Positions 1 through 64,000 of a DNA stretch of 64,000 bases are shown here, in pieces; the first letter of the stretch is position 1, and every line of letters starts with the position of its first letter. The stretch is taken from the NCBI RefSeq assembly GCF_004765815.2, contig NZ_SBIS02000014.1:1-64000 (forward strand), read 5' to 3'. The stretch comes from Halorussus salinus (GTDB lineage: Archaea; Halobacteriota; Halobacteria; Halobacteriales; Haladaptataceae). The position numbers and the translations under genes were made by a program. A model generated the notes under the pieces. The model saw only the letters and a list, made by a program, of their open reading frames with translations. It did no database searches and had not been told where the DNA came from.

Positions 1-1322
1 TGTTTCGCATCTTCGTCCGATGTGTTGAGGTGGCACGCAGAGGCGTGGTCCGAATCGGACTCGATTAGCGACGGCTCGGACGTTTCGCAAGGCGTCTCGA
101 ACTCCCGAGCGAGCGACGCTTCGGCGTCCTCGAGATTCCCGTTGACGATCTTATCCAGTGCCTCCTCGAGTACCGATTCTGCGCTGGGGTCACCGAGCGA
201 CGACGGGATGTCGTGTTCGTTACGAAGCTCAGCTTTCATCGCTTCGGCCTCCTCCTTCGAGACCGATTCGTCGGCATCGAGGCCGACGAATTCCCGGAGT
301 CCGTCGATGTCGATACCGTGGCGTTCGATCGAGACACGGAGGTCCATCACCGACCGCCACGCTTCCTGTTCGAAGTCGTATTCGTCCGGCTGGATGACTT
401 CCGGGCACCGAGTGTAGAAGTTACACCCTTTCGGTGGGTTCGACGGGTTCGGAACGTCGCCACTGAGTCCTGCGTCGATACCTCTCTTCTCGATGTCGAT
501 CGTCGGAATCGCTTGCAGTAACGCTCGCGTGTACGGATGCTGGGGGTTCTCGAACAGCGTTTCCGTCTCGGCAATCTCGACGATTTTCCCGAGGTACATC
601 ACGGCAACTCTATCGCAGACTTCTCGAACGACGCTCAGGTCGTGGCTGATGAAGAGTATCGAGAGATCGAACTCGTCTTGAATGTCTTTCAGAAGCGTCA
701 GTACTTCTGCTTGCACGCTCACGTCCAAGGCAGAGACCGGTTCGTCTGCAACGATGAGCCGAGGGTTCACGACGAGGGCACGGGCAAGTGCAACGCGCTG
801 TTTTTGTCCACCGGAGAGTTCGTGCGGATAGCGGTTGGCGTCGCTCCCACTTAGCCCGACGCGCTCGAGCAGGTCGCGTGCGATCGCAAGTCGGCGCTTG
901 CGCGGACCGACTCCATGAATCCGGAGTGGTTCGACGATGGACTCCCCGATAGACATTCTGGGGTCGAAGCTCGAATCCGGATTCTGGAAGATCATCTGGG
1001 CTTCCCGTCGGAACGCTTTGAGTTCCGTATCGCTGTACTCCGTGATATCCTCACCGTCGAACATCACCGACCCTTCCGTCGGCTCCTCGAGTCGAAGAAT
1101 CGACTCCGCGGCTGTGGACTTCCCACAACCGGACTCACCGACGAGACCGACGGTCTCACCCTGCTTTACCTCGAACGAGATGCCGTCGACGGCTTTCACG
1201 CGACCGACTTCCTTACTGAGTATTCCCTTTTTGATGGGGAAGTGCTTTTTTAGCCCATCTACGTCGATGAGTGTTCGATCGGTACTCGGGTTCTGAGTAC
1301 TATCGGATGACTGCGGGCTCAT
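1..1322 (-). CDS. dppF: Oligopeptide/dipeptide ABC importer ATPase, DppF/OppF type (3' end cut)
   Basis: Cytoplasmic ATPase that would power peptide or related solute uptake with the permeases encoded upstream. The frame opens at an ATG at 1322 and runs off the left edge without a stop, so the C terminus is missing. Visible motifs are Walker A GESGCGKS near residue 61, signature LSGGQKQR near 170, Walker B LIVADEPVS near 187, the H-loop SHDLSVV near 227 and the oligopeptide-transporter C-terminal hallmark with TRCP near 303. After that region at least 130 more residues follow, longer than usual for the family, acidic and with scattered cysteines. The start is fixed by an ATGA overlap with the preceding ATPase gene, indicating translational coupling. 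Substrate specificity cannot be told from the ATPase. Confidence 0.93.
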   Translation of the reverse strand, partial: MSPQSSDSTQNPSTDRTLIDVDGLKKHFPIKKGILSKEVGRVKAVDGISFEVKQGETVGLVGESGCGKSTAAESILRLEEPTEGSVMFDGEDITEYSDTELKAFRREAQMIFQNPDSSFDPRMSIGESIVEPLRIHGVGPRKRRLAIARDLLERVGLSGSDANRYPHELSGGQKQRVALARALVVNPRLIVADEPVSALDVSVQAEVLTLLKDIQDEFDLSILFISHDLSVVREVCDRVAVMYLGKIVEIAETETLFENPQHPYTRALLQAIPTIDIEKRGIDAGLSGDVPNPSNPPKGCNFYTRCPEVIQPDEYDFEQEAWRSVMDLRVSIERHGIDIDGLREFVGLDADESVSKEEAEAMKAELRNEHDIPSSLGDPSAESVLEEALDKIVNGNLEDAEASLAREFETPCETSEPSLIESDSDHASACHLNTSDEDAK

Positions 1323-2377
1323 GTCTCGTGACCTCCATCAGCACGGGTGTCTCGTTGTGTATCGTTACGGTTGTCATGTGTTTCGAGTTCCACTTCGTCG
1401 TGTCTCGGGCCGTAGTAGATGCAGGACGCCCGATGGTCGGAGTCGTCGTCAACAGCGTACATCTCCGGTTGATCGTCTTTCGAACAGGCGTCTACGGCGT
1501 GCTCACATCGAGGATTGAACCGACAGCCCGCTGGCGGGTCCGTAACCGACGGGAGGGTTCCGTCGATCCGTTTCATCGAGGAGCCCCGACCCGGAAGGCA
1601 CTCGATTAGCGCCTTCGTGTAGGGATGGGCGGGATTCTGGATGACATCCTCGACGCTCCCTTGTTCCATGATTTTACCCGAGTACATCACCACGACTCGG
1701 TCGGCGATTTCGGAGACGACTCCGAGGTCGTGCGTGACGAAGACGATACTCATCTCGTACTCCTCTTGGATGTCTTCGAGAAGATTGAGTATCTGTGCCT
1801 GAATCGTCACGTCGAGTGCGGTGGTCGGTTCGTCCGCGATGAGGAGGTCGGGGTCGCATGCAAGTGCCATTGCGATGAGCACTCGTTGTTTCATGCCGCC
1901 CGAGAACTCGTGTGGGTAATCGTCGACGCGACTGCTGGCTTCCGGAATTCCGGTTCTGTCCAAGAGGTCGATCACGCGGTCTCGAATTTCGTCTTTGGAC
2001 AAGTCGTCGCGGTGAATCCGAAGTGACTCGCCGATCTGTCGGCCGACCTTGTAGACCGGGTTCAAGCCGTTCTGTGGGTTCTGGAAGATGTGGCTGATAC
2101 GGTTTCCACGGATTTCCTGAAGTTGCTTGTCGGACATCGAGGTGAGGTCCTTTCCGTCGAACCTGACCGTCCCCTCGACGATTTCGCCGGGTGGCATGTC
2201 CAAGATTTTCGTGATCGACTCGCTCGTGACCGTTTTCCCGCTTCCGCTCTCGCCGACGATAGCGACGGTCTCACCGTGATCGACCTCGAAGCTAACGCCA
2301 TCGACGGCGTACGCCGTCCCGTCGTCGGTGTGGAAGTGTGTTTTTAGGTCCTCGACGGTGAGTAGCGGACTCGTCAC
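1319..2377 (-). CDS. dppD: Oligopeptide/dipeptide ABC importer ATPase, DppD/OppD type
   Basis: Second ATPase of the importer, 352 residues, a normal length for DppD with a modest C-terminal extension. Walker A GESGSGKT lies at 42-49, signature FSGGMKQR at 158-165, Walker B LLIADEPTT at 178-186 and the H-loop THDLGVV soon after. The C-terminal oligopeptide/dipeptide transporter region carries CRFNPRCEHA, the cysteine-containing sequence often seen in this family. Its start overlaps the end of the permease gene by 4 nt and its stop overlaps the next ATPase start by 4 nt, so permease and ATPases are one coupled operon. Two different ATPases point to a heterodimeric Dpp/Opp-type transporter. Confidence 0.94.
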   Translation of the reverse strand: MTSPLLTVEDLKTHFHTDDGTAYAVDGVSFEVDHGETVAIVGESGSGKTVTSESITKILDMPPGEIVEGTVRFDGKDLTSMSDKQLQEIRGNRISHIFQNPQNGLNPVYKVGRQIGESLRIHRDDLSKDEIRDRVIDLLDRTGIPEASSRVDDYPHEFSGGMKQRVLIAMALACDPDLLIADEPTTALDVTIQAQILNLLEDIQEEYEMSIVFVTHDLGVVSEIADRVVVMYSGKIMEQGSVEDVIQNPAHPYTKALIECLPGRGSSMKRIDGTLPSVTDPPAGCRFNPRCEHAVDACSKDDQPEMYAVDDDSDHRASCIYYGPRHDEVELETHDNRNDTQRDTRADGGHET

Positions 2378-3537
2378 AGTCCACCACCTCCTTCGATCTC
2401 TTGACGGGGGTCCATTGCATCTCGCAGTGCTTCACCGACGTAGTAGAACGAGAGTACGGTGAAGAACAGGAAGATTCCGGGAATCGTCGAAATCCACCAT
2501 GCCTGTTCGATGTTCGATTGCCCGTTGGAGATGGTGCGCCCCCACGAGAACGTGCTCGGGTCGCTGAAGCCGAGGAACGCGAGCGTGGCCTCTCCGAGGA
2601 TGAAAGCCGGGATGAGAACCGACGCGCTGATGATGACGCTGTTCGCCGAGTTCGGGATGAGGTGGGCGCGAACGATGTACAGCATATTCGCACCCGAGGC
2701 ACGTGCGGCCTTGATGTAGTCCTCGCTCGAACGCTGAAGCGCTTCACCACGAACTGTCCGTGCGATTCCTTCCCAGCCGAAGAATCCGTAGAGTGCGATG
2801 ATCATCCAGAGTTCTCCGCCGAACAGATATATCAACAGCAACAGCAGGATGAACACCGGGAAGACCGACTGAATGTCCGTGTACCGCATGAGGAGTTCGT
2901 CCATCCAACCGATGTCCGTCGCCGTCGCCAGTGCCGCAACCGACCCGACGATGGAGCCGATGAACACGGCGATGATGGTCGAGATGAGACCGACTTCCAT
3001 GCTGACTCGCATCCCGTAGACGACGAGTGCGAGGATACCTCGACCTTCCGCGGACGTTCCAAACGGATACTGCCACGTTCCAGTTTTCACGACACCATCG
3101 ACCGTTGCAGTGATGCCGACCGGCGGGAGAATCCGGTTCGTGAATCGGACCTGCGGCGGATCGACGAAGATCGGGCCGAGGATGCCGATCACGAAGATGA
3201 CGCCGAGGTACGCCAGAGCGACGACGGCGATTCTGTTCTTTTTGAAGCGCCGCCAGTAGAACTGTCGCATCCGTTTGTTCCTGTAGAGGGGGAGTCCGAC
3301 GTGGAAGAACATCGCGACGAGCGTCCCCGCGAACAACCATTCCACGCTGAGAACGTCCCACTCTAAGATGAGGGGGCGTTCGTTCTCGACGATCGCGTAG
3401 TCGTAGGCGAACAGCGCCACTATCAGTAGGTAACACGCCAACTCGACGAGACCTTCTCTGGAGACGAGAGACGTAGAGACGTTCTGTGTCTCCCAGTCGA
3501 TGTCCTCGAACGAGATGTCGTTGTTTTCAGTTGCCAT
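2374..3537 (-). CDS. dppC: ABC importer permease, DppC type
   Basis: Integral membrane permease of 387 residues. The core has the binding-protein-dependent transport fold with the EAA-type cytoplasmic loop around residues 270-300 (EALQRSSEDYIKAARASG), which contacts the ATPases. Before the canonical OppC N-terminal segment (RRFKKNRIAVVALAYLG) there is an extra about 100-residue N-terminal part with two predicted membrane spans, longer than bacterial DppC. The stop overlaps the dppD start by 4 nt; the start lies 2 nt after the dppB stop. It would form the transmembrane channel with DppB. Confidence 0.93.
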   Translation of the reverse strand: MATENNDISFEDIDWETQNVSTSLVSREGLVELACYLLIVALFAYDYAIVENERPLILEWDVLSVEWLFAGTLVAMFFHVGLPLYRNKRMRQFYWRRFKKNRIAVVALAYLGVIFVIGILGPIFVDPPQVRFTNRILPPVGITATVDGVVKTGTWQYPFGTSAEGRGILALVVYGMRVSMEVGLISTIIAVFIGSIVGSVAALATATDIGWMDELLMRYTDIQSVFPVFILLLLLIYLFGGELWMIIALYGFFGWEGIARTVRGEALQRSSEDYIKAARASGANMLYIVRAHLIPNSANSVIISASVLIPAFILGEATLAFLGFSDPSTFSWGRTISNGQSNIEQAWWISTIPGIFLFFTVLSFYYVGEALRDAMDPRQEIEGGGGL

Positions 3538-3539
3538 GA

Positions 3540-4520
3540 TTATCGTCCACTGTAGTCAATTCGCGGGTCCAAGAGGACGTACACGATGTCCTCGAGGAGG
3601 TTTCCGACGATGGCGATGAACACGGTGATGAGTGTCGTCGCCAGCACCAATGCGGTGTCCTGTTCGACGATGGCCGTGTACGTCATGTAGCCGAGGCCGG
3701 GAATCGCAAAGATTTGCTCGATGACGAGCGCCCCACCGAAGAATATCCCGAGCATGCGACTGACGAAACTCGTCGACAGCGGGACTGCAGCCATCCGGAG
3801 GACGTGCCAGATCATGAGCCGATAGTCGCTCGCGCCCTTCGCTTTAGCGACTTTCACGAACTCTTGGTTCATCTGTTCGAGCGCTTGCGCACGCGAGTAC
3901 CGTGTCTGGAAGGCGAACGAAGCCGTGAGCAACACGATTATCGGCATTATCAGTTGCTTTATGTTCGCTATCGAGAACCACCCTTGCTGTCGGGGGATTC
4001 CGCTCTGATAGTACACTGGAAGGAAATCCAACTGGACTGCTAAAAGCATTATCAGTATGATAGCGAACCAGAAATTCGGGATGCTGATCCCGAAGAAGGC
4101 CACGAAGGAGGCACCGTAGTCTGCCTTCGTATACGGCTGGTACGCTGAGTACAACCCGAGCCCGTACCCGACGATGGTAGATATCACGATGACGGGAATG
4201 GTGTACTGTGCCGTGAACTTCCACGCGTCCAGTAGCGCCGGTATGACGTACTGTGACCGGGATTGAGACCAACCCCAGTTGAGCGTGGCGATGTTGATCA
4301 TGTAGTTTTGGTACCTCTCCGTGATTGGTTTATCCAAGCCTCGCTTCTCTTGGAACTGCTCTTTACATTCCTGCGGATCCTCACCTGTCGCTGCGCAACT
4401 CGTCATCGCTCTCATCTGTTCTTGATTCGGCGATGCGGAGATCAATCCGAACGTCAAGGTGAGCGCGACCCACGTCGCAAACAGGGTAAACGCGAGGCGT
4501 TTAGCTATGTACCATTTCAT
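3540..4520 (-). CDS. dppB: ABC importer permease, DppB type
   Basis: Integral membrane permease of 326 residues, normal DppB/OppB length. It begins with the characteristic amphipathic MKWYIAKRLAFTLF start of this family followed by a membrane span, then a large extracytoplasmic loop that includes two cysteines (SCAATGEDPQECKE), then further spans and an EAA loop around 215-235 (QALEQMNQEFVKVAKAKG). It ends with a short DPRIDYSGR tail like other DppB proteins. It is second in the operon, 39 nt after the binding-protein gene and 2 nt before dppC. Confidence 0.93.
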   Translation of the reverse strand: MKWYIAKRLAFTLFATWVALTLTFGLISASPNQEQMRAMTSCAATGEDPQECKEQFQEKRGLDKPITERYQNYMINIATLNWGWSQSRSQYVIPALLDAWKFTAQYTIPVIVISTIVGYGLGLYSAYQPYTKADYGASFVAFFGISIPNFWFAIILIMLLAVQLDFLPVYYQSGIPRQQGWFSIANIKQLIMPIIVLLTASFAFQTRYSRAQALEQMNQEFVKVAKAKGASDYRLMIWHVLRMAAVPLSTSFVSRMLGIFFGGALVIEQIFAIPGLGYMTYTAIVEQDTALVLATTLITVFIAIVGNLLEDIVYVLLDPRIDYSGR

Positions 4521-4559
4521 GGCGTGCTGGTTAGCAAATTAATTAGTTGAACGTGTCAG

Positions 4560-6548
4560 CTACCGGCCGCTCGTTCCGTCCGAGAAGCGCATCTTCGCGC
4601 CCCAACGGTCCGTGTTCTTGTCCCAGTAGCTGTCAGGCGGGCTCTGACCGATGCCTTCCACGTTCTCACGGTACGCGTAGTAGTTGTACGGGTTGTACTC
4701 GAAGATGACCGGACGCTCCTCCGAGAGGTACGCGAGCATCTCTTGGATGGTGCCAGCCGCGGCTTCACGCGACTCGGCGGTCTGCGCTTCGTCACGCATG
4801 CTGGCTAAGTCCTTGTCCGGCGTGTACCCGTAGGCGTTGAAGTTTCCTTTCTCGCCGAACAGCGATTCGATCGTACTGGCTGGCGTCAGCGGGCCGTAGC
4901 TGAACCCGAGCGTGAGCATGAAGTCCCACGACTTCGAGGAGACCGCCTTGTCCCACGGGCCGCTGTTGTACGACGAGGGCTTTTCGCTACCGTCCTCGCC
5001 GAATCCGATTTTCTCGGAGTCCGAGACGCCTTCTGCAGGATTCGAGGCTTGGAAGTACGTGCCGAGCAGACTCGTCCACGAAGTCGTCTGCTGTTTCAGC
5101 TTGATACCGACCTCGCCGAGGCGCTTTTTCAGGTAGGACGCGCGGAGGTCGTCCAGCTCGTCGGACTGGTAGACGAGTTTGAGTTCGACTTGTTCGCCGT
5201 CCGGGCCGACGAAGGTGTCGCCGCTGTAGCCGTAATCGCTCGACGTGCCTTCCTTGAGGAGCTGTCTCGCCTTCTCGAGAGACCCGTCGAACGTGGTGGC
5301 CTCGTCCGGCGAGTACGTACCCCACGTCGGGTAGAGCGTGTTCTGCACTCCGGCGCGACCTTTGAGGATGTTTTTGACGATGAACTCGTTGTTGTAGATG
5401 TGAGCCATCGCGTGCCGGACTTTCTTGTTGCGAAGCTGGCTCCAGCCGTTCGCACGGTGGTTGATGCCGAGGTATCCGGACCACGAGCGGTACGGATTCT
5501 TGTAGAGTTTGAGATTGTCCTTCTCTTTGTAGGAGTTGACTTTCGTGGACGGGACGTACGCGGTGTCGATCTCGCCAGCTTCGAGTGCTTGCCGGGCGGT
5601 CTGTAACTTGTCGAAGTACTGGAAGTGGTACTCGTCGAAGAAGGGAGCCTCGGCGAACACGTCGGGGACGCGGTCGTCTTCTTTCGCCCACTTACGGAGG
5701 TAGTACTCGTCCGCTCGTTCGAACTCCATCACCGACTGTTGCGTCCAGTTCTTCAGGTCCCACGGACCGAGGTTCCCGTTGAACGTCGCCTTCATGATGG
5801 ATTCGTCTTTTTCGAGACCCTCGGCGTCCTGATTCTTGACGTAGGGCTCCGCGAGTTCTTTCGGAATCGGGAACTGATAGCTGAGCGGCTCGTTGTACGG
5901 GAAGAACGGACGCGAGCTTGGAATCGTCTCTCGAATGGTGTACTTGTCCACCTTCTCGAACTGAATCGGCTCGTCCTCTTTGCCGACGTAGAACTCGTTC
6001 GTGTACGCGAAGCTCGCCCAGTCGGCCTTCCAGATGTTGTCGATACACCAGAGGAAGTCGTCGGCGGTCAGCTCACCGTATCCTTCGCCGAACTTCAGGT
6101 TCTCACGGAGTTTGATGTCGACTTGGTTGACCGGCTGTTCGACCTCGATGTCCTCGAACCAGAGGGGAAGGATGTTGTCGTACTCGGGACCCGTTCGAAT
6201 GTAGCCGAGGTCCATGACCAATTCGGCACGGTCGGACGTTTCTCCGTCGCCGACACGGAAGACGTTGATTCCGTTCGTGGTGCTGTCCGTTCCGGTCTTG
6301 AATATTCCGCCAGATTGAATGTCTTCAGACGAGACCTGTTCGGTGGTCTCTTGGGAATTCGACCCGTCAGTCGTCGTTCCGTTGCCTTCGGTCGTCGTTC
6401 CCGGTGAGCCTCCGCTGCTACACCCGGCGAGACTAGCGGCCACTCCCGTCGCGCCCATGTATTTCATGAGACGGCGGCGACTGAGCGGACCGTCGCTACT
6501 TCGTTTCGTACTGCGTGGCTTTCGGTGTGAGTCGTTGCCAGACGGCAT
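4560..6548 (-). CDS. dppA: Solute-binding Tat lipoprotein of the peptide ABC importer (SBP family 5)
   Basis: Extracellular substrate receptor, 662 residues. The N terminus has a Tat signal (SRRRLMKYMG at 23-32) and a lipobox LAGC with the modified Cys at 43, so it is exported folded and lipid-anchored. A Gly/Thr/Ser-rich linker follows, then a large family 5 binding domain of DppA/OppA size. It is the first gene of the importer operon. A leaderless-type promoter lies just upstream, with an A/T box at 6570-6581, and next to it an 8-bp inverted repeat. Dipeptides or oligopeptides are the usual ligands, but haloarchaeal members of this family are rarely tested, so the ligand is inferred only from family. 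Confidence 0.92.
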   Translation of the reverse strand: MPSGNDSHRKPRSTKRSSDGPLSRRRLMKYMGATGVAASLAGCSSGGSPGTTTEGNGTTTDGSNSQETTEQVSSEDIQSGGIFKTGTDSTTNGINVFRVGDGETSDRAELVMDLGYIRTGPEYDNILPLWFEDIEVEQPVNQVDIKLRENLKFGEGYGELTADDFLWCIDNIWKADWASFAYTNEFYVGKEDEPIQFEKVDKYTIRETIPSSRPFFPYNEPLSYQFPIPKELAEPYVKNQDAEGLEKDESIMKATFNGNLGPWDLKNWTQQSVMEFERADEYYLRKWAKEDDRVPDVFAEAPFFDEYHFQYFDKLQTARQALEAGEIDTAYVPSTKVNSYKEKDNLKLYKNPYRSWSGYLGINHRANGWSQLRNKKVRHAMAHIYNNEFIVKNILKGRAGVQNTLYPTWGTYSPDEATTFDGSLEKARQLLKEGTSSDYGYSGDTFVGPDGEQVELKLVYQSDELDDLRASYLKKRLGEVGIKLKQQTTSWTSLLGTYFQASNPAEGVSDSEKIGFGEDGSEKPSSYNSGPWDKAVSSKSWDFMLTLGFSYGPLTPASTIESLFGEKGNFNAYGYTPDKDLASMRDEAQTAESREAAAGTIQEMLAYLSEERPVIFEYNPYNYYAYRENVEGIGQSPPDSYWDKNTDRWGAKMRFSDGTSGR

Positions 6549-6569
6549 ATCAAATGAATCTTATTGGGT

Positions 6570-6606
6570 GCATAAATATGCTATGATAACAGCTAGTCTA
6601 TCATAG
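6570..6606 (-). promoter_or_regulatory. Promoter and palindromic operator of the peptide importer operon
   Basis: On the minus strand the A/T box GCATATTTATGC (6570-6581) ends about 22 nt before the dppA ATG at 6548, as expected for a leaderless transcript. Directly upstream is a perfect inverted repeat, CTATGATA at 6581-6588 and TATCATAG at 6599-6606, with a 10-nt spacer. The position next to the TATA/BRE region fits a regulator site. The regulator is unknown. Confidence 0.6.
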
Positions 6607-7272
6607 TAACTGGTCAACTAAATATATAAATATTAAATTTCGTGGCGTATAGTGTGCGTTAGCTAATCATCCCGGTCCGCATTTGGATGAAGTCCCCGAT
6701 ATTCGGATTTACGACTTGAAGGTTCTCTGTTCCGTATCGAACGACTCGCTCGGTCGTGAGCAGGTAGCGTTGGTCGTTTCGAGGACACTCCGGGAACGAC
6801 CGGTTTTCGGTGCAATCGTCGTGGCCCGCCCGTTGTGTTTCGCTTCTCTGACTCTCGGAGGAGCGCGAGGAGTTCGCCGATGAATGTGACATCTCGGCGC
6901 GTCCCGTCGTCACCGGCGGAAACTGCTGACGAAGTAGCCCCACGCCGAATCTGGATATGAGTCCATGCTCGTGGTATGCTTCCCAAACGCGGGAGGTGTA
7001 GGAGAGGCTCACATCTAAACGTCGGTCACTGATTTCGATTGACCTCCTCCCGTGCCGAAAGACGTGGGAACCGTGCCAGCTACTTGACCAGCAGCTAAAG
7101 GCTCTGCGGAGGATTCTCGGGACTGGGTTCACTGTAACCCCTACCACGAGGCCGATAATGCCGCCGACGAATGCCGGAAGACCCTCTACTACCGAGACGA
7201 TGACGACTTCTGCTTCGGAACTAGCAGTTTAGCCATCGGAGAATCGGGGGAACGTCTACCCGACCCCCGTTG
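6607..7272. other. Non-coding or decayed stretch between importer operon and rhodanese gene
   Basis: No convincing gene. The first 50 nt are very A/T-rich. A minus-strand frame from 7147 to 6659 and others here lack haloarchaeal acidic composition and recognisable motifs. On the plus strand, 7088-7230 encodes an open stretch with Cys, His and acidic residues (for example DWVHCNPYHEADN) bounded upstream by a stop and lacking a start. The stretch may hold relics of small zinc-type genes or a lost insertion sequence, but no family could be assigned. Confidence 0.4.
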
Positions 7273-8367
7273 TTAGAACTCGACCCCGAGAAACCGACCG
7301 AGGAGACTACTGCTGTCCGTCGTGTTCGAGGTTCCGTCGGGGTTCAGCGTCGAGTTGCTCGTCGTGTTGGACGAACCGTTCATCGTCGTCTCGTTCACGG
7401 TCGTCGTGGCGTCGGACGAGCGGTTCGCCGTCCCGTTGGTCGTACCGAAGTCGGCCGTGACTGTCGCCTCCGTGACCGACGAAAGTGACGCCGTAATTTC
7501 GTAGCTCGGCGTGCCGACCGTGACGGTGTCCGACTTCGAGACGCTCGCGGACGAGAACTCGACGGCGTACGAGCCGTCGTCGTCTATCTCCGCGCCCGCC
7601 ACGTGGTCGGTCGCGCTGTTGTAGACGTAGGCGACGCCGCCCGCGTCGCTGGCGTCGGTCGTGCCCGTAATCGTCCACGTCTTCGCCATCGCTGAGACGC
7701 CCTTCCCGGCGGTCGGGTGGTCGGCGACCGTCCACGCTTGATAGCCGTTTTGCAGGGCGTAGACGTTCTCGTACCCCTCGTCGAGGAGGTTCGCGGCGCG
7801 CTTGACCGCGAGGTGGTGGGGGCAGTGACAGTACGCGATTATCGTGTCGGAGGTCGGCCAGTCGCCGGTCGGGTCGCCGTCGGCGCCGGTCGGCGACGGA
7901 CTCCGGACCGCGCCGAGGACGTGGGAGACCTCGTAGCCGTACGTCGCTCTGGCGTCTAGCATCCGCGCTTCGCGGCGCGCGTAGAGGTTGTGCGCCACGT
8001 CGAGGGGAACCAGCGGCACGTCCACCGTCGAACCGCTCTCGGCTTCCTCCCTGCGGGTGGGCCACGAACTCGGGTCGAACTCCATCGCCGACGGCTGGTC
8101 TTCGAACTCCGGCGCGTAACCGTCGTCGGGGTTCGTGTCCTCGGGGTAGTCGTCGCTCTCGGTGGTCTCGTCGGCCGCCGTGGTCGTCTCTTTGCCCTCG
8201 GTCGTCGCGTTCCCGGTCGTCGTCTCGCCAGCGGTGGTCGTCGTCTCGCCTGCGGTCGTCGTTTCGGCTTCGGAGTCCGCACCGGATTGGCACCCGGCCA
8301 GCATCGCAGTCGCGGCCGTTCCGGCCGTCAGGAGGTAGCGCCGTCGGGTCGTAGGCTTCGAATCCAT
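7273..8367 (-). CDS. Tat lipoprotein with rhodanese-like domain
   Basis: Secreted lipid-anchored protein of 364 residues. I chose the ATG at 8367 because a Tat motif TRRRYLL and lipobox LAGC (Cys 26) follow at the right distance and an A/T box lies 26-33 nt upstream. After a Thr/Glu-rich linker comes a rhodanese-like domain (roughly 115-215) with a cysteine in AYCHCPHH near residue 180, the place of the sulfur-carrying Cys. A small beta-rich domain follows (about 220-300), then an Asn/Ser/Thr-rich tail with several NxS/T sequons. The rhodanese fold usually handles sulfane sulfur or acts as a protein-interaction module; the substrate here is unknown. Confidence 0.85.
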   Translation of the reverse strand: MDSKPTTRRRYLLTAGTAATAMLAGCQSGADSEAETTTAGETTTTAGETTTGNATTEGKETTTAADETTESDDYPEDTNPDDGYAPEFEDQPSAMEFDPSSWPTRREEAESGSTVDVPLVPLDVAHNLYARREARMLDARATYGYEVSHVLGAVRSPSPTGADGDPTGDWPTSDTIIAYCHCPHHLAVKRAANLLDEGYENVYALQNGYQAWTVADHPTAGKGVSAMAKTWTITGTTDASDAGGVAYVYNSATDHVAGAEIDDDGSYAVEFSSASVSKSDTVTVGTPSYEITASLSSVTEATVTADFGTTNGTANRSSDATTTVNETTMNGSSNTTSNSTLNPDGTSNTTDSSSLLGRFLGVEF

Positions 8368-8392
8368 ACCCGCGACTCCGACCCGAGGGCAG

Positions 8393-8410
8393 TTTATTAT
8401 CGGCCGGATA
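8393..8410 (-). promoter_or_regulatory. Leaderless-type promoter of the rhodanese lipoprotein gene
   Basis: The minus strand reads TATCCGGCCGATAATAAA, with the A/T box ending 26 nt before the ATG at 8367. Very similar extended promoter sequences precede several amino-sugar and surface genes in this window. Confidence 0.6.
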
Positions 8411-8563
8411 CGCGGTCGCATAGCAGGTCGATAGGTCCGCGTATCGGGTCGTTACTCCGAGTTCCGTCTCCTCGGTCGAACGCCGCTACGAAGCTCGTAC
8501 TCGGTTCACTAGCGATTACGACGATAGCTTTAGTAATACTGGGAAACGTATGTACAACTAGCT

Positions 8564-8941
8564 ATGTCGAGTAACTCTGAGAGTCCCGAAGTTGTACGCA
8601 TCTCGCAGAAGGGACAGGCGACGATTCCGAAGGCGCTCCGTGAGAAGTTCGGTATCGAGACGCCCGGCGAGGTGTTCGTCTACGAGGAGGGCGACCGCAT
8701 CGTCATCGAGCCAATCCCGTCGCTCGACGAACTTCACGGCATCCACGCGGGCGACCGGGAACCCGGCGAAGTACTCGAAGAAGTTCGGAGACGGAAAGAC
8801 GAGGAGCGACGGCGCGAGCGCGAGCGCGTCGAGCGACTGCGCCCCCGTGACGGGGACGACGGTGACGCGAGCGCAGGCGACGGTGAAGCGAAGACGGGCG
8901 ACGGCGAGGCAGGGACGGACGACGAGGATGGCGAGCGATGA
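8564..8941 (+). CDS. vapB: AbrB/MazE-type antitoxin (VapB-like)
   Basis: 125-residue DNA-binding antitoxin. Residues 8-50 form a swapped-hairpin AbrB/SpoVT domain (VVRISQKGQATIPKALREKFGI), followed by an acidic and Arg-rich disordered tail that would bind the toxin. The tail is longer than usual, with a repetitive Gly-Asp-Gly run near the end. An A/T box (about 8529-8538) lies 26-35 nt before the ATG, fitting a leaderless start. The stop overlaps the start of the PIN gene in an ATGA arrangement, typical of toxin-antitoxin operons, so the two are made together and the antitoxin probably represses the operon. Confidence 0.88.
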   Translation: MSSNSESPEVVRISQKGQATIPKALREKFGIETPGEVFVYEEGDRIVIEPIPSLDELHGIHAGDREPGEVLEEVRRRKDEERRRERERVERLRPRDGDDGDASAGDGEAKTGDGEAGTDDEDGER

Positions 8942-9378
8942 CCGACACCTACGTCTTCGACACCGAAGCTATCGTCGCGTTCCTCTACGGCGAACCCGGA
9001 CACGAGACCGTCGCCGACCTGCTGGCCGACGTGTTCGACGGCGACGCCGAGGGGTATCTGGCGGAGGCGAACGCGAGCGAGGTGTTCTACCTCGTCGCTC
9101 GCTTCGAGGGGACCGACGACGACACGCCGACCGACGCGTCGCTCCGAACGGCGGACCGCGACGTTCGCGCCCTCGAACGACGCGGCCTGAACGTCGAGGG
9201 AGCCGACTGGCGACTCGCTGGCGAAATCAAAGCCGACGGCCACGTCTCGCTCGCGGACGCCCACGCCGTCGCGCTGGCGACCGACCGACAAGCGACACTG
9301 GTCGCCGGTGCCGACGACGATTTCGAGGAGCTTCCGGTCGCCGTGGACCTGCTCCGGTTTCGGGACCACGGCGTCTGA
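8938..9378 (+). CDS. vapC: PIN-domain toxin (VapC-like)
   Basis: 146-residue PIN-domain protein, the usual VapC size. The first acidic residue is Asp 8 in TYVFDTEAIVAF; further conserved acidic positions are in EANASEVFYL, in LADAHAVALA and near the C-terminal GADDDFEEL. These would bind Mg2+ for single-strand RNA cleavage. It overlaps the antitoxin gene by 4 nt. VapC toxins typically cleave tRNA or rRNA; the target here is unknown. Confidence 0.88.
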   Translation: MTDTYVFDTEAIVAFLYGEPGHETVADLLADVFDGDAEGYLAEANASEVFYLVARFEGTDDDTPTDASLRTADRDVRALERRGLNVEGADWRLAGEIKADGHVSLADAHAVALATDRQATLVAGADDDFEELPVAVDLLRFRDHGV

Positions 9379-9392
9379 AAACGTAGTCCGTC

Positions 9393-9432
9393 CTCACGGC
9401 GTCGAACACTTCGTTCTCACGGCGTCGAACAC
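9393..9432. repeat. Two copies of a 17-bp direct repeat (third copy at 10648)
   Basis: CTCACGGCGTCGAACAC occurs at 9393-9409 and 9416-9432 in a 23-bp tandem arrangement. An identical third copy is at 10648-10664, where it forms the last codons and stop of the minus-strand membrane protein gene. The repeats therefore bracket the HTH-PIN pair. Confidence 0.8.
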
Positions 9433-9458
9433 GTCGGTCTGTCTCGGACGAGGACAAC

Positions 9459-9487
9459 TTCTAATACCCAGTACATGGAACATGTAC
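9459..9487 (+). promoter_or_regulatory. Promoter and autoregulatory palindrome of the HTH-PIN operon
   Basis: An A/T box (TTCTAATAC at about 9459-9467) lies about 25-33 nt before the ATG at 9492, as in leaderless promoters. Between them, 9471-9487 is a perfect inverted repeat, GTACATG and CATGTAC with a 3-nt spacer, covering the likely transcription start. A repressor bound there would block initiation. Confidence 0.7.
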
Positions 9488-9491
9488 CGTA

Positions 9492-10058
9492 ATGTCTACC
9501 GACGACCGACCAACGACTCCGTCCGACCCCGAGGAGACGTTCGAGGACCTCCTCACGTACGCCGAACTGCTGAACTCGCCCCGACTCGCTCGCCTCTACG
9601 TCTACGTCCTCCGGAACGGCCCGGTCGAAGTCGAGACGGTCAAGCGCGACCTCGATATGGCCCACTCGACGGCCTACAAGTACGTCGGACAGTTAGAGGA
9701 GATGGGACTCCTCGTGCGGCAGAACGCCGAGACACCGGCGACGGTCACCGTCGAGCCGATTCGCCTTCGTCTCGAAACGGACCGCGGCAACGTCGTCGCG
9801 ACGCCCGCGCTGGTCGACGCCATCGGTCGCCAACTGGACGACGACGACATTCACGTGTTCGTCGAGCGACAGGGCGTCGCCAAACTGGCCGCCGCGCTCC
9901 ACTACACGCTCCGAATCGTGGCGGGCGAACTCACCCAGCGGACCGCGGCGGACGAACTCGGCGTCCACCCCGTCGAAGGAATGACCGTCTTCACCGCGTT
10001 GGAGAACGTGGTTGAGGAGGCCCCGGCGTACGACCCGTATTTGGAGTTCCCCAAATAA
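9492..10058 (+). CDS. Winged-helix regulator, probable antitoxin partner of the PIN protein
   Basis: 188 residues. The N-terminal half is a winged helix resembling TrmB/MarR types (recognition region LDMAHSTAYKYVGQLEEMG at about 57-75). The C-terminal half is a helical/beta domain I associate with a haloarchaeal family of unknown function (DUF7437-like, from memory) containing DDDDIHVFVERQG. The stop and the next start share one base (TAATG), so translation is coupled to the PIN gene. The palindrome before its start suggests autoregulation. By arrangement it plays the antitoxin role, though its fold differs from classic VapB. Confidence 0.8.
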   Translation: MSTDDRPTTPSDPEETFEDLLTYAELLNSPRLARLYVYVLRNGPVEVETVKRDLDMAHSTAYKYVGQLEEMGLLVRQNAETPATVTVEPIRLRLETDRGNVVATPALVDAIGRQLDDDDIHVFVERQGVAKLAAALHYTLRIVAGELTQRTAADELGVHPVEGMTVFTALENVVEEAPAYDPYLEFPK

Positions 10059-10597
10059 TGTCGGGCGAGCGGATTCCGAGCGGTAGCACCGCCGTCATTG
10101 ACACGAGCGTCCTGTTCGCGATGGGCGGGCCGTCGAACGAGAAGTATCGGGCCTTCGAACGGTTCGTCCGCTGGCGGAACGTCACGGTCGCGGTCCCCGA
10201 GCGGGTGGCCGAGGAGTTGGGCGAGAGTCCGGGCGCGTACGCCTACCAGCGCGACCGCCTCCGGGCGGCCCGCGACGCCGGGTGGCTCGAACCCGCCCGA
10301 GTCGATTTCTCGACGCCGCGCGTTCCGGAGGTCGTGGACACGACGCGCGAGCGAATGGCGAACCTCTCGGCCGACGACGTTTCCGAGGACCGAATCGAGA
10401 AGACCGACACCGTTCTGGCCGGACTCGCGTATCAGTTCGTCGCCGACGGCGCGACTCACGTCGCGGTACTCGTGAGCGATACGGTCGCCGAACGCGCCAT
10501 CGCGGACGCCCTCGCCGCGGTCGGCGTCGGCGACCGAACTGCGGTCGTCGAAGGCAGGGACTTTCTGGACGAACTCGTCACCGACGACTTCGAGTGA
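10058..10597 (+). CDS. PIN-domain protein, probable toxin
   Basis: 179-residue PIN-like nuclease. The first catalytic Asp is in AVIDTSVLFA (Asp 15), with a later acidic cluster around SEDRIEKTDTVLAG and a C-terminal VSDTVAERAIADAL. It is somewhat longer than VapC and starts within the stop of the HTH gene. The pair resembles a type II toxin-antitoxin operon with a winged-helix antitoxin. RNA cleavage is inferred from the fold only. Confidence 0.8.
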   Translation: MSGERIPSGSTAVIDTSVLFAMGGPSNEKYRAFERFVRWRNVTVAVPERVAEELGESPGAYAYQRDRLRAARDAGWLEPARVDFSTPRVPEVVDTTRERMANLSADDVSEDRIEKTDTVLAGLAYQFVADGATHVAVLVSDTVAERAIADALAAVGVGDRTAVVEGRDFLDELVTDDFE

Positions 10598-10647
10598 CGG
10601 GGCGGTCCGGTGCGACCCCGTGCGGTCGCGCCGGGGTCCGACCTGAC

Positions 10648-10664
10648 CTCACGGCGTCGAACAC
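10648..10664. repeat. Third copy of the 17-bp direct repeat, at the gene 3' end
   Basis: CTCACGGCGTCGAACAC, identical to the copies at 9393 and 9416. Here it encodes the C-terminal CSTP and stop of the minus-strand membrane protein. Its location at a gene end resembles an attachment site, but no integrase gene is nearby. Confidence 0.7.
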
Positions 10665-12634
10665 ATCGCCACGTCGCCGTTGACGTACACCTCGCCGGTG
10701 TCCGGGCCGCAGAGCCGCGACTGGGGGATATCCCGAATCGTCCCCGACCCGTTCTCGCCGGTCAGGAAGAACGACGCGCCGTCGCGTTGGTAGTCGCGGT
10801 AGACCACGATTTCGTGGTCCACCGGCCGACTCTCGTTGACGATGGCGGGCGCGGCGGGGTAGCTCCTCGTTCTGGTGAACACCGTCTGATAGGGGTGGTC
10901 GGTGTGCAGAATCTGGCGACCGGTCAGGCTGTCGCGGTCGGGCGAACCGGTCATCGCGCCGATGGTGTCCACGGCGTCGAGTTCCTGCTCGGTGTAGCTG
11001 AGTCGTTCGCGTTCGCCCGCGAACACCGGAGCGTCCACGGTTCCGTTGCTCGACATCACCATCACGCTCGGGAACACGAGCGCGAGGAGAACCGCGAACG
11101 CGACGAAGGCTCGCGCGTCGAGCGACCGCGAGAGGTAGCCCAAGCCGACCACGCCGAGAATCGCCATCGGCGCGTACATGAACGCGATCCACCGCTGAGG
11201 AACGAAGTTGTCGATGCCGAACATCGGCAGACCGAGGACGAACACCAGCATGACCGCCGTCGAGACCAGCAGGGTGAACGTCGCCTGCGAGGCGCGCTTG
11301 CGGTGGACGACGTAGAGACACCCGACGAACGTCAGGAGCATGAACAGCAGAAAGCCCGTCGTGTCGATGTAGAGCGCGATTTCTTGGACGAGTGTCGGCG
11401 CGCCACTGCTCGCCGCGCCGCCCCCGCCGGACGCGGCGCTCGTGCCGCCGACCAGATTCAGGAAGCCAGCGCCCGACCGGAGCGTCTCCAGCAGGTAGCT
11501 CAACACGAGCGAGAGGAACGGCTGGTCGGCCCCCGCGTAGGGCGTGAACGACCACATGAACAGGGTGAACCCCGCGTCGAAGACGAGGAGACCCAGAATC
11601 TTGACCGTCTTCTCGCCGCCGAAGGGGTCGAAGACGCTCGCCGACCCCGCGAAGGGGCCGTACTCGACCAGCAGTCGGGCCACCAGCGCCGACCCGAGCA
11701 GGACGAGCATGATGAACGTCGAGACCTGATGGGTGAGGATGAGCGCCACCGAGACCACCGCCAACAGCAGGAAGTCCCGGAGGCGGTTGTCCACGCGCAT
11801 CAGGCGCACCACCATGAACGCGAGACCGAGGAACAGGTACAGGCCCATGCTCGTCGGGATGACGTGGATGCCCCACTCGATGGGGTAGTCGGCGACGGCG
11901 TACAGCGCGGCCGCGAGGACCGCCCACCGCTCGCCGACCAGCAGGTTCGCCGTCGAGAAGACGAACAGCGACGCGAACGGGACGAGTAGCCCAACCGAGA
12001 GGTGGAGCGCGACGCGGAGCGACGAGTCGTACAACAGCGAACTCGCCACGACGTAGAGGTGGTAGAACGGCGCGGCGAAGTGCTTGTTGTCGTTTATCGC
12101 GTTCAGCGTCCCCTCGGTCAGGATGGCGTCGGCCAGCCGCGGGATGTGGGTGTAGAGGTCGATGCCGACGAACCCCGGATTCACGTACAGCGCCGGGAGC
12201 CGAATCGCGGCCGCCAGCACGACGACCTGCGCCAACAGCCAGTTGCGACTGTAGGCTCGCTCGCTGGCGAACAGCACCTGTCCGAGGACCAGCGTCCCGA
12301 GGAGGCCCGCGATGTCGTAGAACAGTATCGAGCGTTCGCCTGCCCGAACCGCGACGACGACCAGCGCGGCAGAGCCGACGAAGACGAGGCTCGGCAGGAC
12401 GGCCGAGACGCGGGCCGGAAGTCGCGGGAGGGCGTGGTCGTCACGCGTGCGACTCCGAACCCCGACGAGGTAGAGGAGACACGCCGCGCCGAGGACGACG
12501 GGAATCGTCTCGATGTATATCTGGTCGGCGAAGAACCGGAGCGGGAACAGCGCGGCCGCCAGCAGGACGCCGAGTCCCGCCAACGCGTTGTCGATGCGGA
12601 GGTCGCGGAGGACGCCGCCCAACTGCGTTGACAT
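10649..12634 (-). CDS. Multi-pass membrane protein, probable GT-C-like glycan assembly protein
   Basis: About 661 residues with many hydrophobic spans and a hydrophilic C-terminal part. I place the start at the ATG at 12634, which shares a base with the stop of the upstream glycosyltransferase gene (TGATG); longer forms would run into that gene. Loops between spans carry features seen in GT-C membrane glycosyltransferases, such as an acidic and His motif in an early loop (GIDLYTHIPRLADAIL) near residue 150. It is the last gene of the dehydrogenase-GT2-GT4 run, so a role in lipid-linked sugar transfer or polymerisation is likely. No specific family is certain. Confidence 0.75.
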   Translation of the reverse strand: MSTQLGGVLRDLRIDNALAGLGVLLAAALFPLRFFADQIYIETIPVVLGAACLLYLVGVRSRTRDDHALPRLPARVSAVLPSLVFVGSAALVVVAVRAGERSILFYDIAGLLGTLVLGQVLFASERAYSRNWLLAQVVVLAAAIRLPALYVNPGFVGIDLYTHIPRLADAILTEGTLNAINDNKHFAAPFYHLYVVASSLLYDSSLRVALHLSVGLLVPFASLFVFSTANLLVGERWAVLAAALYAVADYPIEWGIHVIPTSMGLYLFLGLAFMVVRLMRVDNRLRDFLLLAVVSVALILTHQVSTFIMLVLLGSALVARLLVEYGPFAGSASVFDPFGGEKTVKILGLLVFDAGFTLFMWSFTPYAGADQPFLSLVLSYLLETLRSGAGFLNLVGGTSAASGGGGAASSGAPTLVQEIALYIDTTGFLLFMLLTFVGCLYVVHRKRASQATFTLLVSTAVMLVFVLGLPMFGIDNFVPQRWIAFMYAPMAILGVVGLGYLSRSLDARAFVAFAVLLALVFPSVMVMSSNGTVDAPVFAGERERLSYTEQELDAVDTIGAMTGSPDRDSLTGRQILHTDHPYQTVFTRTRSYPAAPAIVNESRPVDHEIVVYRDYQRDGASFFLTGENGSGTIRDIPQSRLCGPDTGEVYVNGDVAMCSTP

Positions 12635-13611
12635 CAGGTGACACCTCCGCCGTCGGGTCGCCGGACCGTCCCGGCCGACGCGCTCGCGTCGCTTCCCGAC
12701 AGCACGCGCTCGTAGACCGCCCGAAGGCGCTCGCCGGTCGCCGCTAACTGCCACTCCTCGGGGAGCGTCGGCGATTCGGCGGGCGATTCCGAGGAGTCGC
12801 TCGCCGAGTCCGCGAGAGCGCGGTCGAGTTCCCGGACCAGTTCGTCGTCGGATTCACAGACCGCGACACCGGGCACGTCGCCGACGAACCCCACGTCAGT
12901 CGAGACGGTCGGCACGCCGCAGGCCGCCGCCTCCTTGACCACCATCGGGCCGCTCTCGCGCCGCGAGGTCACGAGGAGGGCGTCGCTGGCGTTCAGGTAG
13001 TGGGGCATCTCGTCGTAGGGTGCCCCGGTGACGGTCCGGAGGTCCGCCTCGGCGTCCGCCCGCTCGACCACGCGCTCGGCGCGCGAAAAGTCCTTCTCGG
13101 GGCGCTCCGGGGCGTATGGAAAGAGGACGACGATTTCGTCTGCGTCCCACTCGACTCGCTCGCGGGCCGCGTCCCGCGGAATCGGCCGGAAGCGGTCGGT
13201 GTCGATGCCGAACGGGACGCGGGTGTAGGGTCGCCCGAGCGCGTCGGCCATCCGGCGACTCGGTAGAATCGTCGCGTCGGCGAGGTCGGAGGCGTACCTG
13301 CTCAACTGGCGAATCCACTCGCGGTCGCCCATCAGGTCGGTGCCCCAGAAGGTGACGACGACCGGGCGTTTCGGGAGCGCCAGCGCGAACGGCGCGGTCA
13401 GCCCGTAGTTCGCGTGGACGAGGTCGTGGTCGTCCAGCGCCCGCAGGACCTCGGGGTAGAACCGGGCGTACTCGGCCGCGGTCCGCGGTTCGTCGGGATG
13501 GTGACTCCCCGGCACCTCACAGACCGTGGACTCGACGCCCGCCGCTTCGAGCGCGGCGACCTGCTGGTCGAAGAAGGGGCGGCGCTCCGTGACTAACTGG
13601 AGGACCTTCAC
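12634..13611 (-). CDS. Glycosyltransferase family 4-like protein
   Basis: 325 residues, GT-B fold. The N-terminal domain binds the acceptor, and the C-terminal domain has the retaining-GT signature SRRESGPMVVKEAAACG, with a Glu-x7-Glu-like pattern near residue 220, that binds the nucleotide sugar. It is shorter than typical family 4 enzymes (about 370). The start overlaps the GT2 gene stop by 4 nt, and the stop shares a base with the next start, placing it in a coupled glycan operon. It would add a sugar to a lipid-linked glycan on the cytoplasmic face. Donor and acceptor are unknown. Confidence 0.87.
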   Translation of the reverse strand: MKVLQLVTERRPFFDQQVAALEAAGVESTVCEVPGSHHPDEPRTAAEYARFYPEVLRALDDHDLVHANYGLTAPFALALPKRPVVVTFWGTDLMGDREWIRQLSRYASDLADATILPSRRMADALGRPYTRVPFGIDTDRFRPIPRDAARERVEWDADEIVVLFPYAPERPEKDFSRAERVVERADAEADLRTVTGAPYDEMPHYLNASDALLVTSRRESGPMVVKEAAACGVPTVSTDVGFVGDVPGVAVCESDDELVRELDRALADSASDSSESPAESPTLPEEWQLAATGERLRAVYERVLSGSDASASAGTVRRPDGGGVT

Positions 13612-14723
13612 TCGACGCGCACCTCCTTGTCGCGGTTCGCGCGCATGTCGAGGGTCATCGCGGTCAGCAGGGCGAGACAGCCGACCGGGAGCAGTATCGC
13701 GCCCGCGACGCTCTGCGTGGGACTGCTACCGTCGTCCGAGCAGAGCGCCGCCAGTCCCGCAATCGCGCTAGCGCCGACCGTCACGACGCCGAGGAGGTAG
13801 AACAGCGCCAGCGGGTGGAAGTCCCGGACCAGATACTTGGTGTGGAGTCGCCAGACGAACCGGTTCAGCAGGAGCGACGACAGCTTCGGGACGAACGACG
13901 AGTACTCGATACTGCTTGTCTCGTCGCCGTACACCGCGGGCATCGGCACGTCCGCGACCGTGTAGCCGCGGGCGTTGAGTTTGACCAGCACGTCGTTGCA
14001 GAACCCGTAGTCCTGATAGAACTCGTCGGGACCGAGCGTTTCGAGCGCGTCGGCCGAGATGGCGGTGTAGCCGTTCTGCGGGTCCATCGTCTTCCAGTAG
14101 CCGCTGGCGATTTTGGTGAGGAAGGTCAGCGACCAGTTGCCCAACAGCCGCCAGTCGGACATCCCCTCGCGGAACTCCGATTCGAGGAGCCGGTTGCCCT
14201 TCGCGTACGCCGCGTCGCCCTCGACCACGGGGTCCAAGAGCCGCGGGAGTTCGTCGGGGTCCATCTGGGCGTCGCCGTTCATGACCGCGATTACGTCCAC
14301 GTCGTCGTCCAGCGCCTGCGCGTAACCTGTCGTGACCGCGCCGCCGACGCCCCGATTTTCCTCGTGGCGAATCGGCACGACGCGCTCGCCGACGACTCCG
14401 CCGTCGGCTTTGGCCGGACCGTCGGCTTTGGCTGAACTGTCAGCTCCGGCCGCGCCGTCGGCGACCTCCGGGCCGCGCTCGCCCGCCGCACTTTCGTCGG
14501 CGTCGGCGTCGGTTTCAGCTCCCGCTTCCTCTGCGTCCCGCCGAACGCGCTCGTTTTCGCGCTCGGCGGCCCGCTGGACGTGTTCCCACGTGTCGTCGGT
14601 CGAGCAGTCGTCCACGACGTAGATTCGGTCCACGAACTCGGGGGTCGTCGCCACGACGGTCCCGACCAGTTCCGACTCGTTGTACGCCGGGACGACGACG
14701 CCGACTCGCGTGTTTCGGTACAT
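13608..14723 (-). CDS. Glycosyltransferase family 2 (dolichol-phosphate sugar synthase type) with acidic insert
   Basis: 371 residues. The GT-A domain has VVVPAYNES at 9-17, VVDDCSTDD at 36-44 and the metal-binding NGDAQMD at 149-155, followed by the acceptor region and two C-terminal membrane spans (about 305-360). This layout resembles polyprenol monophosphate sugar synthases and haloarchaeal AglJ-like enzymes. Between about residues 61 and 112 there is an Ala/Asp/Glu-rich low-complexity insert inside the catalytic domain, where homologues have a short loop. It overlaps the GT4 gene by 4 nt and follows the dehydrogenase gene by 1 nt. Confidence 0.88.
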   Translation of the reverse strand: MYRNTRVGVVVPAYNESELVGTVVATTPEFVDRIYVVDDCSTDDTWEHVQRAAERENERVRRDAEEAGAETDADADESAAGERGPEVADGAAGADSSAKADGPAKADGGVVGERVVPIRHEENRGVGGAVTTGYAQALDDDVDVIAVMNGDAQMDPDELPRLLDPVVEGDAAYAKGNRLLESEFREGMSDWRLLGNWSLTFLTKIASGYWKTMDPQNGYTAISADALETLGPDEFYQDYGFCNDVLVKLNARGYTVADVPMPAVYGDETSSIEYSSFVPKLSSLLLNRFVWRLHTKYLVRDFHPLALFYLLGVVTVGASAIAGLAALCSDDGSSPTQSVAGAILLPVGCLALLTAMTLDMRANRDKEVRVE

Positions 14724-14724
14724 C

Positions 14725-16071
14725 TCACAACCTCCGGTAGACGAAGCCGCTCTCCTCGGCGGTCTCGGCCTCGAACATCCCGTTCACGTCCATCAACACC
14801 GGCTCGTCGCCCGCCGAGGAGGCCGCGGCGTCGAGGTCCAGCCCCTCGAAGGCGTCGTGGGCGGTCGCCAACAGCACGCAGTCGGTGCCCTCGAACGACA
14901 GCGACTCGCGGACCTCGACGCCGAAGTGGTCGGCCATCGCGTCGTCGTCGGCGTGGGGGTCGTAGCCCGTCACGTTCACGTCGTACTCGTCCAAGATGTC
15001 GATGACGCCCTGCACCTCGGAGGTCCGGATGTCGGCGACGTTGGGCTTGTAGGCCAGCCCCAGCACCAGCACGTCGCTCTGGCTGAGGACCTTCCCGGCG
15101 TCGTTGAGCGCCTTCAGCGTGACCTCGCCGACGTGCTTTGGCATGTACTCGTTTATCTCGCGGCCCTTCAGGGTGAGTTTGGGCGTGTACCCCTGCATCT
15201 CCGACCCGTAGGCGAAGTAGAAGGGATCCACGGGGATGCAGTGACCGCCGACCAGTCCGGGCGAGTAGTCGTGGAAGTTCCACTTGGTTCGGGCGGCGTC
15301 CAGCACCTCTCGGGTGTCCAGTCCCATCTGGTGGAAGACGATGGAGAGTTCGTTGACCAGCGCGATGTTGATGTCCCGCTGGACGTTCTCGATGCACTTG
15401 GCGGCCTCCGCGGCCTCGATGGAACTCACGCGGTGGACGCCCGCACCGACGACCGACTCGTAGAGGGCGGCGACCTCCTCGCGGACTTCGGGGTCGTCCG
15501 CGCCGACGACCTTGACGACCTCCCGGATGCCGTGGTCGTCGTCGCCCGGCGAGGTCCGCTCGGGGGAGTAGGCCACGTGGAACTCGTCGTCGGCGGCCAG
15601 TCCCGACACCGACTCCAGCGCCGGGACCAACACGTCGCGGGTCGCGCCCGGATACACCGTCGATTCGAGGACGACGGTGGTGTCTCGGGTCAGGTGTTCG
15701 CCGATGGTGCGACCGGCCTGCTCGACGAACCGGAAGTCGGGGTTCTGGAACTCGTCTACCGGCGTCGGCACCGTGATGAAGACGAACTCGGCGTCGGCGA
15801 TGGCCGCGGGGTCGGCCGTGAATCGCACGTCGCTCTCGGCGATGGCGGCGTCGCCGACCTCGTCGGTCACGTCGATGCCGCGCCGCAGTCGTTCGATGCG
15901 CTCCTCGTCGATGTCGTATCCGAGTACCCGCTGTCCCGCGTGGTCGAACTCGACGGCCAGCGGCAGGCCGACGTAGCCCAGTCCCACGAGACAGACGGGG
16001 ACTGACTTCGGCGTCGTCTCGTCTCGGTCTAGCACCGAAGTCCGGTCGGTGTTCTCGTTGTACGAACTCAT
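14725..16071 (-). CDS. Nucleotide sugar dehydrogenase (UDP-sugar 6-dehydrogenase)
   Basis: 448 residues. The NAD-binding motif GLGYVG is at 30-35 and the catalytic Cys is in GGHCIPVDP near residue 277. The C-terminal UDP-binding domain contains LGLAYKPNVADIR. Sequence features (PTPVDEFQNPD, GYTPKLTLKGREINEYM) are closest to the TviB/WbpO type that oxidises UDP-HexNAc, though haloarchaeal AglM-type enzymes acting on UDP-glucose are possible. It is the first gene of a four-gene glycan run. An A/T box about 51-61 nt upstream (16122-16132) suggests a short leader. Confidence 0.88.
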   Translation of the reverse strand: MSSYNENTDRTSVLDRDETTPKSVPVCLVGLGYVGLPLAVEFDHAGQRVLGYDIDEERIERLRRGIDVTDEVGDAAIAESDVRFTADPAAIADAEFVFITVPTPVDEFQNPDFRFVEQAGRTIGEHLTRDTTVVLESTVYPGATRDVLVPALESVSGLAADDEFHVAYSPERTSPGDDDHGIREVVKVVGADDPEVREEVAALYESVVGAGVHRVSSIEAAEAAKCIENVQRDINIALVNELSIVFHQMGLDTREVLDAARTKWNFHDYSPGLVGGHCIPVDPFYFAYGSEMQGYTPKLTLKGREINEYMPKHVGEVTLKALNDAGKVLSQSDVLVLGLAYKPNVADIRTSEVQGVIDILDEYDVNVTGYDPHADDDAMADHFGVEVRESLSFEGTDCVLLATAHDAFEGLDLDAAASSAGDEPVLMDVNGMFEAETAEESGFVYRRL

Positions 16072-16204
16072 GTTGTGGGGGTGAATCGCTTCTCGTAGTC
16101 GTTCGACAGGCCGCGAACGGGTTTTATTATAGAGGCGGTAAGCCGCGGAACGCGGCCGAACTCGGCGAAATCGGCGGTCGGTGGTGAATCAGACTCGGCA
16201 CGCT
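16072..16204 (-). promoter_or_regulatory. Promoter region between DUF354 gene and dehydrogenase gene
   Basis: The minus strand reads TTACCGCCTCTATAATAAAA around 16122-16141, a variant of the extended promoter seen at other amino-sugar genes. Downstream of it is a leader of about 25 nt. I see no other feature. Confidence 0.5.
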
Positions 16205-17254
16205 TCATCTGGCGGCGCGCTCGACCAGTCGGTCGGTCAGCGACACCACCTCGTCGCGGACCCGCCGGGAGCGCGATCGGTCGAGTCGGGTCTCCTCGGC
16301 GTCGAGGCCCGCCACGTAGTCCGCGATGGTCTCGGCGTCCCGCGAGTGGACGATGCGCCCGTCCGCGACCAACTCGCGGTCCACCGAGAGGAGTTCGCTC
16401 GGGAAGAACGACACCGCGGGCTTGCCCATGCAGGCGGCCTCGCGCGCCATCGTCCCGGAGCCGGTCAGCACGCAGTCGGCGTGGGCGGCCAACTGGAGGC
16501 CGTCGTAGGCCTGCCGGGGGACGTGGACCTCCTCGTCGTCGTATCCGGCGGCGTACTCGCGGTCGCCGCGCCCGCGGGGCAGGTAGACCACGCTGTAGCC
16601 AGTGTCGGTGACGCCTTCCAGAATCGCGGGGACCAGCGACTCGGCGGCGTCCACGTAGGCCGCGCCCAGCGCCTCCGGCCGGACGACGACGTACTCCTCG
16701 AATGGAAGTCGGTCGGTGAACGACTCGTCCGGCTCGAAGTCGGCGACGTAGATGTCCTCCTTGTAGCCCGCGTAGGTGTATATCGAGGTCGCGTCCGCGC
16801 CGTGCTTTTCGAGTTCCGCGGTGTCGAACGCCTCCGGAACCACGGTGTAGGTCGCGCGGGCTTCGAGGAAGTTGTACAGCTCCTCGGCCCACAGGCCGTC
16901 CACGTAGGCGGTGATGTCGTTGTCCGTGAAGTGGACGGAGGGCATCCCGCGGGCCTTCGACGCGAGGACGCACATCGCGTTGCGCGAGGAGAGCGACACG
17001 TCCGCGGCTGGCGGGTCGGCCGCGAGTTGCGCGGTCCGGAGCGGAATCCCCACCTTCCGGAGCTGTGGGTTGTCGAAGTCCCGGCCCCGGACCTCGAAGT
17101 CGAACCCGGCCTCGGCGGCCAACTCGACCGTCTCGGTCTTCTCGCGCACGGTCGTCTTCAAATCGAGGTCGGGGAACGACGACAGCAGGCCCTCGAACAG
17201 GAACGGGTGGGACGGACTCACGAGGTCCACCCACGCGGTCGCGGTCCGGGTCAT
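16205..17254 (-). CDS. DUF354-family protein (GT-B-like fold)
   Basis: 349 residues. The start at 17254 overlaps the stop of the wecC-like gene as ATGA. The sequence matches the archaeal DUF354 family, with a probable Rossmann-like N-terminal half and a C-terminal nucleotide-binding half (TGSGTMAREAACMGKPAVSF near residue 265-285), similar in outline to UDP-GlcNAc 2-epimerase/glycosyltransferase folds. DUF354 genes commonly sit in archaeal surface-glycan clusters. As the third gene after wecB and wecC, a role with UDP-ManNAcA, such as transfer or further conversion, is a reasonable inference but not shown. Confidence 0.83.
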   Translation of the reverse strand: MTRTATAWVDLVSPSHPFLFEGLLSSFPDLDLKTTVREKTETVELAAEAGFDFEVRGRDFDNPQLRKVGIPLRTAQLAADPPAADVSLSSRNAMCVLASKARGMPSVHFTDNDITAYVDGLWAEELYNFLEARATYTVVPEAFDTAELEKHGADATSIYTYAGYKEDIYVADFEPDESFTDRLPFEEYVVVRPEALGAAYVDAAESLVPAILEGVTDTGYSVVYLPRGRGDREYAAGYDDEEVHVPRQAYDGLQLAAHADCVLTGSGTMAREAACMGKPAVSFFPSELLSVDRELVADGRIVHSRDAETIADYVAGLDAEETRLDRSRSRRVRDEVVSLTDRLVERAAR

Positions 17255-18606
17255 AGCGTCTCGACCGTGACCCCGACGCCCTGCCACCGCTCGCGGTCGA
17301 GCGCGTCGCAGGCGTCCACGATTACGTCGTCGGCCATCCTGTCGGCGACCATGCCGGGCGCGAGTTCGCCGTACTCGTCGTGGGCCGCGGTGACGACCAG
17401 CGCGTCCGCGCTCCGGGTCGCGCCGACGAGCGATTCGAGTTCGGGTGTGTCCTCGTCGCGTGCGTCTCCGCCGTCTGCCACCACGTCCCCGTCGCTCGAA
17501 GGGACGGCGTCCCCGTTCGCGTCTCCGTCCCCCTTCGCGCTCGCGGGCGCGGAAATCGCGGTGACGTGGGGGTCCTGCATCGCCACGGTCGCGCCACGCG
17601 AGCGCAACTCGTCGGCGAGCGCGAGGCCGGGACTCCCGCGGGTGTCGTCCACGTTACCCTTGTAGGCGACCCCGAGGAGCGCGACCTTCCGGCCCTCCAG
17701 CGACCCGAGTCGGTCGGTCACGCGGTCGGCGACGTAGTTCGGCATCGCGTCGTTTATCTCGCGGGCGTTCGACACGAGGTCGAGGCTGTCGGAGTGCTGG
17801 CCGAGGAACCACGGGTCCACGGGGAGGCAGTGGCCGCCGACGCCCGGTCCCGGATTCAGCAGGTCCACGCGCGGGTGGCTGTTGGCGGCCTCGATGACCG
17901 CCCGCGAACTGATGCCGTAGTCGTCGGCCAGTTTCGACACCTCGTTGGCGAGCGCGACGTTCACGTCGCGGTAGGTGTTCTGAATCAGTTTGGCGAATTC
18001 GGCGGTCGTAGGGTCCGGGACGACCGTAATCTCGCCCTCGACCACGGGGTCGTAGAGGCTCCGGGCCGCCTCGGCGGACGCTTCGTCTACCCCGCCGACG
18101 AGTCGGTCGTTCTCCCGGAGTTCCGCGAGCATGTTGCCCGGAAGCACCGTCTCGGGGCAGTGGGCCAGCGAGAAGTCCGCGCCCGCGGCGAGTCCCGACG
18201 ACTCCTCGACGGCCTCGCGGAAGGGACCGGTCGTCGTGTTGGGTGGCACCGTCGATTCGAGGAGTACCGCGTCGCCCGACCGCAACCGCTCGCTCAACCC
18301 CTCGGCCGCCGCTCGGACGTACCGGAGGTCGGCCTCGCGGGTCTCGGGGTCGAAGGGCGTCGGCACGCAGACGAGGTGGTAGTCGGCGGCCGGGACCTCG
18401 CTGGCGACCGTCAGGTCGCCCGACTCGCGGACCTCGGCCACGAGGGCGGCGAGTTCGGGTTCCTCGACGTGGGAGTCGCCGCCCCGAACTATCTCGCGGA
18501 CCTCCTCGTCCACGTCGAAGCCGACGACCTCGTAGCCAGCGTCGGCCAGTACCGCGGCGGTCGGCAGGCCGATGTAACCCAGACCGTGGACGCAGACGGA
18601 AGTCAT
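17251..18606 (-). CDS. wecC: UDP-N-acetyl-D-mannosamine dehydrogenase-like enzyme
   Basis: 451 residues. The NAD motif GLGYIG is at 9-14 and the catalytic Cys is in GGHCLPVDP near residue 258. The C-terminal domain begins LLGVAYKGNVDDTRGSP. It would oxidise UDP-ManNAc to UDP-ManNAcA with two NAD. It is coupled to a WecB homologue upstream (ATGA overlap) and to the DUF354 gene downstream. An acidic Ala/Gly/Asp-rich insert of about 40 residues interrupts the C-terminal domain (about 345-385), where homologues have a short loop. The WecB neighbour supports the ManNAc assignment over UDP-glucose. Confidence 0.9.
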   Translation of the reverse strand: MTSVCVHGLGYIGLPTAAVLADAGYEVVGFDVDEEVREIVRGGDSHVEEPELAALVAEVRESGDLTVASEVPAADYHLVCVPTPFDPETREADLRYVRAAAEGLSERLRSGDAVLLESTVPPNTTTGPFREAVEESSGLAAGADFSLAHCPETVLPGNMLAELRENDRLVGGVDEASAEAARSLYDPVVEGEITVVPDPTTAEFAKLIQNTYRDVNVALANEVSKLADDYGISSRAVIEAANSHPRVDLLNPGPGVGGHCLPVDPWFLGQHSDSLDLVSNAREINDAMPNYVADRVTDRLGSLEGRKVALLGVAYKGNVDDTRGSPGLALADELRSRGATVAMQDPHVTAISAPASAKGDGDANGDAVPSSDGDVVADGGDARDEDTPELESLVGATRSADALVVTAAHDEYGELAPGMVADRMADDVIVDACDALDRERWQGVGVTVETL

Positions 18607-19790
18607 TGGACGACCTCCGTCGTAGTCGCGTCCTCGGCGTCGCCCTCGCGGGTCGCCTCGTCCGTCTCTCCGGCACTCGTCGCGCTCTCAGTCCCGTCCG
18701 CGTCGCTCGGACTCGTTGCGGCCGAGGAGTCCAGAATCCTCGCGGCGGCGTCGCCGTCGCCGAAGGGGTTGTCCCAGTCGGCGTCGGTGCCGACCATCTC
18801 GCGGGCGGTCTCGAAGATGCTGGTCGGGGTCACGCCGCCGAGTCGGTTCGCGCCGACCGCGATGGTCTCGGGGCGCTCGGTGTTCTCGCGCAGGGTGACG
18901 CAGGGCACGCCCAGCACGCAGGCCTCCTCTTGGACGCCGCCCGAGTCGGTCAGCACGACCGCGGTCTCGCTTTCGAGTCGGAGGAAGTCGAGGTAGTCGA
19001 GCGGTTCCGTGACCGCGACGGAGTTGGGAACGCGAATCTCCTCCAACGTCTTCCGTGCGCGCGGGTGGGCCGGATACAACATCTTCAGTCCGTACTCGCG
19101 GGCCACGCGGTCGATGCCGGTCAGAATCGCCTCGAACCGGTCGGGGTCGTCCACGTTCTCGGCGCGGTGGAGCGTGACGAGTCCGTACTCGCCCTCCTCG
19201 ACGCCGAAGTCGTCGAGCGCGGTGGTGCGCTCGGCCGCGAGGTCGCGGTGGCGTTCGAGCGCGTCCACGACCGTATTCCCCGTGACCGAGATGCGGTCGT
19301 CCGGGATGCCCTCGGCGCGCAGATTCCGGGCGGCCGCGTCGGTCGGCGGGTAGAGGGCGTCGGCGGCGTGGTCGCAGATGATGCGGTTTATCTCCTCGGG
19401 CATGTCCCGGTCGTCGCTCCGGAGTCCCGCCTCGACGTGGGCGAGTTCGGCGTCCAACTTGCTCGCCGCGACGGTCGCGGCCAGCGTCGTGTTGGTGTCG
19501 CCCTGCACGAGGACGGTCTCGGGGTCCTCGTCGAGGAGGACCGCCTCGACGCCAGCTATCATGCTCCCGGTCTGTTCGCCGTGGGTGGCCGACCCGACCC
19601 CGAGCGTGTGGTCGGGTCTGGGGAGGTCTAACTCCTCGAAGAACACCTCGGTCAGTTCCGGGGAGTAGTGCTGGCCGGTGTGGACGACGGTGTACGACGC
19701 GTCGCGATTCCGGCACTCGCGGATGACCGGCGCGAGTTTGACGATTTCGGGTCTCGTTCCGAGTACGATGGCGAGTTGTGACGAGTTCAT
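18603..19790 (-). CDS. wecB: UDP-N-acetylglucosamine 2-epimerase (non-hydrolysing)
   Basis: 395 residues. Opens with the family hallmark VLGTRPEIVKLAPVI and contains HTGQHYS, VQGDTNTTLA, HVEAGLRS and the C-terminal TDSGGVQEEA and LRENTERPE motifs that bind UDP-GlcNAc. It interconverts UDP-GlcNAc and UDP-ManNAc. The ATG at 19790 fits homologues. However, the A/T box (19852-19860) is closer to leaderless spacing for an in-frame GTG at 19820, which would add ten residues. A Ser/Thr/Asp/Glu-rich tail of about 40 residues extends beyond the family end. First gene of the wecB-wecC-DUF354 operon. Confidence 0.93.
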   Translation of the reverse strand: MNSSQLAIVLGTRPEIVKLAPVIRECRNRDASYTVVHTGQHYSPELTEVFFEELDLPRPDHTLGVGSATHGEQTGSMIAGVEAVLLDEDPETVLVQGDTNTTLAATVAASKLDAELAHVEAGLRSDDRDMPEEINRIICDHAADALYPPTDAAARNLRAEGIPDDRISVTGNTVVDALERHRDLAAERTTALDDFGVEEGEYGLVTLHRAENVDDPDRFEAILTGIDRVAREYGLKMLYPAHPRARKTLEEIRVPNSVAVTEPLDYLDFLRLESETAVVLTDSGGVQEEACVLGVPCVTLRENTERPETIAVGANRLGGVTPTSIFETAREMVGTDADWDNPFGDGDAAARILDSSAATSPSDADGTESATSAGETDEATREGDAEDATTTEVVQ

Positions 19791-20029
19791 GCGTAGATGG
19801 TGGCGTACGGGCGACCGCACGCGCTCGTCTCTCGCGTGACGGGGGACGGGCTTTATTATCGGCCGGATAAGCCGCTTTTAGGCGATTTCGAGCCGATTTA
19901 GCTCCTTCCGAACCGCACGTTCGGGAGCGCCGTTCTCGCGGGCGAGGCTCGGGACCTCCTCGTCCGAATCCGGCAGTCGCGGCTTAGTTGCTCTATAGTA
20001 TTGCCTACGGAGTGCGAACCGTCGGAGAA
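19791..20029. promoter_or_regulatory. Divergent promoter region of wecB and a membrane HTH gene
   Basis: Toward wecB the minus strand reads TTATCCGGCCGATAATAAAG (19852-19871). Toward the plus-strand gene, TATAGTATT at 19994-20002 lies 28-36 nt before the ATG at 20030, preceded by TTAGTTGCTC. The two elements are about 120 nt apart and back to back. Confidence 0.55.
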
Positions 20030-21319
20030 ATGAGTGCGGACACGAATCGCGTCGGGCCGACGCCGGGTCCCGGTCGCTCGCCGGTCGGGATTGCGCTCGC
20101 CCTCGCGGCGGTCGCCGTCGCCGTCGGCGTGACCTGCGGCCCGGCCGCGGGGGCGCTCTCCTCGACGCCGACGGTCGGGACGCCGCCGGACCTCGCGGTC
20201 GGCGAGGTGTCGGTCTCCGGGGCGGCGGTCGCCGGTCGCCACGAGGGAACCGTTCTCCTCTGGCCGTCCCGCCCCTACTCGCTGACGACGACGCTCGGGA
20301 ACCTCCCGACGACCGCCGAGTACCGGGTCTGTGCCCTGACCGCGAACGTCGAGTTGAACTGCACGACGACGACGCTCGGCCCGGCCGACACCGCAGTCGA
20401 ACTCGCGGTTCCGGGGTCGAATCTGGAAGCCGGGGCCGGGTCGAAGTCGGCGTCCGAATCGACGAGCGACGACTCGTCGGTCACGACGCTCTCGCCGGGC
20501 GCTCGGAACGTCAGCGTCTCCGTGACCCGCGTCGGCGCGAACGAGACGGTCGTGGTCAGCCGACTCGCCAGCCTCCGCGTCCTGTCGCCGTCGGGCGACT
20601 TCGACGGCGACGGCCTCCCGAACCGGGTCGAGCGCGACCGGGGCACCGACCCCGCGGCCGCCGACACCGACCGGGACCTCCTCGCCGACGGGACCGAAGT
20701 CCGACTGGGGACGAACCCGCTCACTCGCACGACCGCGGTCGGGTTCGGCGTGGTCGGTCTCTTCGCGCTCGGCGTGGCGGTCGGCCTGCTCTACCGGTTC
20801 GGCCCGCGACTCGTCGGGTCGGTGTGGCTCCTCGCCAGCGGCGCGGCGGCGACGGCGCTGTCGGCGAGTCGGTCCGGCCCGACCGGGCGGGGCGACTCGG
20901 CGAGCGACACCGAAACCGGCGCGACGAGGAGGGACACGCGAAGAGCGCAGACCGGCACCCGGACCGGAACCGACGGCGGGAGCCAGCCGAGCGCGGCAGA
21001 CTCGACGGAGCGCGAGGCGGTCCCTGAGCGCCGCGAACGCGGACCGAGAGCCGACCCCTCGCCCCCGCTCTCGGACGAGGAGCGCGTCCTCGAACTCCTC
21101 GAAGCGAACGACGGGCAACTCCCGCAGAGCGAAATCGTCTCCCGGACGCCGTGGTCGAAGTCGAAGGTGAGTCGCCTCCTCGCGCGGATGGACGCCCAAG
21201 ACCTCGTGGTGAAGATAAACGCCGGTCGCCGGAACGTCATCGTCCTGCCCGGCGAGGAGCCCGAGGCCCTGAAGTCGTTCCGCGACCGGGCCGACGAACG
21301 GGAACGCGGCGAAAACTAA
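20030..21319 (+). CDS. Membrane protein with external TSP3-type repeats and cytoplasmic winged helix
   Basis: 429 residues. The ATG at 20030 fits leaderless spacing and gives a signal-like hydrophobic segment at about 20-46. An extracytoplasmic beta-rich region follows, then two thrombospondin-type-3/calcium-loop repeats (DFDGDGLPNRVE and a second with DTDRDLLADGTE, about 190-232). One or two membrane spans lie at about 237-280, then a disordered basic/acidic linker. A C-terminal winged helix (about 345-415) contains LPQSEIVSRTPWSKSKVSRL. This suggests a one-component membrane regulator sensing outside conditions. A larger paralogue lies at 61966-63900. The stop is 9 nt from the convergent DsbA-like gene stop. 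Confidence 0.85.
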   Translation: MSADTNRVGPTPGPGRSPVGIALALAAVAVAVGVTCGPAAGALSSTPTVGTPPDLAVGEVSVSGAAVAGRHEGTVLLWPSRPYSLTTTLGNLPTTAEYRVCALTANVELNCTTTTLGPADTAVELAVPGSNLEAGAGSKSASESTSDDSSVTTLSPGARNVSVSVTRVGANETVVVSRLASLRVLSPSGDFDGDGLPNRVERDRGTDPAAADTDRDLLADGTEVRLGTNPLTRTTAVGFGVVGLFALGVAVGLLYRFGPRLVGSVWLLASGAAATALSASRSGPTGRGDSASDTETGATRRDTRRAQTGTRTGTDGGSQPSAADSTEREAVPERRERGPRADPSPPLSDEERVLELLEANDGQLPQSEIVSRTPWSKSKVSRLLARMDAQDLVVKINAGRRNVIVLPGEEPEALKSFRDRADERERGEN

Positions 21320-21328
21320 AATCGGGCG

Positions 21329-22264
21329 TCAGCGCCGGACCGCGCGGCGTAGCTGTCGTTCCGTCGCCGAGAAGTCCACCGTCGGGGCGGTGACGCTCTC
21401 GTCGGTCACGACGCGCGGGACGGTGGCGACGCCGCGCTCGCGGGCCTCCTCGGTCGTCGCCTTCACTCGCTCGCGGTGCGCGCCCGTCAGGAGCGCGGTC
21501 GCCACCGCGTCGGTGTCGCCGACGTTCGCGGCCTCGGCGAACCGGACCAGTCGGTCGGCGGTCGCCCACTCGTAGCTCTCGGGGGGTTGGTTGGCGAAGA
21601 CGAGCGCGAAGTAGTCCCAGAACGTCCGGGGATTCGACGCCCAGACTTCGAGACCCGCGCGGGCCGCCCGCGGGGCGTCCGCGCCGAGGAACGGTTCGCC
21701 GTCGAGGTAGCTCAGCGCCCGAAATTCGAGCGCCACGTCGCCCGGCTTCACGAACTTCCGGACGACCTCGCCCATCATCTGCCGGACGAACTCGCGGGTG
21801 TAGGGACACTTCCAGTTGCCGTACAGCGTCGCAGTCGTCTCGGCGTCTTCGCGGCCGAGTCGCGGGTAGTCGTCCGTCTCGGGGTCTGCGGGGACGAGCG
21901 ACGCGGAGACCGAGAAGTCCGGCCGGTCGATGTTGACTCGACCGAGCGACGGCGACTCCGCGGTCGTGGTCGCGTCGCCCGGTCCGGAGACGTTCCCCGT
22001 CGAGTTCTGTCGGGCGGCGTCTCGTCCGGTCGTCGCGGTCTCGTCGGCCCCGGTCGTTGCGTTGGTCGCGTTGGTCGCGTTCGTCGTATTCGTCGCGTCG
22101 GTCGCGGCGGTCGTCGGCGATACTCCGGTCGTCGTCTCCGGGGCGTCGGCGGTCTCGCCGATGACGCTGGCACAGCCAGCGACCGAGGCGAGGAGCGCCG
22201 ACCCGGCCGCGCCGAGGAGTTTGCGGCGGTCAGACACGGTTTCTCGGTCGTCCCGAACGGCCAT
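21329..22264 (-). CDS. DsbA/thioredoxin-fold Tat lipoprotein
   Basis: 311 residues from the ATG at 22264. A Tat motif (SDRRKLLGAAG) and lipobox VAGC give an exported lipoprotein, followed by an Asn/Thr-rich linker with repeated ATN triplets. The catalytic domain is of the DsbA/BdbD thioredoxin type with the active-site region GNWKCPYTREF and a cis-Pro loop VATVPRVV. The usual second Cys of CPYC is Thr, so it has a single active-site Cys. A promoter-like element directly abuts the ATG (22265-22283). An in-frame GTG at 22237, giving a shorter Tat signal, is at better leaderless spacing and may be the true start. Confidence 0.85.
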   Translation of the reverse strand: MAVRDDRETVSDRRKLLGAAGSALLASVAGCASVIGETADAPETTTGVSPTTAATDATNTTNATNATNATTGADETATTGRDAARQNSTGNVSGPGDATTTAESPSLGRVNIDRPDFSVSASLVPADPETDDYPRLGREDAETTATLYGNWKCPYTREFVRQMMGEVVRKFVKPGDVALEFRALSYLDGEPFLGADAPRAARAGLEVWASNPRTFWDYFALVFANQPPESYEWATADRLVRFAEAANVGDTDAVATALLTGAHRERVKATTEEARERGVATVPRVVTDESVTAPTVDFSATERQLRRAVRR

Positions 22265-22564
22265 TACTATCGGCCGGGTAAGACCCGCTTGGGCCGACTC
22301 GTCGGTCGAGTTGGCCGGTAGCGGTGGGCCGATTGACTGGCGGTATCGGTCGCTCCGCTCGGTATCGGCTCCGATTCGAGGAGTCGCGCGACCGACCGCC
22401 GTCTCGGTATGTGAACGTCTCTGTCGGGTATCGGTTAGAGACCGCGGAATAAGTGCAACTGTTGCAACCGGCGAATCGACGGCGGGCGTCGGGTTCGTTA
22501 TCGGAGCGATAAGTGAACGCTTACTGGCTTTATAGTAATGGCCGAACCGACCGATTCGGCGAGT
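22265..22564. promoter_or_regulatory. Divergent control region of the DsbA-like gene and glmS
   Basis: Toward the DsbA-like gene the minus strand reads TTACCCGGCCGATAGTAATG (22263-22282), ending at its annotated ATG. Toward glmS, 22521-22539 reads TTACTGGCTTTATAGTAAT, a probable promoter. Just upstream is a perfect palindrome TTATCGGAGCGATAA (22498-22512). The remainder, about 22290-22490, shows no gene. Confidence 0.6.
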
Positions 22565-22639
22565 ATGGAAGCCAACACGACTCGACGGGGACGGTCGGCG
22601 CTACAGGCGGGCACCGAGACGACGGAGGCGGGTCGCTGA
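22565..22639 (+). CDS. Candidate 24-residue upstream ORF of glmS
   Basis: A short frame opens at ATG 22565, 27-36 nt after the A/T box TTTATAGTAA, exactly where a leaderless transcript would begin. Its TGA (22637-22639) shares its final A with the glmS ATG (TGATG). The peptide is basic/polar (MEANTTRRGRSALQAG and so on). An in-frame ATG at 22538 would lengthen it by nine residues but lies within the promoter. It could couple glmS translation to its own. Alternatively it is just a leader with chance overlap. Confidence 0.4.
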   Translation: MEANTTRRGRSALQAGTETTEAGR

Positions 22640-24450
22640 TGTGTGGCATCATCGCCCGCATCGGCGCGGACGACGGCGTGGACAGGCTCCTCGGCGGACT
22701 CGAACGCCTCGAATACCGCGGCTACGACTCGGCGGGCATCGCCGTCGAGAACGGTGCGGGTCTCGCGGTCCAGAAGTGTAGCGGTCGGGTCGGGGACCTC
22801 GTGGACTCTGTCGAGGACAGCGGCGTCTACGGCGGTATCGGCATCGGGCACACGCGATGGAGTACCCACGGCCCGCCGACCGACGACAACGCCCATCCCC
22901 ACACCGGCGCGACCGGCGAGGTCGCGGTCGTCCACAACGGCGTCATCGAGAATCACGCCGAGTTGCGCGACGAGTTGCGCGACGCGGGCCACGAGTTCAC
23001 CAGCGACACCGACACCGAGGTCATCCCGCACCTCTTCGAGCGCCACCTCGCGGACAACGACCCCGAGGAGGCCTTTCGGCAGGCCGTCCGGGACTTGGAC
23101 GGGAGCTACGCCATCGCCGCGATGGTCGAGGGCGAGGACGCCGTGTTCGCCGCCAGACAGGGGTCGCCGCTCGTGTTGGGCGTGGACGACGACGAGTACT
23201 TCCTCGCCAGCGACGTGCCCGCGTTCCTCGAACACACCGACGAAGTGGTCTACTTCGAGGACGACGACGTGGGCGTCATTCGACCCGACGACGTGGAACT
23301 CTCGACGCTCGACGGCGAGGCGGTCGAACGCTCGTCGGAGGTCGTCTCGTGGGACCCCGACGAGACCGGGAAGGGCGGCTACGACCACTACATGCGAAAG
23401 GAGATAGAGAACCAGCACGTCTCGCTGGCCAACGGCATCGAGGGTCGCGTGAGCGAGGAGGGCGAGGAACCCGACTTGGACGAGTTCCCGGCGGGGACGT
23501 TCTCGGGCGTCGAGCGCGTCCAGTTCGTCGCCTGCGGCACCTCGTTCCACGCCGCGAAGTACGGCACCCAACTGCTGAACAAGGCCGGGGTCGCGGCCCA
23601 AGCGTTCCGCGCCAGCGAGTACGACGGGTCGATTCCGGTCGATAGCGACACGCTCGTCGTCGCCGTGACCCAGAGCGGCGAGACCGCCGACACGCTCGCG
23701 GCGCTCGACCGCGCGCGGCGGGCCAGCGCCCGCACCGTCGCGGTGACGAACGTGATGGGTTCGACCGCGGCCCGGACCGCCGACGACGCGCTCTTTATTC
23801 GGGCCGGACCCGAAATCGGCGTGGCGGCGACCAAGACGTTCTCGTCGCAGGTCGTCGCGCTCTCGCTACTCTCCCATCGCGTCTCGCTCGACGCGGCCGA
23901 GGAGGGACCGTGGGACGACCCCGCGGCCTACTACGATGCCTTGGAAGCCCTGCCCAATCACGTCGAGTCGGTGCTGGACTTCGAGACCGCCGAGGAGGTC
24001 GCCGACCGGTTCCTCGGGAGCGACGCGTTCTTCTTCATCGGCCGGGGACTGGCCTACCCGGTCGCCATCGAGGGCGCGCTCAAGTTCAAGGAGATAACGT
24101 ACGAACACGCCGAGGGGTTCGCGGCGGGCGAACTGAAGCACGGTCCGCTCGCGCTCGTCACGCCCCGGACGCCCGTGTTCACGGTCGTCACGGGCGACGA
24201 CGACGAGACCACGGTGACGAACGCCCAAGAGGCCGGGACTCGGGGCGCGCCCATCGTCGCGGTCTCGCCGTCGGACCACAAGATTACGGACGTGGCCGAC
24301 GCCCACCTGCCGGTGCCCGACACACACCCGGACCTCGTGGGACTGCTGGCGAACGTCCAGCTTCAATTGCTCTCGTACCACACCGCCGACAAACTGGGGC
24401 GGGCTATCGACAAGCCGCGCAACCTCGCCAAGAGCGTCACCGTCGAGTGA
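22639..24450 (+). CDS. glmS: Glutamine-fructose-6-phosphate aminotransferase (isomerising)
   Basis: 603 residues, normal GlmS length. The start is fixed by MCGIIARIG, since the second-position Cys is the glutaminase nucleophile after Met removal. The glutaminase domain (1-240) has RWSTHGPPTDDNAHPH. Two SIS isomerase domains follow (CGTSFHAAKYGTQ near 295 and GRGLAYPVAIEGALKFKEI near 470), and the protein ends with the conserved KSVTVE. It makes glucosamine-6-phosphate from fructose-6-phosphate and glutamine, the first step to UDP-GlcNAc. It precedes an asparagine-synthase-like gene by 31 nt. Confidence 0.96.
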   Translation: MCGIIARIGADDGVDRLLGGLERLEYRGYDSAGIAVENGAGLAVQKCSGRVGDLVDSVEDSGVYGGIGIGHTRWSTHGPPTDDNAHPHTGATGEVAVVHNGVIENHAELRDELRDAGHEFTSDTDTEVIPHLFERHLADNDPEEAFRQAVRDLDGSYAIAAMVEGEDAVFAARQGSPLVLGVDDDEYFLASDVPAFLEHTDEVVYFEDDDVGVIRPDDVELSTLDGEAVERSSEVVSWDPDETGKGGYDHYMRKEIENQHVSLANGIEGRVSEEGEEPDLDEFPAGTFSGVERVQFVACGTSFHAAKYGTQLLNKAGVAAQAFRASEYDGSIPVDSDTLVVAVTQSGETADTLAALDRARRASARTVAVTNVMGSTAARTADDALFIRAGPEIGVAATKTFSSQVVALSLLSHRVSLDAAEEGPWDDPAAYYDALEALPNHVESVLDFETAEEVADRFLGSDAFFFIGRGLAYPVAIEGALKFKEITYEHAEGFAAGELKHGPLALVTPRTPVFTVVTGDDDETTVTNAQEAGTRGAPIVAVSPSDHKITDVADAHLPVPDTHPDLVGLLANVQLQLLSYHTADKLGRAIDKPRNLAKSVTVE

Positions 24451-24481
24451 GCGACCGAGTGGAAGTTACAGCGAGACAGCG

Positions 24482-26257
24482 ATGAACACGGAACTGTTCG
24501 GCGTCTTCGGCGACGAAGACGCGTTCTCCCGATTTCGGGACTCCTCGTCGTTCGACCGCGTGGTCGAGGGCGACGCGCTCACGGTCGGCGTCCGAGACGC
24601 GGGGTTCGGAATTCCGGGTCGAACCGACGTTCACGCCAGCGAGGAGGACCTCTGTGTCCTCTGGGGCGAGGCGTACCTCCCCGAATCGACGACGCCAGCC
24701 GAGCGCGTGCTGGAGCGGGCGGGCGCGGCCGGTCCCGACGTGCTGGCCGACGTGAACGGCTCGCACCTCGCCGTCGTGGAGCGTTCGGGGTCCGGCGAGT
24801 CGGTCCGGGCGGGCGAGTCGTGCAGGTCAGGTGGGTCGGGCGAGTCGGGCGGCGCGGCCTACGTCGCCACTGACCCGGCCCGGACGTGGGACTGCTTCTA
24901 CACCGACGCGCCCGGCGTCCGGGTGTTCGGGAGCGACGCCTTCGCGGTCGCGCGCACGATTCCCGAACCCACGGTGCGGCGCGACGGCCTGCTCGAATTC
25001 CTGCACTTGGGCGTGGTCTTGGGCGACGCGACGCTACTGGACGAACTCCGGCGAGTCCCCTTCGACGGCCGACTCCACGCCGACCGAACCGAGACGTTCG
25101 AGCGGTTCGTCTACGACCGGGCCGAGTTCGATTACGTCGGACAACTGGCGGCTCGGCTCGAACGCGCGCTGGCGCGCCGGGCGCGACTCCCCGGCCGGAC
25201 GGGCGCGCTCCTGAGCGCGGGCTACGACTCGCGGGTTCTCCTCGCCGGAGCGCCCGACGTGGACGCGGGCTACACCGTGACGCGGCGGGGCGGCCGGGAG
25301 GCCGAGGTGGCCGCCCGCATCGCCGACCAGTACGACAGCGACCACGCCGCGTTCGAGGCCGACGGCGACTACCTGAACACCGACTTCGAGACGGTTCGGT
25401 ACGGGAACGGGATTCGGGAGTCGATTCACGTCCATCAGGGCGGGTACGCCGACCGGATGGACGCCGACGCGATGTACCACGGCCTGCTGTTCGACACGTT
25501 CCTGCGGGGGCACTTCCTGCCCCGCGATTCGGTCGCGGTGTTGGGCTACAGCCTCCCGCGCGAGCGACTGGCGACCGACTTCGACCCGGCGCGCCGCCTC
25601 GTCGCCGACAAGTTCGGGTTCGTCTCGCTGACCGACCACGCCGCGGACCTCGACGGCGTGGACTTCGGCGTTGGCGTCGAGAGCGAGGAGTTCGCCCGCG
25701 ACGCGGTGGCCCGCGAGTTCGACCTCCTCGATTGGCGCTTCGACTCGCAACTCGACGGCTGTGCCGCGGTGGGCATCGCCAATCAGCCGACCCTCTCGTT
25801 CCGGACGCATCTGGCGAACCACTTCCTCGAAGCGTTCCCCGCGGCCGACGCGGAACTGCTGGACTGGCACCTCCGGACGCCCCCGGAGTATCGCACCACC
25901 GAGACGTTCCGGAAGGCCCTGAAGCGCATCGACGGCGACATCCTGCGCCACCGACCGCCCGACCGCCCGCACGACTCGCACGCGCTCAACCAAATCGAGC
26001 AGTTCGTCCGCGCCCGGACGCCCCTGCTGAGCGACTTCGAGAACGCGTGGCCCGACCGCCGCGAGGAGTACGCCCGCGCGAACTTGGACGCCGAGCTATT
26101 CCCGGACCGGCCGGAACTGCACGCCCTGCCCGTCCGACTGAAGTTGCGAATCAACGACGCTCAGACGTGGCTCGGCGAGTTGGCGTCCGTGTCGGAGCCG
26201 GGCGTCGGTGAGATTTTGGCTCCTTCGGAAGAGGGGTTTCGGTTGGGGTCGGTTTGA
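24482..26257 (+). CDS. Asparagine synthase-related protein lacking the glutaminase Cys
   Basis: 591 residues. The C-terminal half has the ATP-pyrophosphatase domain with PP-loop LLSAGYDSRVLL near residue 245 (SAGYDS in place of the usual SGGxDS) and downstream acidic and Arg positions. The N-terminal third resembles the Ntn-hydrolase domain in outline but begins MNTEL, with no Cys at position 2, so it cannot use glutamine as asparagine synthase B does. A Gly/Ser-rich insert (SGSGESVRAGESC region, near 103-125) is present. Such proteins sit in glycan or peptide-modification clusters and may amidate sugars or peptides with another nitrogen source. Next to glmS, a sugar substrate is plausible. 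Confidence 0.8.
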   Translation: MNTELFGVFGDEDAFSRFRDSSSFDRVVEGDALTVGVRDAGFGIPGRTDVHASEEDLCVLWGEAYLPESTTPAERVLERAGAAGPDVLADVNGSHLAVVERSGSGESVRAGESCRSGGSGESGGAAYVATDPARTWDCFYTDAPGVRVFGSDAFAVARTIPEPTVRRDGLLEFLHLGVVLGDATLLDELRRVPFDGRLHADRTETFERFVYDRAEFDYVGQLAARLERALARRARLPGRTGALLSAGYDSRVLLAGAPDVDAGYTVTRRGGREAEVAARIADQYDSDHAAFEADGDYLNTDFETVRYGNGIRESIHVHQGGYADRMDADAMYHGLLFDTFLRGHFLPRDSVAVLGYSLPRERLATDFDPARRLVADKFGFVSLTDHAADLDGVDFGVGVESEEFARDAVAREFDLLDWRFDSQLDGCAAVGIANQPTLSFRTHLANHFLEAFPAADAELLDWHLRTPPEYRTTETFRKALKRIDGDILRHRPPDRPHDSHALNQIEQFVRARTPLLSDFENAWPDRREEYARANLDAELFPDRPELHALPVRLKLRINDAQTWLGELASVSEPGVGEILAPSEEGFRLGSV

Positions 26258-26274
26258 GGCTAGGAATACGATTT

Positions 26275-26296
26275 CACAGGCGGCCGTTGGCCTGTG
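26275..26296. terminator. Hairpin between convergent genes
   Basis: CACAGGC at 26275-26281 and GCCTGTG at 26290-26296 form a 7-bp stem with an 8-nt loop, between the stops of the asparagine-synthase-like gene and orc1/cdc6. It may help end transcription from both sides, or be incidental. Confidence 0.4.
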
Positions 26297-26301
26297 CGTA
26301 T

Positions 26302-27570
26302 TTAGAGTAGTGTCGAAGAGTCCGACTCCGTCGAAATCATAATCTCGTCGGACGATTCGACGGTATCTCGAATACTTTCGTGGACGCCGACGTACTCTAG
26401 AAGGTCCGAGAGGGCCGCAAGCACGGTCCGAAGGTCAGCCTGTAGTCGATGATTCTTGTACTTCCCACCGGAGAGTCCTTCGTTTTGAGCGGACGACTGG
26501 ATAAGCGAGAGGTCGGCCATCTCCTTCAGGAAATCGCGGACGCGACGTGACGTTAAGGGGTCGTTCCCGACGTGATGGGAGAGTTCCGAGTAGCGATCGT
26601 AAATCGTCTGCGAAGAGACGGGAGTTTCCCCAGCGCCCTCGAACGTCGCAAGCGCGTAGAGCGTGAGTTGCTGATGTTCCGCGAGATCGGCGATACCGTC
26701 CATCAGTTCTTCGCGTTCCAGTTTCTCGCGGGCGCGATTGACGTGGGATTCTTCGACTTGCTCCGCGCTCTCTGCTCGCGCGATGTCACCGGCTTCGCGC
26801 AGGAGGTCGAGAGCCTTGCGAGCATCGCCAGAGTCCTGCGCTCCGTACGCCGCACAGAGTGGGAGTACGTCGTCGGCGAGCGCACCGTCGTGGAACGCGA
26901 TGTCTGCTCGCTGGCGAAGCACGTCTCGGAGTTCGTTTGCATCGTAGGGCGGGAAACTGATGGATTTCTCCGTGAGTGAGGACCGAACTTTCGCGGACAG
27001 ATTGTCGCGGAACGCGAGGTCGTTGCTGATACCGATGATGCCGACCTTGGCATCTTGGAGGTTGTCGTTACTCCGCGCACGCGGGATTTGATAGAGAATC
27101 GAGTCGTCGCCACCGATGTTGTCGACTTCGTCGAGGACTATCAGGACGATGCCGCCGACGGTGTCGAGTTCGTCCCAGAGGAATTCGTAGATTTTGTATC
27201 GTGGGTGGCCGGTTTCGCTGATTTTGTCGCCTTCGTCGCGGAACTGATTCACGAGTTGGATGGCGACTTGATAGCTCTTGTTCAAGCCTTCGCAGTTGAG
27301 ATAGACGACAGAGAGGTCAACGTCGAATTTCTCGGCGTCTTTTTCGAGTCGAGAGAGGAGATAGTCGGTGCTGGCGGTTTTACCGACGCCGGTTTTGCCG
27401 TAGAGGAAGATGTTGCTCGGTTGTTCGCCGTTGATTGCGGGCTGTAGTGCTTCGTGGTACTGTGCGAGTTCGTCGTCGCGGCCGACGATGGTCTCGGGGG
27501 TGTAGTCCTCGAAGAGGGTATCGCGGTCGCGGTAGAGACTATCGTCGGGTTGGAAGCTAATTTCGTGCAT
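26302..27570 (-). CDS. Orc1/Cdc6 family replication initiator
   Basis: 422 residues from the ATG at 27570; upstream in-frame ATGs are translations of the repeat-rich origin and were discarded. The AAA+ domain has Walker A GKTGVGKT at 58-65, Walker B VLIVLDEVDN near 135 and sensor 1 GISND near 175. A C-terminal winged helix follows from about 325. Family members bind origin recognition boxes and load MCM helicase. The upstream 470 bp carry repeated GTTTCCAGTG elements, arguing that it acts on an adjacent origin. The locus is lower in GC than its neighbours, as with acquired or plasmid-derived initiators, of which haloarchaea have several. Confidence 0.93.
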   Translation of the reverse strand: MHEISFQPDDSLYRDRDTLFEDYTPETIVGRDDELAQYHEALQPAINGEQPSNIFLYGKTGVGKTASTDYLLSRLEKDAEKFDVDLSVVYLNCEGLNKSYQVAIQLVNQFRDEGDKISETGHPRYKIYEFLWDELDTVGGIVLIVLDEVDNIGGDDSILYQIPRARSNDNLQDAKVGIIGISNDLAFRDNLSAKVRSSLTEKSISFPPYDANELRDVLRQRADIAFHDGALADDVLPLCAAYGAQDSGDARKALDLLREAGDIARAESAEQVEESHVNRAREKLEREELMDGIADLAEHQQLTLYALATFEGAGETPVSSQTIYDRYSELSHHVGNDPLTSRRVRDFLKEMADLSLIQSSAQNEGLSGGKYKNHRLQADLRTVLAALSDLLEYVGVHESIRDTVESSDEIMISTESDSSTLL

Positions 27571-27581
27571 CGGTGGGTGCT

Positions 27582-27863
27582 GTTTCCAGTGTTCTTCTCG
27601 GGGTGTTGTTTCTAGTGTTTTCTCGGGGGTGTTGTTTCCAGTGCTATTCGGACAGTGGCGTTTCCAATGCAATTGGTAAAGTCGTTGTTCTTTACTGCCA
27701 CCACGGTTTCCAGTGCTATCCTACACACCACTGTTTCCAGTGCTTTCCTCGGGACGACGTGACTATCGGCTGGGTTCCGCGTAGAGAGCGTTAGAAACGC
27801 TATTCTCGTTGTGCTGTGGCTACATCGGACAGTGAGAGAGTGTCGTTTCCAGTGCTTTGCGAG
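27582..27863 (+). repeat. Array of ORB-like boxes, plus orientation
   Basis: Boxes begin at 27582, 27608 (one mismatch, TTTCTAG), 27634, 27660 (TTTCCAATG), 27706, 27733 and 27845. The best conserved form is GTTTCCAGTGCTTTCCTCGG. Spacing is irregular, with 26 nt between the first three. Confidence 0.8.
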
Positions 27864-27899
27864 TTTCAACAGGAACCCGCTCAGATGTAGTCTCTGAAA

Positions 27900-27965
27900 G
27901 GGCAACATTTATTAAGACAGCGTTTGAATTAGTCCGTACTGCAGTTTTAAAACGAGCTATTTGCG
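27900..27965. other. A/T-rich candidate duplex-unwinding element
   Basis: The stretch contains CAACATTTATTAAG, TTTGAATTAG and CAGTTTTAAAACG, sharply A/T-richer than the flanks, and lies between oppositely oriented ORB-like boxes. Confidence 0.6.
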
Positions 27966-27992
27966 GTGCTGAGGACCCGTCCGGGACGTTTT

Positions 27993-28011
27993 ACTGGAAA
28001 GCACTGGAAAC
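27993..28011 (-). repeat. ORB-like boxes, minus orientation
   Basis: ACTGGAAA at 27993-28000 and GCACTGGAAAC at 28001-28011 are tandem and in opposite orientation to the array on the other side of the A/T-rich core. Confidence 0.75.
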
Positions 28012-28043
28012 GATGGTCTCTCTGTTCCATCAACTGAATGGTG

Positions 28044-28355
28044 TCAGTTATCTTCAAACTCGCTCGCTTTAATTCTGCCCGTGAGAAATTCTCGCCCCTT
28101 GTTAGTAAGTATGAAAAGTCCCGCCTCATCCTTTTCCAAAATATCTGCTTCCATCAGCCTGCGACACCGCTTACTGGTATACTGTCTGTCGTAGTCGATG
28201 TTCGCACTGAGGACCTTCGGGGAGACGCGGATGTCGTGTTCCTCGAAGAAGAGAAGAATCTCGTAGTCGATTGGCGACATCCACTCCACTCGCTCGACCA
28301 TCTCGTGTGCAGAGCGAGCAACCACGAGCGAAAAATCAGACGGGTTCAAGACCAT
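28044..28355 (-). CDS. Small winged-helix protein, phiH1-repressor-like
   Basis: 103 residues from the ATG at 28355. Winged-helix features include MSPIDYEILLFFEEH (start of helix 1), a recognition segment IDYDRQYTSKRCRRLM and the wing LFILTNKGREFL. This pattern matches the small halophage phiH1-repressor-like proteins common in haloarchaeal genomes and proviruses. The longer frame to 28475 would translate across two palindromic sites and a TATA element, so the shorter start is preferred. It sits beside the probable origin. It is likely to repress its own gene, and perhaps neighbours. Confidence 0.78.
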   Translation of the reverse strand: MVLNPSDFSLVVARSAHEMVERVEWMSPIDYEILLFFEEHDIRVSPKVLSANIDYDRQYTSKRCRRLMEADILEKDEAGLFILTNKGREFLTGRIKASEFEDN

Positions 28356-28359
28356 TTCT

Positions 28360-28410
28360 ACTACGAACGTAGTTGTTCTTGAACTACGTACGTCGTCAAG
28401 GTTATATGAT
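28360..28410 (-). promoter_or_regulatory. Promoter with two operator palindromes for the small repressor
   Basis: A perfect palindrome ACTACG-AA-CGTAGT occupies 28360-28373, and a one-mismatch copy ACTACG-TA-CGTCGT occupies 28383-28396, 23 nt apart centre to centre (about two helical turns). An A/T element at 28402-28410 lies just upstream. Both sites fall between the promoter and the ATG at 28355. Confidence 0.7.
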
Positions 28411-28485
28411 GGGAGTCTCAATCGACTATCCACGGAGACAAAATCGCGGACCTGTCGCTCCTCGATAGGTCCCACTGAATCAAAA

Positions 28486-28543
28486 CGGACCCCGATGCTT
28501 GGGACATCGGGTCCGCGTGAGCCTCCGTATCCTGCTACGAAGG
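28486..28543 (+). promoter_or_regulatory. Two consecutive stem-loops in a gene leader
   Basis: Stem 1 pairs 28486-28497 (CGGACCCCGATG) with 28505-28515 (CATCGGGTCCG), one bulge, 7-nt loop. Stem 2 pairs CCTCCGTA (28522-28529) with TACGAAGG (28536-28543), one mismatch. They lie immediately before a small ORF and the gene at 28631 and could also act as a terminator for the opposite strand. Confidence 0.45.
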
Positions 28544-28544
28544 C

Positions 28545-28634
28545 ATGTACGCCAAGACCACGACGGGACTTGAAACTCCCGCACGACGCGCACCGACCAC
28601 CGACTACTCCGCCCGCCCCGAGGAGACCCCATGA
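28545..28634 (+). CDS. Candidate 29-residue ORF overlapping the next start
   Basis: Starts at ATG 28545 (MYAKTTTGLETPARR...) and its TGA at 28632-28634 overlaps the ATG at 28631 (ATGA), the same coupling seen in haloarchaeal operons. It is too short for homology judgement. No clear A/T box was found at leaderless distance. It may be a real leader peptide or chance. Confidence 0.33.
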   Translation: MYAKTTTGLETPARRAPTTDYSARPEETP

Positions 28635-29014
28635 CCTACCGCGAACTTCCCGAGGAGTTCCCCACCAACGAAAACGCGCCCGAGGAGGTCACGGTCCTGC
28701 TGGACGACGACCCGCTGACCCTCACCGACCCGGACTCCGACGACCAAGCGGACGAATCGACTGCTGAAATCACCCCCGACGACCCCGCCCGCGAGCGACC
28801 CATCGCCAGCGGACTCTGGCTCGGCGAGTGGGACGGTCGCCCCGTGAGCGTCCGCCTCGCGTGGACCGACCGACTGGTCTCGCACGCGAGCGCCCGCGTC
28901 GGCACCGACGAGGAGCTACTCGTCCTCGAACTCACCGACGCGGACCCGCCGACGTTCCGCCCCGCGGAAGGGCGCTACGAGTTCGCCGTCGAACTCCGCG
29001 CCGACGAGTCCTGA
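28631..29014 (+). CDS. Hypothetical acidic protein
   Basis: 127 residues, strongly acidic, without signal peptide or membrane span, so probably cytoplasmic. The N-terminal half is disordered (Asp/Glu/Thr-rich), and the C-terminal half looks like a small beta domain (SGLWLGEWDGRPVSVRLAW, ELLVLELTDA). I do not recognise a family. It follows a two-hairpin leader and a possible small ORF with an ATGA overlap. The composition and codon usage are typical of a real haloarchaeal gene. Confidence 0.65.
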   Translation: MTYRELPEEFPTNENAPEEVTVLLDDDPLTLTDPDSDDQADESTAEITPDDPARERPIASGLWLGEWDGRPVSVRLAWTDRLVSHASARVGTDEELLVLELTDADPPTFRPAEGRYEFAVELRADES

Positions 29015-29106
29015 CGGGGACGCCTCGTCACGCTCGGGACTCCCGAACTTTCTTCTCCTCTGGCTGAGAAGCCCCGCACGAGTCGCCCTGAACGACTCAC
29101 TAACCC

Positions 29107-29760
29107 ATGAATCTCGACCAGTTCAAGTCCGAACACGTCCCCACGGACAGCGACGAGACGTTCCAACTCGAAAACAAGTACACCCTCGACGTAGCGGTCG
29201 ATGGCGAAGTGATGGCCAAGGCCGGGTCGATGGTCGCCTACACAGGCGACCTGTCGTTCACCGGCAAGGCGTCGGCCGAGGGCGGTATCACCGGCTTCCT
29301 GAAGGAGGCCGCGACCGGCGAGGGAACGCCCGTGATGACCGTCGAAGGCGACGGGCACGTCTACCTCGCCGACCACGAGAAGAAGGTGCAGGTCCTCGAA
29401 CTCGGCGCGGACGACTCCATCACCGTCAACGGCGAGGACGTGCTGGCCTTCGAGTCGGACCTCTCGTACGAAATCGACACCATCGACAGCCTCGCGGGGT
29501 CGTTCGCCGGAGGACTGACGAACGTCTACCTCAGCGGCCCCGGCTACGTCGCCATCACCACCCACGGCGACCCGCTGGTGCTGTCGCCGCCGGTCTCGAC
29601 CGACCCGAGCGCCACCGTCGCGTGGACCGGCACCTCGCCCGACGTGGAGGTCAACAAGAACCTCTCGGACATGGTGGGCCAAGAGTCCGGCGAGCGATTC
29701 CAGATGAACTTCGGCGGCGAGGAGGGCTTCGTCGTCGTCCAACCCTTCGAGGAACTGTAG
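29107..29760 (+). CDS. AIM24 family protein
   Basis: 217 residues, the usual size. It is beta-rich with the AIM24 pattern of Gly-rich turns, including VMAKAGSMVAYTGDLSF near 36-52, GLTNVYLSGPGYVAITTHG near 140-158, and a C-terminal GGEEGFVVVQPFEE. AIM24 proteins form a beta-sandwich related to the tryptophan-RNA-binding attenuator-like fold. The mitochondrial member affects inner membrane organisation; the archaeal role is unknown. It appears to be a single-gene unit. Confidence 0.9.
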   Translation: MNLDQFKSEHVPTDSDETFQLENKYTLDVAVDGEVMAKAGSMVAYTGDLSFTGKASAEGGITGFLKEAATGEGTPVMTVEGDGHVYLADHEKKVQVLELGADDSITVNGEDVLAFESDLSYEIDTIDSLAGSFAGGLTNVYLSGPGYVAITTHGDPLVLSPPVSTDPSATVAWTGTSPDVEVNKNLSDMVGQESGERFQMNFGGEEGFVVVQPFEEL

Positions 29761-29850
29761 GGACCTCGGTTTCCGCTCCTGCGTTCCGACCCCGACTCTC
29801 GCCCCGCGTTCCGGTTCCGACCCTCGCCCCGACTCTCCTCGATTTTTGCG

Positions 29851-30774
29851 CTACAGTTCCCGGCCGTCGTAGGCCGCCAGCGTCTCCTGCAAGTTCCGCC
29901 GAACCTCTCGCGCTCGCGCGGCGGTCCCGCAGGGAATCGCCGACGGCGGATTGTACAGTTTGTTCGCGAGCCACGAGAGCGCGTTCCCGATGGGGTCGTC
30001 GGGTAACTCTCCTGTCTTCCACTGGAGCGCGAGCCACGACCCGTCCTCCGCGAGTTCGACGCCGCGGAGATTCGTCACGCCGTAGCAACTCGTCGCGCGC
30101 CCGTCGTCGCGCTCGGCGCAGAGCGACCCGCCAGCGAGTCGCCACGCGCGGTCCTCCGCGGTCCACTCCACCTGCGGCTCCGCGGGTACCAGACACGCCG
30201 CGTGACCGTCGAGTCCGACGACTTCGCCGGGTTTGATTCCGGAACCGGATTCGCCTTCGTCGCGGAACTCGACACCCGCGAGGCGGGTCGCGTCGAGTCC
30301 CGCGTCCGAGTGGTGCGGTATCGCGTCCAGCACCGGCGTCTCGCCGTCCCGGAGTTCGATTCGGAACACGAAGTGCGCTCCGGCGATGCCGTCGGTGAGC
30401 GCGACGAGTTCCCGGAGCGCCGCGCGGCCCTCCTCGGTCGTGGTCCGACAGCGCCACGCCGAGGAGTCCGCCCCGTCGCCTCCACTCGCCGCGTCGCTTC
30501 TGTTCGTCACGTCGCCCCTGTTCGCCGCGTCACTCGCGGTCGTCTCGCCGTCCGCGCTCTCGCCGGAATCGCGGGCGACGCGCTCGAACTCCGGGGCGAC
30601 CGACTCCCAGACGCGGCGACACTCGTCGCCGTCCGGGTCCATCTCCATCTCGTCTTCCCGCAACTCGACGACGGCCGTCGTCGTCTCGGGGAAGACCGAC
30701 TCGACGAGCGCGCCGAACTCCTCGGCGAAGCCCTCGCTTTCGAGGTGATGAGTCCGGTTCAGGTCGGCGGGCAT
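29851..30774 (-). CDS. Hypothetical haloarchaeal protein
   Basis: 307 residues, acidic, no signal peptide or membrane span. A low-complexity segment (about 70-105, Ala/Asp/Ser/Gly-rich) separates an N-terminal helical part (ESVFPETTTAVVELREDEME) from a larger C-terminal part with scattered Cys, Trp-rich patches (GSWLALQWKTGE) and ALSWLANKLYNPPSAIPCG near the end. I do not recognise the family. An A/T box at about 30798-30806 lies 24-32 nt before the ATG, supporting a leaderless transcript and this start. Confidence 0.7.
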   Translation of the reverse strand: MPADLNRTHHLESEGFAEEFGALVESVFPETTTAVVELREDEMEMDPDGDECRRVWESVAPEFERVARDSGESADGETTASDAANRGDVTNRSDAASGGDGADSSAWRCRTTTEEGRAALRELVALTDGIAGAHFVFRIELRDGETPVLDAIPHHSDAGLDATRLAGVEFRDEGESGSGIKPGEVVGLDGHAACLVPAEPQVEWTAEDRAWRLAGGSLCAERDDGRATSCYGVTNLRGVELAEDGSWLALQWKTGELPDDPIGNALSWLANKLYNPPSAIPCGTAARAREVRRNLQETLAAYDGREL

Positions 30775-30862
30775 GCCCGAGGGAAGGTCCCCGCGGGTAA
30801 TAGCTGTTACATGTCCGCGTCGAACACGCCTGTTTCGGGCGACGGTTCGGGTGCCCCGGTCG

Positions 30863-31750
30863 TCACGCCGGTCTGACGGCGAGGTCTTCGTCCACGACGA
30901 GGCGTCGCTCGTCGGTGCCGACGCGGATGCCGAACGCGATTTCGAGCGGGTCGGTGGCGACGACGGTCCGGTCCCACGCCGTCACGTGTTCGGTCACGCG
31001 GTAGAAGGGGAGTCGGAGCAGGTCGATGCCCTGCTCGTGGTACGCGCCGACGACGCCGGGGTCGTAGAGAAGTCGGAACTCGACCGGCGCGAAGATACAC
31101 CGCTCGCAGGTCAGACACGTCGCGGCGGCGGTGTACGTTTCGGGCCGAACCGATTCGTGTCGTTCGATATCTATCTCGGTCGTGCCGCCACACTCCGGAC
31201 AGACGCCGTCCAGCGCCGCGCCGTACTCGTAGTGGACCCGCCGGTCGCAGGCTCGGAGGACGGCCTCCGACGAGTCGGCATCGAAGCGGCCGGGCGACAC
31301 TTCGTAGCTCGTGACGGGGCTCTCGCAGTCCACACACGAGACTTCGAGGAGCGGACGCTCGTAGGACGCGCGGAGGCGTCGGCCGCCGCAGGACGGACAG
31401 TACCCCTCGACCTCGGTGGGTTCGAAGTCGGCGGTCCGGTTGTAGCTCTCCGAGAGGAGCGCCCGGACGACGCGGTCACCCGCCTGCGTGAACGAGTAGC
31501 CCGCGTCGCTCCGCCGGAGGAAGACGCCTGCCAACTTGTCGAGGTGGTACGCGAGTTGGTTCGTGCCGTCGATGTCCACGCGGTCGTAGAGTTCCGAAAA
31601 CGTCAACCGCCGCTTTTCGTCGGCGTCGGCGGCCGCGAACGCGCGGAGGATTTCGACTCGGTTCTCGTTCCCGAGCGCCGCGAACGCTTCGCCGGGCGAC
31701 GCTTCGGTCGCGGTCTCCTCGTCCGCGGCCGCGTCGTCGGTCTCTCCCAT
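30863..31750 (-). CDS. ArsR-like winged-helix protein with zinc ribbons
   Basis: 295 residues from the ATG at 31750. The N-terminal winged helix (about 20-100) starts EAFAALGNENRVEILRAF and contains GTNQLAYHLDKLAGVF, as in ArsR/HTH_20 regulators. The C-terminal two thirds hold several Cys pairs (CPSCGG, CVDC, CPECGG, CLTCERC) that should bind one or more zinc ions. This architecture is frequent in haloarchaea as DUF7347/DUF7351-type regulators (my recollection of the family). It is transcribed divergently from a CPBP protease gene 164 nt away. Target genes and ligand are unknown. Confidence 0.85.
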   Translation of the reverse strand: MGETDDAAADEETATEASPGEAFAALGNENRVEILRAFAAADADEKRRLTFSELYDRVDIDGTNQLAYHLDKLAGVFLRRSDAGYSFTQAGDRVVRALLSESYNRTADFEPTEVEGYCPSCGGRRLRASYERPLLEVSCVDCESPVTSYEVSPGRFDADSSEAVLRACDRRVHYEYGAALDGVCPECGGTTEIDIERHESVRPETYTAAATCLTCERCIFAPVEFRLLYDPGVVGAYHEQGIDLLRLPFYRVTEHVTAWDRTVVATDPLEIAFGIRVGTDERRLVVDEDLAVRPA

Positions 31751-31914
31751 TGCTCGTTCGACGGGGCGACGCGCTCTTATGCGTATCGACCCGACGCCGT
31801 TCGCGGTCGAACTCGACCGGGCTGGCGGTCTACTCGAAGAAATTCGAGTGATACGCCTGTCAAAATAACAAAACAATGACAAGACTTAACCCTCGGCGCA
31901 GGTCGGTAGTACCC

Positions 31915-32781
31915 ATGGAAAGACCCCCTATCCCGTGGGTCGAGGACCACCCCGTGGCGGCGTTCTTCGTCGGGGCGTACGCCTACACGTGGCTCGTCTC
32001 GGCCCCCGCGGCGTTCATGGAACCGAGTTGGACCGCAGCGATTCTCGTCTACGTGGGGAGTTTCGGCCCGCCGGTCAGCGCCGCGGTCGTGACGTGGCTT
32101 CGCGGCGACGACGTGCGCGAGTGGGCCGCCCAAATCACGAAGTGGCGGGTCGGGGTTCGCTGGTGGGTAGTCGCCCTCGGCCTGCCCGTCGCGGCGGCGG
32201 CGCTCATCACCCTCGGCATCGTCGCGGTTCGCGGGCCGGTAGACCTCGGGGCGACGCTCCCCTCGCCGGTCGTGTTCGTCGGCGTGTTCCTGTTCGCGAT
32301 GGTACTCAGCGGCGGCCTCAACGAGGAGCCCGGCTGGCGCGGATTCGCCCAAGCCCGACTCAACGAACGCTACGGCGCGTTTCGCGCGAGTCTCGTCGTC
32401 GGCGTGGTCTGGGCGGGCTGGCATCTCCCGTACTTCGTCATCCCCGTCACGCCCCACTCCAGTTTCCCGCTGGTCAACCAACTCGGGTGGGTCGGCGGCA
32501 TCCTCACGCTCTCGGTCGTCCTCGCGTGGGCGTACAACAGCACGGGGAGCGTCCTCGTCGCGATGGTCCTCCACGCGATGGCCAACACCGCGGACATGCT
32601 CATCCCGCTGGCGGCCGACAGGATTCTGGTCGATGGCGTGGTGAACGAGCGCGCCGTCGGCGTGGTCGCGAGCGTTCACGTGGCGGTCTACGTCCTCATC
32701 GCGCTCGGACTGGTCGCGTACTACGGCCGGGAGACGCTCGCTCGCGGTTCGGTTCCGACCTCCTCGGACGTGGGCGAGTGA
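31915..32781 (+). CDS. CPBP-family intramembrane metalloprotease
   Basis: 288 residues with about eight predicted membrane spans. The CPBP/Abi active-site motifs are present: NEEPGWRG (EExxxR) near residue 138, AGWHLPYF with the second-motif His near 168, and VLHAMANT near 220. The start at 31915 was chosen because the A/T element ACTTAAC lies 27-33 nt upstream; a start at 31876 would add a basic stretch. Family members include CAAX-type proteases and bacteriocin-immunity proteins. No substrate can be inferred. Confidence 0.87.
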   Translation: MERPPIPWVEDHPVAAFFVGAYAYTWLVSAPAAFMEPSWTAAILVYVGSFGPPVSAAVVTWLRGDDVREWAAQITKWRVGVRWWVVALGLPVAAAALITLGIVAVRGPVDLGATLPSPVVFVGVFLFAMVLSGGLNEEPGWRGFAQARLNERYGAFRASLVVGVVWAGWHLPYFVIPVTPHSSFPLVNQLGWVGGILTLSVVLAWAYNSTGSVLVAMVLHAMANTADMLIPLAADRILVDGVVNERAVGVVASVHVAVYVLIALGLVAYYGRETLARGSVPTSSDVGE

Positions 32782-32802
32782 CCCCGAGACGACCGACACC
32801 TC

Positions 32803-32904
32803 CGGACGACCGATTCCCTCGGACGACCGATTCCCCCGGACGACCGATTCCCCCGGACGACCGACGCCATCGGACCACCGACGCCATCGGACCACCGACG
32901 CGCT
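32803..32904. repeat. Six tandem 17-bp repeats
   Basis: Six contiguous 17-bp units from CGGACGACCGATTCCCT to CGGACCACCGACGCGCT, drifting from first to last. They fill the space between the CPBP gene and the helicase promoter. No open frame of haloarchaeal character covers them. Confidence 0.8.
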
Positions 32905-32922
32905 CCGCCGAAACGCAGACCC

Positions 32923-32983
32923 TATATTTCGACGTTCGATACGTACGAGACGACCGATGGCCCTCCAATCCTCCGAACCATGA
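32923..32983 (+). promoter_or_regulatory. Promoter and 8-codon upstream ORF of the helicase gene
   Basis: An A/T box TATATTT at 32923-32929 lies 28-34 nt before ATG 32957, which opens MALQSSEP and stops with TGA at 32981-32983, overlapping the helicase ATG at 32980. The helicase frame has no other start codon between the box and 32980. A leaderless transcript would begin on the mini-ORF. Confidence 0.5.
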
Positions 32984-35313
32984 CTCCCGAAATCGGCGAC
33001 CTCTCGGAACGCTGGAACGCCCGCGACGCGACCCTCCTCCGGGCGAAGGGGAGACTGGACGAGACGACCCGCTTCGAGCGCAACAACTCGCCAGCCGTGC
33101 TGCAGACGGCGCTCGACCGCGGGGCCCGGACCGTCCGAGAGACACCGCCCGAGCGCGACGGCTACGCCGTGCCGCTCCACGACGAGAACGCCCCGACCGC
33201 GAGCGACGAGTACGTCCTCTGGCGGCCCGACTCCGAACAGATCGGCTGGTACGACACCAGTTTCGGCATCGACGGCACCGTCCGGTTCGTCTCGCTCGAG
33301 GAGGCCGCGGAGACGACTATCGGCGACCGTCTCAAATTTTGGCACCCCGATTTGACCCCGGAGTCCGACGACGAATCGGACGACGCCCCAGACGACGACC
33401 GACGCGAGTTCGAACTCCCGGACGCCGAAGTCGAACCGGAATCGAAGCTCTCGGCCGACGACAAAGACGCGTTCTTCGACGAGTTGTTCGAGTTCGTGGA
33501 CTCGGAACGGGAGACCGAACTTCACGCGAACCGACGACGCCACCTCGACAGCGGCATCGAGACGCTGGTCGGCGAGGGCATCGCCTCCGGTCCGTTCGTC
33601 GCGCTCGGGCGGACCAACCGCACTAACGACGTGGGCGAGTTTAAATTTCAACTGGCCGACGGCGGTGCGAACGCGGGCGGCGGGACCGCTGGCGACGTGG
33701 ACCTCGTGGCGGACGAAGATATCTACCCGGACAGCGTTCTCCTCGCGGACGTGCTGGACGAGTCGGACCGCTCGACGGACGCATCCGGCGACTCGGCAGA
33801 CGACTCGGGCCAGTTCCCGCTCGCGGTCCGGACGACCCGCGTCGAAGGCTCGGTCCTGACGCTCAAGGCCGACCGGACCTGCTCGGCCGACCCGGCGCGC
33901 GTCGAGGAGCTACTCACCGACGGCGACCGGGACTACTGGCTGACCCATCTCCTCAACCCCGTCCCCTTCGAGCGCCGGACCGAAGCCCTCGAATCGGTCG
34001 CGTCGAACCCGTCCAAGCGCGACCTGCTGACCGGCGACCGACCCGCGCGCTTCGCGGCCGACGACCTCTCGGTGCCGAGCGTCGAGATGGAGTTGAACGA
34101 GTACCAACGGCAGGCGCTGAAGTGGGCCGACGACGCCGAGGACTTGCTCTGCATCCACGGCCCGCCCGGCACGGGCAAGACCCGGACGCTGACCGCGTAC
34201 GTCCTGCACGCGGTCTGGCACGGCGATTCCGTGCTGGTGACGGCCCACTCGAATCAGGCCGTGGACAACCTGCTGGTCGGCGACAGCACGCTCGGCGACC
34301 CCGAATCCGGGACGCTCCACGAAGTCGCACAGCGGTCCGAGGAGGATCTCTCTATCGCTCGCGTCGGGCGCAACTCCAAGAACGAGGTCGTCCGCAAGCA
34401 CTACGCGAACGCCTCGGTCGCGGGAGCCGACGTGGTGGCGGCGACGACCAGCGGGGCCGCCCAGTTCGACGCCGACCGCTTCGACGTGGGCGTCGTGGAC
34501 GAGGCCACCCAAGCCAGTCGGCCCGCGACCGCCATCGTCCTCGACTGCGCCGAGAAGCTGATTCTGTCGGGCGACCACCGCCAACTGCCGCCCTACTGCG
34601 CCGACGAGGAGATGAAGGACGACCGGCGACACCGCTCGCTGTTCGAGCATCTCCTCGACCGCTACGGCGACGAGATATCGGTTCTCCTCGGTCGGCAGTA
34701 CCGGATGCACGCCGACATCGCGTCGTTCCCCAACGACGAGTTCTACGGCGGGAGTCTGGAGACCGCCGAGCGAAACCGCGACTGGCGAGTCGGCGAGTTA
34801 GAGCCACTGGTCGGTATCGACGTGGACGGCGACGAGCGACGCGAGACGGGCGGCGACTCGCTCTACAATCGACCCGAGGCCGAGGTCGTCGCCGAGGAGG
34901 TCGCCCGGTGCGTCGAACGCGGCCTCGCGCCCGAGGACGTGGGCGTCATCTCGATGTACCGCGGACAGGTCGGCGAGATTCGGTCCCGACTCCGGGAGAG
35001 CGACGTGGCTGGCGCGGGCCGCGTCACCGTCGATACGGTGGACTCGTTTCAGGGCGGCGAGCGCGAGGCCGTCGTGGTCTCGTTCGTCCGGAGCAACGAC
35101 GCCGGAAACGGCGGGTTCCTCGAACTGCCCGACGAGGGGCCGCGCCGACTGAACGTCGCGCTCACCCGCGCCCGCAAGCGCCTCGCGCTCGTCGGCGACT
35201 GGGCGACGCTCTCGTCGGTCTCGCCCGGTCGCGCGCCCGAGAACAGTTGCGCGGACCGCTACGACCGACTTCGGAAGCAGTTGGAGCGAGCGGGTCGGAT
35301 GCAGTCGCGGTGA
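32980..35313 (+). CDS. Superfamily 1 DNA/RNA helicase (Dna2/Upf1-like)
   Basis: 777 residues. The N-terminal 380 residues are acidic and family-specific. The SF1B helicase core starts with the Q-motif LNEYQRQALKW, then Walker A GPPGTGKT near 392, motif Ia VTAHSNQAVDNLL, motif II VVDEATQAS near 507, motif III SGDHRQLPP, motif IV QYRMH, motif V VDTVDSFQGGERE and motif VI NVALTRARK near 735. This set defines Upf1/Dna2/SMUBP-type 5'-3' helicases. No nuclease motif was found. It is likely involved in DNA repair, replication fork processing or RNA turnover. Promoter and overlapping mini-ORF lie just upstream. Confidence 0.92.
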   Translation: MTPEIGDLSERWNARDATLLRAKGRLDETTRFERNNSPAVLQTALDRGARTVRETPPERDGYAVPLHDENAPTASDEYVLWRPDSEQIGWYDTSFGIDGTVRFVSLEEAAETTIGDRLKFWHPDLTPESDDESDDAPDDDRREFELPDAEVEPESKLSADDKDAFFDELFEFVDSERETELHANRRRHLDSGIETLVGEGIASGPFVALGRTNRTNDVGEFKFQLADGGANAGGGTAGDVDLVADEDIYPDSVLLADVLDESDRSTDASGDSADDSGQFPLAVRTTRVEGSVLTLKADRTCSADPARVEELLTDGDRDYWLTHLLNPVPFERRTEALESVASNPSKRDLLTGDRPARFAADDLSVPSVEMELNEYQRQALKWADDAEDLLCIHGPPGTGKTRTLTAYVLHAVWHGDSVLVTAHSNQAVDNLLVGDSTLGDPESGTLHEVAQRSEEDLSIARVGRNSKNEVVRKHYANASVAGADVVAATTSGAAQFDADRFDVGVVDEATQASRPATAIVLDCAEKLILSGDHRQLPPYCADEEMKDDRRHRSLFEHLLDRYGDEISVLLGRQYRMHADIASFPNDEFYGGSLETAERNRDWRVGELEPLVGIDVDGDERRETGGDSLYNRPEAEVVAEEVARCVERGLAPEDVGVISMYRGQVGEIRSRLRESDVAGAGRVTVDTVDSFQGGEREAVVVSFVRSNDAGNGGFLELPDEGPRRLNVALTRARKRLALVGDWATLSSVSPGRAPENSCADRYDRLRKQLERAGRMQSR

Positions 35314-35350
35314 GCGTCGGAGCGTCGGAACGGAGACCGTTCGGCTCCCG

Positions 35351-36001
35351 CTACGCGGTCCGCCCCTGTTCGAGGAGTTCCCGAATGCGCCGGAGTTCGT
35401 CGAGCATCGCGTCCGATTCGGCGTCCCGGCCGGTCGGCGTCGCGCCGCCGACCTCCCGCTCGCTCGCGGCGCGGCCGACGCCGGGTTCGAGGTCGCCGAC
35501 CTCGCCGCTCTCGGTCGCCGCCGCTGGCCGCCCTCGGACCTTGGCGACGATTTGGTCCTTGACCTCCTCGTAGTCGGCGATGCCGTCGATGGTTAGCTCC
35601 GCGCCCATCTGGCCGCCGTACCCGGCGGTGTGGACGCCGACCTGTCCGGCACCGACGAACCGCTGAATCGGCCCCTGCGCGGTGGCGACGTTGGTGATGC
35701 GGTTGTACGGAATCGTCGTCTTCTGCCGGAAGAAGACGCCGCGGCGGTACTCGATTTCGTCGTCGGTCAGCCGGTAGTCGGCGGTGCGGTAGAACGCGCG
35801 AATCCACCACGTCAGGAACCCGAACGCGGCGACGACGACCGCTCCGGCCAGCAGGACGACGACTTGCGGAATCTCGAACAGGAGGCCCGTGGCCGCCAGA
35901 ACGCCCGCGACGACGAGGACCGGCACCAGCGCGACGGCCTCGAAGACGTAGAAGTAGCTGGTCAGTTGCTCCGGTTTGAACCACTCGTTTTCCGGTCTCA
36001 T
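35351..36001 (-). CDS. Membrane protein with bacterial PH-like domain (YdbS type)
   Basis: 216 residues. I chose the ATG at 36001 because an A/T box at about 36024-36034 lies 23-33 nt upstream, and the text before it is not haloarchaeal in composition. Two membrane spans (about 23-65) are followed by a bPH2 domain (YRTADYRLTDDEIEYRRGVFFRQKTTIPYNRI). The C-terminal tail contains a coiled-coil-like end (LDELRRIRELLEQG) after a low-complexity linker. Members of this family are membrane-associated, of unknown biochemical role. The stop faces the helicase stop 37 nt away. Confidence 0.85.
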   Translation of the reverse strand: MRPENEWFKPEQLTSYFYVFEAVALVPVLVVAGVLAATGLLFEIPQVVVLLAGAVVVAAFGFLTWWIRAFYRTADYRLTDDEIEYRRGVFFRQKTTIPYNRITNVATAQGPIQRFVGAGQVGVHTAGYGGQMGAELTIDGIADYEEVKDQIVAKVRGRPAAATESGEVGDLEPGVGRAASEREVGGATPTGRDAESDAMLDELRRIRELLEQGRTA

Positions 36002-36120
36002 ACCCCTACAGACGCGCTCTGTGGACATATATCGAACTGTGGATTCTCGCGCGGTGAGAATCGAAATCGCGGTTCGGGACTCGGGGTATCGCGGAGCGGT
36101 CGGCCCGGCGTCGCGCGTCT

Positions 36121-36753
36121 TCAGAAGACCCGAAACACCCGCACCGTGTCGCGCTTGCCGGGTTCGCAGAGGAGTTGGGCCGCGTCCAACTCGGCGAACT
36201 CGTCCTTCCAGTTGCGGTGATACAGCGGGAAGTCGTCGTGGACGCAACTCACTTCCTTCCCCTCGCGGCCCCGCGTGGGACCGTTGCCCTCGTTCTCGGC
36301 GGTGACGACGAGGTCCGAACTGACCCGCGCTAGCTCCTCGAACACCCACTTGTTGTCGGGGTGGACGTGCTGGAGCGTCTCGACGGAGTACACCACGTCG
36401 AAGGCGTCCGCCTCGAATTCGGGCACGATGTCCTCGATGGCTCCGGTGTGGAACGTGCCCGTCTCGGCGAGTCGGGGGTAGTGGTCTTCCATCACGTCGA
36501 ACGACTCGTCGTTGATGTCGATGCCCGTCAGGTTCTCGTAGCCCTGCTCCAACAGCGCCGCGAGGTGCCGCCCGGAGCTACAGCCGACTTCCAGAATCGC
36601 GGCGTCCGACGCGACGTAGTGGTCGAACACCGACGCGAGCGTCTCGGTGACCTCGTTGCGCCCGATGTCGGCGTAGTACGAGGGCGAGAACTCCTCGTCA
36701 CGGTTCGCCCAGAAGCGATGGTTGTCGTCCGGTTCTAACTCCTCGGGTTCCAT
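36121..36753 (-). CDS. SAM-dependent methyltransferase (class I)
   Basis: 210 residues. Motif I is EVGCSSGRH near 55-63, followed by GIDINDESFDVM and a motif IV-like FDVVYSVETLQHVHPDN. The family is close to type 11/12 methyltransferases. No second catalytic domain or substrate domain is visible. A/T box at about 36775-36785 lies 22-32 nt before the ATG. The substrate cannot be predicted; the C-terminal Cys/His-rich stretch (SCVHDDFPLYHRNW) is notable. Confidence 0.87.
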   Translation of the reverse strand: MEPEELEPDDNHRFWANRDEEFSPSYYADIGRNEVTETLASVFDHYVASDAAILEVGCSSGRHLAALLEQGYENLTGIDINDESFDVMEDHYPRLAETGTFHTGAIEDIVPEFEADAFDVVYSVETLQHVHPDNKWVFEELARVSSDLVVTAENEGNGPTRGREGKEVSCVHDDFPLYHRNWKDEFAELDAAQLLCEPGKRDTVRVFRVF

Positions 36754-36852
36754 GCGTGACGCTACTGGGTCGGAGAATAAAGAGGGTCCGGAGTTCGACG
36801 GTGGGTTCCGGTCCGAGCGATAGAGCGGTTTGAGTCGGGTTCCCGAACAGTC

Positions 36853-39800
36853 CTACGCGGTCCCGTCGGTGGTCGTCTCGTTCGCGTTCGTCTCGTTCGC
36901 GTTCGTCTCGTTCGCCGACGCGTGGAGCGCCTGCACGTCGAGTACGTCGATGTCGTCGCCGTCCTCGTTGAAGTCGAACGCGAAGTCGTTGGTCCGCACC
37001 AACTCGTCGCGGTAGGCGTCGAAGAACGCCCGCACGTCGCCGGACTCGACGCTCCCGTCGCCGTCCACGTCGCGGTAGCGCCCGTCGCCGTCCACGTCCC
37101 GCGGGGCCGCCGACCCGACGAGGAGTGCGGGTCGGGGCGGGCGGACGAGCAGGGTGTCGGTCACGACGGTGGACACGCCGTCGTCGTCCACGACGACGAG
37201 GCGGACCGTGTGGTGGCCGGGGGTCCGGCCGGTCCAGTTTACGGCGGTCTCGTCCACGTCGAAGGCGGTGTCCGAGACGTTCCACTGGGTGTGGACGGCC
37301 TCGCCGTCGGCGTCACTCAGATTGGTCGCGGTGAGTTGGACGCTCTCGTCTACGTCCACGGCCGACTCGCTCATCCGAATCTCGCCGCTCGGCGGGACGA
37401 GCGTCGTGTCGAGTTTCACCCGGTCCACGACCACGTTGTCCGCGAGCGCGGTCTCGCCCGGTGCCGTCACCAGAATCTCGACCGCGTCGCCCGCGGAGAC
37501 GCCCGCGAGGTCGAGCGTTACCTCGGTGAACGTCGCCACCGATGTCGAGTCCGAGGCTTCGGCGGTGACGTTCCGCGAGGCGACCAGCGCACCCGTCGAG
37601 GAGTTCCGCACCTCGACGGTCGCCGGGGTGTCGGCCAGTCCGGCGTTCGAGACGAGGACCGACGCGCGGACGGTGCCCGCTCGCTCGTAGTAACCGACCC
37701 GCCCGTCCGAGACTGTGAGGTCGGGTTGGAACAGGTACCGCGAACGCAGGTCGTCGCTGTCGTTGCCGTCGATGGCCGTTTCGTTCGGCGCGAGTTCGAA
37801 CCGCGTGGTGTACGACGGATCGACATCGCTCGCCGGTACCGAGACCGTGACCGTCCGAGTCTCGCCGGGGTCGAGGCCCGGTATCGTCCCGTAGTGCTGG
37901 AGCGTCGGCCCGTTGCCGAGGCGGTACTCGACGGTCCCCGCGCGGACCGCCGACGGGTTCGTCACGTTCGCCGCGACCGTGACGGTGTCGCCGTCGCGGG
38001 TGGCCGTGACGGCGGTGACGTTCAGGTCCGGGCGGAGCGCGAGCGCCCGAACGTCGTTGTTCTCCTCGTCGAACTCGGCGAGCGCGTCGTCGGCGTCGGC
38101 CGACACCGAGAGGAGTCCCGTCTCGTCTACGGTGACGGTCGCGGTCCCCGTGACGGTCTCGCCGACCGGAACCGGCGGGAGTTCGACCGAACGGAGCGTC
38201 TCCGCGCCGGACTGGACGGTCAGGTTCGACTCCTCGGCCGCGGTGTCGCCGGTGTTCCGGACCTCGTAGGCCACCGTCACCTCGTCGCCGACGCCGACGT
38301 TCTCGGCGTCGAGCGAGGCGTTCAGCGTCAGGTCGGGCCGGAACCGGTGTTCGAAGGCGTACACGTCGGCCTGCTGGTCGGAGGTGAGGTCCTGCCCGGC
38401 GAACACCGACACGAACCCGTTTTCCGTCGGTGCCGCGCTTCCCTGCCAGAACGTGAGGTTTCGAGCCGACCCGTCGGCGTACTTGCGCGCCGGGAGCCAC
38501 TCGCCGTCGATTCGGGGCTTGTAGAACGCGGCCGCCACGTCGCTCGCGTCGGGGTACGCCCGGAAGTTCACGAGGAGGTCGCCGTCCTGCTCGGTGAGTT
38601 CGACCGTCTGGGGCGTCGAGACGTTCGGGCCGGTCTCGACCGTCCGCGCGCCCGTCGCGTCGGCGACCGTTATCGACGCGTTCGTCGACCCGGTGTCGAT
38701 GACGCCGACGTGGGTCGCGCTCACGTCCGCGTCGCCGAGTTTCGCCACGGGAATCGTCCGCTCGGACTGCTTCGGGAGGCCCGCCTCCGCGCCGACCGTC
38801 TCGACGGTGAGCGTCCCCGAGGTGGAACTGTCGTTCATCGCCAGATAGCCGACGCGGAACCCGTCGGCGGTGGCCGCGACGCTGGGCGCGCTCGCCGTCT
38901 CGACGGTGTGGACCGGGCCGACCGACCCGTCGGTGCCGTCGTACCGGACGTACTGGACCGACTGGTCGCGCCACGTTGTCAGGTTGCCGTCTCCGTCCTC
39001 GGTCCACGCGACGAGCCACTCGTCGCCGTGCTGGGCGACGGCGGGACCGAAGTCGAAGTCGTCGTCGTCGGTGAGGAACGTCGGCGCGCTCCACCCGGAG
39101 TCGTTCGCGGTGGCGACGCGGATTTCGCCGTGCGGGTAGACCGCCGCGGGGCCGTCGGCGTCCTCGAAGGTCCGGTCGAAGGTAGTGAACGCCGCGAGCG
39201 TCCCGTCGGCCGCCGACCCGGCGACGGCGGGGTCGAAGTCGCCCATCGCGTCGTCGGTGACGGGCGCGAGCGTCGTAATCCGGTCGCCGTCGATTCGCGC
39301 GACCTGCACGTCCCGGCCGTTGAGCGCGGACTTGCCGCCCGACTGGTGGCTCCAGACCACCGTGTGTCCGGACCCGACTCGCGTAATCGCGGGCGTCTCG
39401 TCGGCGACGGTGTTGTCGGTGACGACGCCGGTGTCCACGATTCGCGCGGGCATCGCGCCGTCGGTCTCGAAGCGAGCGTCCGCGAAGCCGGTCCACGGCC
39501 CGGCGGTCTGGCGGGTCCCGTCGGCGGTCTCGTACTCGGGTTTCGGCGGTCGGTCACCGCTGGTCTCCCGAACCTGCCACGTCGTCTCGGAACTGCCGAC
39601 GCCCGCGGTCGTACTGTCCTCGGACCCGTCCTGATAGAGCGTGAACTCGGTGCTGAACTTGTTCTTCTTGCCCGACGGGAAGTACGCCGTCTTCGTGAAC
39701 ATGTACGCCTGCGCTCTCGCGTAGACCTGCCCGGCCAGCCCGACGGTGATGGGCGACGCCTCGGGGAGCGGAACCTTCGACGCGATCTCCTCTTCGAAGC

Positions 39801-42800
39801 CGACGACGAGTTGAATCTCGCTCCACTTCTTGCCGATCTCCTGTTTCGCGCCGAGTTTCGGCGCGACCTCTCCTTTCTCGAACTCGAACGCCACCTCGTC
39901 GCCGGGGCCGACGGTGTCTTTCTCGTCGAAGGTCGTCACCAGCTTCACCTCGCCCTCGAAGATGGGGTAGAGGTTCACCACGTTCGGCGGGACCGGACCG
40001 ATGGGCGGGTTCGGTATCCCGTTCGGCGGGAACTCCGCGCTCCCGGTGACTTTGAGTTCGAGTTCGCCCTTGGTCAGGTCGCCCTCTTCGAGGTCGAAAA
40101 ACGCCTTTCCGGCGGCGCTCCCGTTGATTTCGACCACCTTCATCTTGTAGCCCGCCTGCCCGCCGACCGACACCTCCGTCTCGGTCGTCGTCAGGTCCAC
40201 CTTGACGGTGACGGTCACCCCGGCGCTCGTCGATTGGTTCTCGCCGGTCCCCGGCATGTCTATCTTGTCCTTGAACGGGAACTCGGCCGGAATCCGATTC
40301 GAGACGTTGAGCGGTCGCTCCGAACTCAAAATTAGGTAGCCGTGGGTCGGCCGCGACACCGAGACGGTCATCGTCTGGAACCACTCGGGCGTCGAGATGT
40401 GGCCGACTCGAATCCCCCGACTCGCCGTCGAGCCGTTGGTGTGGACCGCGGTCGCCACCAGCGTCTCGTCGCCGTCTACGACGCTCGGGTCCACCGGGAA
40501 GGTGTACCCGTCGCTCCCGTCGGCATCGACGTGGGTCGCGTTCCCGAGTCGGAACCGGACCTCCTCGGTGTTCGACGGTTGGCTCACCGCGGCGCGGTAG
40601 CTCAGGTCGAGCGGGAGTCCTTCGATGACGACCACGTTCTTTCGCGGGTGGCCCGACAGGTGGGGCGTCACCGAGACGACGCCGAACGACGCTGGCTCCT
40701 CGCCGACCGTTATCTGCTGGGTGACCGAGAAGCCGCGGCCCTCCTCGGTCACGGCCGAGTGGGTGACGGTGTAGACGCCCGGCGAGTCGTAGGTGTGGGC
40801 GACCTGTCTGCCCCGCGCGGTCGTGCCGTCGCCGAAGTTCCACTCGACTTTGGCGATCTCCGCGCCGGAGGTCGTGACGCCCGCGGTCTGGAAGCGCAGG
40901 CTCCGGTTGACGACCGGGTTACGAATCCCGACGTTGAACTCCAACTCGCTCGGCGACGTGTAGGAAATTCTGTCGCCGCGGACCGCTGGCGGTTTCGAGA
41001 GCGGATTCGAGCAATCGACTGCCGGGTCGCACTGCCCATCCAGCGGACCGCCCAACTGCCCCCAGTAGTTCCGGGTCGCGTCGCCGCCGTCCGACCGGTA
41101 GGCGTACACGCCCGTCGCGCTGTTGTTGGCGAGGAGACTGTCGTGAATCTCCCACGGCGCGTTCGCGTAGCGCACCCGGACGCCGTAGCTGTTGTTCACC
41201 AGATGGGAGTTGGTGATGGACACCGCTCGGTCCACGCCCGAGGCCCTGACGCCAGCGTCGAACTCGCGGACGACGAACCCCGAGACGGAAGCGCCGCCAC
41301 GGTTGGACAGGGAGATGCCGTCGGAACCGCCGCCGAGCGTCGAGCCGTTGAGGACCGCGCCCCGCGGCGCGGTCAGGTTGATGTCGGTTCGAATCCGGAC
41401 CGACTCCCGATAGGTGCCGGGCCGGACCTCGACGGTGTCGCCCGATTCCGCGACTTCCACCGCGTCCTGTATGGTGGCGTACGGCGCGGAGCCGTCCTCG
41501 GCCACGACGTGAACGCGAGGGCGGACGAGCGGGATATCGACGGAGCCGTCCGGACTCGGCAGGAAGTAGCCACAGTCAACGTCGCCGCGGCACTGTCCTT
41601 TCGTCGGGCCGTCGGCCTGTCCCCAGTAGTTCCCGGTGGCGTTGCCGACCTGCGACGAGTGCCCGCGCACGCCCGCGTAGGAGTTGTTGTATATCTCGCT
41701 GCGGTGGATTCCCCACGGTTCGTAGTTGTCCTCGGCGTAGAGTCCGTGACCGTTGCGCCGAAGGACGACGTTCTCGACCACGAACGGGTCGTCCACGTGG
41801 TTTGCGTCGATGCCGTGATTCCACTCCTCGACGGTGAACCCGGAAACCGTCGCGTTCGCGTGGCCGTAGAGACGAATCCCGTCTGAGTTGGAGTTCGACC
41901 CGTTCAGAACTGCGCCGTCGGGCGCGACGAACGACAGTGGTTGCCGGATGCGAACCGACTCGCGGTACGTGCCGGGACGTACCTCGACGGTCGCGTGGTT
42001 CGGGGCGGCCTGAATCGCGTCCTGCATCGTGGCGTACGGTTCGGAGCCGTCGTTAGCGACGACGTAGGTGCCCGTCCGGTTCGTCGGAACCGCCACCGAT
42101 TCGTCCGGACTCGACCGGAAGTAGCCGCAGTCCACGTCGCCCCGACACTGCTCGCTGGTCGGCCCGTCGGCCCGTCCCCAGTAGTTGTCGGTGGCGTCGC
42201 CGACCTGCGACGAGTGGCCTCGAACACCGGTGTAGGAGTTGTTGTAGATTTCGCTGTGATGAATCGCCCACGGCTCGTAGTTGTCCTCGGCGTAGAACCC
42301 GTGACCGTTCCGTCGGAGGACGACGTTCTCGACGACGAACGGGTCGTCCACGTGGTTTGCGTCGATGCCGTGGTTCCACTCCTCGACAGTGAACCCGGAA
42401 ATCGTCGCGTTCGCGTGACCGTAGAGCCGAATCCCGTCTGCCCCCGAGTTCGACCCGTTCAAGACCGCGCCGTCGGGTGCGACGAACGATAGGGGTTTCC
42501 GAATGCGAACCGACTCGCGGTACGTGCCGGGACGGACCTCGACGGTGGCGCGGTTCGGCGCGGCCTGAATCGCGTCCTGCATCGTGGCGTACGGTTCGGA
42601 ACCGTCGTTTGCGACGACGTAGGTCCCCGACCGATTCGCCGGGACCGACACCGGGTCGTCGGGTGCGTGACGGAAGTAGCCACAGTCAACGTCGCCGCGA
42701 CACTGGTCTTTCGTCGGTCCGTCGGCCTGCCCCCAGTAGTTGTCGGTGGCGTCACCGAGTTGCGACGAGTGGCCCCGAACACCGGTGTACGAGTTGTTGT

Positions 42801-45675
42801 ATATCTTGCTGTCGTGAATCGCCCACGGCTCGTAGTTATCCTCGGCGTAGAACCCGTGACCGTTGCGTCGAAGCACGACGTTCTGGACGACGAACGGATC
42901 GTCCACGTGGTTTGCGTCGATGCCGTGGTTCCACTCCTCGATTGTGAAACCCGAGATAGTGACGTTTGCGTGGCCGTAGAGGCGAATCCCGTCCGACCCC
43001 GAGTTCGACCCGCGGAGTGTCGCGCCGTTCGGTGCCCGAACGTCGAGGGGTTGCCGGATGCGGACTGACTCGCGGTAAGTGCCGGGCCGGACCGTAACCG
43101 TCGCTCCGTTTGGCGCGGCCTGAATCGCGTCCTGCATCGTGGCGTAGGGTTCCGAGCCGTCGTTAGCCACGACGTAGGTACCAGTCCTGTCGGCTGGCAC
43201 CGCGACGGAGCCGTTCGGACTCGACAGGAAGTAGCCACAGTCCACGTCGCCACGACACTGCTCGCTAGTCGGGCCGTCGGCCTGCCCCCAGTAGTTCCGG
43301 GTTGCATCGCCGAGTTGGGACGAGTGTCCGCGCACGCCCGCGTAGGAGTTGTTGTATATCTCGCTGTGATGAATCGCCCACGGTTCGTAGTTGTCCTCGG
43401 CGTAGAGTCCGTGACCGTTGCGTCGAAGCACGACGTTCTGGACGACGAACGGGTCGTCCACGTGATTGGCGTCGATGCCGTGGTTCCACTCCTCGACGGT
43501 GAACCCGGAAATCGTCGCGTTTGCGTCGCCGTAGAGTCGAATCCCGTCGTTCTGCGAGCTTTCCGACCCGTTCAATACTGCGCCGTCGGGTGCCCGGAGG
43601 TCCAGTGGCTCGTCGAGTCGCACCGATTCCCGATAGGTGCCGGGTCGGACTTCGACGGTGGCGCGGTTCGGGGCGGCCCGAATCGCGTCCTGTATGGTCG
43701 CGTACGGCTCGGTCCCGTCGTTGGCCACGACGTACGTTCCCGACCGGTCGGCCGGTACCGCGACGGAGCTGTCGGGACTCGACCGGAAGTAGCCACAATC
43801 CACGTCGCCGCGACACTGCTCGCTGGTCGGGCCGTCTGCCTGCCCCCAGTAGTTGTCGGTGGCGTCGCCCAGCGACGAACCGCTGGTCTGAATCGCGCTG
43901 TAAGAGTTGTTGACGAACTCGCTCGCCTCGACGTTCCACGCCGAGTACGTGTCGTCCACGTAGACCCCGCGGTCGTTTCGCCGGAAGACGACCTCCTCGA
44001 CGGTGAAGTTCGAGTCCACGTGGTCGGCGTCGATGCCGTGATTCCACTCCTCGATGGTGAACCCGGAAATCGTCGCGTTCGCGTCGTTGTAGAGTCGAAT
44101 CCCGTCGTTCTGCGAACTTTTCGACCCGTTCAGCGTCGCGCCGTCGGGCGCTCGGAACTCCAGCGGCTTGTCCAGACGCACGGACTCGCGGTAGGTGCCG
44201 GGACGGACTTCGACGGTGGCGCGGTTCGGGGCGGCCCGAATCGCGTCCTGCATCGTGGCGTACGGCTCGGAGCCGTCGGCGGCGACGACGTACGTTCCCG
44301 AGCGGTCGGCAGGCACCGCGACCGAATCGCCGGGAGCCGACCGGAAGTACCCGCAGTCTACGTCGCCGCGGCACTGCTCGCTGGCCGGGCCGTCGGCCTG
44401 CCCCCAGTAATTGTCGGTGGCGTCGCCCAGCGACGAGCCGCTCGTCTGAATCGCGCTGTAAGAGTTGTTCGTGAATTCGCTCCCCTGAACCCGCCACGTC
44501 GAGTACGTGTCGTCCACGTAGAGACCACGGTCGTTCCGCCGGAGGAGAACGTTCTCCACGGTGAAATTCGAGTCCACGTGGTCGGCGTCGATGCCGTGAC
44601 TCCACTCCTCGACGGTGAACCCGGAAATCGTCACGTTCGCGTCGTTGTAGAGTCGAATCCCGTCGTTCTGTGAGGTTTCCGACCCGTTCAGGACTGCGCC
44701 GTCTGGGGCCCGGAGGTCCAGCGGTTCGTCGAGCCGTACCGATTCTCGGTAGGTGCCGGGCCGGACCTCGACGGTCGCGCGGTTCGGAGCGGCCTGAATC
44801 GCGTCCTGCATCGTGGCGTAGGGTGCCGAACCGTCGGCGGCGACGACGTAGGTGCCGCTTCGGTCGAGCGGGACGGAGACTGAATCGGTGGGGCTGGACC
44901 GGAAGTAGCCACAGTCAACGTCGCCGCGGCACTGCTCGCTGGTCGGCCCGTCGGCCTGCCCCCAGTAGTTGTCGGTGGCATCGCCGAGCGACGAACCGCT
45001 CGTCTGAATCGCGCTGTAGGAGTTGTTCGTGAACTCGCTCGCTTCGACGTTCCACGTCGAGTACGTGTCGTCCACGTAGAGCCCGCGCCTGTTCCCACGC
45101 AGGTCGATATCGACGACCGAGAAATTCCGGTCGACGTGGTCCGCGTGGATGCCGACATCGTAGCCGGTAACGGTCAGCCCCGACAGTTCGACCTTCGCGT
45201 CGCCGTAGAGTCGAATCCCGTCGGCCGAGGAGCCCAGCGACGAGCCGTCGAGCGTCGCGCCGTCGGGTGCCCGGAGGTCTAGCGGCTTGTCGAGGCGCAC
45301 GGTCTGGGCGTACACGCCCGGTTCGACGCGAATCGTGTCGCCCGCACTCGCGTTGTCCACCGCGTGTTGAATCGTCCGGTAGTCGCCGGTGCCGTCGTCG
45401 TCCACGGTGAGTGTCGTCGCCGACGCGAGCGAGAACTGGCGACCCGGCCCGGACGCGTCCGCCGCGGGTTGCGCGAAGGCGTCGGCTCCGTCGAAGCGAA
45501 GCGAGAGGTCGAGTGCGCCAGACGTGTCGAAGCTCTCGGGCGTGTCGAGTCCGCTCGGGACTTCGACGCCCTGCGCGCGAGGGAGCGCGGACGCTGGCGT
45601 CGAGGCCGAAACCATCGAGACGACGAGCAGGACGGTCATAAATACGCTCTTTCGCCGACTAGACGCGGATGTCAT
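36853..45675 (-). CDS. Giant secreted protein: eight beta-helix repeats, PKD, CARDB and dockerin
   Basis: 2940 residues, with an N-terminal hydrophobic signal (VFMTVLLVVSMVSASTPASA). Residues about 88-1555 contain eight homologous units of roughly 185 residues, each with a right-handed beta-helix/NosD-type pattern, a PGTYRESVR motif and an NYWGQADGP turn followed by Cys pairs (CRGDVDCGY). A PKD domain (KVEWNFGDGT near 1615), a unique region (1760-2010), a propeller-like region, three CARDB-like segments (about 2445, 2547, 2650) and a PKD-like segment follow. It ends in a dockerin-like domain (2858-2930, DVDGDGSVESGDVRAFF and DVLDVQALHA) and an Asn/Thr tail. No membrane anchor is visible, so it may be held by the adjacent cohesin protein. 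A carbohydrate- or surface-binding role is inferred. Confidence 0.9.
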   Translation of the reverse strand: MTSASSRRKSVFMTVLLVVSMVSASTPASALPRAQGVEVPSGLDTPESFDTSGALDLSLRFDGADAFAQPAADASGPGRQFSLASATTLTVDDDGTGDYRTIQHAVDNASAGDTIRVEPGVYAQTVRLDKPLDLRAPDGATLDGSSLGSSADGIRLYGDAKVELSGLTVTGYDVGIHADHVDRNFSVVDIDLRGNRRGLYVDDTYSTWNVEASEFTNNSYSAIQTSGSSLGDATDNYWGQADGPTSEQCRGDVDCGYFRSSPTDSVSVPLDRSGTYVVAADGSAPYATMQDAIQAAPNRATVEVRPGTYRESVRLDEPLDLRAPDGAVLNGSETSQNDGIRLYNDANVTISGFTVEEWSHGIDADHVDSNFTVENVLLRRNDRGLYVDDTYSTWRVQGSEFTNNSYSAIQTSGSSLGDATDNYWGQADGPASEQCRGDVDCGYFRSAPGDSVAVPADRSGTYVVAADGSEPYATMQDAIRAAPNRATVEVRPGTYRESVRLDKPLEFRAPDGATLNGSKSSQNDGIRLYNDANATISGFTIEEWNHGIDADHVDSNFTVEEVVFRRNDRGVYVDDTYSAWNVEASEFVNNSYSAIQTSGSSLGDATDNYWGQADGPTSEQCRGDVDCGYFRSSPDSSVAVPADRSGTYVVANDGTEPYATIQDAIRAAPNRATVEVRPGTYRESVRLDEPLDLRAPDGAVLNGSESSQNDGIRLYGDANATISGFTVEEWNHGIDANHVDDPFVVQNVVLRRNGHGLYAEDNYEPWAIHHSEIYNNSYAGVRGHSSQLGDATRNYWGQADGPTSEQCRGDVDCGYFLSSPNGSVAVPADRTGTYVVANDGSEPYATMQDAIQAAPNGATVTVRPGTYRESVRIRQPLDVRAPNGATLRGSNSGSDGIRLYGHANVTISGFTIEEWNHGIDANHVDDPFVVQNVVLRRNGHGFYAEDNYEPWAIHDSKIYNNSYTGVRGHSSQLGDATDNYWGQADGPTKDQCRGDVDCGYFRHAPDDPVSVPANRSGTYVVANDGSEPYATMQDAIQAAPNRATVEVRPGTYRESVRIRKPLSFVAPDGAVLNGSNSGADGIRLYGHANATISGFTVEEWNHGIDANHVDDPFVVENVVLRRNGHGFYAEDNYEPWAIHHSEIYNNSYTGVRGHSSQVGDATDNYWGRADGPTSEQCRGDVDCGYFRSSPDESVAVPTNRTGTYVVANDGSEPYATMQDAIQAAPNHATVEVRPGTYRESVRIRQPLSFVAPDGAVLNGSNSNSDGIRLYGHANATVSGFTVEEWNHGIDANHVDDPFVVENVVLRRNGHGLYAEDNYEPWGIHRSEIYNNSYAGVRGHSSQVGNATGNYWGQADGPTKGQCRGDVDCGYFLPSPDGSVDIPLVRPRVHVVAEDGSAPYATIQDAVEVAESGDTVEVRPGTYRESVRIRTDINLTAPRGAVLNGSTLGGGSDGISLSNRGGASVSGFVVREFDAGVRASGVDRAVSITNSHLVNNSYGVRVRYANAPWEIHDSLLANNSATGVYAYRSDGGDATRNYWGQLGGPLDGQCDPAVDCSNPLSKPPAVRGDRISYTSPSELEFNVGIRNPVVNRSLRFQTAGVTTSGAEIAKVEWNFGDGTTARGRQVAHTYDSPGVYTVTHSAVTEEGRGFSVTQQITVGEEPASFGVVSVTPHLSGHPRKNVVVIEGLPLDLSYRAAVSQPSNTEEVRFRLGNATHVDADGSDGYTFPVDPSVVDGDETLVATAVHTNGSTASRGIRVGHISTPEWFQTMTVSVSRPTHGYLILSSERPLNVSNRIPAEFPFKDKIDMPGTGENQSTSAGVTVTVKVDLTTTETEVSVGGQAGYKMKVVEINGSAAGKAFFDLEEGDLTKGELELKVTGSAEFPPNGIPNPPIGPVPPNVVNLYPIFEGEVKLVTTFDEKDTVGPGDEVAFEFEKGEVAPKLGAKQEIGKKWSEIQLVVGFEEEIASKVPLPEASPITVGLAGQVYARAQAYMFTKTAYFPSGKKNKFSTEFTLYQDGSEDSTTAGVGSSETTWQVRETSGDRPPKPEYETADGTRQTAGPWTGFADARFETDGAMPARIVDTGVVTDNTVADETPAITRVGSGHTVVWSHQSGGKSALNGRDVQVARIDGDRITTLAPVTDDAMGDFDPAVAGSAADGTLAAFTTFDRTFEDADGPAAVYPHGEIRVATANDSGWSAPTFLTDDDDFDFGPAVAQHGDEWLVAWTEDGDGNLTTWRDQSVQYVRYDGTDGSVGPVHTVETASAPSVAATADGFRVGYLAMNDSSTSGTLTVETVGAEAGLPKQSERTIPVAKLGDADVSATHVGVIDTGSTNASITVADATGARTVETGPNVSTPQTVELTEQDGDLLVNFRAYPDASDVAAAFYKPRIDGEWLPARKYADGSARNLTFWQGSAAPTENGFVSVFAGQDLTSDQQADVYAFEHRFRPDLTLNASLDAENVGVGDEVTVAYEVRNTGDTAAEESNLTVQSGAETLRSVELPPVPVGETVTGTATVTVDETGLLSVSADADDALAEFDEENNDVRALALRPDLNVTAVTATRDGDTVTVAANVTNPSAVRAGTVEYRLGNGPTLQHYGTIPGLDPGETRTVTVSVPASDVDPSYTTRFELAPNETAIDGNDSDDLRSRYLFQPDLTVSDGRVGYYERAGTVRASVLVSNAGLADTPATVEVRNSSTGALVASRNVTAEASDSTSVATFTEVTLDLAGVSAGDAVEILVTAPGETALADNVVVDRVKLDTTLVPPSGEIRMSESAVDVDESVQLTATNLSDADGEAVHTQWNVSDTAFDVDETAVNWTGRTPGHHTVRLVVVDDDGVSTVVTDTLLVRPPRPALLVGSAAPRDVDGDGRYRDVDGDGSVESGDVRAFFDAYRDELVRTNDFAFDFNEDGDDIDVLDVQALHASANETNANETNANETTTDGTA
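41010..45410 (-). repeat. Eight-unit tandem repeat region in the giant gene
   Basis: Eight coding units of about 555 nt lie head to tail. Units 1-3 share a YVDDTYS-W segment. Units 4-7 share a YAEDNYEPW segment and adjacent GVRGHSSQ. Unit 4 combines an N-terminal part like units 2-3 with the second type downstream. Unit 8 is divergent. Neighbouring units are nearly identical over long stretches of DNA, so copy number should vary by recombination, and short-read assemblies may collapse them. Confidence 0.85.
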
Positions 45676-45895
45676 TTCGTAGTCTCCAGTTTCCTTGGTT
45701 GCATAGAATTGTATTTCAGAGCGGGATTTCCAGAGTCATTATAAATCGTGTTGACTTGTCGGTTGTCGCGTTGCTTTTGAAAGTATATTAAATCTGCTGT
45801 TGTAAAACCGATAAAAGATAGATTGTTTACAGAAATGGGTGCTGGTACCGGTGAAATAGGCGTCGTCCGAGGAGAAGCCCACGAGCGGTTGCCAT
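45676..45895. promoter_or_regulatory. A/T-rich intergenic region before the giant gene
   Basis: About 220 nt between the cohesin stop and the giant gene start. It is markedly A/T-rich. The minus strand carries GATTTATAATG at about 45737-45748, 63-73 nt before the ATG, a possible promoter with a leader of roughly 40 nt. The giant gene may therefore be expressed apart from the cohesin gene. No small gene is visible. Confidence 0.45.
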
Positions 45896-47242
45896 CTACG
45901 GTCGGTGGCGTCGAAGCACGGCGAGACCGGCGGTGACGAGCGCCACCAGCGTCGCGCCGAGTCCGAATCCGGGAACGTCGCCGTCCGCGTCGGCAGTCGT
46001 CGCCCGAGGAGATTCGTCGGCGGTGGCGGTCGTGGCGTTCTCACTCGCGGACGCCTCATCCGCCGCCGCGGTCGTCCCGGCCGTCGTCGGGTCCGACGAC
46101 TGGTCGGCGGTCGGGTCGAGAACCACGGCGAACGGCGAGAACCCTTCCGTCGTCGCGGTGAACGTGGCACCGTCGCGCTCGACGCCGACCTCGGTCCACG
46201 ACCCGTCCGCGTAGCGATACACCGCGACCTCGCTCAGCGTCGCGCCGGTCGGCAGTGCGCTCGCTGGCAGGTGAAATCGGTAGCGCGCTTCGCCGACGAC
46301 CGACGGCGAGGCGTACCGCGTCTCGACGGTGACGTGACCGAGGAGTTCCTCGCCCGGCGGGGCCGGGATACCCGCTGGCGACTCGCTCGCGCCCCGCAAC
46401 TCGAACAGCGCATGCGCGCTCTCGCCGGTGAACTCGAACCGGACGTGTTCGACGGTCAGACCGCCGACACCGAACTCCTCGACCGACGCGTCGAGGCGCG
46501 TCTCGGGCCGGACGTTCCGCACGTCGAACCGCACGCCGCTGTCGGTTCGCTCCTCGGTGAACTGGACCGGCGGCGGTGGTACGTTCGCGCCGCCTCCTCC
46601 GCCTCCTCCGGCACCTCCGCCACCGCCTCCGCCGCCGGAACTCGCAGTGGTCGTCGAGGTCGTCGCCGCGGTGGTCGTCGCGGTAGTCTCGGCAGTCGTG
46701 GACCGGTCCGCGGTCACGGAGAGCCGGCCCGAGGAGACGGCGACCGGGGCGTACTCGTTTCCGCTCTCGTCGCCGATGACCTCCACGCCGACGGTCACGT
46801 CCGACTCGCCGACCGCCTCGCCGACGAGCGTGACCCGCGCGATTTCGACGGTTCCGGTCTGGGCCGTATCGACGCCGTAGGCGATTGCGCGGACCGACGA
46901 GTCGTCCGCGTTGGAGTCGATTTGGGTGCCCTCCGGTCCGCCAGCGAGCGAGACCTCCTCGATGCGAGCGACCGACGAGTTCCCGAGACCGACCGACAGG
47001 TTGTACGCGCCGACGCCCGCAGTGACCGACGACGCGGTTATCGTGACCGTCGTGGTCTCGCCCGTCGTCACGCTCGTCGTCTCGGGCGACGGTTGGACCG
47101 TCACGCCACCCGCGCTCGCGGCGACCGACTCCGCTTCGAGCGGGGCGGCGACCGGTTCCGTTCCGACCACCGGACTCACCGTCCCGGAGACGACTACGAC
47201 AGCGACGACCAGACCGACGACCGCCGTCCTGAGATTCTTCAT
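45896..47242 (-). CDS. Secreted cohesin-domain protein with PGF-CTERM anchor
   Basis: 448 residues. A signal peptide (1-27) is followed by a cohesin domain (about 50-175): SVTTGETTTVTITASS, the AYNLSVGLGNSSVARI strand pair, and IARVTLVGEAVGESDVTV, matching the cohesin pattern. A Thr/Ser/Gly-rich linker with Gly8 and Gly7 runs comes next (about 178-225), then a PGF-pre-PGF-type domain (FTEERTDSGVRF to SPFAVVL, about 225-375) and an Asp/Glu/Thr-rich linker. It ends with PGFGLGATLVALVTAGLAVL and a basic tail, the PGF-CTERM sorting signal read by archaeosortase A for lipid anchoring. The genes on both sides encode dockerin proteins, so this is the likely anchoring scaffold. Confidence 0.85.
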   Translation of the reverse strand: MKNLRTAVVGLVVAVVVVSGTVSPVVGTEPVAAPLEAESVAASAGGVTVQPSPETTSVTTGETTTVTITASSVTAGVGAYNLSVGLGNSSVARIEEVSLAGGPEGTQIDSNADDSSVRAIAYGVDTAQTGTVEIARVTLVGEAVGESDVTVGVEVIGDESGNEYAPVAVSSGRLSVTADRSTTAETTATTTAATTSTTTASSGGGGGGGGAGGGGGGGANVPPPPVQFTEERTDSGVRFDVRNVRPETRLDASVEEFGVGGLTVEHVRFEFTGESAHALFELRGASESPAGIPAPPGEELLGHVTVETRYASPSVVGEARYRFHLPASALPTGATLSEVAVYRYADGSWTEVGVERDGATFTATTEGFSPFAVVLDPTADQSSDPTTAGTTAAADEASASENATTATADESPRATTADADGDVPGFGLGATLVALVTAGLAVLRRHRP

Positions 47243-47315
47243 TCGGTGCTTGCGTCCGAGTACGGGGCAAAGTGTGTTTCGAAGCGTTCGAATTCGTACT
47301 CCGAAGTCGCGTTCG

Positions 47316-50300
47316 CTAACAACATTCGGTCTCCGAGGTCGAATTAGCTAGCAACCGTTGTGCGTCGAGTACGTCGGCGCTCCCGTCGCCGTTGAGGTCG
47401 TAGTACTTCGCGGCGTCGAGGACGTTCGGCGTCCGGTACCGCTCGAAGAGGAGGGCGGCGTCGCGTCGCGTCACCGCGCCGTCGCCGTCGGTGTCCTCGT
47501 AGCTCCCGTCGCCGTCCACGTCGGTCGGCCGCCCGGTCGTCGCCGAGAGCGGCGCGACCCCCGACACGCGGAACGCCGGTCGCGCGACGCGTTCGGTGAC
47601 GCTTCCGGCGGTCGTCTCGACTCGGACCGCCAGCGCCACCGTGCCCTCCGCGGAGAGTTCGAACGAGCCAGCGTACCGGGTCTCGTCGGCCGACTCGCTC
47701 GCGACCGAGACCGTCGCCTCGCTCCACGCCGACGCGACGCCGCTCTCGCCGAAGGGGTCCGACGGGACCGTCTCGCCGCCGCCCGCGTGGGCGTAGGCGA
47801 TAGTCACCGACTCGACGGCGGAGCGGTCGCGGTCCACGACGAGTTCGGCCGTCGCCCGTCCCGGCGGGACCCCGTTGTCGATGCCGAGCGTCGCGGATTC
47901 GGTCGCCCCGTCCGTCCCGTTCGTCCACCGCGAGCGGACGGTCCCGACGGAGACGTTCGCCGGGCGGTAGGCGGTCGCGGCGTCGGGCCGGTAGCGGAAC
48001 CGGTAGCGCGCCACCGTCTCTCCGGAGAGCGCGAAGGCGTCGCTGGCGTCGCTGGCGGTTACCGCGACGCTCGCGTTCGGCGACAGGTCGGTCCGGACCG
48101 TCTCGTTTCCGTGGCCCCGCTCGCGGACCGTCGCGTTCGCCCGCGTCGTCCCGTTCACCGCGAGCAGGAGGCGACCCGGCCGTGCGTCCGCGAGGGAGTC
48201 GCCGCCGACCCGGTTCGAGTCGGCCGCGTCGCCGACGGGAGAACGCTGGCCCGCCGAGGTCGCCGTCAGCGAGTCGGCCTCCTCGTCGATAGCGAGGTCG
48301 AGGTCCGACCGGAGCGGATGGACGTTCTTCACCACGGCGACCCGGTCGCCGCTGGCCGGGACCGGACGATTCGGGGTCGCCGGACCGTACGCCCACCCGC
48401 CGGGGTCGTCCCCGTCGCTTCCGTCCGGGTCGCCGCCGGTCGCGTTCGAGCGAAGGTGGAGACCGACGCGCTCGACCGCCGAGGAGACGTAGACCGTCTG
48501 TCCGGTTCGGTCGCCGAGGAGGCCCCGGTAGGCGTGGTCGAACTGGACCTCTCGGGGGCCGCCCGTGTCGGTGACGAGCGTCAGGTCGTAGGGGCGTCCC
48601 GTCCCGGTCCGGCGGTAGGTGACGTTCAGTTCGCCCAACTCCGAGGGTCGGACGGTGTGGGTCGTCTCGGTCGTCACCCCGGACAGCGACGACACCACGT
48701 CGTAGAGCGCCGCCCGGTCGAATCCGGTCGCGTTCCCGCTTCCGGCGTCGGAGTCGTCGCCGCTCCCGGACCCGTCTCCGCTCCCGGACTCACCTCCGTC
48801 CCCGGCCCCGTCCCGCGACCCGAGGAGTCGCTCGACGGTGACGCTCAGGTTCTCCGAGGGCGAGACCAGCGCGTCCGGACTCAACGGGCCGCGGGCCTCG
48901 ACTTCGCCGACGTAGGTGAACCGCGGCGTCGAGACTCGGTAGTTGACGTTCGTCCGGAGCGGTTCGACCGCCGGGAGGAGCGACGCGTTCAACCGCGCCG
49001 CCACGGTCTCGGACTCCCGCAGGTGGACGGCGGTGTCGTTCTTCCCGGCGCGGGCCACCGTGACGACTGGTCTGCCGGTCTCCTCGTCGGTGCCGGACGA
49101 GACGACGGTGTAGCCGACCCGCTCTAACGCGGTGACGGTCGCGGTCCCGTCGGTCAGCGCGAGCGTCTGCACGTCGGCGGCGGGCGCGTCGTCGTCCGCG
49201 ATTACGGTCACGGCGTCGCCGCTCGCGGTTCCCGACCCGAGCGCGTGCTTGGAGACGGTCAGCCGGTGCGTCCGCGCGAGGCCGAAGATGCCCGCCGTCG
49301 AGGCGGTCGCCCCCGACTCCGCAGTCGCGTTCGTCACGGTGATGCGGCCGCTGTAGACGCCGACCGCGTCTCCGGTCTCCACGGTGAGGGCCACGGTCGC
49401 GCGCTCGCCGGGGGCCAGCGCGAGCGTCGAGCGGTTCAGCGCGGCCGTCGCGGCGGTCTCCTCGCCGGTCGCATCGACGGGCGTGAGCGCCGCGTCGAGG
49501 GCGACGGTGCGGTCGCGGGCGGCCAGATTTCGCACCGTGACGGCGCGCGTGACCGTCCGGTTCGTCGCGTGTGCGCCGACATCGGTGACGCCCGGCGAGA
49601 CGACGACGCTCGGGTCCAGCGCCCGACTCGCGTTCACGACGCCCGCGCCCCGTTCGTAGACGGTCCGATTCGGAATCGGGTCGGCGGTCGAGACGAGGAG
49701 CGACTTCACGGTCCGAGGCGCGAGCGACGGCCGCTCGTCCAACAGGAGCGCGGCGATACCCGAGACGACCGGCGTCGCCATCGAGGTGCCCGAGGAACTC
49801 ACGTACTCGGCGTCGTACCCGGCGTCCGCGCTGGCCGCGCTCACGACGCTGACGCCGGGCGCGACGAGGTCGGGTTTCACGCGGAATCCGATGGGCGTCG
49901 GGCCGCGCGACGAGAAGTAGGCTAACTGGCCGTTCTTGTCGGTCGCGCCGACGGTGATGGCACCGCTGGCGACGCCGGGACTCCTGACGGTGGCGGCGTC
50001 GGGGCCGTCGTTCCCCGCGGCGACGACCACGACGGTGCCACGCGCGAGGGCGTGGTCGATGGCGGCGCGGTACGGGTCCACCGACCGCCCGCGGGTGACC
50101 GGGCCGCCGATGCTGATGCTGACCACGTCCGCGCCGGACTCGACGGACCAGTTGATGGCACGCACCACGTCCGAGGTCGAAGCGCGGCCGTCGCTCCCGA
50201 CCGCGCGGGCGTCGAGGAGCGAGGCGTTCGGTGCCACGCCGACGTACTGCCCGCCGCTGGCGGTGCCGTCGCCAGCGACGATGCCAGCGACGTGGGTGCC

Positions 50301-51239
50301 GTGGCCGACCGGGTCGGGGGCGCTCGTCCGCGCTCCCTCGCCCGTGAAGTCGCGCTCGGCGACCACGTTCCCGAGGTCCGGATGGTCCCCGTCGATGCCG
50401 GAATCGACCACCGCGACGGTGACGTTCCGGCCCGACGCGCCGTGGGCCGCGCGCGCCTCGCCGACGCCGGTCGCGTCGGTCACTTCGTCCAAGCTGATTT
50501 CGTACTCCACGTCGAGAGCGACCCGCTCGACCCGGTCGTTCGCCGCCAACTCCTCGAAGGCGGCTCCGGCCGCTGGCTTCCGGACGGCGGCGGCCACGGC
50601 GTCGATGCTCGCCAGCGACTCGTCGTCGGTCAGCCCCGACACCTCGCGGACGGGCGGGGACCCGGACGGTCGCGTCGGGTCGGACTCCTCAGCGGCCGTC
50701 GAGACGATGACCGGAATCGTCTCGCGCTCGCGGTCGGTCAGGTTCTGGCGTCGGAGGAGGTCCACGTCGAACAGCCGCCTGTCGAAGCGCCGGAAGTCGA
50801 TGCCGGTCGGGTAGACGTAGGTGCCCTCGCTCGTGACCACCTTCCGGAGGTCGGCGTCGGGCCGCGTCCGGTAGCGAATCGACCCGTTGCGCTCGACCAC
50901 GCGGACGCGATGGCCCGTCACGAGCGTGACGTTCCCGACGACCGTTCCCGACGTGTCCGATACTGTCGTCGCGTTCCCGGCGTCGGTGTCGGTCGCCGGA
51001 GCGTCGAGACTCCGGACTCCCGCCGTCGGTCCATTGCGGTTGAGCGAGGCCGGGTCGGCCCCGGCGGCCGAGGAGAACGAGTCGGCCGACTCCGCTACCG
51101 GTTTCGGCTCGCTCACCGGCGGGACCGCGGCCGCGCCGACGGCCTGTCCGACCAGCGCGCAGGCGACGAGGAGCGCCAGCAGGGTCCTGCGACTCGGCCG
51201 CCGCGCTTCGCCGCGCCGCCGTCGCGTCACTCCGACCAT
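47316..51239 (-). CDS. Secreted subtilisin-like serine protease (S8) with C-terminal dockerin
   Basis: 1307 residues. The signal region (about 17-40) is preceded by an Arg-rich start; a propeptide-like part follows. The catalytic triad is Asp in VAVVDSGIDGDHPDL near 278, His in GHGTHVAGIVAGDG near 313 and Ser in SSGTSMATPVVSG near 481. Long beta-rich regions follow, with Gly/Ser/Asp-rich linkers. The C-terminal 70 residues form a dockerin-like pair of calcium loops (DTDGDGAVTRRDAALLF and DLNGDGSADVLDAQRLL), ending in ETECC. No membrane anchor was found, so it would rely on the cohesin protein encoded 73 nt downstream. The paired genes support shared expression. Confidence 0.88.
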   Translation of the reverse strand: MVGVTRRRRGEARRPSRRTLLALLVACALVGQAVGAAAVPPVSEPKPVAESADSFSSAAGADPASLNRNGPTAGVRSLDAPATDTDAGNATTVSDTSGTVVGNVTLVTGHRVRVVERNGSIRYRTRPDADLRKVVTSEGTYVYPTGIDFRRFDRRLFDVDLLRRQNLTDRERETIPVIVSTAAEESDPTRPSGSPPVREVSGLTDDESLASIDAVAAAVRKPAAGAAFEELAANDRVERVALDVEYEISLDEVTDATGVGEARAAHGASGRNVTVAVVDSGIDGDHPDLGNVVAERDFTGEGARTSAPDPVGHGTHVAGIVAGDGTASGGQYVGVAPNASLLDARAVGSDGRASTSDVVRAINWSVESGADVVSISIGGPVTRGRSVDPYRAAIDHALARGTVVVVAAGNDGPDAATVRSPGVASGAITVGATDKNGQLAYFSSRGPTPIGFRVKPDLVAPGVSVVSAASADAGYDAEYVSSSGTSMATPVVSGIAALLLDERPSLAPRTVKSLLVSTADPIPNRTVYERGAGVVNASRALDPSVVVSPGVTDVGAHATNRTVTRAVTVRNLAARDRTVALDAALTPVDATGEETAATAALNRSTLALAPGERATVALTVETGDAVGVYSGRITVTNATAESGATASTAGIFGLARTHRLTVSKHALGSGTASGDAVTVIADDDAPAADVQTLALTDGTATVTALERVGYTVVSSGTDEETGRPVVTVARAGKNDTAVHLRESETVAARLNASLLPAVEPLRTNVNYRVSTPRFTYVGEVEARGPLSPDALVSPSENLSVTVERLLGSRDGAGDGGESGSGDGSGSGDDSDAGSGNATGFDRAALYDVVSSLSGVTTETTHTVRPSELGELNVTYRRTGTGRPYDLTLVTDTGGPREVQFDHAYRGLLGDRTGQTVYVSSAVERVGLHLRSNATGGDPDGSDGDDPGGWAYGPATPNRPVPASGDRVAVVKNVHPLRSDLDLAIDEEADSLTATSAGQRSPVGDAADSNRVGGDSLADARPGRLLLAVNGTTRANATVRERGHGNETVRTDLSPNASVAVTASDASDAFALSGETVARYRFRYRPDAATAYRPANVSVGTVRSRWTNGTDGATESATLGIDNGVPPGRATAELVVDRDRSAVESVTIAYAHAGGGETVPSDPFGESGVASAWSEATVSVASESADETRYAGSFELSAEGTVALAVRVETTAGSVTERVARPAFRVSGVAPLSATTGRPTDVDGDGSYEDTDGDGAVTRRDAALLFERYRTPNVLDAAKYYDLNGDGSADVLDAQRLLANSTSETECC

Positions 51240-51485
51240 GTCGTTCGAACTGTGCTACCAGATTTATGGGACGTAAATATAGCCGTCGAAAGTCCCTCCT
51301 CGTGACTGACCGTTCGGCTTTCCGACTGCTTCCGCCGCCATCGACGCACACTCGCCGGGCGGGTCCGTCGGTCGTGGCCACTGATTAAGAAATGTCTGCG
51401 ATGGTTTAAAGTATATATAGAAGTCTACGAGCCACCTTTTACCACGTCGAAGAAAGCAGAACAATTCCGAACCGCTTGGCGGGCG
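51240..51485. promoter_or_regulatory. A/T-rich gap and promoter of the protease gene
   Basis: On the minus strand CATAAATC (about 51264-51271) lies 25-32 nt before the protease ATG at 51239, with a second A/T element CTATATTTACG slightly upstream. The rest (about 51390-51480) is A/T-rich with no gene. It also forms the 3' flank of the flippase gene, and no clear terminator was seen. Confidence 0.5.
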
Positions 51486-54026
51486 CTACGCCGTCGTAAT
51501 TACCGAGGAGACCGTCGCGGTCGCGTTGATGGTGGTCGTGGTCTCGGTGAGCGCGTCAGACGTAGTGGTCGTAGTTTCGGTAGCCGCGTCGGAGGTGGTC
51601 GTCTCGGACGCGGTGGTGGTGTCGGACGTAGTTGTCTCGGATGTAGTGGTCGTATCGGACGTGGTGGTGGTATCAGAGCCAGTGGTCGTGTCGGACGTAG
51701 TTGTCTCGGACGCGGTGGTCGTGTCGGAGGCAGTAGTGGTGTCCGACGTGGTCGTGGTGGTTTCGGAAGTCGTGGTAGCACCGCTCGTCGTCGTGGTCGT
51801 CTCGGCCGTGGTCGTCTCCGATGTCGTGGTGTCAGTAGTGGTCGTAGTCGTCTCGGCCGTGGTCGTCTCCGATGTCGTGGTGTCAGTAGTGGTCGTAGTC
51901 GTCTCGACAGTAGTGGTATCGGCGGTGGTCGTAGTCGTCTCGGCAATAGTAGTATCGGTGATTGTCGTGGTCGTCTTGGCAGTAGTGGTATCGGCGGTAG
52001 TCGTGATTGTCGTGGCAGTAGTGGTATCGGCGGTGGTCGTGGTCGTCTCGGACGTGGTACTCTCGGTGGTGGTGGTCGCATCGGACTCGTCGGAGTCGTC
52101 GCTCCCGTCCGATCCGTCGTCGGAGTCACCCGCGCCACCGCTCGAACCGCCAGCGTCGCCACCGTCGGCGGCGTCGCCGTCGGCCCCGCCCGAGGAGACC
52201 GCCTCGTCGGTCGTCGCGGTCGCGTTCGCGGTGGTCCCGCCGTCCGCCGACCCGCCGCCCGGCGGTTCGCCGGGCGTCGTCGCCTCGGGGGACTCGCTCG
52301 TCGTCGCGTCGGTCGTCGGGACCTCCTCGGTCGGACTCGCGGTCGCGTCCGGTTCGGGCGGTTGGGTCGTCAGCGGCACGTCCGCACCGCCGCCGTCCTC
52401 GCCGACCGGCACCGGAACGCCCGTGAGCGCCGAACTCACGCCGGCGAGGACCAGCGCCACGCCCGCGACCAGCAGGACGCGCTGGAACGTCTCCACGGCG
52501 TCGGTGCCCGACGACGAGCGGAGACGAAAGCGTAGCTCCTCGACCCGCGGGCCGACGACCGGGAGCGACGCGCCGACCTGCAACACCTCGTCGGCGTCGA
52601 GCGCGCCGGTCAGGAGCGCGAGCGTCCCGAAGACGACGAGTCCCGCGACCGGCACGACCGCGAGCGCGACGAGCGACTCGCCGAGCGACTGCGAGAGCGC
52701 GACGACCAGTCCGCCCCCGACCAGCACCGTGACGCCGCCCCGGAGCAATCTGGCGTCGGCCAGCGGGTCGAAACCGAGTCCCCGCGCGCTCCAGACGTGC
52801 AGGAAGAACATCGACCCGTAGCTGACGCTGGTCGCCACCGCCGCGCCGTGCATTCCGTAGCGGTTGATGAGGAGCCAGTTCAGGACGACGTTGGCGAGCG
52901 CGGCCGCCCCCGTCGCCGCGATGAGTCGCCCGAGGTCGCCCTTCGCCTGTCCGACCGCGAGGAGGGGCCGGGCGACGGCGAACCCGACCGCGCCGGGCAA
53001 CAGGAGGTACAGCGGCGTCAGCGATGCGACGTACTCGTCGGGCCAGAGCATCGGCACCGCGACGGGCGCGAGCGACCCGATACCGACCGCCAGCAGTGCG
53101 GTGAACAGCAGGCTGTAGCGCGTGATTTTCGCGGTCATCTGGCTGATGCGTTCGGTGTCGCCGTTCGACCAGAGCTTCGAGGTCGAGTGCAACAGGACCG
53201 TCTGGAGGGCCATCGGCGCGACCCAGAGGAACTCCGCGAGGACGAGCGCGACCTTGTAGAACGCGGTGGCCGGGCCGTCCACTAACACGCGAATCATCAG
53301 CACGTCCACGTGGTACATCGACATCAACAGGGCGACCAACACGACGCTCATGCCGTTGAACGACAGCAGTTCCCGGCGGGGGAACGACCGCGGCGCGATA
53401 CGCATCGACCCGCGTATCGACACCTGCCGCGCGACGATGGCGAAGCCCAACAGCGCCGAGAACGAACTCCCGACGATGTGGCCCGCCAGCACGCCCTCGA
53501 CGCCGTAGCCGAGGGACGCCAGCGCGAGCGCGGCCCCGACGAACGTCAGGCGGTTGGTCACCCGGACCAACTCCGCGGAGGGTTCCAGCCCGAACCCCAT
53601 CAGCGTCCGGCGGGCGTACGACCGGAACTGCGCGGCCACGACCAACCCGCCCAACAGCAGGAAGTAGCGCCGGAACTCGTCGCCCTCGACCAGTCGCGCC
53701 AGCAGGTCCGACTGGGCGAACCACGCCATTGCGCCCGCGCCGACCAGCGCCAGCAACACCGCGAGTCGGAAGTAGAACCCGACCACGCGCTCGTGCCACG
53801 ACGAATCGGCGCGCTCCTCGCCCAAAAATTTCTGCACGCCGTCGGTGACGCCCGAACTGACGAAGATCATGAAGATGGAGAACACCGACAGCAGGAAGCT
53901 GTAGTCGCCGTAGTCGGCCTCCCCGAGGAGGCGCGCCAACAGCGGCGACGAGAAGATACCGACGGCTAACACGACGAGTTTCGTGCCGACGACGGAGACG
54001 AAGCCGCGGGCGATGGAGTCGCTCAT
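51486..54026 (-). CDS. Polysaccharide flippase (Wzx/MOP superfamily) with long Thr-rich tail
   Basis: 846 residues. The first about 470 form a MOP-superfamily flippase with 12-14 predicted spans, beginning ARGFVSVVGTKLVVLAVGIFSS, and a region like haloarchaeal AglR/Wzx proteins. A soluble linker and one more hydrophobic span (VLLVAGVALVLAGVSSAL, near 510-530) follow. The last about 310 residues are mostly Thr, Ser, Glu and Asp, with TTT-rich repeats (SETTTTTADTTTAT...) like a mucin. If outside the cell, the tail would be a dense O-glycosylation target. It follows glmU by 41 nt and would move lipid-linked glycan across the membrane. Confidence 0.85.
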   Translation of the reverse strand: MSDSIARGFVSVVGTKLVVLAVGIFSSPLLARLLGEADYGDYSFLLSVFSIFMIFVSSGVTDGVQKFLGEERADSSWHERVVGFYFRLAVLLALVGAGAMAWFAQSDLLARLVEGDEFRRYFLLLGGLVVAAQFRSYARRTLMGFGLEPSAELVRVTNRLTFVGAALALASLGYGVEGVLAGHIVGSSFSALLGFAIVARQVSIRGSMRIAPRSFPRRELLSFNGMSVVLVALLMSMYHVDVLMIRVLVDGPATAFYKVALVLAEFLWVAPMALQTVLLHSTSKLWSNGDTERISQMTAKITRYSLLFTALLAVGIGSLAPVAVPMLWPDEYVASLTPLYLLLPGAVGFAVARPLLAVGQAKGDLGRLIAATGAAALANVVLNWLLINRYGMHGAAVATSVSYGSMFFLHVWSARGLGFDPLADARLLRGGVTVLVGGGLVVALSQSLGESLVALAVVPVAGLVVFGTLALLTGALDADEVLQVGASLPVVGPRVEELRFRLRSSSGTDAVETFQRVLLVAGVALVLAGVSSALTGVPVPVGEDGGGADVPLTTQPPEPDATASPTEEVPTTDATTSESPEATTPGEPPGGGSADGGTTANATATTDEAVSSGGADGDAADGGDAGGSSGGAGDSDDGSDGSDDSDESDATTTTESTTSETTTTTADTTTATTITTTADTTTAKTTTTITDTTIAETTTTTADTTTVETTTTTTDTTTSETTTAETTTTTTDTTTSETTTAETTTTTSGATTTSETTTTTSDTTTASDTTTASETTTSDTTTGSDTTTTSDTTTTSETTTSDTTTASETTTSDAATETTTTTSDALTETTTTINATATVSSVITTA
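51500..52080 (-). repeat. Low-complexity Thr-coding repeats in the flippase tail
   Basis: The plus strand shows irregular GTCGTGGTC/GTAGTGGTATCGG-type repeats, including a near-duplicate of about 60 nt at 51799-51903. It encodes Thr-rich peptide repeats on the minus strand and is prone to length change. The antisense Val-rich frame is an artefact. Confidence 0.75.
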
Positions 54027-54067
54027 GGGGTCTCAGGGAACGAAATCGAGGCAGTCGGCGGCCAGCA

Positions 54068-55249
54068 CTATCGGTCCCGGTCCACCGTCTCGCCGGGCGG
54101 GGTCGTCGCGCCCGACGAGAGACGGACGCCGGGGTCGATGCTGGTGTCGATGCCGGTCTTGGCGTCGTCGCCGACGACCGTGCCGAACTTCCGGCGACCC
54201 GTCGAGACGCGCTCGCCTTTCACCGTCAGCTTCACCGGCTCGTCGTCGTGGCGGAGGTTCGCGGTCACGGTACCCGCGCCGAAGTTGACGCGCTCGCCCA
54301 GCACGCTGTCGCCGACGTAGCTCAGGTGGCCGACCGTCGCGCCCGCCCGGAGGAGACTGTTCTTTATCTCGACGGCGTGGCCGACTTTGGCGTCCGGGCC
54401 GACGACGGTGTTTCCCCGGACGTAGGCGTTCGGCCCCACACTCGCGCCCTCCCGGACGACCGCGGGTCCCTCGATTACCACGCCGGATTTCACGGTCGCG
54501 CCCTCCTCGACCACGACCGGGCCGTCGAGGGTCGCGTCGTCGCTCACGTCGCCCGCGACGCGCGGGGAAATCTCCGCGACGCGGCGCTCGTTGGCCGCCA
54601 GCAGTTCCCACGGGCGACCCACGTCGAGCCAGTCGCCGAGTTCGACCGGCGTCACGTCGAACTCCGCGACCACGCGGTCCAACACGTCGGTCAGTTCGTA
54701 CTCGCCGCGCTCGCTTCGAGAGACGCCGAGCCAGTCGGTCGTCTCCTCGGGGAAGACGTAGGCTCCGGCGTTCGCCAGATTCGTCGGCGGGTCCGCGGGC
54801 TTCTCCACGATGTCGGTGACGCGCCCGCCGTCCGTCGAGAGGACACCGTAGTTCGACGGCTCGTCGGCCCGAAACGCGCCGACCGCGGGCGCGGAGTCGA
54901 ACAGGTCCGTCAGACTCTCGGGGTCGTAGAGGTTGTCGCCGTTCAGCACGGCGAAGTCGCCGTTCAACTGCGGACTCGCGGCCCGAACCGCGTCGGCGGT
55001 GCCGGTCTGTTCGTCCTGCTCGGCGTAGGCGACCGGGACTCCGGCGTACTCCTCGCCGAAGTACTCCCGGACCTCCTCGGCCCCGTAGCCGACGACCAAC
55101 ACGAGTTCGTCGGCCCCGGCCCGAATCGCGGCGTCGGCGACGTGCGCGACCAGCGGCCGGTCGGCGACGGGGAGCATGGGCTTTGCCGTCTCGTCTGTCA
55201 GGGGTCGCATTCGCGTGCCTTTCCCGGCGGCGAGAATCGTGGCCTGCAT
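54068..55249 (-). CDS. glmU: Bifunctional UDP-GlcNAc pyrophosphorylase / GlcN-1-P acetyltransferase
   Basis: 393 residues. I chose the ATG at 55249 because homologues begin MQATILAAGKGTRMRPLT; a leaderless A/T box lies 29-37 nt upstream. The nucleotidyltransferase domain has LAAGKGTRMRPLT (residues 6-18) and LNGDNLYD near 100. A left-handed beta-helix C-terminal domain (about 250-385, GPVVVEEGATVKSGVVIEG) carries hexapeptide repeats and NFGAGTVTANLRHD, the acetyl-CoA site region. It would make UDP-GlcNAc from glucosamine-1-phosphate in two steps. It precedes the flippase gene, probably in one operon. Confidence 0.9.
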   Translation of the reverse strand: MQATILAAGKGTRMRPLTDETAKPMLPVADRPLVAHVADAAIRAGADELVLVVGYGAEEVREYFGEEYAGVPVAYAEQDEQTGTADAVRAASPQLNGDFAVLNGDNLYDPESLTDLFDSAPAVGAFRADEPSNYGVLSTDGGRVTDIVEKPADPPTNLANAGAYVFPEETTDWLGVSRSERGEYELTDVLDRVVAEFDVTPVELGDWLDVGRPWELLAANERRVAEISPRVAGDVSDDATLDGPVVVEEGATVKSGVVIEGPAVVREGASVGPNAYVRGNTVVGPDAKVGHAVEIKNSLLRAGATVGHLSYVGDSVLGERVNFGAGTVTANLRHDDEPVKLTVKGERVSTGRRKFGTVVGDDAKTGIDTSIDPGVRLSSGATTPPGETVDRDR

Positions 55250-55277
55250 TCTACTCGTCAGTTCCCCCACGAGGAGG

Positions 55278-55298
55278 TTTACTATTCGGCGATTAAAC
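55278..55298 (-). promoter_or_regulatory. Promoter of glmU
   Basis: The minus strand reads GTTTAATCGCCGAATAGTAA across this site; the A/T box AATAGTAAA is 29-37 nt before the ATG at 55249. The pattern TTAAT-CGCCG-ATAGTAA is shared, with variation, by glmM, wecB and other genes here. Confidence 0.6.
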
Positions 55299-55514
55299 CG
55301 GCTCGACCGGACCCGGACCGACCCGACTCCGCCCCGGTTCGACCGGACGCGACACGACCGGACCTCCTCGCCGAGGAGGCCCCCGAATCGCGGCTCCTCC
55401 CACGTCACTCCGGTCGGTAACGAGAGGTTCTCGAACTGCGCATTCGACCGATTTCGGCCGGGAGAAGCCTTACTAGACGTATAATTAACCCGAACCGCAC
55501 CGACGGTGAGAGCG

Positions 55515-55961
55515 ATGCAGCGAGACACGACCGCGAGCGACGAATCCGCAGACGAGTTCTGGACCGACGGCGCAACTGCCGACGGCGCGACCGGCGAGAA
55601 TGGCACTGTCGGCGACGGCGGGGCTGGCGACGACGGGACCGCCGACGACGGGACTGCCGACGAGCGCCCGCCGGGGTCGCTGGGCACCCGCGTCTGCTTG
55701 GCGCTGACCGACGAGGAGGACGTTCACCCGTGGAAGTCGCCGCCGCTGTACGAGGTTCTCGACCCCGGCGTGCTGGAGGCGCTCGACGGGCAGGACAACG
55801 ACGAGTGGCGACTCGAATTCCGGGCCGGAACCCACACCGTCGTCGTCTCGGGGGACGGCGAGGTCCGGGTGGACGGCGAGCGGTTCACCGACCGGGACTA
55901 CCGCGAGGCGCTGGCGGAACTGGACGACGGCGAGACCGGCCGTCGGCGATTCGTTCGATGA
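55515..55961 (+). CDS. HalOD1-like domain protein
   Basis: 148 residues. The ATG at 55515 lies 27-35 nt after an A/T box (GTATAATT, about 55480-55488), supporting a leaderless start. After an acidic Gly/Asp/Thr-rich disordered N terminus (about 1-55, with repeated DGTADDG), residues 60-125 match the haloarchaeal HalOD1 output domain: LTDEEDVHPWKSPPLYEVLDPGVLEAL and FRAGTHTVVVSGDGEVRVDG. HalOD1 domains occur alone or at the end of signalling proteins, with unknown function. It converges on the sulfatase gene. Confidence 0.78.
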   Translation: MQRDTTASDESADEFWTDGATADGATGENGTVGDGGAGDDGTADDGTADERPPGSLGTRVCLALTDEEDVHPWKSPPLYEVLDPGVLEALDGQDNDEWRLEFRAGTHTVVVSGDGEVRVDGERFTDRDYREALAELDDGETGRRRFVR

Positions 55962-56016
55962 CGCGCGTCGGCGACGACTCCGACGACGGCGGCGGCTTGT
56001 TCGACCGGAAACCACC

Positions 56017-57261
56017 TCAGAGTGCTTCGTCGCCCGCGATGGAGTCCGCGGCGCTGGCGATTCGCTCGCGTTCTGCGTGAGCCTCCCGCCAGTCTTCGAC
56101 CAGTCGCGCGCCGAGTTCCCGGAGGTCGTCGTTTCGACACTCGCTGGTCTCGCCGGTGTCGAGGTCGTAGAGTTCGTCGGTGTGCGGGTACCAGATGTAC
56201 TTCCAGCCCTCGCCGCGGACCGCGACCGTCGGCATCCGGTTGTGCGAGAAGACGTGGGTGTCGAGCGCGTCGTCGTACTCCTCGCCCCGCGCCAGCGACC
56301 CGAGGAGGTCCGGGAGGTTCCGCAACGAGAACGGTTTCTCGACGGTGCCCTCGGGACCGTTGGCGACGACGAGGGGCACGTCGGTTAGCTCCTCGTAGAG
56401 GTCCCGGCCGTGGCCGTACATCCCGTGGTCGCCGAACGCCTCGCCGTGGTCGCCGTGGATTACTAACAGCGGGTCGTCGGCGAGGTCCCGCTCAGCGCGC
56501 CCGACGAACTCGTCGGTGTAGCGAATCGTGTCCTCGTAGGTGTCGGTCAGCACGTCGTGGAATTTGGGAGTGAGACCGTCGCCGTCCCGGTCGGCGAACA
56601 GCGCGAGGTTGGCCGGGTAGCTCGCCAACCGCGAGCGCGACCGGTAGCCCCTCGGCGGGAGGTAGGGCAGGTGAACGTCCACGAGGAACACCCAGCAGAA
56701 GTACGGCTCGTCGGCCGATTCGGTCCACGACACGATGTCGTCGTAGAACGCCTCCCACGACATGAACATGTCTTGGCCCTGCCACCAGTTCATCGCCTTG
56801 ACAGCCAGCGACGACAGGGCGTTGGTCTGCTCGCCGTCCTTCAGGAAGCTCTCGGAGGCGTCGTCGTCCATGAAGTCCTCGAAGTGGTCGAACCCCTCGT
56901 CGAAGCCGAAGTACCGGGAAGTCCACGGGTTCGCCGTGAACGCCGCGGTCTCGTAGCCCATCCGGGAGAACTGTTGGGCCACCGTGTCGCGGGCCGAGAG
57001 GTGGTCGCGGATGTGGGCCTTCATCGACGCGCGGTCGGAGCCTTTCGCGCCCTCGCGCTCTATCGGGAACTCGCCGGTCAGGAACGTGGTCGCCGAACCG
57101 TGGGTCGCCGGGGCCGGAGCGACGGCGTTCTCGAAGGTCAACCCCTCGTCGGCGAGGCGGTCCATGTGGGTCGTCAGGTTCCCGTCGCCGCCCGCGAACC
57201 CGCAGTGGTCGGCGCGGATGCTGTCTATCGTGAGCAACACGACGTTTCGCTCGTCGGACAT
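56017..57261 (-). CDS. Sulfatase-like enzyme (alkaline phosphatase superfamily)
   Basis: 414 residues. The metal site is set by LLTIDSIRADHCG (Asp 13) and IHGDHGEAFGDHG near 270. The position of the usual Cys/Ser nucleophile holds APATHGSATTFLTG, so the CxPSR-type sulfatase signature is absent and Thr may be the nucleophile. No signal peptide was found, so it is probably cytoplasmic. Related haloarchaeal genes lie in surface polysaccharide clusters and may transfer or remove sulfate or phosphate groups on sugars or lipids. A/T box (ATTATTATC, 57287-57295) lies 26-34 nt before the ATG. Confidence 0.85.
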   Translation of the reverse strand: MSDERNVVLLTIDSIRADHCGFAGGDGNLTTHMDRLADEGLTFENAVAPAPATHGSATTFLTGEFPIEREGAKGSDRASMKAHIRDHLSARDTVAQQFSRMGYETAAFTANPWTSRYFGFDEGFDHFEDFMDDDASESFLKDGEQTNALSSLAVKAMNWWQGQDMFMSWEAFYDDIVSWTESADEPYFCWVFLVDVHLPYLPPRGYRSRSRLASYPANLALFADRDGDGLTPKFHDVLTDTYEDTIRYTDEFVGRAERDLADDPLLVIHGDHGEAFGDHGMYGHGRDLYEELTDVPLVVANGPEGTVEKPFSLRNLPDLLGSLARGEEYDDALDTHVFSHNRMPTVAVRGEGWKYIWYPHTDELYDLDTGETSECRNDDLRELGARLVEDWREAHAERERIASAADSIAGDEAL

Positions 57262-57399
57262 GACTCACTCCACGCGGTCCCCGCCGATTATTATCCCGTC
57301 GCTAAGTCCGTCTATCCCGTCTCTAAGGCGACTCCCGCGGAGTCGCCCCGCTCGTAACGATGACGCCGACTTTTGTGTGCCGGGGTCGGGTGTCCGGAC
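57262..57399. promoter_or_regulatory. Divergent promoter region with a 9-bp inverted repeat
   Basis: Toward the sulfatase gene, the minus strand has TTAGCGACGGGATAATAAT (57287-57305), the extended promoter seen elsewhere in this window. GGCGACTCC (57327-57335) and GGAGTCGCC (57339-57347) form a perfect 9-bp inverted repeat with a 3-nt centre, an operator candidate or hairpin between the divergent starts. Confidence 0.5.
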
Positions 57400-57681
57400 A
57401 TGGGCAAGGCAGAACAGCAGTCCGCCGACGCCGCCGTATCGGCCGATTCAGACGACCAGTCCGCTGGCGACGACACCCGGAGTCTCGCAGTCCCCGACCG
57501 CCTCGTGAGTCGCGTCGAGCGACGACTCCCCCGGACCGACTTCGACGCGCCCGAGGAGTACGTCGCCTACGTCCTCGAAGAGGTGCTGGCGCAGGTCGAG
57601 TCGGAAGCCAGTGATAGCTACGAACAAGTAGACGACGACGAGGTCGAACAGCGACTTCAATCGTTGGGCTACCTCGACTGA
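57400..57681 (+). CDS. Small CopG-like protein with sulfatase-type C terminus
   Basis: 93 residues from the ATG at 57400. An acidic disordered start is followed by a segment (VPDRLVSRVERRLPRTDFDAPEEYVAYVLEEVLAQVE, about 33-70) that looks like a ribbon-helix-helix/CopG-type dimer or a helical bundle. The last residues, VEQRLQSLGYLD, resemble the C-terminal tail found on many sulfatases. It is transcribed divergently from the sulfatase gene, so a partner role is possible. Function unknown. Confidence 0.7.
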   Translation: MGKAEQQSADAAVSADSDDQSAGDDTRSLAVPDRLVSRVERRLPRTDFDAPEEYVAYVLEEVLAQVESEASDSYEQVDDDEVEQRLQSLGYLD

Positions 57682-57710
57682 CCGCCGCGTTTTCTCCCGA
57701 ATTTCGAGAC

Positions 57711-59126
57711 TTACCGACCGGTAGCACCGCTCGTCGCCGACGCGCTTCTCTCGTCGCCTTCGACGCGCTCGACCAGCGCGACCGCCTCGTCGAACAACTC
57801 GCTCGCGCGGTCGTCGGTCTCGGCCTCGGCGGTCACCCTGACGAGCGGTTGGGTCCCGCTCGCGCGAACGAGGAGCCACCCGTCTTCGACCTCGACGCGA
57901 ACCCCGTCGCGGGTGTCCAACTCGTCGTGTCGGTCGGCGAGCGCGTCGGCGACGCCCGCCATCGTCCCGCGCTTGTCGTCGGTCCGGACGCTGGTGCGCT
58001 TTGTCGGGTAGGTCGCCACCGTCTCGACCAGTTCCGAGAGCGGCCCCTCCTCGGCGACGAGTTCGGCGAGTCGGCAGGCCGCCAGCGGGCCGTCGGGACA
58101 GTGCGCCTCGTCGGGCCATATCCACGCGCCGCTGGGTTCGCCGCCGAAGACGACGCCCTCGTCCCGGAGTCGGTCGGCGACGTAGCCGTCCCCGACTCGC
58201 GTCCGGGTGAGCGAGGCACCGACCGATTCGAGCGCGTCGTCCACCGCGAGACTCGTGTTGAGCGGCGCGGCGACTCGCGTTCCCTCCTCGGCGTAACGCC
58301 GCCCGAACAGCGCCAACAGCACGTCCCCCGCGACGAACTCGCCGTCTTCCGTGACGGCCATCGTTCGGTCGGCGTCGCCGTCGTGAGCGACGCCGAAGTC
58401 GGCGTCTCCTCGGGCGACGATGGCCCGCAAGTCCGCGCAGTGGTCGGCGGTCGGTTCGCTGGGTCGCCCCGAGAGGCGGCCGTCGCGCTCGCCGTTCAGC
58501 GTCGTCACCGAACAGCCGAGGTCCCGGAGCGCGTCGGCGGTCAGGACGCCCGGCCCGTTGCCCGCGTCCACGACGACCGACAGGTTCGCGCCGTCGCGGC
58601 CCTCCTCGCCGTCGAGACCGTCCCCGTCTCCGAGACCGTCCGCGCCGCCGAGGTCGGTCGCCTCGCGGAGGGCGTCGCGGTGGTTCGCTTCGAGGTCGGG
58701 CGCGGCAATCTCGCTCCCCAACTCGCTGGACGACCGAGGAGTGAACCGTCCGTCGCCCACTCGGTCGGCGACGGCGTCGAGTTTCGGCCGGTCGAACGCT
58801 CGGGAGGTCACGTCCCACAGTTTCAGCCCGTTGTCCGTCGGCGGGTTGTGGCTCGCGGTCACTTCGACCCCCGCGTCGCAATCGACCTGCCAGACGCTCC
58901 GCGCGAGGGTGGGCGTGGCGACGACGCCCGCCCGCACCGCGTCGGCACCGCAGTCCCGGAGGCCCGCGCTCACCGCGTCGGCGAGCAACTGGCCGCTCTC
59001 GCGGGCGTCCCTGCCGACGACGACGCGCTCGTAACCCTCGGAGGCCAAGGCCCGGCCCACGTCGAAGGCCAACTGCGCAGTCACTTTTCCGCCGACTTCG
59101 CCGCGAACGCCGCTGGTTCCGAACAT
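57711..59126 (-). CDS. glmM: Phosphoglucosamine mutase-like enzyme
   Basis: 471 residues, normal length. Family motifs are the phosphoserine loop TASHNPP near 90-96, the metal-binding DGDADR near 240, the sugar-binding GGEPSGAW near 320 and the phosphate-binding RASGTQPLVRV near 430. These define alpha-D-phosphohexomutases. With glmS and glmU in the window, conversion of glucosamine-6-phosphate to glucosamine-1-phosphate is the likely role, although phosphomannomutase activity cannot be excluded. An extended promoter (TTATCCGGCGCATACT on the minus strand at 59155-59172) ends about 28 nt before the ATG at 59126. Confidence 0.88.
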   Translation of the reverse strand: MFGTSGVRGEVGGKVTAQLAFDVGRALASEGYERVVVGRDARESGQLLADAVSAGLRDCGADAVRAGVVATPTLARSVWQVDCDAGVEVTASHNPPTDNGLKLWDVTSRAFDRPKLDAVADRVGDGRFTPRSSSELGSEIAAPDLEANHRDALREATDLGGADGLGDGDGLDGEEGRDGANLSVVVDAGNGPGVLTADALRDLGCSVTTLNGERDGRLSGRPSEPTADHCADLRAIVARGDADFGVAHDGDADRTMAVTEDGEFVAGDVLLALFGRRYAEEGTRVAAPLNTSLAVDDALESVGASLTRTRVGDGYVADRLRDEGVVFGGEPSGAWIWPDEAHCPDGPLAACRLAELVAEEGPLSELVETVATYPTKRTSVRTDDKRGTMAGVADALADRHDELDTRDGVRVEVEDGWLLVRASGTQPLVRVTAEAETDDRASELFDEAVALVERVEGDERSASATSGATGR

Positions 59127-59153
59127 GGATAGCTCGTCGCGGGCGGGGACACT

Positions 59154-59173
59154 GAGTATGCGCCGGATAAATC
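59154..59173 (-). promoter_or_regulatory. Promoter of glmM
   Basis: The minus strand reads GATTTATCCGGCGCATACTC. The A/T part CATACTC lies 28-34 nt before the ATG, consistent with a leaderless transcript, and the upstream TTATCCGG matches the wecB and rhodanese promoters. Confidence 0.55.
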
Positions 59174-59244
59174 TGTTAGTCGGCCGAGTGCATCGCGCTC
59201 CCCGAGTCGTTCACCGTAGTCCCGCGCTCACCGCAGTCTCGCAT

Positions 59245-59610
59245 TCACCGCAGTCGCCGACAGTTTCCGCAAGGCGAGAGGCCGCGGTCTTTCGCCCGGC
59301 CGAGGGTCACCGTGTCGAGTTCGTCGGCGTCCGCGTTGCGGTGACATCCGCACCGGGGTTTCCCGTTCGTGAGGTCGTGGTAGGCGTAGGTGTTGGTGCC
59401 GTTCCGCGTGAACACCCCGACCACGGTGTCATCTCCTCGCGTGTCCGCGCGAGCGCGTCGGTCGCGCTCGGCCCGGTTCGGCGGGCTCTCGGCCGGTTCG
59501 TCGCCGCCGCACCGGTGGTTCCCGGTCCGCGCGAGGTAGCGACCGCAGTCCGGGCACTGTTCGAACTCGTCGGACTCCTCGACGAGTTGCAATATCGGTT
59601 TGTCCCCCAT
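59245..59610 (-). CDS. Small zinc-finger protein
   Basis: 121 residues. The N terminus carries CPDCGRYLARTGNHRC, a four-ligand (three Cys, one His) zinc site. The C-terminal part has CGCHRNADADELDTV and CGNC, probably a second metal site. The middle is Arg/Asp/Glu-rich. Such small haloarchaeal zinc-finger proteins are common and mostly uncharacterised. The A/T box GCATAATGAA (about 59634-59643) lies 24-33 nt before the ATG at 59610. I do not recognise a specific family. Confidence 0.78.
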   Translation of the reverse strand: MGDKPILQLVEESDEFEQCPDCGRYLARTGNHRCGGDEPAESPPNRAERDRRARADTRGDDTVVGVFTRNGTNTYAYHDLTNGKPRCGCHRNADADELDTVTLGRAKDRGLSPCGNCRRLR

Positions 59611-60006
59611 ACCGACCCGTCGTCGCCCGAGGCTTTCATTATGCGCCTGCTACCGATTGTCCCGCGAGCGAGCCGCGGCGACGGACCGCGTTTCGAAATC
59701 GGGACGGCGTTAGCAGGTGTCTAGCCCGCGATTATCGCCCGTATAGGTAGGTGGGTAGGAGCCGTCGTCTCGGACGGAGCGTCTTTCACCGAGCGCTCCC
59801 GAGGAGGGACGACCACGCGGCCGGACTCCGGACCATCTCCTCGACGGGCGGAGTCGGGATACCGTCGCGCCCCTGCCACCGGGCGTGACGCGCGAGGTCG
59901 GCGACTCTTCACGGGGCGACCTCACCGCCCGTCGATTGGCGTCTCGCCGCGTCGTTCTCTCCGTTTTCCGCGACTCGCGCCCGACAGCGACCGGTCCGAG
60001 GAGTAA
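59611..60006. other. Gap with no convincing gene
   Basis: Several short frames exist on both strands, but none has acidic composition, a plausible promoter-start pair or a domain. A sequence near 59730-59750 (GATTATCGCCCGTATAGG) resembles the extended promoter of neighbouring genes and may drive an unseen transcript. Nothing else found. Confidence 0.4.
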
Positions 60007-60016
60007 CGTTTATTCC
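60007..60016 (+). promoter_or_regulatory. A/T box of the small lipoprotein gene
   Basis: CGTTTATTCC lies 24-33 nt before the ATG at 60040, fitting a leaderless transcript. Confidence 0.5.
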
Positions 60017-60039
60017 GCCCCGCCACCGTCTGTCGGGAA

Positions 60040-60456
60040 ATGCCCGCCACTCGACGCCGCTTTCTCGCCGGGAGTTCGACCGCCGTCGGTCTCCTCGGCG
60101 GTTGCGCTGGTCTCGGCGGCCAGTCGGGGAGAGTCGAGGAGTTGACCATCGAACTCGGAAACGGGACCGACGAGCGCCACGCGTTCCGCTTCGCGGTCGA
60201 GACCGCCGAGGGACTCGGCGAGTGGGAGTCGCACGAGGTCCCGCCGGGGACGAAGGAGTCGGTCGTGAGAGACCCGGCCGCGGGCGAATCCCCGGTCGCG
60301 GTCCGCGGTACCGTCGATGGAAAGTCGGCGCGGGGGCGACTCCTCGGGGTCGAGAACGCGGACCGCGACCTCTGTCCTCGCCTCCTCTTCGAGTACGGCC
60401 GTACCGACGAACCGGTGTTTCTCCAGTACTCTGACGCGGAGTGTGACGAATCGTAG
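60040..60456 (+). CDS. Small Tat lipoprotein
   Basis: 138 residues. The Tat motif TRRRFLAGSS and lipobox LGGC (Cys 22) predict export and lipid anchoring. The mature part is acidic and looks like an all-beta sandwich of about 110 residues (EELTIELGNGTDERHAFRF, VEDLTI-type strands, Gly-rich turns), with two further Cys (DLCPRLLF and DAECDES). Domains of this shape are common as small haloarchaeal surface proteins, function unknown. Single-gene unit. Confidence 0.82.
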   Translation: MPATRRRFLAGSSTAVGLLGGCAGLGGQSGRVEELTIELGNGTDERHAFRFAVETAEGLGEWESHEVPPGTKESVVRDPAAGESPVAVRGTVDGKSARGRLLGVENADRDLCPRLLFEYGRTDEPVFLQYSDAECDES

Positions 60457-60555
60457 AGACGGAGAAGAAAGAAGCCCGGATGCAGGGCGGCGAGCGCGAG
60501 AGCGCGCGGCAGTTCCCGGCGTCGGCCGCGCTACTCGTCGGGGCTGTCGATTATG

Positions 60556-61236
60556 CTACTCCTCGCGGCGGAACTTCCCCGCGACCCCGGCCGCGACCAG
60601 CGCGACGGCCGTCACCGCAGCGATGGCGACGCTCACCCCGAGGGGAACCGGGGAACCGGGGACCATCGCCCCGAGGAGCGCCGCGAGCGCGAGTCCGAAG
60701 CCCGCGCCGCCGAGCGCGAGTCCGAAGCCCGCGCCGCCGAGCGCGAGCGGCGACCACGCGTGGTCGTCGGCTCCGGTGTCCTGTGCCCCCTCGTCGCGCT
60801 CGGCGTCGGCCGGTTGAGGCTCGGTCGCGTCGTCGTCGCGCATCGAAGGCTCCTCGTCGAGGTAGCGGTCGAAGGCGTCGGTGCGCTCGGTGCGTTCCAC
60901 GATGCCGCGATTTTGCTGGTACTGGATGATGCCCTCCTCGTCCAGTTTCGGGAGGTGGGACTGGTAGAGCGCGATGTAGACGCGCTGGCGTTCTTGGGAC
61001 TTGAGCGCCGCGACCGTGGTGTCGTGTTCGACGGCCGCTATCTTCTCGGTGATGTCGGTCATCTTTACCGGCGTGTCGTGTTCCTGTAGGTACTTCAGGA
61101 CGAGACGACGGCGGCGACACTGGAGAACGTGGAAGATGTCGTCGCGCGTGAGTTCGTCGGTCTCGTCGGTCTCGGTCGCGTCGTCGGCTATCTCGGTCGT
61201 GTCGGTCGATTCGACGGGGTCCTTGCTTGCAGACAT
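60556..61236 (-). CDS. DUF7344-like winged-helix membrane protein
   Basis: 226 residues. After an acidic disordered start, residues 30-115 form a winged-helix domain (DDIFHVLQCRRRRLVLKYLQEH, VYIALYQSHLPKLDEEGII) typical of the haloarchaeal DUF7344 family, used in membrane-linked transcriptional control. A Asp/Glu-rich linker leads to two C-terminal membrane spans (about 160-220), the first with two identical LALGGAGFG segments encoded by a perfect 27-bp tandem repeat at 60694-60747. An A/T box (TATTAATCC, about 61268-61276) is 32-40 nt upstream. Target genes are unknown. Confidence 0.83.
   Translation of the reverse strand: MSASKDPVESTDTTEIADDATETDETDELTRDDIFHVLQCRRRRLVLKYLQEHDTPVKMTDITEKIAAVEHDTTVAALKSQERQRVYIALYQSHLPKLDEEGIIQYQQNRGIVERTERTDAFDRYLDEEPSMRDDDATEPQPADAERDEGAQDTGADDHAWSPLALGGAGFGLALGGAGFGLALAALLGAMVPGSPVPLGVSVAIAAVTAVALVAAGVAGKFRREE
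60694..60747. repeat. Perfect 27-bp tandem duplication in a membrane-span coding region
   Basis: Two identical 27-bp units at 60694-60720 and 60721-60747, encoding LALGGAGFG twice on the minus strand. A recent slippage is likely; the span length may vary among strains. Confidence 0.8.
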
Positions 61237-61965
61237 GGACGGTCTGATTCACCATTACCAGTCGGGGGATTAATACCGGGGAGACCGTTACCACTGTTAT
61301 GGGGAGTTGGAGCGTTGTTTCGGCCATTTCCCGCCTCTTCCGTATCGTTCACCCACGTATGAACTATGTTCTGTAGTGGTTCAGAGTATTTTATCTACAC
61401 TTCGTAACCGATGGTTCGGGTCGAAATCAGCCGGGTGGCGCTGTGGTGGTTCGGGCCTCGTCCCCGGCGTCAGTGTCGGTGCGCTCGCTCTCCCGCGTCG
61501 TTCGGAGCGAGTGCCGAGGAGCCACGACCTGCGGGACGCTCGGAACCGACAGTCGGTCGAATCGGGGGACCAGACGCACCGAAACAGTCGCTCGAAGCGG
61601 TGAAACAGAGTTTCGAGTCCTCGAAACAGTGGGCGACCGAGCCGAAACGGACCTCGGGCGTCTAAATCCACTTTCGGTCGAAAGTAGGCCGCGGCTCTCG
61701 ACCGCGTTCGACTCGGCCCCCGCGCTCGCGTGCGGTCGTCGGCGAACGGACCGGGGCGAGCAGGACCGTTCGCTGGCCCGGTAGGCGGCGTGGTCGCCCG
61801 CCGGATTGCTCGCCGACCGAGCTACCGGCTGTCGGCTCCGACCGAATCGGCCGGGTTGGACTGCCGACCGGCCGGGTTGGACTGCCGACCGGTCGGTCCG
61901 GACTGCCGGTCAGCTAGTCCGGGCTACCGGTCAGTTGGTCCGGGCTACCGGTCAGTTGGTCCGGA
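61237..61965. other. Gap of about 730 nt, mostly non-coding
   Basis: Beyond the promoter of the DUF7344-like gene there is an A/T-rich stretch at about 61360-61400. Short frames on both strands (for example 61381-61671) are Arg/Pro-rich without features and are not called. 61853-61978 holds a 21-bp tandem repeat (entered separately). No gene was identified. Confidence 0.45.
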
Positions 61966-61978
61966 CTACCGACCGGTC
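61853..61978. repeat. Six tandem 21-bp repeats at the end of the TSP3-HTH gene
   Basis: Six contiguous units from GGGTTGGACTGCCGACCGGC to GGTCCGGACTACCGACCGGT. The last unit overlaps the stop and final four codons of the minus-strand gene (stop at 61966). There are no spacers, so it is not a CRISPR array. The cause may be slippage or a terminator-related structure. Confidence 0.75.
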
Positions 61979-63900
61979 GGCGTCGCGGTCCATCCGCCGG
62001 GCTTGCCCGACGGCGGAACGTCTCTGGGCATGGCGGGGTCGGGTACCGCGTCCTCCAGACAGATGAGGTTCTCGCGGCCGATTTGGACCTTCGTGAGTTC
62101 GTCGTCGTCGGCCATCGCGGAGAGTCGCCTGCTGACCTTCGCCTTCGACCATCCGGTCGCATCCACGATTTCGCTCTGGCGCATCCGGCCGGACTCGGCG
62201 CGGAGCATCCGCTGGACGAGTTCCGCGTCCGAGACGAGTTCGACCTCCGCGGCCTCGACCACGTCGGCGGCGGTCCGCTCGTCGGGGTCGATTCGGTCGG
62301 CGGCGAGCGTGCCGGAGGCGTCGGCGCTCGCGCTACCGACAGCGTTTCGGGTGCCGTCGCTGTCCCCATACCCGAACTCGGCGGGTCGAGCGGACTCGCC
62401 AGTTTCGAGTGACTCGGCGACTTCGACTGCGGACCCGGACGCCCCGGAACCCGTCGGCGATTTCACGCGGTCGTGCAGTTTCGCGCGATTGCACCGCTCC
62501 GTGGGACCGCTTCGCTCCGTGGCACCGTCGCGTTTCGCGCGACCGTCGCGCTGGCCCGAACGGTCCGACTGAAAGCGATTCGGCACGGCACGAGCGATGC
62601 GGGGACCGAGCGAGGCCCAGTCCCAGCGAGTCAGGAAGACGGTGAGTCCGACACCAGCCCAGAACCCGAGGACGCCCCCGGTAATCCACGCCGGAGAGAG
62701 CGAGTCGTGGGGACTGACGCCCAAATCGACCTCGGTCTTGTCACTCAGGAAGTCCCCGTCCGTGTCGGTCGCGAGGGGGTCCGTACCGAGGCGTTCGACC
62801 TCGACTTGGTCGTTCAGCCCGTCGCCGTCGGTGTCGGCGACGACCGGATTCGTGCCGACGGTGCGCTCCTCGCCGTCGAGGAGACCGTCGCCGTCGGTGT
62901 CGGCGGCGGTCGGGTCGGTGTTACCCTGCAACTCCGCGTCGTCGGCGACGCCGTCGCTGTCGGTGTCGGTCGAAAGCGGGTCGCTGCCCGCTTGGACTTC
63001 GGTGTAGTCCGAGAGGCCGTCGCCGTCGGTGTCCACGGCGGTCGGGTCCGTGCCGCGCTCGCGCTCGTCGTCGTCGGGCAGTCTGTCGCCGTCGGTGTCC
63101 ACCATCGTCGGGTCGGTGCCCGCCTCGACTTCGGTCCGGTCGTCGATGCCGTCGCCGTCGGTGTCCACGGCGGTCGGGTCAGTCGAGTAGGTGGCGACCT
63201 CCTCGCCGTCTCCGAGCCCGTCGCCGTCGGTGTCGGCCGCGGTCGGGTCGGTGTTCGACTCGACTTCGGCGGAGTCCGTGAGTCCGTCGCCGTCGCTGTC
63301 GGTCGCGCCGACATCGGTCCCGAGGTCGAGTTCGCGCCGGTTGGTCAGTCCGTCGCCGTCGATGTCACCGGACTTCACCGCGAGGCCGACCGTGAAGGTG
63401 TCGAGCGTCGCGTTCGTCGTCGCGTTCCGGAGGGCGAGCGTCGCCCGCGTCGCGTCCCCCGAGAAACTCCCGTTGGGCGCGACCGAGACGACGGTGTCGT
63501 TCGTGCCGACGACCGTCACGTTCGAGGAGTCGGTGGCGTTCACCGCGAAGCGTTGGCACGTCGCCGCGGTTCGATTCGCGTCGGAGTCCGTAGAGAGACA
63601 GAGAGAGTAGACGCCGGACTCCTCGAACGCGAGGTCCGCGGCGAACTGCCGGACGCTCGACCGCCAGACGTAGGGCGTCCCGTTCACCGACGCGAACTGC
63701 TCGCCGGATATCGCGACGTTCGTCACGTTGGGTGCCGACGCCGTCGTGGTGATGGGCGTCGTGTCCCGAGAGACGGTGTCTTTCGCCGAGTGGGCGGACA
63801 CTACCGTTCCGCTCGCCGCCGCGACGTGGGGGAGCAGCCCCACCGAGAGGAGAAGTAGCACGGCACCGACAACTCCTCCTTTGGTAATTTTCTTACTCAT
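61966..63900 (-). CDS. Membrane protein with ten TSP3-type repeats outside and winged helix inside
   Basis: 644 residues from the ATG at 63900. A signal segment (about 7-30) and a beta-rich extracytoplasmic part with two Cys (LCLSTDSD and TCQRF) lead into about ten thrombospondin-3-like calcium repeats (about 170-390, DTDGDGLSDYTEV-type with GTDP). One membrane span (about 402-425) is followed by a long disordered linker. A C-terminal winged helix (about 560-615) contains RQSEIVDATGWSKAKVSRRL, paralogous to the 20030 gene. This architecture fits a membrane-bound transcriptional regulator sensing Ca2+, ligand or surface stress. Confidence 0.86.
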   Translation of the reverse strand: MSKKITKGGVVGAVLLLLSVGLLPHVAAASGTVVSAHSAKDTVSRDTTPITTTASAPNVTNVAISGEQFASVNGTPYVWRSSVRQFAADLAFEESGVYSLCLSTDSDANRTAATCQRFAVNATDSSNVTVVGTNDTVVSVAPNGSFSGDATRATLALRNATTNATLDTFTVGLAVKSGDIDGDGLTNRRELDLGTDVGATDSDGDGLTDSAEVESNTDPTAADTDGDGLGDGEEVATYSTDPTAVDTDGDGIDDRTEVEAGTDPTMVDTDGDRLPDDDERERGTDPTAVDTDGDGLSDYTEVQAGSDPLSTDTDSDGVADDAELQGNTDPTAADTDGDGLLDGEERTVGTNPVVADTDGDGLNDQVEVERLGTDPLATDTDGDFLSDKTEVDLGVSPHDSLSPAWITGGVLGFWAGVGLTVFLTRWDWASLGPRIARAVPNRFQSDRSGQRDGRAKRDGATERSGPTERCNRAKLHDRVKSPTGSGASGSAVEVAESLETGESARPAEFGYGDSDGTRNAVGSASADASGTLAADRIDPDERTAADVVEAAEVELVSDAELVQRMLRAESGRMRQSEIVDATGWSKAKVSRRLSAMADDDELTKVQIGRENLICLEDAVPDPAMPRDVPPSGKPGGWTATPTGR

Positions 63901-64000
63901 GGCTAGTTGTCGTGAGTGTCTCCATCCCACGAGTATATAGCTTACGACCGATTAATCAGACATTCGTCTAACTATATCACCTTATTTAATACCTCTCGAA
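63901..64000 (-). promoter_or_regulatory. Promoter region of the TSP3-membrane-HTH gene
   Basis: On the minus strand GCTATATACTCG (63932-63944) lies 32-44 nt before the ATG at 63900, giving a short leader of about 10 nt. The flank beyond is A/T-rich to the window edge with a second A/T element. No other gene is seen. Confidence 0.5.

Follow-up and report, generated by a model that had tools for sequence, protein, structure and literature searches.

OlpA and OlpC of C. thermocellum are surface proteins with a bacterial S-layer anchor. Their type I cohesins (3UL4, 4DH2) receive a dockerin protein at the cell surface and have the same fold as the cohesin described below. In archaea, the non-cellulosomal pairs of Archaeoglobus fulgidus (2XDH) and ANME archaea (PMC9012536) resemble the system analyzed here in cohesin fold, type I-like dockerins, and non-cellulase cargo. 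Earlier work cited in PMC9012536 considered multi-cohesin scaffoldins to be absent from archaea, with ANME archaea being the exception found in that study. Type I dockerins also occur on secreted enzymes of haloarchaea, as in the GH26 mannanases of Natronoglomus (PMC10963439), where the dockerin was interpreted as binding the substrate and a cohesin was not reported; a second paper also calls haloarchaeal dockerins substrate-binding (PMC13260240). With no partner in sight, the dockerins of haloarchaea have been described as orphans or as domains that bind substrate. Only open-licence papers were covered, and a prior mention of a haloarchaeal cohesin–dockerin system elsewhere is therefore possible.

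We analyzed a window of 64,000 nucleotides (the whole stretch of DNA examined) from Halorussus salinus. An initial annotation had proposed three consecutive minus-strand genes encoding a protease, a cohesin protein, and a beta-helix protein, and we confirmed both the open reading frames and their order. Transcription runs from P0003 through P0002 to P0001, with intergenic gaps of 73 and 220 bp, and the genes and their domains are as follows.

47316..51239, minus strand: P0003, 1307 aa, secreted S8 (subtilisin-like) protease with a C-terminal dockerin
49671..50432, minus strand: S8 catalytic domain of P0003 (residues 270–523)
47340..47528, minus strand: dockerin of P0003 (residues 1238–1300), class Q, second repeat VLDAQRL
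45896..47242, minus strand: P0002, 448 aa, cohesin and PGF-CTERM anchor protein
46697..47110, minus strand: cohesin domain of P0002 (modelled residues 45–182), class A (GVGAY)
46115..46576, minus strand: PGF-pre-PGF-like module of P0002 (residues 223–376), common to single-chain S8 proteases of relatives
45905..45985, minus strand: PGF-CTERM anchor signal of P0002 (residues 420–446), just under the TIGR04126 cut-off
36853..45675, minus strand: P0001, 2940-aa surface protein with right-handed beta-helix repeats, PKD, CARDB, and a dockerin
40996..45438, minus strand: beta-helix region of P0001 (residues 80–1560), NosD / Beta_helix / pectinesterase-like
36910..37104, minus strand: dockerin of P0001 (residues 2858–2922), class Q (VLDVQAL)

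By eye, archaeal TATA-like boxes were seen upstream of P0003 and P0001. Polysaccharide genes lie nearby, encoding a flippase-like protein, a nucleotidyltransferase, a sulfatase, a phosphomannomutase-type enzyme, and a UDP-GlcNAc epimerase.

P0003 is a member of subtilase family S8 (PF00082, E = 2e-60 in a Pfam search), with the catalytic triad Asp279/His313/Ser486 present and the motifs DSGIDG (279), GHGTHVAG (312), and GTSMATP (484). PF00404 matched its dockerin at 30.5 bits (E = 4e-7; Pfam cut-off 22.9), and this domain consists of two duplicated Ca2+-loop/helix repeats in which both 12-residue loops, DTDGDGAVTRRD and DLNGDGSADVLD, are intact; the assignment of a subtilisin-like protease with a terminal dockerin was thereby upheld. 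The P0001 protein, which contains eight beta-helix repeats of about 185 aa each, had also been credited with a terminal dockerin bearing paired Ca2+ loops, and here the claim stood only in part. The P0001 dockerin matched a haloarchaeal dockerin profile with E = 8e-25, in a comparison in which the profile itself includes P0001, but it scored 21.2 bits against the Pfam cut-off of 22.9, its second Ca2+ loop (DFNEDGDDIDVLD) is one residue too long, and the protein extends beyond the dockerin as a short Asn/Thr tail. The insertion in the second loop is also present in the two orthologues of P0001. The haloarchaeal profile matched solved bacterial dockerins (CelS, E = 4e-7). The predicted structure of the P0001 dockerin had a pLDDT of 94, and its structural neighbours were all dockerins (best Z 6.7), a score that is weak on its own for a model of so small a domain. 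Foldseek with the 70-residue model gave no match at E < 0.001, and its 15 best matches were all cohesin–dockerin or dockerin entries. The P0001 model resembles only solved dockerins.

P0002 had no cohesin match in Pfam or NCBIfam (PF00963 remained below its curated cut-off), a silence that reflects a limit of those models. An iterative profile search seeded with residues 45–182 yielded a well-defined cohesin family, and an AlphaFold2 model based on an alignment of 34 members (pLDDT 96.4, pTM 0.88) was a nine-stranded jelly-roll beta-sandwich that superposes over the whole domain on solved cohesins. Cohesins made up 40 of the 41 top Foldseek matches (E = 1.8e-9), and VIA-align gave a Z of 15.3 over 128 residues at 2.3 Å with 6kgc_A and a Z of 14.4 with the Archaeoglobus fulgidus cohesin 2XDH. 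By hhalign, the family aligned with 30 archaeal cohesins recognized by PF00963 at Prob 97.6, and its profile matched only scaffoldin cohesins in the whole PDB (E = 0.006–0.14). Control alignments with generic Ig-like domains (PKD, CARDB) gave Prob < 9, ruling out that alternative for this domain. Thus, the cohesin strand pattern noticed in the sequence does correspond to a cohesin fold, despite the absence of a Pfam match, and P0002 contains a single such domain. The PGF-CTERM anchor that had also been assigned to P0002 is less secure: its C terminus has, at residues 424–448, the complete PGF motif, a hydrophobic stretch, and a basic end, and the genome encodes the archaeosortase ArtA (E = 1e-99), but the score against TIGR04126 was 23.1 bits, marginally short of the cut-off of 24.5.

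The cohesin family to which P0002 belongs is large and mostly overlooked by current databases. PF00963 touched only 6 of 25 members, with a best E of 0.015, and two cohesin genes that adjoin annotated dockerin genes (WP_050038582.1 and WP_313690127.1) are labelled 'hypothetical protein'. We considered the idea that haloarchaea have no Pfam-recognized cohesin and ruled it out, as PF00963 matches occur in 15 genomes of the same order in a phylum sample; the two such haloarchaeal loci that we examined represent another subfamily, unmatched by profiles of the P0002 family. Across 391 haloarchaeal genomes, the family was found in 176, Pfam dockerins in 173, and both in 135 (odds ratio 15, p = 5e-33, without correction for ancestry). 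Among 60 dockerin-less cohesin ORFs from loci picked on cohesin score alone, 51 had a same-strand dockerin ORF no more than 1.5 kb away (median 55 bp), and 37 had a C-terminal hydrophobic stretch. Searching from dockerins in named genomes gave a like picture in Haloferax, Halobellus, Halorubrum, Haloarcula, Methanoregulaceae, and an Aenigmatarchaeote. Many of these loci are orthologous, and the counts of linked loci are consequently not independent.

Cohesins of the family fall into two classes, A (GVGAY) and B (GLSGY). Class A cohesins adjoin dockerins with D-x-Q in the second repeat (class Q), whereas class B cohesins adjoin dockerins in which this repeat has DD[IV] and lacks the Q (class n). 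The 78 cohesin–dockerin pairs comprised 45 A–Q pairs, 33 B–n pairs, and no mismatched pair; the correspondence was first noticed in one set of loci and was upheld in 17 of 17 in a second. Classes were assigned by regular expression, which misread one locus (L115, class B by eye and put right) and left three loci unclassified. After clustering at 60% identity, 27 groups remained and the class match had a p value of 5e-8; at lower thresholds, it could not be separated from ancestry. Two loci from closely related environmental haloarchaea of one genus, L046 and L088, have dockerin proteins that are 89% identical and cohesin-protein tails that are 92% identical, but their cohesin domains are only 29% identical. 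The two loci differ by the replacement of a single block of DNA that starts at the second dockerin repeat and stops where the cohesin domain ends, setting an A/Q pairing against a B/n pairing. The block is thus bordered by the two parts that are proposed to bind each other. Because this exchange is one event, it does not demonstrate repeated co-evolution.

Homologues of P0003 in nine other genomes (L205–L212, L214) are single chains of about 1,600–2,000 aa that end in a PGF-type anchor and have neither a cohesin nor a dockerin, and six of the nine are detectably similar to P0002 in its stalk module. That an anchor like the one terminating these proteases is found here on the adjoining cohesin protein provides an independent link between P0003 and P0002. 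In two other Halorussus genomes (G004 and G014), the cohesin orthologue is followed downstream by the gene for a P0001 orthologue, which appears frame-shifted in both, and no dockerin protease was found beside the cohesin orthologue in either genome. A conserved three-gene cassette was ruled out, as a dockerin protease adjoins the cohesin only in Halorussus salinus; the P0003 homologues examined in other genomes have no dockerin. The absence of a neighbouring dockerin protease in G004 and G014 makes the protease look like a later recruit.

We consider it likely, in the absence of binding data, that the locus encodes a surface docking station in which the one cohesin of P0002 is shared by the dockerin proteins P0003 and P0001. 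P0002 would be exported and then cut at its PGF-CTERM by archaeosortase A. It would stay attached to the membrane, and its cohesin would project on a stalk composed of Gly/Thr-rich sequence and the PGF-pre-PGF module. P0003 and P0001 would be exported without anchors and would bind this cohesin through their C-terminal dockerins, probably in a Ca2+-dependent manner, with the GVGAY-class cohesin reading the second-repeat motif VLDxQxL common to both. The analysis establishes the domains, the cohesin fold, the linkage of the genes, the match of the classes, and the genome inventory, whereas binding, its dependence on Ca2+, and anchoring are inferences, as are the function of the beta-helix protein and the substrate of the protease. 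As there is one cohesin per P0002, the two cargo proteins would be alternatives on each anchor and not parts of a ternary complex; some anchors at the cell surface would then carry the protease and others the beta-helix protein, acting as an adhesin or in glycan binding. Cargo could be changed without changing the anchor. The initial annotation had the cohesin tethering a protease and a glycan-binding or adhesive protein in a surface assembly. Cohesin fold, genome inventory, adjacency, class match, the recombination block, and the single-chain homologues all support the tethering, again without binding data, but 'assembly' is too strong a word for one cohesin per anchor. Weighing against a docking station are the irregular second Ca2+ loop of P0001, the marginal PGF-CTERM score, and the lack of an adjoining protease in G004 and G014. 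In addition, cohesin–dockerin affinities measured with bacterial proteins may not hold in the near-4 M salt of haloarchaea.

Partners could also be exchanged between loci. The Halorussus genome contains exactly three dockerins by the haloarchaeal profile (P0003, P0001, and one on contig C8) and exactly three cohesins of the family (P0002, an anchored C8 cohesin, and one within a C8 adaptor), and these six modules are confined to two loci. The C8 locus encodes a 523-aa adaptor with a cohesin and a dockerin, together with a 284-aa cohesin protein with a C-terminal TM segment, and all cohesins and dockerins in the genome are of one class. The P0001 and P0003 dockerins might therefore bind mainly the anchored C8 cohesin or ride on the C8 adaptor, with P0002 serving the adaptor. 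We regard this network as unlikely, since adjacency is the rule in the cohesin family and the P0001 and cohesin orthologues stay together in the two other Halorussus genomes. If P0002 does serve its neighbours as a docking station, the same-class C8 adaptor could still lengthen the chain or compete.

That the modules are relics that no longer bind, with both cargo proteins merely secreted, would fit the irregular P0001 loop and the apparent frame shifts in the G014 and G004 orthologues. The loops of P0003 are intact, however, the recognition motifs are retained, and conservation of the irregular loop among orthologues suggests constraint, leaving decay improbable. We give still less credence to the reading applied to the haloarchaeal mannanases, in which the dockerins bind a glycan substrate and the cohesin is unrelated: PMC10963439 asserts it with no supporting test and PMC13260240 repeats it, whereas dockerins are tied to cohesins by their joint occurrence in genomes, the adjacency of their genes, the class match, and the recombination block.

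More elaborate arrangements occur elsewhere in haloarchaea. A PhoX-type phosphatase with a cohesin and a dockerin adjoins an anchored cohesin in the one of several similar loci that was domain-searched, and L040, L051, L100, and L108 encode proteins that contain two or three cohesins, in several cases together with a dockerin. A cellulolytic haloarchaeal genome of 2,723,120 bp has 71 dockerins, some of them on GH5, GH9+CBM3, GH10, GH11, and GH43 enzymes, and also encodes multi-cohesin proteins, including a scaffoldin at 2063936–2065945 that adjoins an anchored cohesin at 2061180–2063897, making it a candidate archaeal cellulosome. This genome is probably that of Halococcoides cellulosivorans strain HArcel1. 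The main text of a comparative paper on strain HArcel1 contains neither 'dockerin' nor 'cohesin'. On balance, we favour the idea that these loci belong to a general and unrecognized haloarchaeal cohesin–dockerin system that uses a GVGAY/GLSGY versus DxQ/DD[IV] code and ranges from one-cohesin stations that receive proteases or phosphatases, through scaffoldins with several cohesins, to a true cellulosome in a cellulose-degrading haloarchaeon, with somewhat less assurance than we attach to the single locus. The P0002 family is the likely missing partner of haloarchaeal dockerins, and such a system would offer S-layer archaea a general way to show exchangeable surface proteins. Its specificity code is now directly testable, and salt-tolerant cohesin–dockerin pairs could be of practical use.

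Compared to the pairs of Archaeoglobus fulgidus and ANME archaea, the P0002 system involves a sequence family unrecognized by Pfam, a PGF-CTERM anchor, and protease and beta-helix cargo. Compared to OlpA and OlpC, it has an archaeosortase-type C terminus and no glycoside hydrolases at the locus; with one cohesin and no such enzyme, the locus is not a cellulosome in the sense of a multi-cohesin scaffoldin with glycoside hydrolases. The single-chain PGF-CTERM S8 proteases of Halorussus and related genera have a similar anchor and a homologous protease whose S8 domain is about 50% identical to that of P0003, but what is one polypeptide in those proteins is split here into a protease–dockerin protein and a cohesin–anchor protein.

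The Halorussus salinus genome carries a second cohesin–dockerin locus:

L036 (contig C8), 9517-11949: second cohesin–dockerin locus

It encodes a 523-aa adaptor with both a cohesin and a dockerin, followed by a 284-aa cohesin with a C-terminal TM segment, and its specificity class, which pairs a cohesin motif with a dockerin second-repeat class, is identical to that of the window. Between two relatives' loci, L046 (7800-12000) and L088 (4300-8450), which are 89-93% identical outside a single exchanged DNA block, that block spans dockerin repeat 2 through the end of the cohesin domain; the exchange is a swap of the putative specificity cassette.

The orthologue of P0001, the beta-helix dockerin protein, lies in two frames in two genomes (L037, 10683-19440; L038, 2529-9043). 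The position of the break differs between them, and the split may reflect sequencing error, decay or phase variation. The window also contains a replication-type gene:

26302-27672: Orc1/Cdc6 gene, within a low-GC stretch

This stretch is possibly a replication origin of the 142-kb contig that carries the window.

A cohesin-and-dockerin protein beside a cohesin with a C-terminal TM segment is a recurrent arrangement, found at many loci among L087-L124 and represented by:

L085, 5917-9497: pair of genes for a cohesin-and-dockerin protein and a cohesin–TM protein

The larger member of such pairs (~890 aa) is a PhoX-like phosphatase in L085, the smaller has a C-terminal TM segment, and Methanolinea (L158, L161) has a metallophosphatase version. 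Other haloarchaeal proteins carry two or three cohesins (L040, L051, L100, L108, L110, L128), several with a C-terminal dockerin; their genes adjoin those of dockerin proteins, which in L040 and L051 are sugar dehydrogenase, malectin and lectin-like proteins.

A second haloarchaeal cohesin subfamily, recognised by Pfam (L197, 4220-5728; L198, 5702-7675), likewise sits on dockerin proteins and had no match with profiles built from the P0002-type family, that of the window's anchored cohesin. Unrecognised P0002-type cohesins fused to dockerins also occur on bacterial MAG contigs (L142, 5035-6201; L148, 4768-6189) from Acetothermia and Fraserbacteria.

In the probable Halococcoides genome G030, contig C1 (L256-L295) encodes 71 dockerin-bearing proteins, many with GH5, GH9, GH10, GH11 or GH43 domains, together with multi-cohesin proteins and an anchored cohesin, and this set is a candidate archaeal cellulosome.
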